Origin: a virus
Length of the DNA: 29,536 nt
Virus record (IMG/VR): IMGVR_UViG_3300021389_000105
Coordinates: 1-29,536 of that record
Strand: one strand, 5' to 3'
Below are positions 1 to 29,536 of the stretch, piece by piece. Position 1 is the stretch's first letter. Every line of letters begins with the position of its first letter. Both the position numbers and the translations under genes were made by a program. Below the pieces are notes generated by a model. It was not told where the DNA came from. It saw only the letters and a program-made list of their open reading frames with translations, and did not search any database.

Positions 1-2002
1 CAGGAGGCATCGAAAAATCATCTGAGTTTATCTCTGATTTAAAATTTTTAGGTTTATTATTAACACCTACTGCTTTTAATTTTTTTGGAGTAGCTGTAGT
101 TATTCCTGCAAAAGGATTATAGTTATGAGCATTTCTTAAAGGAGTTTTTGTAGTAAGATATTTACCTACTTGTTTTACATTATCTACATTTCTTACAGCT
201 GTGTTTTTTAATCCTTGTTTTAAACCAAGTTTTAATACATCATCTGCTACACCTGCACCTACAAGATTCATTGGATCTGTTATTGCATCAAGAGCAAATG
301 CTCCATATGGGTTCTCTACATTAAATACTTCAGATGGTGTTCTCTGTGTATCAAATGTAAGTGCATTTAAAAAGTTAGCATCTCTACCTCTTAATGCTTC
401 TATACCCTCCACCATGAGTGATTGAGGAGTTTGTAATGCAGCTAAAGGTTGTTGCACTAACATACCTGTCACCATATCTCTTGTATCTTCTGCAAGTCCT
501 TTCTTAGTTTGAGCAGCTCTTCTTACACCTCTACCAATAGGGCCATCATCATTAAAGTATTTTCTTTGCTGTGCACTTAAATCATTATAGTAAGGATACT
601 TCTCATAGTCTACTCCTGAGTATATTAATACTTCATCTAACGGATTAGGAACATCTGCAAATGTACCTTCTTCATATGCTTTTTTATATTCAGGTGTACC
701 ATACATTACTATTCCACCTTGAGCTTTAGGTACGTCACCACCATTTTGGTAATATTTTCTAGCTTTTTCTAAATACTCTTCTGGAGTTTTATTAGATTGT
801 TTAGCATTTGGTCCATAAACATTAGGCAAAGCTTCAGCTAGTGGTTTGCCATCTCTTATAGCATATCCTAAATATTTACGTGTTCCACCTCTACCTATAA
901 AATTAGATAACACTGCTAAATCTTCTTTACTATATGGAAAGTTTTTTATTTGAGGAGAATAGTCATTATATAAATCATTAGCGTCTTGTAATAGCGATGT
1001 AGTTTCTGAAGCCTCAAGTCCATCATAAAATCTTCTTTTAAAAAACTCTTTTTGAGCTACTGTATCTTTTGAAAACTCTCTTCTGGTTCCAGGATAATCA
1101 TTTCTAATTTCACTAAATCTCTGACCATATAAACCTGTAGCTGTAGATTCTGGATTCAACATAAGTTTCCCATCTAAACTTTCTACATTTCTAACAGCTC
1201 TTTGAACACTGTCAAAGTTTACATCTTGACCATTTTGAGCTTTCTGACAACTGCCTTTACTAAAAGGTGTCTTACCAGCAACTGTTTTATATCCTGGCCA
1301 ACATCTTCCACCATTTTTAGCTTGAGTAGGTTCTTCAGGAGTTGTTCCAGACGTACGTGCATACATCATTCCTGTAGCTCCTGGAAGACTACCTCCCATT
1401 TGGTATTCTTTTAATACATTTGTTCCTTTCTTGTAATTTTTAGCAAACCATTGAGCTATTTTGTCATTAGGAAACTTAATACCTTGTGCCCTTCCTTCTT
1501 CTCTAGATACTGCTTTCAATTGTTTATCATCACCTTCCATCACTCTAGGATAAACATAACCATCTCCATCTTCCATAAAATGTGTAGAAGGCTCTGTTTG
1601 TCCTTCTAAATAAAACTCAGGGTTCTTCTCATAAAGTCTTTGCACCCAACGCTTATCCATATTAGCATTAAGTGTAGAGTCAATATATTTTTTATTTAAT
1701 TCTAGTCCATTTTGAGCAACTGGTCCATTCCATGCAGGATTATACCCACTTGGACTATTATCATATCCCCATCCTTTGAATCCAGGAGGAAGAGATACAT
1801 TACTATCATTGTAGTTAGGTTGTACGCTACCACCATCGTTATATTTATCTAACCAACCACCATTAATCTTTTTTAATGGTGTAGCTCCATCAGCAATACT
1901 TCCAAAAAACTTCTTTTGTTTTTCAGTGAGAGGTTTACCTTTTACGTAACCATCTTTAAGTATCTTTTTAGCTTTTGCTGCTGATAAACCTTTCTTCTTC
2001 AT
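1..2002 (-). CDS. Putative cargo / internal virion protein (3' end cut by window edge)
   Basis: The frame is open from an ATG at 2002-2000 to the window edge (667 codons); I spot-checked it for stops and found none. The start overlaps the stop of the upstream gene as TAATG. The N-terminus is basic and reads like 'KAKKILKDGYVKGKPLT..QKKFFGSIA.G', a pattern I recall from large internal virion proteins of crAss-like and other Bacteroidota phages. About 230 residues in is a Cys motif, 'GGRCWPGYKTVAGKTPFSKGSC', which I also associate with that group. In crAss-like phages such proteins ride in the capsid or tail and are ejected with DNA, and their genes follow the muzzle gene, as here. No enzymatic motif is seen. 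The cargo role is inferred from position and N-terminal pattern; the C-terminus is outside the window. Confidence 0.7.
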   Translation of the reverse strand, partial: MKKKGLSAAKAKKILKDGYVKGKPLTEKQKKFFGSIADGATPLKKINGGWLDKYNDGGSVQPNYNDSNVSLPPGFKGWGYDNSPSGYNPAWNGPVAQNGLELNKKYIDSTLNANMDKRWVQRLYEKNPEFYLEGQTEPSTHFMEDGDGYVYPRVMEGDDKQLKAVSREEGRAQGIKFPNDKIAQWFAKNYKKGTNVLKEYQMGGSLPGATGMMYARTSGTTPEEPTQAKNGGRCWPGYKTVAGKTPFSKGSCQKAQNGQDVNFDSVQRAVRNVESLDGKLMLNPESTATGLYGQRFSEIRNDYPGTRREFSKDTVAQKEFFKRRFYDGLEASETTSLLQDANDLYNDYSPQIKNFPYSKEDLAVLSNFIGRGGTRKYLGYAIRDGKPLAEALPNVYGPNAKQSNKTPEEYLEKARKYYQNGGDVPKAQGGIVMYGTPEYKKAYEEGTFADVPNPLDEVLIYSGVDYEKYPYYNDLSAQQRKYFNDDGPIGRGVRRAAQTKKGLAEDTRDMVTGMLVQQPLAALQTPQSLMVEGIEALRGRDANFLNALTFDTQRTPSEVFNVENPYGAFALDAITDPMNLVGAGVADDVLKLGLKQGLKNTAVRNVDNVKQVGKYLTTKTPLRNAHNYNPFAGITTATPKKLKAVGVNNKPKNFKSEINSDDFSMPP

Positions 2003-2874
2003 TACTTATAGCTTATTTGTGCTGGTGTAACAATAAATTGACTTACTAAGTGAACAGTTGACCTATTGTCAAGAATATGTCTAACCTTTAAATCTTTTGC
2101 TCTTAGAGTTGCTTTCTTATAAGTTTTTGGTCCATAGTCCATGTTAGACTGATTAACCACTTTATCTAATGATTTAGATGAGCACGGTGTATTAAACAAA
2201 GGAAGCCTTATATCTTTTTGAAGTGCCCAGAAAGTATTATACTGATAGAAGTTATCACTCTTTGTGTATATAATAGTTTTACTTTCTTCGTTTAATATAG
2301 GATATTTTCCATATGCTGCCAAATTATTTTCAGGCTTTGGGACAAGTTCTAATATACCTGTAGACTGTTGACCGTTAAACAGTACAGCTTTATTAAACCA
2401 TTCATTATCAACTTGAACTCTACGGTTAGAGTCAAACTGTTCTGTCTCACTTGGATAATACACATATGCCTTAGTGTAATCTTTTACATTCTGTAATATC
2501 TCATCCTGATATTTGTAAGAGAAAGGGTACTCAATTATATAAGGCTCTATTACACCATAGAAATAATTGTATATAGATTGATTTGTTAAATGTGTCCATA
2601 AACACCCTGTACCATCTTCTGAATAACTAGTAGTAACCCACTCTTGATTTGTTATATTTTTTAACTCAACTATAACTTCAAAATCACAACTACCCTTTGA
2701 TTTAATTTTAATAGCTGTTGCATCTTTATCTATTTCAAAAGATATCCCTTCTATCAATTGCTCTTTAGTCACATCAGATAACAAAAGAACATCTTGTAAA
2801 TCTAATATATCAAAAGGTCCTTCATTAGAACCAGATGATGTAAGCTTTATTGATATTGTTTTTGTATTTGCCAT
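2002..2874 (-). CDS. Muzzle C-terminal-part-like protein with N-terminal anchor module
   Basis: This 290-aa protein starts at the ATG at 2874 (MANTKTISI), 10 nt after the muzzle stop. A longer frame from a TTG at 2904 would overlap the muzzle gene and is less likely. Residues 4-70 form a beta-rich domain ('SIKLTSSG....GPFDI...IKIKSKGSCDFEV') shared with three genes at 12.1-15.9 kb. Residues from about 75 on ('FNKAVLFNGQQSTGILELVPKP', 'IIYTKSDNFYQYNTFW', 'LRAKDLKVRHILDN', 'QFIVTPAQISYK') match what I remember as the C-terminal part of single-gene muzzle / stabilisation proteins in Bacteroidota phages. Here that part is a separate gene right after the muzzle gene. It probably assembles with the muzzle at the tail tip. 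Homology is from memory, not alignment. Confidence 0.7.
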   Translation of the reverse strand: MANTKTISIKLTSSGSNEGPFDILDLQDVLLLSDVTKEQLIEGISFEIDKDATAIKIKSKGSCDFEVIVELKNITNQEWVTTSYSEDGTGCLWTHLTNQSIYNYFYGVIEPYIIEYPFSYKYQDEILQNVKDYTKAYVYYPSETEQFDSNRRVQVDNEWFNKAVLFNGQQSTGILELVPKPENNLAAYGKYPILNEESKTIIYTKSDNFYQYNTFWALQKDIRLPLFNTPCSSKSLDKVVNQSNMDYGPKTYKKATLRAKDLKVRHILDNRSTVHLVSQFIVTPAQISYK

Positions 2875-2884
2875 TCTTAATATA

Positions 2885-5800
2885 TTACGGGGTACATGGT
2901 CCAATTAATGTTCCTCCTAAAGGTGCTACACTTGCACATATAGTAGCTGAGTTTCCTGACGCTACAATTAATTCTTGTGTATTTCCAAAACAATCTGTGT
3001 AAAATATTGCAGTAGGTCCTGCTACTTCATATTCGTTACATGTTGGTGAAATAGTAGTTGTGGTTGTTGTAGTTGGAACAGGAGTGGTTGTAGTTGTTGT
3101 TGTAATTGAACAATCTCTTCTATCTGTTATAACTCCACTTTCTACTTTGAATACAGAATTTCTTCCTAAATATGATCCTTGAGTAGAATACCAACCATCT
3201 GGCACAAATGTACAATCATTACCTGTTCCATCATAAATTATAGAATTTATACTTAAACCAGTTGCAGGATCATACATCACTTGTCTAAGTATAGGAAGTG
3301 CTGATGAAGGTGGTACACCAAGATAAATTAAAGATGCAGCATCACAAGCGTCTTGAGAATTACCTGTACTCGTAACAGCAGGGTTAGGAGCTTCTTGATA
3401 ACCTTCTAAAAAGTCATCTACAATTAATCCACTTGGTCTTGTACAAGCTGTAGTTGTTGGAGGAATTGTTATTATAGCAGTTCCTTCTAATTGGCAACTT
3501 GTTGGTGTAAATACTCCAACTGATAATTCACAATCTGGTTCTTGAGTTGTACTTGTAGTTGTTGTAAATAATGGAGGTGATGTTGTTGTAGTTGTAGTGG
3601 TAATTATTACTGGAGGTTCAACTTCTCCAGCTATAACTTCAAAATTAGGAAGACCATCATCAAAGTCACAACATCCATTCTTTCCTGAATAGAAAAATGC
3701 ATTATCTGCTATATAAAAGTTTGGAAGATATGAGTGAAAAGATACCCAGCTTTGTATATTAAAATCAAAAGATAAAGTCCATGATTTATTACAAAAGTAC
3801 TTCTCATCTTTTAAAGATATAATTCTTTCTAAACCTGCTGCATCTGTAATGTAAAATGAATCATTAATTTCATCATATTGGATATCTTCTGATAATGGAG
3901 CATAGTCAAGTTTAGTTATAATTATTCTCTCAAATCTACTATCATATACACCGTGTAAACCAATACCGTTAAAATTATTATCTATCTCTACATTAGCAAA
4001 AGTTCTTAATATATGAAATGGAAGTTCATCTTTCATAAACTTATTCACTCCAGAATTAAATGCTGTCAAGTCAACAGCTTTTCCTGCAATTAAAAATACT
4101 TGACCTCTTTTAGCATCAATAGTAACTTGACCTTGAGGTATCTTTAGCATAAATTTATGTTGTGAACCTACATAACCAAGATCTGTTTCAGCAAAATCAA
4201 TTGGTGGAGATGAACTAAATAAATTAGGATTACCAATATAAGCAGCCTGAGGGTTACTAGTATCGATAGTTAGTAAATTATTATACAATAATGACTTGTT
4301 TTCAAACCTTGCAAGTATTGCTTTATTCTGAATACCATCTAACGATGTTAAATCTCCATAGTTTTGAGGAAAGTCGTAGAAAGATAAAGCTCTATATACT
4401 AACCAATTATTAACTCTATTGTCAGCATTAGCTGTAGTTGGATCAGAGTATATTGCTCTAAATGGAAAATTAGTAAAACAAAAATCTTCTTTCCAATCAG
4501 GTGGAAGATGTGTAAAAACATTCTCTTTATTTTGCTTAGAGAAAGTTACATTATAGTAATATGTGTTGTCTTGTGCAATTGGTACATTACTTTCTTGTAC
4601 CCAGTCATCAGGGATACCACTGCTTACATGTGGCCAGAAGTCTCCTTCTTTATTATTAAATGCTTGACGTAAGTCTGTATTGTATGTACTTTCACAATAG
4701 AAGTTAGGTACACCATATGCAAACATATAAATATATCCATCATAAAATGTTCTAGCAGAGCCTTCTCCTGGAGCTATTGCAGATGGATCGTTAGGACAAT
4801 CAAAGTTGTGGGCTTTGTATGATATAATATTTCTCATTGGTACATCATCACCATCCTCTGTCACAGTGTAGTCTTCTAAAATAGATCTTGCAGAGTGCCA
4901 GTATTTTGGATAAGCAATATTACCTATTTCATCGTAAAATATATCACTATCATCAGGAGCATTTACCCTATTATCAATAAAGAAAGGGAGTTTAGTTTTA
5001 TATGTAAATCTAGAAATAAATACATCTCCTCCGAAAACAATAGCTGTGTCAGAATTCCCAACTAATGATTGATATCCTGTATCAATAGTTTCATAAGAAT
5101 AAATCTGACCATATTGATTAACTATGATGTTTTTCATAGAAGCATAATATGATACTACAGATAAGTCTTGCTCTTTACTAAATGCACCACATAAAGAATT
5201 TTCACTAATTGTAAATCTAGATCTATCAGTAATATTAGGACTTATTCCAGATGGATTAATACTAGGTGTATCACTTGGAAAAGGAATAGGTGTAACTTCA
5301 GAATCATCTTCTCTCTTTTCTTTTGTTTTGATAAATACAGAACTTTCTCTATTCCAATTATTAACATCTAATTCGTCACTTCTTAAAGATTGTACACCAG
5401 GGATTAAATATCTAGTAAAATCAATATCTCTTTGTTTTATTCCATCGTTTACATTATTTTCAATGTCAAGAGAATAATCATAATTTGCTCTAGAATTGAA
5501 AGACATTCCGTAATTCTTTCTAGTAATACCATTTACATATATTGTTAAATAAGATTGGTATACAGTAAACATTACACCTGCATTAAAATCATCCGTAATT
5601 CCTGCAACTTCTTCTGAACTATTCAAAGCATCTATCTGTGCTTCTTTAGATAAAAGTTTATACTTAGCATTATCTTTAACTTCTACAAAGTGACCCTTAC
5701 CTCCACCAAACATGACACTTTCAAGTTTCAATACACTTCCTAAGAAAGGTTGTCCAAAAGATGTTTCTGGTGAATTAAATATTTGTCTATAAGAATCTTT

Positions 5801-8494
5801 TTCCTGTAAAGCTGGTTGAGGTTCTGATTTAGTGCAATCAATTTTAGATCTTCTACCTCCTTCAGACAAAGGTAAAATAACTCCTATTTCTTGTTCTGTA
5901 GAATTTGTTAAAACCTTAGTAAGTTCACAAGCACAAAGACCTGATCCTGAACAATCATCTGATATAGAACTTCCAACCTTAACTCTAACGTATGTAGAAT
6001 CACACCTTCCAAGTGGAATAGGACAATTATTATTTGTTAGCCATTCCCTCTTGCTTTCATCAAGTGTATTATCATCAGTAAAAGGATCAGTCCAAAATAT
6101 TGCAAAACCTTTGCCTCCAGCACAAGATGAAGCATAATAAACATCATAATTTGCTGGCCCAATCAAACATACACCTTTAAGTGTTGTAGGTTTTTCCAAT
6201 GCACAAAACTCAATAGTTTCACCTAATTCAATATTTTTTTCTAATACTTTATTTGTATTAACATCATAATATTGAATTATAGCATATCCTAAGTCATCAT
6301 TTATTTGCTCACAGGTTACTAACCAAACTTCTGCTTCAGAAGAATATGCATTGTTAGTCTTATTTAAAAAAGGATCTTTGCGTAAATCATTATACGGATA
6401 GTTAGGATAATAGTAATCTTGCTCATCTCTTGTATACTTATTTACATTTCTAAGCATACCTTTTGCAACAATAGATTTGTTTGTACCTCTATTGCCTCTT
6501 ACTATTTTATATCCAACAATATCATCTTTCTGATCAGATGTTAGTCCTGATGATAATATTAATGCATTAATTTGACTATTGTCTATTCTTATACCTATTG
6601 GAAAAACAGCAGTATCCTGCATTTCAGGAATTATTTCTTGAGTAACTACTAAATCTTCATCTTCTTCTACTGTTTCTGAATTCTCACATTCGTTTGGTGT
6701 TTCTGTTACTATAGTGTAAGCAAGTGACCCTCCTTGCCTACTTATTGATCCCTCTTGTGCACAAAAATTTGGAGTACTTGAATCTCCTGGTACTATTTCA
6801 TCCTCTATCAATTCACCGTTACAATCCCTATATCTATATATTAAATCTTCAACAAGATCATAATTTTCAATACTGTACGTAAGACAGTTTGTTGGTGTAG
6901 CATTAGTATCATCGCTGGTATTTTCTACAACTGGTCCATATTTTATTTCTCCGTTTTCAATAATAGGACTTACTGCTATATCTGGAAACTTGTGATGTCT
7001 AATCTTTTGTCCTGCTAAATCTCCCCATACATCATCATTACAAGGATACTCTTCTGTAGATTCCCAATAAGCTAATTCACCATATTGATATGGTCCTTTG
7101 TAGTTTTCATCATTAACGTAATCTGGAGAAAATCCTGTTAAACTTGCTGTATTATAAATTTTCCAATAAGGAGAGTAACCAATGTCTCCAACTTGATAAT
7201 CTGGTTCACCTATAAAGTCATTGTTTGTAGAAGGTACATCAGGATACCCATCACTATTATTCTTTTCTCTACCAGGAATGTGAAACCCATCAGTTTGTTT
7301 ACCGTTCTTTAGTAAGAACACTATCTCAAATGCATACACTTCATCACGCATGTATCCACGTAAGTTTGTGGCATTTAGTTCATCTGAGTAATCTTCATCT
7401 GGTGGTATTCTGTATGTTTCCCATCCTAAAGTTATATTTGTTGCAATTGATTGATAGTTTACTCTATCAATAGATGTAAGATTGTCCCAAACAATAACAT
7501 CTTGCACTGCTGTAACATCTTGAGCTATATCATAGTAAGGAAACTTTTCAAATATATCTGATGTGGAAAGCTGTATAGCAGTTTTATCTGCTCCTGTATA
7601 TGTTACTTCTTTAGATGCTTCTTCAATATTGTATGTTCCAATAAGTTCTACTGAAGAGACGTTGTTTATTGTCTTAATTACAGCCAAGTTAAAATATTGA
7701 AACTGTCCTGTTAAATCAAGATTAGATATGCCTACAACAATAGATTTTCCTACATTATAGTTAAAATTTACTGTTGTCTTGAACTCATCAGCAATAGGAG
7801 TTGGATTAGTTATAGAATAATATGAAGTGAGTTCATTACCTCCAGAATCAGAATACTGTATTGCAAACTGATAAGTACCAGCAACTAGATCCCCAATGTT
7901 TAGTACATCTACAATATTTAGATTAGGAATAGAGAAGTTTGGTTGAATTTTAAGTTGATTACAATCTAACTCATCTCCATATACAGGATCACAACTAGGT
8001 GTACCTGCTACAAGTTTGTAAGGAATATTCTCAATGTCTAAATACCTTCTTGGATTTTTACCATCTGTCCAATATATTTCTGTAGTACAGTTAGTTATTC
8101 TATGAACTATTTTAGGAATAGGATGTTTTATGTCAAAATTTAAACAAGAGGAATTAACTAATGTTTGATATTGACAATCATTGTTATCCATAAACCCTAT
8201 CTCACTACCTTCTATTTTAGGGTTTACTAAGAAAAATATATGCTTTCTTTTTTCAGGTATGTAATATTCTCCAATAAGTTTATATCCTTTTGGAAATGTA
8301 AGACATAGCTCATTACCTAACTCATTTTGATAACTTACAGAATTATCATCAAAGTTCTCAACAGCAGCATTTAAAGCATAAGTCACCTTACCTGGTCCAA
8401 CTTGACTAACTGAACTATCTAAATTTAATCCTGCTTGAGCACTTCCTGGATTAAGTCTTATATTTCCTTGATCTTTTGATTTTTCTTCAGCCAT
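2885..8494 (-). CDS. Muzzle-like (P22 gp10-like stabilisation) tail protein with C-terminal modules
   Basis: At 1869 aa this is the largest protein here. Its N-terminus has the pattern 'GLNLDSSVSQVGPGKVTYALNAAVE...NELGNELC', followed by 'GYKLIGEYYIPEKRKHIFFL' and 'IYWTDGKNPRRYLDI'. I associate these with the beta-rich muzzle / packaged-DNA stabilisation proteins that close the tail of crAss-like podoviruses. The body runs to about residue 1622 ('SWVSFHSYLPNFYIADNAFFYSGKNG'). It is followed by about 245 residues of unrelated style: poly-Thr linkers near 1630-1655 and 1795-1815 separating Cys-bounded small domains ('ACDAASLIYLG...GVITDRRDC', 'TCNEYEVAGPTAIFYTDCFG'). The muzzle's usual C-terminal part is missing and appears as the next gene. 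The gene starts 5 nt after the preceding stop, so it is part of an operon. Role in gating DNA exit is inferred from the family. Confidence 0.75.
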   Translation of the reverse strand: MAEEKSKDQGNIRLNPGSAQAGLNLDSSVSQVGPGKVTYALNAAVENFDDNSVSYQNELGNELCLTFPKGYKLIGEYYIPEKRKHIFFLVNPKIEGSEIGFMDNNDCQYQTLVNSSCLNFDIKHPIPKIVHRITNCTTEIYWTDGKNPRRYLDIENIPYKLVAGTPSCDPVYGDELDCNQLKIQPNFSIPNLNIVDVLNIGDLVAGTYQFAIQYSDSGGNELTSYYSITNPTPIADEFKTTVNFNYNVGKSIVVGISNLDLTGQFQYFNLAVIKTINNVSSVELIGTYNIEEASKEVTYTGADKTAIQLSTSDIFEKFPYYDIAQDVTAVQDVIVWDNLTSIDRVNYQSIATNITLGWETYRIPPDEDYSDELNATNLRGYMRDEVYAFEIVFLLKNGKQTDGFHIPGREKNNSDGYPDVPSTNNDFIGEPDYQVGDIGYSPYWKIYNTASLTGFSPDYVNDENYKGPYQYGELAYWESTEEYPCNDDVWGDLAGQKIRHHKFPDIAVSPIIENGEIKYGPVVENTSDDTNATPTNCLTYSIENYDLVEDLIYRYRDCNGELIEDEIVPGDSSTPNFCAQEGSISRQGGSLAYTIVTETPNECENSETVEEDEDLVVTQEIIPEMQDTAVFPIGIRIDNSQINALILSSGLTSDQKDDIVGYKIVRGNRGTNKSIVAKGMLRNVNKYTRDEQDYYYPNYPYNDLRKDPFLNKTNNAYSSEAEVWLVTCEQINDDLGYAIIQYYDVNTNKVLEKNIELGETIEFCALEKPTTLKGVCLIGPANYDVYYASSCAGGKGFAIFWTDPFTDDNTLDESKREWLTNNNCPIPLGRCDSTYVRVKVGSSISDDCSGSGLCACELTKVLTNSTEQEIGVILPLSEGGRRSKIDCTKSEPQPALQEKDSYRQIFNSPETSFGQPFLGSVLKLESVMFGGGKGHFVEVKDNAKYKLLSKEAQIDALNSSEEVAGITDDFNAGVMFTVYQSYLTIYVNGITRKNYGMSFNSRANYDYSLDIENNVNDGIKQRDIDFTRYLIPGVQSLRSDELDVNNWNRESSVFIKTKEKREDDSEVTPIPFPSDTPSINPSGISPNITDRSRFTISENSLCGAFSKEQDLSVVSYYASMKNIIVNQYGQIYSYETIDTGYQSLVGNSDTAIVFGGDVFISRFTYKTKLPFFIDNRVNAPDDSDIFYDEIGNIAYPKYWHSARSILEDYTVTEDGDDVPMRNIISYKAHNFDCPNDPSAIAPGEGSARTFYDGYIYMFAYGVPNFYCESTYNTDLRQAFNNKEGDFWPHVSSGIPDDWVQESNVPIAQDNTYYYNVTFSKQNKENVFTHLPPDWKEDFCFTNFPFRAIYSDPTTANADNRVNNWLVYRALSFYDFPQNYGDLTSLDGIQNKAILARFENKSLLYNNLLTIDTSNPQAAYIGNPNLFSSSPPIDFAETDLGYVGSQHKFMLKIPQGQVTIDAKRGQVFLIAGKAVDLTAFNSGVNKFMKDELPFHILRTFANVEIDNNFNGIGLHGVYDSRFERIIITKLDYAPLSEDIQYDEINDSFYITDAAGLERIISLKDEKYFCNKSWTLSFDFNIQSWVSFHSYLPNFYIADNAFFYSGKNGCCDFDDGLPNFEVIAGEVEPPVIITTTTTTTSPPLFTTTTSTTQEPDCELSVGVFTPTSCQLEGTAIITIPPTTTACTRPSGLIVDDFLEGYQEAPNPAVTSTGNSQDACDAASLIYLGVPPSSALPILRQVMYDPATGLSINSIIYDGTGNDCTFVPDGWYSTQGSYLGRNSVFKVESGVITDRRDCSITTTTTTTPVPTTTTTTTISPTCNEYEVAGPTAIFYTDCFGNTQELIVASGNSATICASVAPLGGTLIGPCTP

Positions 8495-8499
8495 AGTTC

Positions 8500-9468
8500 T
8501 TAATTATTACGTCTTCTACCATATCTGTTAGTACGGTTAGGAAGTTCATACTTATTGAACCTGTTTAAATCTTTTTTAATTCTTCGTTGTTTTTCCCAAG
8601 ATGTTTGCTTCTTTGACTCAGTGAAAGCTATAATCCAAGCCTCATCGCTAAGTTGTTTATAATAAGCTAACTTTGATTGTAACTGATTAAATGTTTCGTC
8701 ATTTGTTTGATTAGTAAGAGTCTCAAATACTTTATATTTAATAAATGCCTCAACATATTCTGCAATCCTGTAATTATCTGGTATCATTTGATTACCAGAA
8801 TCGTCATAGTCTGTGGAATAAAAGAGTAAATGAATTACAGCATGTCTAAAGTTCGTTACAAATTTATTGTCTCTAATATCGAAGCTATCGTAACTTGATG
8901 AACCAGGAGTAAACTCACGCATAGGTGGTGCAAAGTTATTCCAATCACTTCTGTAATTAACATCGCATTGACTTCTTGCTGATATGTTTCCTGGTCTAAG
9001 TAAATAATCATATCTATATGATCTAGCAATCTCATTGTTTGTTTTATACACAGCTTGAACTAGTTCAGGCATACATGTACCATCGCATGCTGGATGTTGG
9101 CATTTAGGATTGTTGCAGGGAGTTCCACCTATTGTTAGTGGAGATATTTGTATAGTTGTTGCATTTGCAGCCTGAGAATAAAAAGATGTTGCTGAGGGAT
9201 AAGGATTTCCTGGAACCTCTGCACACATCCATGCTTCCCTCACTGCATGAAAATTGTCAGGAAGTCTTGATTGAAAGTCTTCTACAAACAAAACTTGCTC
9301 ATCTATTTTGTAACTTGTTTTACCTAACTTATTTAAACATTTGTTTAAGTATGTTGGAAATAATAAATCATCTACTGCTCCTGTATCAAAGTAAGACTTT
9401 AATTCTTCTTTTACTGTAGCGTAAATAGGTTCTGGTGAAACAAAATTATATTTATGATAGTATGACAT
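8500..9468 (-). CDS. Conserved structural protein, probable ring / tail-hub component
   Basis: A 322-aa soluble protein beginning 'MSYYHKYNFVSPEPIYATVKEELKSYFDTGAVDD', with a Cys/His cluster near residues 117-132 ('CNNPKCQHPACDGTC') that could bind metal. The C-terminus is helical and strongly basic (ends 'RTNRYGRRRNN'). There is no signal peptide or membrane segment. It lies between two other conserved small genes and the muzzle gene, where crAss-like phages carry ring proteins that join portal to tail, so I infer a tail-hub or ring role. The overall sequence pattern is one I recognise from crAss-like structural modules, but I cannot name the ring it belongs to. It starts 2 nt upstream of nothing but the previous stop, so it is co-translated with its neighbours. 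Confidence 0.6.
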   Translation of the reverse strand: MSYYHKYNFVSPEPIYATVKEELKSYFDTGAVDDLLFPTYLNKCLNKLGKTSYKIDEQVLFVEDFQSRLPDNFHAVREAWMCAEVPGNPYPSATSFYSQAANATTIQISPLTIGGTPCNNPKCQHPACDGTCMPELVQAVYKTNNEIARSYRYDYLLRPGNISARSQCDVNYRSDWNNFAPPMREFTPGSSSYDSFDIRDNKFVTNFRHAVIHLLFYSTDYDDSGNQMIPDNYRIAEYVEAFIKYKVFETLTNQTNDETFNQLQSKLAYYKQLSDEAWIIAFTESKKQTSWEKQRRIKKDLNRFNKYELPNRTNRYGRRRNN

Positions 9469-9470
9469 TT

Positions 9471-9956
9471 CTAAAATCTTTTAGTCCATTCGTTATATAT
9501 ATGTTGGTATTTTTTATCTGTGTTTACATAATGTGATAACAATCTAGATGTTACTCTTGTAGGTTTAAAGAACCAACACTCTGAATGTCTGAATCTTGCA
9601 CTTCTGTTAAACCACATCCATCCAAAAAAATAACCTTCTGTATGATAGTTAAAGTTATAAATATGTTTACCTTTTTCTCTAGTTTTTTTCCAGTCAATAG
9701 GTAGATTTATAAATTCTTTACCATTATTAGATTTTATTTTTTTCCTTTTTTTCTTGTTTATTGAAAACTCTCCAAATCCACAAGGTAGTTTTTCTCGATT
9801 TCCTGTTTCTAATATATGATATTTAAACTGTTCATTAAATTCATATATTATATTTTTCCACTCATTAAAAGTTAAGTTTACAAGTGGGTTATTTTTACAA
9901 AAATCTTTGTAGTTATCTTTACTTGCACTTCTCCAATCTACAGGAACTCTTGGCAT
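9471..9956 (-). CDS. Conserved phage protein of unknown function (161 aa)
   Basis: A 161-aa basic protein, very rich in aromatic residues and lysine. It begins 'MPRVPVDWRSASKDNYKDFC', carries the lysine tract 'NKKKRKKIKS' near residue 90, and ends with the motif 'FRHSECWFFKPTRVTSRLLSHY'. The latter looks strongly conserved to me among Bacteroidota phage structural operons, but I do not know its function. No enzymatic motif is visible. Basic charge and a place between ring-type genes suggest DNA binding or an assembly role near the portal vertex. Spacing is 5 nt from the gene above and 2 nt to the gene below, so it is in the same operon. Confidence 0.55.
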   Translation of the reverse strand: MPRVPVDWRSASKDNYKDFCKNNPLVNLTFNEWKNIIYEFNEQFKYHILETGNREKLPCGFGEFSINKKKRKKIKSNNGKEFINLPIDWKKTREKGKHIYNFNYHTEGYFFGWMWFNRSARFRHSECWFFKPTRVTSRLLSHYVNTDKKYQHIYNEWTKRF

Positions 9957-9961
9957 TTAAT

Positions 9962-10687
9962 TTAGTTTGTTGGTTGAGCATTAGGTGCTTGGCCATCAAT
10001 GCCCTCATTACTCATATCTGATTTTATATTAAAATATGTACTTAAGAGCTTTGTAGATGTCATAGCTAAAGTTTGTTGCTCTAGATACCCAGGAACAAAA
10101 GACTCTTTATCTAATGGGTTCATACAATACTCATCTAAAGTATAATTTGTACCACATTCACAATCTGGATACATTATCTGTTTAGTTACATCTTCTTCAA
10201 ATAGTGCGACAAATCTTACAGCTTGAAGCAATGGGTTACTTACATATAAATATCCATTAGATATCCAAAAATAACTTTCTTTTTTAATTATAGGAAGTTT
10301 TAATAAGTTTAAATATCTATTTACAGTGATTTCTTTTATTTTAGTACCACTTCCTCCCATTGCATTTATTGAATAAACACCCTGAATAACATACTGATAA
10401 TTACCTTCAGATATTCTTGGAAGTTTATGTTTTGATCTGGCCACAGTACATGGGTCAACATAGTCACAACATTCAGATATGGGAACTTCTATCATTTCTA
10501 AACAAGGAATTGTAGTAAACAGTGTATCACTGGCCCACAATCTTCTCAAGTTAGTTTCTCTTTTAATTAAAGTTAATGCGTTTAGTTTAACCTCAGACGC
10601 AATTGCTCTATCAGTTATAAGTGCGTCAGTAGATAAGATTTTATGTGTTGATCTTACATCTGAAACTAATTTTCTAAGAGTTGACAT
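9962..10687 (-). CDS. Conserved structural protein, probable ring / head-tail connector
   Basis: A 241-aa protein beginning 'MSTLRKLVSDVRSTHKILSTDALITDRAI'. The middle has 'ISECCDYVDPCTVARSKHKLPRI', then a likely beta-strand region ('NYQYVIQGVYSINAMGGSGTKI', 'YFWISNGYLYVSNPLLQAVRFVALFEED') and a second Cys pair, 'DCECG'. Helical ends with a beta middle and an operon place upstream of the muzzle gene match the ring / tail-hub proteins of crAss-like phages, and I recognise this pattern as conserved in them. The exact ring is uncertain. The stop of the preceding phosphoesterase gene lies 2 nt upstream of the ATG. Confidence 0.6.
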   Translation of the reverse strand: MSTLRKLVSDVRSTHKILSTDALITDRAIASEVKLNALTLIKRETNLRRLWASDTLFTTIPCLEMIEVPISECCDYVDPCTVARSKHKLPRISEGNYQYVIQGVYSINAMGGSGTKIKEITVNRYLNLLKLPIIKKESYFWISNGYLYVSNPLLQAVRFVALFEEDVTKQIMYPDCECGTNYTLDEYCMNPLDKESFVPGYLEQQTLAMTSTKLLSTYFNIKSDMSNEGIDGQAPNAQPTN

Positions 10688-10689
10688 AA

Positions 10690-11922
10690 TTATATTCTTT
10701 TTTCAAATTCACATTCCTTACCTTTTTCTTTATTGTATCCTAGAAGAAGTGCAGCTCTTATGGAATGTACATAACCGCTATCTCTATGCCATTTATCAGA
10801 ATCCGATAAACTAGGCATCTGTTGTATTCTACAACCTTTTACTTCTTTTGCCATATAGTGATGTTTATCCCCTGTATGGACTTCTTGATACTTAGAGTCT
10901 CCAAACATCTTTCCGTATACAGGATGTGTTGCAAATAACAACGGTAAAGACTCTATTTTACAATTACCATGATGATATCCAATAAATGTATTTCCTAAAG
11001 TTAATGCTTTTATTGGTGTACTGTCTCTTAAAAACTCTACATCTTTATCATCCTTAAAATAAATCTCTAAAGCATGAGCTAAATAAAATGACTTAGTTTT
11101 ATCATGATTGCCAGGAACTAACACAACAATAACTTTATTAGAATATGTTCTTTGAATATTAATAGAGTCTATAAGAATAGAAAACCCTAACTCATACTCA
11201 GAGTCATATTCCATTATAACATCTTGAGGAGTTCCGTTTGTAGTTTGATTTTGGTAATTGTCTGTATGAAAGAAGTCATTAGATATTGGAAATATAACTG
11301 TATCAATATTATAAACTCTTGCAGTTTTAATTATTAATTCTTCTGTCATTTCAACAAAAGTTCTAGCTCTTTTCTCTATACTATTATTTCCTTCAATATA
11401 TTTTTTAGCTAAGTGATAATCAGAAATAGACAACTCAACATCTATTGTACTTTTATTAGCATCTAATTTGGTTTTGTTTATTTCTACCTTAGAAGGTTTG
11501 TAGTTTTTTAAAAACTTTGAAAAGTCTTCAGCATTATAGTCATCAGGTCCTTTTCTTTTGGAAAAAATAGAAGATGTAAACTTACCACTAGGTAGCATCT
11601 TAGACCAATAGTTAGTAATAATATACTCTTCTAAATTTATTTTATGAAGCTTTGCTAACTCTAAATGATCTTTAGGTTCGTAATCAGATGTAATTGTACT
11701 TTCAATAGTGCCTTTTTCTACATTAACTTTTTTTACAGTTGTAGAGTTTTTTTCTGAATTTTTATAAAATTCATAATCCTTAGGGTCACTTTTTTTAATT
11801 TCTTTTATTAACTCAACTACTTCCTCTTCTGTGATGTTTAACTTTTCAGCGTAAAACTTTTTACTTTTTTTCCAACGAAGTAGATTTTTTAATTTCTCTA
11901 GTAGACTTGGGTCGTTAGTCAT
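10690..11922 (-). CDS. HTH-fused calcineurin-like metallophosphoesterase
   Basis: A 410-aa protein. Residues 1-45 look like a helix-turn-helix ('KFYAEKLNITEEEVVELIKEI'). Residues about 55-150 are a Lys-rich connector. From about 160 on the metal-binding motifs of the calcineurin-like family are in order: D168-x-H170, N215-D216..H219 with D221-N222, G271-N272-H273-D274, H317-H318-G, and G351-D352-x-H354. All look intact, so it should be an active phosphatase, nuclease or phosphodiesterase with two metal ions; the substrate is unknown. It is the first gene of the third transcription unit, preceded by a promoter-like site and an A-rich leader (AAAAAAAATG). Similar proteins occur in Bacteroidota phages to my knowledge. 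Its place at the head of a virion operon is unusual for an enzyme. Confidence 0.85.
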   Translation of the reverse strand: MTNDPSLLEKLKNLLRWKKSKKFYAEKLNITEEEVVELIKEIKKSDPKDYEFYKNSEKNSTTVKKVNVEKGTIESTITSDYEPKDHLELAKLHKINLEEYIITNYWSKMLPSGKFTSSIFSKRKGPDDYNAEDFSKFLKNYKPSKVEINKTKLDANKSTIDVELSISDYHLAKKYIEGNNSIEKRARTFVEMTEELIIKTARVYNIDTVIFPISNDFFHTDNYQNQTTNGTPQDVIMEYDSEYELGFSILIDSINIQRTYSNKVIVVLVPGNHDKTKSFYLAHALEIYFKDDKDVEFLRDSTPIKALTLGNTFIGYHHGNCKIESLPLLFATHPVYGKMFGDSKYQEVHTGDKHHYMAKEVKGCRIQQMPSLSDSDKWHRDSGYVHSIRAALLLGYNKEKGKECEFEKRI

Positions 11923-11945
11923 TTTTTTTAATAGTTAAAATATGG

Positions 11946-11977
11946 TAAAGATATAAAATTTATTTTGCATATATCAA
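11946..11977 (-). promoter_or_regulatory. Bacteroidota-type promoter for the phosphoesterase-muzzle operon
   Basis: On the minus strand TTG (11977-11975) lies 21 nt before TATCTTTA (11953-11946), matching the Bacteroidota pattern TTG / TAnnTTTG in all but the last base. The site is just downstream of the terminator at 12031-12057 and about 24 nt above the ATG at 11922. Placement supports it more than the AT-rich sequence does. Confidence 0.5.
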
Positions 11978-12030
11978 AAAAATTCACTACAGGCAATCAT
12001 CTTTATAATCAGTTTAGTTATAAATAAAAA

Positions 12031-12057
12031 CTCCCGAGGACCTTTTGCCCTCAGGAG
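12031..12057 (-). terminator. Intrinsic terminator after the 861-aa fibre gene
   Basis: A 9-bp stem (CTCCTGAGG / CCTCGGGAG on the minus strand, one A-C mismatch) with a 9-nt loop is followed on the minus strand by TTTTT at 12030-12026. It lies about 40 nt after the stop of the fibre gene and ends the second transcription unit. Confidence 0.85.
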
Positions 12058-12089
12058 AAAACCTTGTAAAACCAACAAAACAAGGTTTT
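12058..12089. terminator. Second hairpin in tandem with the terminator
   Basis: AAAACCTTG (12058-12066) and CAAGGTTTT (12081-12089) form a perfect 9-bp stem with a 14-nt loop. On the plus strand it is followed by a short T run, and on the minus strand it leads straight into the main terminator. It could strengthen termination or act on both strands. Confidence 0.55.
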
Positions 12090-12098
12090 TTAATTAGT

Positions 12099-14684
12099 TT
12101 AAGGTGGACAAGTACCCCAAATAGGTTTGTTAGCTGGTGTTAATAAAGAACCAGTACTAAAACCACCAGGTTCTGAAGTAATATTTGTAACACACCAACC
12201 TGTTAAATCTTGATTAAAAGACGATGCGTTGTTAAACATATTCTGTAAAAAAACAGAGAATATTACTGCACTTACATCCCATGCACCAACATCTTGATTA
12301 AATGATGGAGCATCTTTAAACATCTTGCCAAAATTAGTACAACTTCCTGTAGACCAATTCGAAATATTTCCATTAAAAACAGTATTAAACTCAAACATGC
12401 TATTCAAATCATTAACGCTACTCACATCCCAAGTATTCAAATCCTGATCAAAAATATCATTATTGGAAAACATACTACTCATATCATTCACATTAGAAAC
12501 ATCCCAGTTATCTATTGGTTGATTAAAAGCTTCTGCGTATGCAAACATGTTAGCCATAATAATTACACTACTTGTATCCCAACTATTTAATGGCTGATTA
12601 AATAATAATGTCCTAACGAACATAGCTTCCATATCAGTAACACTACTTACATCCCATGCACCAATAGGTTGATTAAAAGATTCTGCACCAGTAAACATCT
12701 GATTCATATTAACAACATTACTTGTATCCCAAGAACTAATATCTTGATTAAAATCGTCTGTCTCAGAAAACATCGTACCCATATTAGTAACATTACTAGT
12801 GTCCCAACTACTTATATCTTGATTAAAAACAGTTGCAGTATTAAACATACTATCCATTCTAGTAACACTACTTACGTCCCAATTATTTAAAGATTGATTA
12901 AAAGAGGAAGCAGAAAGAAACATACGTCGCATAGTAGTCACACTACTCACATCCCATGCATTTATGTCCTGATTGAAAGATGATGCATTAAAAAACATAG
13001 ATTCCATATTAGTAACACTACTCACATCCCAGGTGGAAATATCTTGATTGAAAGATGATGCATTACCAAACATGTTTTCCATATTAGTTATGTTTGAGGT
13101 GTCCCAATTACTAATATCGTCATTAAAATTCGCAAAAGCACTTGGAGGAAAACGCTCATAAAATATCTCGCTCATATCAGTAAGTTCAGGACACATGCTC
13201 CAATTATTTATAGGTCCATAATCTATTAAAGCTTGAGCGTTATCAGTTACCCATAATAGTGCTGCATCTTTTAGTTGTTGATTAGTAGAAAACTGACAAC
13301 TGAAAATTGTTGTTGTTGTGGTAGTTGTTGGGGCACATTCTATTTGTCCACTTGTAACATCATTACAATTTGTAATGTCTAGTATTTCTGTATAGCATCC
13401 ATTAATAGGTGCGTATATTTTATTTCCTATTACCAATGCATAATATGCTACATATGGAGAAAAATCAATTACATCAAATGTATAAAATATCGAACCATCT
13501 AAGTTTAATATTATATTATAATAAGATGGTGTACCATTATATTCTGTAAAATCTCCCTGTATATATATTTTATTATCCCATATTATTGTAGATAAATAAG
13601 TATTAGCATTAAAGCCTGTTCCAAAATTAGCAGAAGTATCTATAGAACCATCTTCATTTAATTTTATAATATAGTTTGCTGAAACGCCATTATAAGATGT
13701 AAAATACCCTGTCACATAAAAAGAAGTTTCATTTGCGTATCTGATAAAATAATTAGGATTAGTGGCAAGGTATGGATTAAACCCAGTTCCTCCGTTAAAC
13801 GAAGGGTCTAATGCTCCTGTAGAAGTTAGCTTTGTTATTCCAGGTGATACAGGTGTTCCATTAAATGTATTCCAATACCCTAAACAAAATATTGAGTTGT
13901 CAGGGTTTATTAAAACGTCAGTTCCTGTATTGCCTCCACCTGAAAAACCTGAACCAATCGCAAAACTAGGGTCTATTGTTCCATTAGATAGCAACCTAGC
14001 AATACGACTAGATGGTGTGCCATTATAACTATCAAACAATCCTGTTACAACTATTGACCCATTAGAATCTACTTTACATCCTTGAGTATAATTAAATATC
14101 GCACCTGCAAACCCTGAACCGTAAACAAATGAAGTATCAACTGTAAAATCAGAATTTAATCTAATTATTTTATTAGCAGCAGTTCCATTATAGTCTGTAA
14201 ATGAACCTGTAAATATTAATTTACCATCAGGTTGCTCAACCATAGATTCTCCAGTATAATAGACACCAGTAAAACCTGTACCTATATTCATACTCTGATC
14301 AATAGTTAAATCATCATTTATACTTATAAATGAGTTACGTGTAAATGATGTAACACTATCGGTGTATTCATCAAAGTTACCATAGAAATATGTTTTATTA
14401 GGTTTAAATATATAATCTAAAAAATACATATAGTATAAATCAGCACTAAGCTTGTAACATAGATTTGATACATCAATATCAATTTCTACAGGACATTCTT
14501 GAGTTGTAGATACACATCTAATTATTGTAGTACCAGCAGGTATTTGATCACTGGGAAAACCATCTAACAAAGACTGTCTAGAAACATTGGTTTCAAATGC
14601 TGATAAATAGTTGTCTACATCTGAGTATAGCAAAAAGTTATCAGCATTAATGCCTATGTTTAATATTTGAATTATTCCTGTCAT
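12099..14684 (-). CDS. Modular tail fibre: anchor domain, delta-60 propeller, poly-Thr linker, DUF285/BspA-like repeats
   Basis: An 861-aa adhesin built from four parts. Residues 1-78 are the anchor domain shared with three other genes. Residues about 95-440 hold about six repeats near 55 aa with the pattern 'GxxxxYNGT......I.RL..DG.ID.SF..G.GF', the delta-60 type expected to fold as a beta-propeller. Residues 453-459 are a 7-Thr linker flanked by cysteines. Residues 520 to about 835 are 13 copies of a 25-aa repeat, 'FNQDIS.WDVSSVT.M..MF..A.S', the BspA/DUF285 type found in bacterial surface proteins. It probably projects from the virion and binds the cell surface. It starts 3 nt after the preceding gene and ends just before a strong terminator. 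The repeats look bacterial in origin, which suggests transfer. Confidence 0.85.
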   Translation of the reverse strand: MTGIIQILNIGINADNFLLYSDVDNYLSAFETNVSRQSLLDGFPSDQIPAGTTIIRCVSTTQECPVEIDIDVSNLCYKLSADLYYMYFLDYIFKPNKTYFYGNFDEYTDSVTSFTRNSFISINDDLTIDQSMNIGTGFTGVYYTGESMVEQPDGKLIFTGSFTDYNGTAANKIIRLNSDFTVDTSFVYGSGFAGAIFNYTQGCKVDSNGSIVVTGLFDSYNGTPSSRIARLLSNGTIDPSFAIGSGFSGGGNTGTDVLINPDNSIFCLGYWNTFNGTPVSPGITKLTSTGALDPSFNGGTGFNPYLATNPNYFIRYANETSFYVTGYFTSYNGVSANYIIKLNEDGSIDTSANFGTGFNANTYLSTIIWDNKIYIQGDFTEYNGTPSYYNIILNLDGSIFYTFDVIDFSPYVAYYALVIGNKIYAPINGCYTEILDITNCNDVTSGQIECAPTTTTTTTIFSCQFSTNQQLKDAALLWVTDNAQALIDYGPINNWSMCPELTDMSEIFYERFPPSAFANFNDDISNWDTSNITNMENMFGNASSFNQDISTWDVSSVTNMESMFFNASSFNQDINAWDVSSVTTMRRMFLSASSFNQSLNNWDVSSVTRMDSMFNTATVFNQDISSWDTSNVTNMGTMFSETDDFNQDISSWDTSNVVNMNQMFTGAESFNQPIGAWDVSSVTDMEAMFVRTLLFNQPLNSWDTSSVIIMANMFAYAEAFNQPIDNWDVSNVNDMSSMFSNNDIFDQDLNTWDVSSVNDLNSMFEFNTVFNGNISNWSTGSCTNFGKMFKDAPSFNQDVGAWDVSAVIFSVFLQNMFNNASSFNQDLTGWCVTNITSEPGGFSTGSLLTPANKPIWGTCPP
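12219..13127 (-). repeat. 75-nt tandem repeat encoding the DUF285-type repeats
   Basis: Between 13127 and 12219 there are twelve complete in-frame units, eleven of 75 nt and one (12302-12219) of 84 nt with a 3-codon insertion; a partial 13th unit follows from 12218. The first codon of each unit is Phe, followed by Asn-Gln/Asp. The units differ by many silent and replacement changes, so the array is old or diversified, not freshly expanded. Confidence 0.9.
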
Positions 14685-14687
14685 ATA

Positions 14688-15677
14688 TTATTGTAGATCA
14701 CAAGATAAATTATCATCACTGCATTGACTTATTTCTTGAACACTATTCCCACTTACAATTCTAAACATTCTAAGTAAACCTGAAGCAGCTGCTGCACTAG
14801 TTGTCGTATTAGTATTTGCATAAGCGTACCATCCTGCTGTTAATGTAGCACCTTGTATAATATCTCCAGGTGCTAATGTCCAGAAAGTATGACCAGATAC
14901 AGTAGTTTTCTGAGTAGGTATTGAGTAGTTGTTTTGACAGAAGTCAGGACATTGACTTTGTACACCACTAATATATAAGTCAGATGTTACGTTACATGTA
15001 GCTATGTTAGTAATTTCACCTGAAGCATTTCCTTGTAAAACTATTTGATTAGTGGCACCATTTGGATAATCTACTTTATAATATTGTCCAACATTAAATG
15101 TGAATGGGTTTGTTCTAGCAGAATCAGTATAAACTATATTACCTACAGCAAATGTATTGTTTTCAACATATACAGTTGAGAAAAAAGAATCAGAACAAGC
15201 GGCAGCTTCAGTTAAATTAGATGAAGTCATCAAATAACCAATCGGTGCTTTAGTTGTACTTGTTGTAGTAGTGGTTGGAGGTGCAGTAGTTGTTGTTGTT
15301 GTTGTACTAGTGCTACTTGTTGTTGTAGTAGTAGTTGGTGGTATAGTAGTAGTTGTTGTCGTAGTACTACTTGTACTTGTTGTTGTACTTGTAGATGATG
15401 TAGTAGTTGTTGACGTACTAGAACTAGTAGTTGTTGTTGTTGTTGGTTGACATGTATTTTCTAAATCAATAAATGTATCACATGATCCAGTAGATTGAAC
15501 TCTAATAAATGTTGTTCCATCAGGTGGAGTTGTAATGTATCCTGGAGTTAAAAATTCAGAAGCATTAATTCCTATCTCAAAAGGTGTTGTATATCCATCT
15601 ACATTTGAGTATAAATCAAAAGGACCTACTTGAGACCCTGCTGGTATAACTAATGATATTTGTATTTCTGGTTGCAT
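14688..15677 (-). CDS. Modular Thr-rich virion appendage protein
   Basis: A 329-aa protein. Residues 1-76 are the anchor domain ('ISLVIPAGSQVGPFDLYSNVDGYTTPFE...FIRVQSTGSCDTFIDL'). Residues 79-142 are almost only Thr and Ser, broken by IPP and APP. Residues 147-230 and 230-329 are two Cys-bounded domains ('VYVENNTFAVGNIVYTDSARTNPF...GEITNIATC' and 'GWYAYANTN...FRIVSGNSVQEISQC') related to the small domain in the muzzle tail. The likely role is an outer appendage with its N-terminus fixed to the virion, a stiff or glycosylated spacer, and tip domains contacting the host or surface sugars. Function is inferred from the layout and from the neighbouring adhesin genes. Confidence 0.75.
   Translation of the reverse strand: MQPEIQISLVIPAGSQVGPFDLYSNVDGYTTPFEIGINASEFLTPGYITTPPDGTTFIRVQSTGSCDTFIDLENTCQPTTTTTTSSSTSTTTTSSTSTTTSTSSTTTTTTTIPPTTTTTTSSTSTTTTTTTAPPTTTTTSTTKAPIGYLMTSSNLTEAAACSDSFFSTVYVENNTFAVGNIVYTDSARTNPFTFNVGQYYKVDYPNGATNQIVLQGNASGEITNIATCNVTSDLYISGVQSQCPDFCQNNYSIPTQKTTVSGHTFWTLAPGDIIQGATLTAGWYAYANTNTTTSAAAASGLLRMFRIVSGNSVQEISQCSDDNLSCDLQ
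15252..15443 (-). repeat. Low-complexity tract encoding a 64-residue Thr/Ser linker
   Basis: An imperfect ACA/ACT/ACC and Ser codon run within the appendage gene; on the plus strand it shows as GTT/GTA/GTG triplets. Mixed synonymous codons argue that the amino acids are selected, not just the DNA repeat. Confidence 0.85.
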
Positions 15678-15690
15678 ATTGTTGTTTTTT

Positions 15691-15906
15691 TTATGTCAAA
15701 GGTATATCTATATAATTAACACAGTCTTCAAGAGCTTGAACTCTTACAGAAGTAGCATCATCAGGTATTATAAATTCTGTACCTGCAGTTAAAAATGCTA
15801 CAGGAACATTTGAACTTACAGGAGTTGTAAAACCATCACTGTCTGAATATATATCAAGATTTGATATATCGGTACCTGCTGATGTTAATGTTATTTCTAC
15901 TGTCAT
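15691..15906 (-). CDS. Stand-alone anchor domain (71 aa)
   Basis: The whole 71-aa protein is one copy of the anchor domain seen at the N-termini of the genes at 2002-2874, 12099-14684 and 14688-15677 ('ITLTSAGTDISNLDIYSDSDGFTTPV...TEFIIPDDATSVRVQALEDCVNYIDI'). It has no linker or tip. It overlaps the stop of the upstream membrane-protein gene as ATGA and lies next to two of its larger relatives. It may cap unused attachment points on the virion, or be the remains of a fibre gene that lost its distal part. I favour a real gene because the reading frame, start and spacing are good. Confidence 0.75.
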   Translation of the reverse strand: MTVEITLTSAGTDISNLDIYSDSDGFTTPVSSNVPVAFLTAGTEFIIPDDATSVRVQALEDCVNYIDIPLT

Positions 15907-16088
15907 TTTTTACAGAAAAAAGATTTAAAATACTTTAACCAACTTCCATTATGGTGTTTATCTATTACATTTACTTTTAACATTGACCCATAATATATCA
16001 ATGTAGTAAGTGCTACTAATGTAGCTAATGTTTCGTTTCCTGCTAATAACATAAGAGAAATTAATCCTATTTCAATTTTATAATACAT
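15903..16088 (-). CDS. Small membrane protein (61 aa)
   Basis: A 61-aa protein with a hydrophobic stretch at about residues 6-36 ('IGLISLMLLAGNETLATLVALTTLIYYGSML') and a basic C-terminal tail ending 'YFKSFFCKK'. It probably spans the inner membrane once or twice. It follows another small membrane protein by 5 nt, and the pair could form a holin / lysis function, but no endolysin is visible in the window. An A-rich leader precedes the ATG. It uses a TGA stop. Confidence 0.65.
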   Translation of the reverse strand: MYYKIEIGLISLMLLAGNETLATLVALTTLIYYGSMLKVNVIDKHHNGSWLKYFKSFFCKK

Positions 16089-16093
16089 TTTTT

Positions 16094-16327
16094 TTATTTC
16101 TTTTTATTTAAAAGTGAGTTTTGAATAATTTTTGCAAATGCAATAATTTCGCCCCAAAGAAAAATAATTCCTAATCCAGTAAATACTGTATTATTTATGT
16201 TCCAATTTAATCTTTCATCTGAAATTAATAAAGATGAAAGAGCTGGAGCATAAAGTCCAATTAATAAACAAACATGTCCTAAAACTATAGCTAATCCTTT
16301 TTTATATTTTTCTATAAATGGTGACAT
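16094..16327 (-). CDS. Small two-helix membrane protein, holin candidate (77 aa)
   Basis: A 77-aa protein with two hydrophobic helices, about residues 11-34 ('GLAIVLGHVCLLIGLYAPALSSLL') and 47-66 ('TVFTGLGIIFLWGEIIAFAK'), a charged N-terminus and a lysine tail ('LLNKKK'). Size and layout fit a class II holin. Gene context (late operon, adjacent second membrane protein) is compatible, but no lysozyme or amidase gene is nearby, so holin remains a guess. Confidence 0.65.
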   Translation of the reverse strand: MSPFIEKYKKGLAIVLGHVCLLIGLYAPALSSLLISDERLNWNINNTVFTGLGIIFLWGEIIAFAKIIQNSLLNKKK

Positions 16328-16339
16328 GTTATTATTATT

Positions 16340-16480
16340 TTATTTTGTACAACTACAAGATGATGGAGGGTTTTCACTTTTAACATAGATGGTTTGACAT
16401 CCGCATGGCCAATTTAAAACTACATTGTCACAATCAGGGTTAACAGGTAAAAAAGCATCTTTATAATTATTACAATTCAT
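16340..16480 (-). CDS. Cys-rich 46-aa protein
   Basis: A short open frame from ATG at 16480 to TAA at 16340-16342, starting 4 nt after the collar-fibre stop, so it is in the operon. The protein begins 'MNCNNYKDAFLPVNPDCDNV', then has 'NWPCGCQTIYV', and ends 'SSCSCTK'. Six cysteines in 46 residues, in CxC pairs, suggest a metal site or disulfides. No homologue is recognised. Position and Cys pattern resemble the 33-aa protein at 18505-18606. Confidence 0.65.
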   Translation of the reverse strand: MNCNNYKDAFLPVNPDCDNVVLNWPCGCQTIYVKSENPPSSCSCTK

Positions 16481-16484
16481 AACA

Positions 16485-17561
16485 CTAAGGTATATAAATT
16501 ATATAATACACTCCTATTCCTGGTTGATAATTTTGATGTGCTTGGTTTCCACCTGTTGGATCAATAGTAACACTAATTCCTGTAGATGCAGATTCTGTAT
16601 TATCTACTTTATAAGTTGTAATGTTACTATTGTTAGAGAATGCATCTCCTGTCACTTGCCCATCACCTACATCTTGCTTACTAGCTACCTCTCCACCTAA
16701 ATCATGACTGTGTTCTGGATCAGTTACTGTATTAGAATGTGTATGACTAGGTATTTGACCTTCAGTCAATATAACACTGTTATCTCCTGTCGTAGAACCT
16801 AATGTATAAGCTGGATTACCTGCAACAGCAGGGTCCACCTTTGAACTCATTACTCCTCCACCCATTCCTGATGTTGCTCCAATTAATGCTCTACCTCTTA
16901 AATCAAGTGTTCCATTATTACCATTACATAAATAAATTTTAGCCCAATCACCTATACCTGCTCCAGAAGCATCAAAGTTTCCTAAAGGACCTCCATAAGC
17001 TGTTATTGAGTAAGGGGCCATTCTATTACTTATTAAACTTGCAGAAGGATCTGTTGCTAGATAGTTTGCTATGTAAGTGTTTATGTCAGCTATTTTTACA
17101 TATGTTGAATCTACAAGACTTATGAAAGAATCTAAGTCAGTATCAACTGCACATAACTTAGTTATTACAGCCTGTAAAACATCATGTGTATTTGTATTAT
17201 CTGAAACAGTTAAACATTCTAGTGTATACTCTGTATTTGGGTTTTCATTTTCAAGAGTTGTTACTTTATCATCTATTTCACATAACGCTTTAATCAAACC
17301 AGTTAAGTAGTCATTTAGTGTAAATGGACCAACTGCTGGTAAATTTGATTGTATTATGTCACAAAGAACACTAGGAGACACATCAGGTAAAATACCTGTC
17401 CCATTTAGTGTACTAATTAAATATTGAGTTATTTTTTGCTCAACACTAAGTAACGTGTCTCCGTTAGATATTCCTAATTCAGAAATATTCTCTCCTGTAT
17501 ATCTAACACATTTATCTGATGCAACTTCTGTACATCCATTAAAACAATTTGAACAAGGCAT
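16485..17561 (-). CDS. Tail-collar-domain fibre (T4 gp12-like)
   Basis: A 358-aa protein. Residues 1-30 are Cys-rich. Residues 35-180 look like an alpha-helical, repeat-like shaft ('LSVEQKITQYLIS', 'LTGLIKALCEIDDKVTTL', 'VLQAVITKLCAVDTDLDSF'). Residues about 185-358 form a phage tail-collar domain: 'GDWAKIYLCNGNNGTLDLRG' at 204, 'LTEGQIPSHTHSN' with H273 and H275, 'EHSHD' with H284 and H286, and a C-terminal 'YQPGIGVYYIIYI'. In T4 gp12 paired histidines of this kind hold a zinc ion at the trimer tip. It is probably a trimeric receptor-binding fibre. A 9-A leader precedes the start. It ends with TAG. Confidence 0.85.
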   Translation of the reverse strand: MPCSNCFNGCTEVASDKCVRYTGENISELGISNGDTLLSVEQKITQYLISTLNGTGILPDVSPSVLCDIIQSNLPAVGPFTLNDYLTGLIKALCEIDDKVTTLENENPNTEYTLECLTVSDNTNTHDVLQAVITKLCAVDTDLDSFISLVDSTYVKIADINTYIANYLATDPSASLISNRMAPYSITAYGGPLGNFDASGAGIGDWAKIYLCNGNNGTLDLRGRALIGATSGMGGGVMSSKVDPAVAGNPAYTLGSTTGDNSVILTEGQIPSHTHSNTVTDPEHSHDLGGEVASKQDVGDGQVTGDAFSNNSNITTYKVDNTESASTGISVTIDPTGGNQAHQNYQPGIGVYYIIYIP

Positions 17562-17576
17562 ATTTTTATTTTTTTT

Positions 17577-18503
17577 TTAAATTATTGTTGTTGTGGTGGT
17601 TGTTGTTGGTGGTGTAACACATTCTATTTCTCCGCTTTCAATGCTGCAGTTTATTGTTGTGGTACTAGAAGTTGTTGATATACACACTGGGTTTACTTCT
17701 GGACATCTTGGTGAACATCCTGCAGTTAATCTTATAACTTTACCTGCAATATCTTCTACAGTAAAGTCTTCTACATAACTATCACTAAGTTCTTCTACTT
17801 CTTCTTTGTAAATTTTAACACCTCGTATACCTGATCCAATAACTTTGTTTGGAGTATTTTGATTTCCATCAGGATAAGATAATCCCCATGCATAAAATTC
17901 AGGATTTGATATTTCATTTGGTTGTGTAGAACTCCAATAAAAATACTTATCAAAAGGTTCAAATCCTGGAACTGCTTCTAAAGTTGATTTATTAATATAT
18001 AACTCATAAAGTTCATCTTTACTTGGTAAATTCCAATCTGAACCATAAAATGATCTTACTTGACTTGCTGCATAGTTATCTTCACCATACATAGCTATTA
18101 TAGCATCTGTATTTGCTTGGCCATCTCCTATTTCTTTCCCTACTGCACCTGATATAAAATCATAGTCACCAGACAAAGACCAACCAACATAGTTATTATA
18201 TTCAAGTAAACTTACTACTAAATACTCATTATCAGGTAACACTTTAACTACAGCACCTCCACCTAATAAGTCACCTACTTTATAGGTTTTTGTGTACACT
18301 GTTAAGTTAGTTTTTTTCTTTGTTAGAATTTCTCTGTATTTTAATAGTTGAGTAAGCTCATATGCAGGTACGCACTTGTTTAACATAAATACAACATTGT
18401 TGTACATGTTATAACTAAGCTCAGTTAGCTTGCAATTTATTCTTTTAAGTAGGTCATCTATGTCCCCACATTTCTTACAATTAGTAAACTTACTTTCTAA
18501 CAT
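17577..18503 (-). CDS. Receptor-binding candidate with DUF1566-like lectin fold and poly-Thr tail
   Basis: A 308-aa protein. Residues 1-65 are a Cys-containing helical module ('CKKCGDIDDLLKRINCKLTEL...LLKYREIL') that I recall at the N-termini of Bacteroidota phage fibre proteins. Residues about 74-233 resemble DUF1566 / FGE-type C-type lectin folds: 'DWNLPSKDELYELY' at 156, 'YWSSTQ' at 189, 'AWGLSYPDG' and 'GIRGVKIYK'. Residues 263-308 are a Cys-rich segment ending in 7 Thr and II at the very C-terminus. Lectin-like folds of this type commonly bind host surface molecules, so a receptor-binding role is likely. The naked poly-Thr end resembles an interrupted linker. The preceding 33-aa gene stops 1 nt upstream of this start. 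Confidence 0.75.
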   Translation of the reverse strand: MLESKFTNCKKCGDIDDLLKRINCKLTELSYNMYNNVVFMLNKCVPAYELTQLLKYREILTKKKTNLTVYTKTYKVGDLLGGGAVVKVLPDNEYLVVSLLEYNNYVGWSLSGDYDFISGAVGKEIGDGQANTDAIIAMYGEDNYAASQVRSFYGSDWNLPSKDELYELYINKSTLEAVPGFEPFDKYFYWSSTQPNEISNPEFYAWGLSYPDGNQNTPNKVIGSGIRGVKIYKEEVEELSDSYVEDFTVEDIAGKVIRLTAGCSPRCPEVNPVCISTTSSTTTINCSIESGEIECVTPPTTTTTTTII

Positions 18504-18504
18504 A

Positions 18505-18606
18505 CTATTTTTTTATTTTTTTGGAACCTTTACAGTAGTTACATAACCCATTTGTTAACTGGCAACCGCACCCTACCTTTGTTCCACAATTTGCACACTG
18601 AGCCAT
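18505..18606 (-). CDS. Zinc-ribbon-like mini-protein (33 aa)
   Basis: An open frame from ATG at 18606 to TAG at 18505-18507. The start overlaps the stop of the upstream gene as TAATG. The product begins 'MAQCANCGTKVGCGCQL', continues 'TNGLCNYCKGS' and ends in a lysine tail. It has four Cys pairs in CxxC or CxC spacing, enough for one or two zinc ions. I recall similar short proteins in structural operons of Bacteroidota phages. Tight start-stop coupling supports real translation. Function unknown; it may be an assembly factor or minor virion part. Confidence 0.75.
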   Translation of the reverse strand: MAQCANCGTKVGCGCQLTNGLCNYCKGSKKIKK

Positions 18607-19184
18607 TATTTAAAATTTACTAAATAGTTAGTTCCTGAGCAACCACATCCACATTTATTAAGATGATTTAACATTTTATCTGCTTGATTATATAAACGCA
18701 TTGCTTCTTTATCTGCACAATTATTAGCAGCAGCTATAGCCCCTTGTATGAAAAAATTAATAGTATTAAGATTTACACTAGTTTGCTTTGCTATCTCTCC
18801 ATCACACTCCATAAGATCTAGTTTTAGAAAAGCATTATTAAACTTTTCTTCTAGTTGTGCAGTACGTAATAGTTTTTTATCTATAGTTATAGTTGTTGGA
18901 GGTAGTAATTCATCCACTTCTATTGTATATTCTAAACAATATATACCATCAGGAATATCTTGTTTACATCCTTCTTCAGTTATACCTAAGTCATCAGAAC
19001 CAAAAACATTTGTCCCATTTACTACAAAAGGCAAAACCACTGGGTCAAAACCTGGTGGTGTAATTGTAATAGTTGGATTAAACGCTACTGGTGGATTAGT
19101 AGGATAGTATGAAGCGTCTGTAACAATAAGATATAATGTGTTATTATTACATCCTGTTACTAAATCTAAATTATATTCTAACAT
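18606..19184 (-). CDS. Ig-like plus helical-bundle virion protein (192 aa)
   Basis: A 192-aa protein with an N-terminal beta-rich part (residues 1-105; 'ITITPPGFDPVVLPFVV', 'DGIYCLEYTIEV') and a C-terminal helical part ('KLLRTAQLEEKFNNAFLKLDLMEC...MRLYNQADKMLNHLNKCGCGCSG'). This two-part plan with a terminal CGCGC is one I recognise from Bacteroidota phage virion operons, always close to small zinc-ribbon and fibre genes. It may connect fibres to the capsid or collar. It is the first gene after a strong terminator, and no separate promoter is clear, so it depends on read-through or an unseen promoter. Role is inferred. Confidence 0.65.
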   Translation of the reverse strand: MLEYNLDLVTGCNNNTLYLIVTDASYYPTNPPVAFNPTITITPPGFDPVVLPFVVNGTNVFGSDDLGITEEGCKQDIPDGIYCLEYTIEVDELLPPTTITIDKKLLRTAQLEEKFNNAFLKLDLMECDGEIAKQTSVNLNTINFFIQGAIAAANNCADKEAMRLYNQADKMLNHLNKCGCGCSGTNYLVNFK

Positions 19185-19212
19185 ATACTTTTATGATTTT
19201 TTTAAATAAAAA

Positions 19213-19250
19213 TGCCAGAGGATTGCGAGAATCCTTCTCACCCTCTGGCA
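19213..19250 (-). terminator. Strong intrinsic terminator after the accessory capsid gene
   Basis: TGCCAGAGG (19213-19221) pairs with CCTCTGGCA (19242-19250), with a second inner stem GAGAA (19227-19231) / TTCTC (19235-19239). On the minus strand TTTTT follows at 19212-19208. It lies 28 nt after the stop of the 380-aa gene. Confidence 0.9.
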
Positions 19251-19277
19251 TGCATTATATCTACTTATCAAACCTTA

Positions 19278-20420
19278 TTATGGAGTGGTAGTGGTAGTTG
19301 TTGTTGTTCCGCAAACTGCACCATATTGAACACCGTCGTAATTACTTATAATTCCTTCAATTAATTCATTTGATAAATCTCCTTGAGGAATCGCAATGAT
19401 TACAGTTGAATCTTGAGGGATATAGTCTCCCCACTGGTATGCAGCTTTATCATATTCATTAAATCTGATAGTAATTGTGTCATAAATAACACCATCAGTT
19501 ACATAAGATTCAAAGTTTTGATTGAATCCATTCATTCTTAGTAAAGACTTTAAGTAACCAGCTTGGTAACTGTAATAGTTCTTTTCTAATTGTTTGATTT
19601 CATCAGAAGTACCTCTTGGGTAAGAAGATTTTTGAACATCTGCAACATCTGCAACAGGATCACAATTGTCTGCTACAATAAAATCTGCAGTAGTTGCAGG
19701 TCCTGAATAAACAAATGCATGAAAACGCATTTTGTCAAATTCATATGGATCAGCAGCTACATCACATGGCTGACCATATTTTGTTACTGGTTTACCTGTA
19801 ATTACTAATTTTGCAGAAGCATCATCACCTACTCTTTCAAAAGTGTAGAAAGTATTAAAGCTAATGTTGTCTGGGTTGTTGCCAGGAGCTTGTTGCTCTA
19901 GTTTTGCAATAAATTGATCAATTAATGCTGGTACATCAACGTCTTCACATGGATCACCTCCACAATCACAACATGGTGCATTTACAGTTACTGAACGTGT
20001 AAATCCGTTGAAATAAAGAGTATCAATGTAAGAAGAGTGAGCACGTAATGTTAAAGTTACTACTTCACCACACTGTACAGTCCAATTGTCTACTTCTGTA
20101 ATTTGGTTAAGTGCTGTTGCACAACCTTTTACAGAATAAAGTTCTGATACATTATTAACATTTCTATTACTAGAATCACTTGCATCTAGAGAAATCTTAT
20201 CAGATCGTTTTGATCCTTGAAGATAAGTGTTTTCTCTACCTTGTGCAACGTAGAAGTATGCATCATCAGATACATCATCAGTTGTTGGATCAACTGCTGA
20301 GTAATCTGGATAAAAGAAACCTACTTGCCCAGGAGTTAAATCCTGAGTTGAGCCAGAGCTAGGGAAGTCTGTCTGCCCTACTGGGACTACAAATAATGTA
20401 GTCAATGAAAAATCCGCCAT
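19278..20420 (-). CDS. Probable accessory / decoration capsid protein with poly-Thr C-terminus
   Basis: A 380-aa soluble protein, beginning 'MADFSLTTLFVVPVGQTDFPSSGSTQDLTPGQVGFF'. It has a Cys cluster near 150-158 ('PCCDCGGDPC') and ends in 8 Thr and a Pro (19281-19307). Codons look less AT-biased than in its neighbours, and a strong terminator follows, both pointing to a highly made virion part. I infer an auxiliary or decoration protein of the capsid, based on position two genes below the capsid gene and these expression signs. No domain is confidently named. The poly-Thr tail matches linkers in the fibre genes and might be exposed on the virion or be glycosylated. Confidence 0.6.
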   Translation of the reverse strand: MADFSLTTLFVVPVGQTDFPSSGSTQDLTPGQVGFFYPDYSAVDPTTDDVSDDAYFYVAQGRENTYLQGSKRSDKISLDASDSSNRNVNNVSELYSVKGCATALNQITEVDNWTVQCGEVVTLTLRAHSSYIDTLYFNGFTRSVTVNAPCCDCGGDPCEDVDVPALIDQFIAKLEQQAPGNNPDNISFNTFYTFERVGDDASAKLVITGKPVTKYGQPCDVAADPYEFDKMRFHAFVYSGPATTADFIVADNCDPVADVADVQKSSYPRGTSDEIKQLEKNYYSYQAGYLKSLLRMNGFNQNFESYVTDGVIYDTITIRFNEYDKAAYQWGDYIPQDSTVIIAIPQGDLSNELIEGIISNYDGVQYGAVCGTTTTTTTTP

Positions 20421-20446
20421 TTTTTATATATTTAAGGGGTTATTAA

Positions 20447-21178
20447 TTATTCGTTTGTTTGTATTCTGAACTGTGCACTTTGTACAGCAGCACTATTTTC
20501 AGTATACATTGCTAGATTCTGAACTGTTAAATCTAAAAGTTCATCTTCTAAATATTCATGTAATTCGCAATCCACGTTTGTTGAAGGCTCACCATCAAAT
20601 TGGATATAGCCTTCTTTATTAATGTATATAGGATACCTCATATACATTACATTAAGGGTTTTAGGTGTAAACGTACCATCTGTATAAATGCTTATTACAT
20701 TTGAGCTGAGAGAGTTTATAGTCTCTTGATACTCAAAACTTGGCTTGTAATGATCGTTGTTTAGTAATAGTGCTAAATCTCCGTGTTTACTAAGATCTTT
20801 ATTTATCCAAATCTTACGATCTTTACATTCACCTTTATCTGCTATAACATAACTATCTACATAAAACATGTATTTAGGTTTTAATACTGTTATGTCAGCA
20901 TCCCATTTATTTATTTCTGTGTTGGCTTCTGTAAGAGGTAATGGTTGATTCTCATAATCTATAACTAGATTTTGTAAATCTTCATACCTTTTCTTAAAAG
21001 AATCCATTCCCAATCTATTTGGGACTGCAAAACCATCAACTTTTTGTTTTATCAACTTAATCTGAGCCTCATTCAGAGCTAAGATTTTATCTTCTAGTTG
21101 AATTTTTTGATGCTCATTCGTTGATAGTTTATTTAGTCTTTGATCTATTTTATATAATAAACTATCTACAGATATCAT
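20447..21178 (-). CDS. Conserved structural-module protein (243 aa)
   Basis: A 243-aa protein with an N-terminal helical / coiled-coil region (about residues 1-50, 'LLYKIDQRLNKLSTNEHQKIQLEDKILALNEAQIKLIKQKV') and a mixed alpha/beta remainder, including 'YMFYVDSYVIADKGECKDRKIWINKDLSKHGDL' and an acidic end ('CELHEYLEDELLDLTVQNLAMYTEN'). No enzyme motif. It lies between the 322-aa gene and the accessory capsid gene. The pattern and place fit conserved head-completion or connector proteins of crAss-like phages, but I cannot specify which. Confidence 0.55.
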   Translation of the reverse strand: MISVDSLLYKIDQRLNKLSTNEHQKIQLEDKILALNEAQIKLIKQKVDGFAVPNRLGMDSFKKRYEDLQNLVIDYENQPLPLTEANTEINKWDADITVLKPKYMFYVDSYVIADKGECKDRKIWINKDLSKHGDLALLLNNDHYKPSFEYQETINSLSSNVISIYTDGTFTPKTLNVMYMRYPIYINKEGYIQFDGEPSTNVDCELHEYLEDELLDLTVQNLAMYTENSAAVQSAQFRIQTNE

Positions 21179-21206
21179 ACCTAATGTTTTTTAATAAAAC
21201 TAGATA

Positions 21207-22175
21207 CTACACTGCAGCTAGTTTTTTAGATTTAAGTTTTCCTTCTAAGACTAATAACTCATCTTGGTTATCTTCGTCAATTAAAAACTTTACTAATTCT
21301 TCTTCATCTTTTGCTACTTCATATTCTCCTTCATAAACTAAACCACTTGGCTTAATTCTGTAAATTGAATGTTGAATAGCTTGTTTAACTAAATCTTTAA
21401 TATGGAGTAAATCATCTTTCATGTTAGAAAATCTGTTAAATACTTCTACAGGATTTAATCCTTTAAAACTTCCAGACTTAACTTCAGATTGCTTTAACAT
21501 ACTATCTACTTGATTATAAACAGTTTCTTCTTTTGTTTCATTAGTAATAGGAAGACCTAAAAGTCTTGCAACTTTTCTTTTCTTCTCCATACTCATTGAA
21601 TCAAAGCTAATAATAGCTTTATTAATTAGTTGTTTCTTCTTGTAAATAATTGCTGTTTCGATTTCATCATCTACAACATAGTATTGTGTATCAGCAGGAA
21701 ATTCACCTCTTTCCCAAGCTTGGTAACTAGAAGCAATAGTCGGATGTACTCTTAACCAAGAAAAAGATAACTCTTGAAAGGTTTGATTTAAATCATATAG
21801 GTTATCACCATCTAATAACTTAACAGGTTTAACATGTAAGTCATCGTTTGTACCAGTAGATTTTCCATAGTTCCAGAATGTTGCTCTTGGTCCTAAATCA
21901 ATATCTCCTAAAGCAGCTTGTAATTTATCTCGTAATGCTGTAACTCTTTCAATTTCAAGTTCTTTTTCTGTTGGATCTTGAATACGTTTGATATAAGATG
22001 CATCAGGATCTAAGCCTGTTCTATACTTACCATCAAGTTCTTTGTAAGGATACTTAAAAACTCCTGTTCCAGGAATTCTACTCATTCCTTTAGAAGCTAA
22101 TCCGCTATCCATAGTTTGTAACTGAGAACTATTATACTCTCTTTTAATCGTAGAGATTTTTCCTATTTTACCCAT
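21207..22175 (-). CDS. Conserved structural-module protein (322 aa)
   Basis: A 322-aa mostly helical, charged protein starting 'MGKIGKISTIKREYNSSQLQTMDSGLASKGMSRIPGTGVFKYPYKELDGKYRTGLD', with 'FQELSFSWLRVHPTIASSYQAWERGEFP' in the middle and a lysine-rich end ('GKLKSKKLAAV'). I recognise the motif 'RIPGTGVFKYPYKE..GKYRTGLDPDA' as conserved in structural modules of Bacteroidota phages. It is the first gene after the capsid gene, past a structured spacer. Its role is unknown; a minor head protein or assembly factor is likely. Confidence 0.6.
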   Translation of the reverse strand: MGKIGKISTIKREYNSSQLQTMDSGLASKGMSRIPGTGVFKYPYKELDGKYRTGLDPDASYIKRIQDPTEKELEIERVTALRDKLQAALGDIDLGPRATFWNYGKSTGTNDDLHVKPVKLLDGDNLYDLNQTFQELSFSWLRVHPTIASSYQAWERGEFPADTQYYVVDDEIETAIIYKKKQLINKAIISFDSMSMEKKRKVARLLGLPITNETKEETVYNQVDSMLKQSEVKSGSFKGLNPVEVFNRFSNMKDDLLHIKDLVKQAIQHSIYRIKPSGLVYEGEYEVAKDEEELVKFLIDEDNQDELLVLEGKLKSKKLAAV

Positions 22176-22209
22176 AATGTAGTTTAATTAATAATTGGTT
22201 TTCTTTGTT

Positions 22210-22361
22210 GAGTACTCTGATCAAACAGGTAGGATCTAAGTCCAGTACTCTAATGTGAGAAGATTGTCCCCTCTGAGGAGGGACAAGGGGTGTGAGTGAG
22301 GGGACACTTCTCTATAAATGACCTATTCTGGGACGCTGTTCAAATGGATAGCGTAATAGGT
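22210..22361 (-). other. Structured spacer RNA between capsid gene and next gene
   Basis: Between the capsid gene stop and the next start (199 nt) there are three stem-loops: 22210-22216 / 22244-22250 (7 bp, GAGTACT / AGTACTC); 22257-22273 / 22298-22312 (15 bp with a 2-nt bulge); and 22321-22327 plus 22333-22337 / 22350-22361 (12 bp with a 5-nt bulge). The middle one also has a competing fold. None is followed by a U tract on the minus strand, so they do not look like plain terminators. No gene lies here. Confidence 0.7.
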
Positions 22362-22374
22362 ACTCTTATTGTTA

Positions 22375-23931
22375 TTAGAATTGTGGAATCTCTTCGATTA
22401 ACACAGTTCTAGATAAATCCTCAATAAATACATCACAACGATCTTTCATCCAGATTTCGTACCCTGGGAATTTATTAGCAGAGCTCATACCTTGAGACTT
22501 AGCAAATCCTAAGTGGTGACGAGTTCCATCAATATAACCCCAAGTCATAGAAGGTGCACCCTTCATACGTACTTCACGGATATTGTTAATCATTGATCCA
22601 TCAGATTCAGGTGATACATCAAATACCATAAATACAGGAGTAGACTTTTTGTTTTGTCCAAATTCCAAGTTAGTTTGTGGTAAATCTAACTCTTTTAAGT
22701 GAACAAGTTCCACCTTACCTGTTTCTCTTGTAACCATTGCATCAAATGCAAAGTTATAGGTAATGTTTTGTCCTTGTCCTTGTAAGTATCTGTCTCCAGA
22801 ATCTGCCATGAAAGTTAATCCAGAGTTTAATGCATCATCTTTTAAAGCTTGTTGGAATACATCGAATCCAGCTTCATTAGTATACATTTTAACTCGTCTA
22901 TCTTTAACGTCCACTCGTCTGTAGAATAAATCTCCAAATACTGAACGTATTAAGTTAGCAGAAAACTCTCCACGGTTATACTGTACTAAGTTACCGTTAT
23001 TTCTCATTCTGTGGTATACACCAGCAGAAGTTCTTTTTAATTCTTGTCTAGAACCGCTAGTCTTGACTGTTCCAGGCTTAGCCCAAATCATTCTCTTAAC
23101 TTTAAGCTCAATCATAGACTTACGCATCCAGAATTCAACAAAAGGTTCCCACTTAACATCATTACGAGTTAATGGTAACTGATTACGTCTCTGTGGAGCA
23201 TATACTAGAATGTCTAAAGGTTTACCTGAAGTATCTCTTAGCATTTTATCATCTGCCCATTCTGTGATTTTGTGCTCATAACCATATCCAGAACCTAATG
23301 ATTCGAACATTGTTATTTTCTCACCTAATCTAGGAAGACCTAATAAATCTTGATCAAATTCTCCAATTGCAGCATCAATCAATTCTAATTCAATACCTAC
23401 TTGTAGGAATGTAGAAGAAATGAAATCTACAGTTGGGTTATCACTTACTAATGTAACTGTGTATAACCATCCTGCATTCCAAGGCTGTGGATCTTTTATT
23501 ACATATAGACGTGGTCCATACTGACGTGTTCCTACAGAAATAATGGCGTTTTTAGAGAATTCGTTTGTATCTATTACAATTTGAAACTCTTGACCATCGA
23601 TACCTGGCTTAGCTAAATCATTTGTAGCTTCAGGAATATCAATAATTACTGGAAATTTGTAAGGTACTGAGATATCCCATTTCCAAGAATCACTATTCGT
23701 ATCAATAAAGTACGGTGTGCTCTTGTTAATCATATCTAAGAAATCATTGCTATACAATGATGATTGAGTATACAGACTGATAATTTTTTTATCATAATCT
23801 GCAGGCTCTGTCGAGTGGAAACTTTCCAAGTGATTAGCGTCTGTAAGTTTACCTACAGCACGTTTATCCATGGACGCAACTCTCGCATAAGTAAAACCAG
23901 TTAATCCTGGTATAGTTTGAACGTTTGACAT
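22375..23931 (-). CDS. Major capsid protein
   Basis: A 518-aa protein that I recognise as the HK97-fold major capsid protein of crAss-like phages by overall pattern and place. Visible markers are 'FLDMINKSTPYFIDTNSDSWKWDISVPYKFP', 'DFDQ.LLGLPRLGEKITMFESLGSGYGYEHKITEWADDKM'-like central segments, 'VYHRMRNNGNLVQYNRGEFSANLIRSVFGDLFYRR', and the C-terminal 'KFPGYEIWMKDRCDVFIEDLSRTVLIEEIPQF'. The length suits the family. No signal peptide and no obvious propeptide. It follows the acidic scaffold-like gene by 29 nt and precedes a structured spacer that may shape its mRNA. Confidence 0.85.
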   Translation of the reverse strand: MSNVQTIPGLTGFTYARVASMDKRAVGKLTDANHLESFHSTEPADYDKKIISLYTQSSLYSNDFLDMINKSTPYFIDTNSDSWKWDISVPYKFPVIIDIPEATNDLAKPGIDGQEFQIVIDTNEFSKNAIISVGTRQYGPRLYVIKDPQPWNAGWLYTVTLVSDNPTVDFISSTFLQVGIELELIDAAIGEFDQDLLGLPRLGEKITMFESLGSGYGYEHKITEWADDKMLRDTSGKPLDILVYAPQRRNQLPLTRNDVKWEPFVEFWMRKSMIELKVKRMIWAKPGTVKTSGSRQELKRTSAGVYHRMRNNGNLVQYNRGEFSANLIRSVFGDLFYRRVDVKDRRVKMYTNEAGFDVFQQALKDDALNSGLTFMADSGDRYLQGQGQNITYNFAFDAMVTRETGKVELVHLKELDLPQTNLEFGQNKKSTPVFMVFDVSPESDGSMINNIREVRMKGAPSMTWGYIDGTRHHLGFAKSQGMSSANKFPGYEIWMKDRCDVFIEDLSRTVLIEEIPQF

Positions 23932-23960
23932 GTTATTCGTTTTTTGTTATTAATTATTAT

Positions 23961-25226
23961 TTATAAAAACCATTTTGCTGGTTTAGATCCTTTTCTATTA
24001 GACGTGTTACTTTTATCTTTTGTAACTTGTCTTGCAACTTCCTCAAATAATTGATTTGTCTGTTTAGACGCACCTTTTCTTTGTATAGTAGTTAATGTGG
24101 GATCTTTTTCTAATATTTTCATTAGAAGTCCAACTTTCACTTTCATTTCATGATTTTCAGGTCTTTTCAAATCTAAAATAGCACGATCAAAATCAGTAAG
24201 GTTCTCTCCAGCAGGAGTTTTCCACTTATCCACTAATAGGAAATCTTGTAGTTCGTTTGCTAAATTATTATTGATTGGTATTCCATCAAACTCTTTTTCT
24301 TTTAGCTTATCTGATAATATAGACTGAACATTATTTATATATTGATTCCTAATTGCAATCTTTTGCTTTTGAATCTGTTCAGCTTCTTTATCTAGTTGTT
24401 GAAGCTTTTTAGCTTCTTTCTTTACTAATACTTTATGATGTCTTGTAGCAACAGTTTCTAAATCACCGTAATTCTCCAATCTTTCAATTTCGTTACTTAT
24501 GTCTTCTTGGTCAAAACCTTGATCAGCTAGTGCTTGTTTCATTATTGAAACTTGATTTTGCTCTTTGGATAAATCCATTTCTGAGAAACTTACAACCTTA
24601 TTATATGCTCCAAAATATTCCTTTGGATCTGCACCTTTAACAAAAATTGATTCAAATGCATTTTGGTAATCTTCTCCAAATTGACCAATGAAATTTTGAA
24701 CTATTTCTGTAGCACCTTTTTTCTTTTCAGCATTAAATCTCTCTAGAAATTCTTCTGGCGTGTTGATAGAAACTTCCTCATCTTCTTCCTTATTAAATAC
24801 ACCTAAGTTAAATAGGTCATTTGAAAGAGCACTAAACTTATTACCTTGATCTTCATCATCGTCATCATCATCATCATCATCTTGAGTTTCTACTTTTTTA
24901 GTTGTAGTGAGATTAGGATCTATCGTGTCAGAGCTATCATCAGCATCATCAGCATCGCTTAAAAAATCAGCTATTAATGATTCTCCTGTTTGTTTTTCCT
25001 CATCAGTTTTACCATCTACACTTTTAGGAGGTGTAATGTCTTTACCTTTTGGAGGGTCATTATTTATTTCTGTTTCTGGTGGCTTGGTCTCATTTACTAT
25101 AGGTGTAACATCATCAGGATTACCTGTTGAAGTTTCTGGAGACATTAAATCATTTAGTAATTGTTGATTACCTGCACCTGTTTCCATAGTATTTTGTATA
25201 CCGAAAGGATTACCTGTTTCAGACAT
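23961..25226 (-). CDS. Acidic scaffold-like protein
   Basis: A 421-aa protein, very acidic in its first 150 residues, with a run of nine Asp near residue 117 ('TQDDDDDDDDDEDQ') and Pro/Thr-rich disorder before it. Residues about 165-350 are helical ('EEFLERFNAEKKKGA', 'EAKKLQQLDKEAEQIQKQKI'), with likely coiled coil at 268-290, and the C-terminus is basic ('NRKGSKPAKWFL'). Acidic, coiled-coil proteins with a basic tail placed between portal and capsid genes are typical scaffolding proteins. No protease motif is seen. A promoter-like site lies about 40 nt upstream. Confidence 0.7.
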   Translation of the reverse strand: MSETGNPFGIQNTMETGAGNQQLLNDLMSPETSTGNPDDVTPIVNETKPPETEINNDPPKGKDITPPKSVDGKTDEEKQTGESLIADFLSDADDADDSSDTIDPNLTTTKKVETQDDDDDDDDDEDQGNKFSALSNDLFNLGVFNKEEDEEVSINTPEEFLERFNAEKKKGATEIVQNFIGQFGEDYQNAFESIFVKGADPKEYFGAYNKVVSFSEMDLSKEQNQVSIMKQALADQGFDQEDISNEIERLENYGDLETVATRHHKVLVKKEAKKLQQLDKEAEQIQKQKIAIRNQYINNVQSILSDKLKEKEFDGIPINNNLANELQDFLLVDKWKTPAGENLTDFDRAILDLKRPENHEMKVKVGLLMKILEKDPTLTTIQRKGASKQTNQLFEEVARQVTKDKSNTSNRKGSKPAKWFL

Positions 25227-25264
25227 ATGTAGTTGTTTTTTTGTTAAACGTTTGGTTTATTATA

Positions 25265-25295
25265 TAAAATTAGAATAACACTATCTATCTACCAA
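25265..25295 (-). promoter_or_regulatory. Bacteroidota-type promoter for the scaffold and capsid genes
   Basis: On the minus strand TTG (25295-25293) is 20 nt before TAATTTTA (25272-25265), the same layout as the site at 11946-11977. It lies about 38 nt above the start of the scaffold-like gene in the 141-nt gap after portal. Confidence 0.5.
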
Positions 25296-25367
25296 GTATA
25301 TTTTACGTATTTGTAAAATTTTTATGTATAATATAGCATTAACTTTTTTTGTTGCTAATTTACTTGG
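25292..25367. repeat. Inverted repeats upstream of the scaffold promoter
   Basis: CCAAGTA (25292-25298) and TACTTGG (25361-25367) are a 7-bp inverted repeat 62 nt apart, and ATTTTAC / GTAAAAT (25300-25306, 25313-25319) is a perfect 7-bp hairpin with a 6-nt loop. The outer right arm directly follows the portal stop. Confidence 0.4.
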
Positions 25368-27947
25368 TTATTTTTTTCTTCCTTGTGCATTCATTTTTGC
25401 AACAGCTAAATCATTTGCTTGATTGTCTCTAGCCAACTTAATCTTCTCTCTTTCGATTTGTAATTTCTGTTGAGCTAAACTATTCTTAGAATTTATATCA
25501 GCCATCTTACTATCATAATTTTTTCTAGCAGTAGATTGTTGAATTGCTAATTTTTCTATTTCCAATGAGTCTGGGCTACCAGAGTTATCTAAATCTTGAG
25601 TTGCTGATCCTTCTTTAGACATTGCATTTATAATAGCAATTTCTTTTTTGTTTACACGATCAAGTTCATTTTGATAGTTTTCATTAGCCTGCTCACTAGC
25701 AGTTAATTGTTGTTGTTGTTGCATTTGAGCTTGAGCAATTTGTTGCTGTTGCTCTAATTGTTGCTGTTGTAACTGTTGAGCTTGTTGTTGTTGCTGTAAT
25801 TGCTGATCTCTTAAATCTTTGAAAGTTTTTTTCATTTCTCTCATAGACTTAGTACTATATAATTCAATTATATCATATAAACTTCCACCGTTTTGAATAA
25901 GTGCTTGAGATAATTGTCTAAGTTCATTAAACATTTGTGTATCCTCTGGTCTGTTTGTTGGAAACACTTTTAAATCACGAAGTTTTAATTCGTTTCCATT
26001 CACTTGTACAAATGCAGATTCTCCTTCTGATGTTATATAAGAAAGAGTAGATTGAGGCTTAGAACTTTCAATATACTGTGAAGCATCTATAATTGCTTGA
26101 TATAATTGACCTGTTACATACTCGTGAGCTACAAAAAGAGGCTCTGTCTGAGAGTAACTCTGTTGCATAGCAGTATTTGTACCTGTAGCTGTTTCTGATG
26201 CAGCTATGGATCCCATACGTTGTTTAGACATACCTATGAGTTCCCAACATTCTATTTTCATTTGCTGAGCTAATGTATATCTTGATTGTATTTCTTGTGT
26301 ACGTGTAAGATCTAGTGATGTAAACTGATTAAAGCTACTTGGTGCTTTTAAGTTTTCTGGACTATCGTCTACAAACACAACACCACGTTCTCTAGCTTCC
26401 ATTTCCCACATATCTAATGCATCTTGTGCATCTCCATCTTTTGGAATAGGAATATGTCTAAGTGACATTAGTTGCACCTTACCAACTTCTTTCTCTAGTA
26501 GTTTGTATAATTGATTCATACAAACATTATATATAGTTTGGAAAGGTTTCATTAGATCCACAAGAGATCTTGCTTCTGTATTCTTTACTTCATATGTAGT
26601 ACCTATAATTGGACAGTAGTCTAGTAATTTATAAGGTTTAACATGATAAATGTCTGGACCTATCTTAGTTCCTTGATACCATTGATTAACCCATCCCCAT
26701 TCTAAAGATATTTGTGTAGGCATATCTCCTGATTTATAATCTTCAGTAACTAAAGTTGATTGTTCGTTACCCATTTCATCTTCAAAGATGAGTTTGCCTA
26801 TTTTCTTTTTAGATATCCAATAACTTCTTACCACTACATACTTATATCCAAATGAAGATACATTACTTGTAAGACCTAAGAAATCACGAAGACCATCGTC
26901 ATTTTCTTTCATCTCACTTTCTATAATCATTCGTGTTTGTAATACTAATGGATCGTATGTATCATACGTTACAGAGTCTTGACCAGGTGTAACATCAGGG
27001 TTTCCAAGATTAGATTCTCTTACATTTATTAATCCATAATCTTGTAATGAGCTTCTTAAATGATCTATTTCATCTTTGGTCAAGTCTGGAAATGCTTCTA
27101 TAATTTCTGATATTTCCATAACCTCCACAGTACCAGCAGCATAAGCTCCTTGATTTCTACCTGAAGGGTCTGAAATGTATTTTTTATCTGGTGTAGTTAG
27201 AAACCAAGTATTTTTTGGATTAGCCACTTCTACATTAAATCCTGTCTTTGAATTATCTTCGTATATATGATAAAACTCTCTAGCAGATATAAGTAAGTCT
27301 CTAAAAGCATCTTCACTTTGTTCTTTTAAATGAAAGTCTGCTTTATTACATGTAAGTGTGTGGTTTGCCCACTTTTCTGCAACAGATGTATAAGAATCTA
27401 ATTCTTCTTGAACCTGTTCCATTGTAATCTTATTAATGTCTTCCATTGAAATTTCCTGGCCAGACATTGCGGCCTTAACCATAACTTGTTGCTTCACTTG
27501 ATTAATTACGTAAGCTTTAAGTGTATCTGTTTTGAATTGTAACTCTTGAGCTTTACTATCATCATCAAAAGCTTTCACTCTGTATGCATCAGGTCTTTTA
27601 CTTATTTCACCAACAAGTTCATTAATTGGTGTTGTGATAATTGAGTAATGCTTTACATATGCAGGAAGTTCTAAATCTTTTTCTAACATGTCTGTGAAAC
27701 TCTTCACCTCAGGTTCATCTATTGCAAAGTCTTCTCTTCTCAGAATACCTTTCATTAAGTCATAGTTCTTTACAAACGTATCTCTATTCTTAATATACTC
27801 TGCATATGCTTTATTTGAGAAATAGTCCATTGTGTTCTTAATCCAACTATCATCTTGTTTTTGTTTGTCAGTTTTAAACTGATCAGGAAAGATATTTAAA
27901 TAAGCATATCTAATATTTTCCTCTTTTGTATATCTAATAATGGCCAT
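25368..27947 (-). CDS. Portal protein
   Basis: An 859-aa protein with family-like portal features: an N-terminal region with 'RREDFAIDEPEVKSF', 'HYSIITTPINELVGEISKRP'; a stem-like segment ('MKPFQTIYNVCMNQLYKLLEKEVGKVQLMSLRHIPIP'); 'GMSKQRMGSIAASETATGTNTAMQQSYSQTEPLF', which I recall from crAss-like portals; then a helical barrel with a Gln-rich stretch (about 715-755) and a charged coiled-coil end. Twelve copies would form the DNA entry ring. The start overlaps the terminase stop as TAATG, showing translational coupling. The length and Gln-rich tail fit the group. Confidence 0.85.
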   Translation of the reverse strand: MAIIRYTKEENIRYAYLNIFPDQFKTDKQKQDDSWIKNTMDYFSNKAYAEYIKNRDTFVKNYDLMKGILRREDFAIDEPEVKSFTDMLEKDLELPAYVKHYSIITTPINELVGEISKRPDAYRVKAFDDDSKAQELQFKTDTLKAYVINQVKQQVMVKAAMSGQEISMEDINKITMEQVQEELDSYTSVAEKWANHTLTCNKADFHLKEQSEDAFRDLLISAREFYHIYEDNSKTGFNVEVANPKNTWFLTTPDKKYISDPSGRNQGAYAAGTVEVMEISEIIEAFPDLTKDEIDHLRSSLQDYGLINVRESNLGNPDVTPGQDSVTYDTYDPLVLQTRMIIESEMKENDDGLRDFLGLTSNVSSFGYKYVVVRSYWISKKKIGKLIFEDEMGNEQSTLVTEDYKSGDMPTQISLEWGWVNQWYQGTKIGPDIYHVKPYKLLDYCPIIGTTYEVKNTEARSLVDLMKPFQTIYNVCMNQLYKLLEKEVGKVQLMSLRHIPIPKDGDAQDALDMWEMEARERGVVFVDDSPENLKAPSSFNQFTSLDLTRTQEIQSRYTLAQQMKIECWELIGMSKQRMGSIAASETATGTNTAMQQSYSQTEPLFVAHEYVTGQLYQAIIDASQYIESSKPQSTLSYITSEGESAFVQVNGNELKLRDLKVFPTNRPEDTQMFNELRQLSQALIQNGGSLYDIIELYSTKSMREMKKTFKDLRDQQLQQQQQAQQLQQQQLEQQQQIAQAQMQQQQQLTASEQANENYQNELDRVNKKEIAIINAMSKEGSATQDLDNSGSPDSLEIEKLAIQQSTARKNYDSKMADINSKNSLAQQKLQIEREKIKLARDNQANDLAVAKMNAQGRKK

Positions 27948-29536
27948 TATGAGAATATTTTATGTTTTGAGCTGCTAAATACACCTCTAGATTTTGTAAA
28001 TAATTTGTTCTTTTTGTTCTTATGCATAGATGTAAGTCTAACATCTTCTTGAGATCCCACTTTACCTATAATTGGATCAAGTTTCATAGCTAATCCTATA
28101 GCTAACTCAGCTGCAATAATTCTATCAAAGTTACCAGACTCATTGTATTGAATCATCTCTTCTAGTAACAATGGGTCTAATATTTTTGCCATACCTTTTG
28201 TACTTGATATAACCTCACCATCTTCGTTAGTGTCAGAAGCTATTATTTCTTCTGAATACTTCTTAAGACAACCGTGTAGGAAGTCTCTAATCTTTTCTGA
28301 TGATCTATGTATACCAAAGTCACGTCTTACGGTGGTGTTAGGTACTATTTCTTTTAACCAAGTAGGTTGTCTTTCTAAATATTGACTATCTCCTTTACTA
28401 ATCATGTGATCAATAAAAGATATCTCATCATTCTCACACAATGTTCTTGCGTTAAAATATTTGATGAGGTAACGAGCTTGGTTTTCCCAAGTTTCTTTTT
28501 TATCAGGACGTGCACAATAACTTGCTACAAACATATCTTGATATTTTTCACCAGCTATAGCATGCATTCGCTTATATATGTATACAGATCCTAATGAGCT
28601 ACTATATGCAGACTTTCCTTGTCTGTATGGATCCACACCAGCTACATATAAACCATATGGTGGGTTTTCTACAGGAAATTCATATATCACTACAGGTGCA
28701 TCTTTTAAATCTGTATGCTTTAATGGAAAGTTGCTTATAGGCACCTTATCTGTAAAGTCATGCTTTACACCTTCACCATCATCGTACAATATAACAGGCG
28801 TACCTGTTCTTTCTCCTTGTAGCAGTCTTGTCTTTTGACGTTTTGCAGCTTCTATGTCAAATATATTTGTATCTTCATTTAAAAATATATCATCTACTTC
28901 TTGTGGATAATACATCTTTTCTTTTAGATAGGCAAGTCTGTCACCAGCTTTCTTTAATCTTTCTAGATTATCATTAGTAATCTTATCAGCCTTTTCTTTA
29001 TTAGACACCATCATAGGCACCTTATGTAAAGGTGAATTCTTTGGTTTATTTAAAAATGCACCAAGCGTAGAATCCTCTTTTGCTTCCATTCTGTACTCAT
29101 GGCCAATAAATAAACCATGTATACGCTTTTCATCTTTTGAATTATTGTATGTAAGGAAATTAAAGTTTTCTACATCAAACATTAAACTCTTTGCATCCAT
29201 AAACTTCTTCATGTCTCCACCTGTACCAGTTAGTATAGGGCTACATCCCCATCCAAACGGTGTTGTGAATCCAGGTATGGCAGCTTGTAATCCACGTAAA
29301 AAAGATCCTTTACCTATCTCATCAATGATAAGTCTTCTAGGTTTTGTACCTGCAATAGCTTCTTCGTTATTACCATCATCTAAGTTACGTATAAGTATCT
29401 GTGAGAAAGGCATTCTTTCACCACCTCTAGTTTTAATACCTAATGTAACTTGGTTTTTCCAATTATCTTCTACCCTTTGCCATCTCCAGGCTTGTGGTAA
29501 AAAGTTAAGTCCTTTATCTATATTATCTGTAATAAG
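27947..29536 (-). CDS. terL: Terminase large subunit (5' end cut by window edge)
   Basis: The frame runs without a stop from the right edge; 529 residues are visible, and a Met at 29413 is internal. Visible ATPase parts: Walker B 'RRLIIDEIG' (Asp72-Glu73 of the visible part) and a coupling motif 'LTGTGG' near 102. Nuclease domain: 'VAGVDPYRQG' with Asp302, 'TLCENDE' near 368, and 'FDRIIAAELAIGLA' with Asp471, the three acidic clusters of the RNase H-like fold. Walker A must lie outside the window. It packages DNA into the head through the portal, whose gene it overlaps. Confidence 0.9.
   Translation of the reverse strand, partial: LITDNIDKGLNFLPQAWRWQRVEDNWKNQVTLGIKTRGGERMPFSQILIRNLDDGNNEEAIAGTKPRRLIIDEIGKGSFLRGLQAAIPGFTTPFGWGCSPILTGTGGDMKKFMDAKSLMFDVENFNFLTYNNSKDEKRIHGLFIGHEYRMEAKEDSTLGAFLNKPKNSPLHKVPMMVSNKEKADKITNDNLERLKKAGDRLAYLKEKMYYPQEVDDIFLNEDTNIFDIEAAKRQKTRLLQGERTGTPVILYDDGEGVKHDFTDKVPISNFPLKHTDLKDAPVVIYEFPVENPPYGLYVAGVDPYRQGKSAYSSSLGSVYIYKRMHAIAGEKYQDMFVASYCARPDKKETWENQARYLIKYFNARTLCENDEISFIDHMISKGDSQYLERQPTWLKEIVPNTTVRRDFGIHRSSEKIRDFLHGCLKKYSEEIIASDTNEDGEVISSTKGMAKILDPLLLEEMIQYNESGNFDRIIAAELAIGLAMKLDPIIGKVGSQEDVRLTSMHKNKKNKLFTKSRGVFSSSKHKIFS

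Follow-up and report, generated by a model that had tools for sequence, protein, structure and literature searches.

A crAss-type muzzle encoded by two adjacent genes throughout a clade of environmental phages, with a co-varying cysteine pair at the cut

The closest described counterpart of the locus analyzed here is the muzzle protein gp44 of phage crAss001 (PDB 7qok and 7qol; Pfam family PF25731), which is composed of a ring-joining domain, a seven-bladed propeller, two Ig domains and a crass domain, gating being assigned to blade 4 of the propeller (PMC10172136). Insertions into crAss muzzles are known to vary the protein surface, and in the crAss001 tail the barrel and the fibre hubs are joined by inter-protein disulfides (PMC10172136). 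The published length variations of gp44 are found in its crass and IG2 regions, whereas the insertions described below are located in two late-propeller turns. The muzzles of gut crAss phages, including crAss001 gp44, are annotated as one gene, and a split muzzle was not reported in any of the open-access papers searched. The propeller proteins gp12 (nozzle) of T7-like phages and gp10 of P22 resemble the muzzle in the fold of their C-terminal half and in their role as a gate; both are single chains and have no crass domain. A parallel for the splitting itself is the insertional fission of the mitochondrial cox2 gene, in which an insertion divided one gene into two complementary genes, although that case concerns an organelle enzyme and no virion component (PMC5374615).

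The window, i.e., the complete stretch of 29,536 nucleotides of IMG/VR virus record IMGVR_UViG_3300021389_000105, contains a muzzle gene (part 1) which scores 149.2 bits against the Pfam model crAss_MUZ (PF25731, curated cut-off 27) and thereby carries the N-terminal signature of the family. As in crAss001, it adjoins a ring-protein gene, located upstream at 8500-9468 (27.8 bits against CrAss_Ring_1, cut-off 27), which is the gene order of the muzzle family. Homology to gp44 extends over the N-terminal region, the late-propeller core and the C-terminus; gp44 is one chain, whereas the gene of the clade described here is cut. The original prediction, made from the nucleotide sequence, had described a muzzle of 1869 aa ending in about 245 residues of Thr linkers and Cys-bounded domains, followed 10 nt further by a second gene, and both statements were confirmed: the ORF at 2885-8494 (minus strand) ends in about 245-260 residues of Thr-rich linkers with two Cys-bounded modules, and its stop at 2885 is followed by the ATG of gene 2 at 2874. 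All features are compiled in Table 1. A DNA-repair exonuclease-like gene (10690-11922; PHROG 704, E 6e-48) is situated amid the tail genes of the window.

Table 1. Coordinates of the muzzle genes, their domains and further ORFs carrying the C domain within the window.
Feature	Position	Strand	Evidence or remark
Muzzle part 1, 1869 aa	2885..8494	-	PF25731 crAss_MUZ E 2e-43; PHROG 37948/15100
Part 1 content: ring/propeller, Ig-like and crass region homologue, variable C-terminal tail	2885..8494	-
Core block A, residues ~905-1544	3863..5782	-	hhalign P 96, E 1e-9, to gp44 from ~966 into late propeller
Block B, residues 1559-1610	3665..3820	-	HMM 5e-31; hhalign 1.9e-4; corresponds to gp44 ~1190-1234
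Cys1608-Cys1609 (..SGKNGCC), end of conserved core, beside the cut	3668..3673	-	co-variation with gene 2 Cys91
Variable tail of part 1	2888..3664	-	Thr linkers and Cys-bounded modules
Thr linkers of part 1 tail	3545-3601, 3050-3103	-
Cys-bounded modules of part 1 tail	about 3110-3445 and 2894-3040	-
10-nt gap, part 1 stop to part 2 ATG	2875..2884	-	translational coupling likely
Muzzle part 2 (gene 2), 290 aa, ATG at 2874	2002..2874	-
C domain, gene 2 residues 1-85, Ig-like beta-sandwich	2620..2874	-	AF2; HMM matches in other ORFs
Cys63 of C domain	2686-2688	-
D domain, gene 2 residues 90-290, equivalent of single-gene muzzle C-terminus	2005..2607	-	PHROG 15100 1585-1781/1783; hhalign to gp44 1237-1362
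Cys91 of D domain	2602-2604	-
Adhesin-like protein: N-terminal C domain, DUF5122 propeller repeats, DUF285 repeats	12099..14684	-
Protein with N-terminal C domain	14688..15677	-	HMM
71-aa ORF, essentially a free-standing C domain; two larger C-domain proteins follow directly downstream	15691..15906	-

The conserved C-terminal region of the family was found in trans. Part 1 lacks the approximately 200 C-terminal residues conserved in single-gene crAss muzzles, and residues 87-288 of gene 2 match columns 1585-1781 of the 1783 columns of PHROG 15100 (E 3e-8), which represent the extreme C-terminus of the family. By tblastn the same segment was located at the C-terminus of the single-gene muzzles of Lbo-JY46, csAssE-Sib and FpV4. 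The assignment of a muzzle C-terminus to the 290-aa gene, which the original prediction had made, is thus substantiated, and in the alignment that it had called for, full-length homologues do contain the gene 2 segment. Both segments are present within one ORF in Leptolyngbya phage Lbo-JY46 (1654 aa), csAssE-Sib (2257 aa), Cellulophaga phi17:2 (2289 aa) and Flavobacterium FpV4 (1961 aa), and five more viral loci (L174-L178) have a single-chain muzzle as well. In the closest single chains, the Epsilon/Lightbulbvirus and Lbo-JY46 muzzles, which are the nearest unsplit homologues, block B (window residues 1559-1610) runs straight into D (gene 2 residues 90-290); unlike the split proteins they have neither C domain nor junction cysteines nor cut. 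Gene 2 is highly conserved with a mean column identity of 72%, and the invariant columns lie mostly in D. Since a phmmer search of the window muzzle against PDB sequences gave no match, profile and fold comparisons were needed for the structural assignment.

The split is found throughout a large clade. In a first set of 121 complete loci the cut between B and D was present in 121/121. An enlarged, de-duplicated set comprised 203 ingroup relatives and 10 loci outside the clade, and here all 203 clade members are split at the same point and all 10 outside loci are unsplit. D as a separate ORF adjoining part 1, together with the C domain, is kept in each of the 203 split loci. The usual state of one polypeptide, which is not part of the profile definition of the family, is therefore replaced by two ORFs in 203/203 relatives and by three in 29, where a second cut between A and B results in a three-part muzzle whose middle ORF begins just before B and carries modules. 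On a tree of A, B and D the B|D cut requires a single change (support 100). Six changes are needed for the A|B cut, of which supported branches force five, and 11 for the A-B site when insertions are counted together with cuts; the tree was built quickly and its outgroup branches are long, which leaves the order of the outgroups unsure and the separation of ingroup and outgroup unaffected. On this tree the B|D cut has a single origin, and the split is the ancestral state of a large clade and not the accident of one phage. The split is real and clade-defining, and marks a member of the muzzle family, orthologous to the single-gene muzzles, with a new architecture.

All split members are metagenomic. 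Neither a search with the Lbo-JY46 C-terminus as query nor a scan of bacterial genome contigs yielded relatives, so that the latter links no host to the split clade. The major capsid protein of the window (22378-23931) had one match in 50,697 phage records (Lbo-JY46, 27% identity), and the clade is accordingly almost absent from the searched phage collection.

Both cuts are situated near the end of the propeller as known from crAss001 gp44. In hhalign comparisons the alignment of A begins at gp44 residue 966 and reaches into the late propeller, B corresponds to gp44 residues 1190-1234 and D to 1237-1362; the B and D alignments are each weak on their own (E about 2e-4) and are collinear with A. 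The cuts map to gp44 turns at about 1187 (..SFYDKNNNDVYFTY..) and about 1235 (..EFYAFKDGKMWEQ..). A late-propeller fold like that of gp44 was seen when the unsplit relative L177 was modelled with AF2 (pLDDT 53 overall, 75-86 in much of the propeller part): the best match of the model is the crAss001 muzzle 7qol/7qok (Foldseek E 4e-9), followed by T7-like and P22-like nozzle proteins, and model residues 187-622 superimpose on gp44 1050-1366 with VIA Z 11.7 (7qol) and 11.3 (7qok). When gene 2 was modelled alone (AF2), the C domain folded (block pLDDT 65-90, mostly 76-90) and D did not (pLDDT under 50), which fits a fragment that depends on its partner and equally a shallow alignment. From its terminal position D would close the propeller and join the ring. 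The unsplit muzzle of phi17:2 carries an unrelated insertion of approximately 280 aa without Thr linkers between A and B, indicating that the A-B turn takes insertions independently.

The sequences at the cuts are modular and highly variable. The tails after B comprise 11-1686 aa with a median of 286, and TTTT is present in the tail of 198/203 relatives. Among the modules at the cut sites are Fib_succ_major (E 1e-20 to 1e-33) and, below threshold, an Lcl_C-like domain. The longest part 1 tail (1686 aa; L134, 8840-13897) had no Pfam match at E 0.01. Comparisons of close relatives illustrate how fast the modules turn over: in L137 and L139, with 96.7% identity in the core, the tails measure 300 vs. 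80 aa, L021 and L022 (93.9% identity) have 27 vs. 138 aa between A and B, and for L023 and L029 (90% identity) the values are 242 vs. 25 aa. After splitting at the Thr linkers most modules merged into one chained cluster, hence no module count is claimed. These findings support the view that modules were inserted at one point and left a two-part muzzle, as had been anticipated. In L162 three whole genes, each consisting of C domain, Thr linker and modules, are located between the muzzle halves, and extra ORFs were found at this place in L123, L130 and L135. Those of L130 are a C-domain gene, a gene with fn3/Fib_succ_major and a small nucleotidyltransferase-like ORF (9763-10141; GSYLHG..DYD, judged by eye).

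Position and turnover of the modules suggest that they may contact the host. Alternatively, they could be structural spacers or a protective decoration and not host-recognition domains, as might be expected from the fact that most of them have no Pfam match. We regard this as rather unlikely in view of the rapid gain and loss between close relatives, the Fib_succ_major or Lcl_C-like modules at the same sites and the common occurrence of the C domain in adhesin-like genes. The C domain of gene 2 recurs at the N-terminus of three window ORFs, including the adhesin-like one with DUF5122/DUF285, and in the other C-domain ORFs of the relatives it is N-terminal in 47/49 cases; gene 2 thus resembles the front part of such an adhesin-like gene joined to the muzzle end. 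The anchor-type N-terminal domain that had been predicted for gene 2 is in agreement with this distribution. In fold comparisons the C domain gave weak Ig-like matches only, the best being 8gl8_D, the CTD of a type 9 secretion (T9SS) substrate (Z 6.1, 65 residues), and the similarity possibly reflects a common fold only.

A link between both genes was found directly at the cut. The conserved core of part 1 ends with SGxN[GD]CC and D begins with xxC[LIV]W[RT]H. In 157 of the 203 split loci the first Cys of the CC motif and the Cys of D occur together, and the other 46 have neither, without a single exception; both are lacking in 10/10 unsplit muzzles. On a tree built without the cysteine columns each Cys of this pair changes four times, at matching places, and the changes are joint in all four inferred events; the three independent pairs on supported branches all agree, and with only three to four independent co-changes a sign test is unable to reach 0.05. 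The mutual information between the first CC Cys and the D-Cys amounts to 0.772 bits, which is the maximum and the best value of 934 columns (next: 0.48). The cut is thus flanked by paired cysteines which are gained and lost together, and these co-varying junction cysteines, which were not part of the original prediction, are a new result of this analysis. As both residues would be neighbors in an unbroken hairpin, an inter-chain disulfide is the simplest reading, with Cys1608 of part 1 and Cys91 of gene 2 as the proposed staple residues. The 46 loci without the first pair indicate that this staple is not essential. The second CC Cys and Cys63 of the C domain occur together in 201 loci and are both missing in two, which represents one event; the same two loci also lack a Cys in block A, hence a second inter-chain bond is suggested at most, and the C-domain Cys is found in stand-alone C domains, too. 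At least one of the two pairs is kept in every split locus. For the A|B cut no cysteine staple was detected, a Cys near either side being present in 5/29 loci.

It could be argued that part 2 has become an independent tail adhesin or anchor and that part 1 alone is a working muzzle, since the N-terminal C domain is common to adhesin-like genes of the same window. This is improbable: in every split locus D lies beside part 1 and is strongly conserved, no other D-type sequence was found, and the cysteine co-variation links it to part 1 exactly at the cut.

Still less credence can be given to a programmed frameshift or stop read-through near 2885-2904 which would join the ORFs into one polypeptide. 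The frame overlap at 2885-2904 that had suggested a fusion by a +1 shift near the muzzle stop does exist in the window, the gene 2 frame being open up to 2904 and sharing 20 nt with the end of part 1; the relatives, however, do not conserve it. The frame relation is 0 in 28, +1 in 59 and +2 in 34 loci, in 43/121 a stop closes the gene 2 frame within 12 nt upstream of the ATG, and gene 2 begins at a conserved ATG. With a varying frame relation and stops closing the upstream frame a conserved slip site is impossible, and frameshift fusion as a general mechanism was rejected. A sequencing or assembly error at 2885-2904, likewise considered at the outset, was dismissed as the split recurs in 203 distinct loci. 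In most loci gene 2 starts -4 to 15 nt from the part 1 stop, the bulk of the gaps measuring -1 to 12 nt, and coupled translation is suggested by motifs such as TAATATG and TAATG. Equally remote is a self-splicing intron or a (split) intein between the halves with a mature muzzle of one chain. Both elements are abundant in crAss-like phages (PMC7886860), but no Rfam match at the gathering threshold (Rfam covering known introns) was obtained for the window and six relatives, no intein or homing domain was found with Pfam and NCBIfam, and the modules are Thr-linked and closed by a normal stop while gene 2 has its own start and domain; on these negatives both were rejected.

The reading we prefer, with a probability of roughly 0.8, is that the two genes are halves of one crAss-type muzzle which reassemble, are usually stapled by a disulfide at the cut and display modules at the tail tip. 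In the distant past, in the ancestor of this large environmental clade, Thr-linked display modules and a C-domain cassette would have entered a turn of the late propeller, where the reading frame was cut permanently. Part 1 since then ends in modules, and part 2 consists of C fused to the last approximately 200 residues of the muzzle. The two genes would be translated successively and their chains would reassemble into one muzzle, so that the hexameric gate at the tail tip would be encoded as two halves. In most members a disulfide would connect the first CC Cys of part 1 with the Cys located where the conserved sequence of part 2 begins. From the tail tip would hang the modules, which turn over fast and probably serve host contact. 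Probable as well, with somewhat less confidence, is the more specific notion of cut-and-staple, according to which the propeller is broken into two and repeatedly three chains at module-docking turns, and the disulfide pair, which appears only in split muzzles and seems to be gained or lost as a unit, replaces the backbone link.

Annotation pipelines will show a short 'hypothetical protein' in place of the muzzle C-terminus in such genomes. The muzzle is among the most conserved parts of crAssviruses and must hold back DNA and cargo until infection. Here its propeller is broken at a site of module exchange, and yet the muzzle is retained across a large environmental clade. The resulting model, in which tail tips gain surface domains while the gate is kept, can be tested and specifies the residue pair between which an inter-chain disulfide is predicted. 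An essential virus part may thus be opened to carry changeable surface modules.
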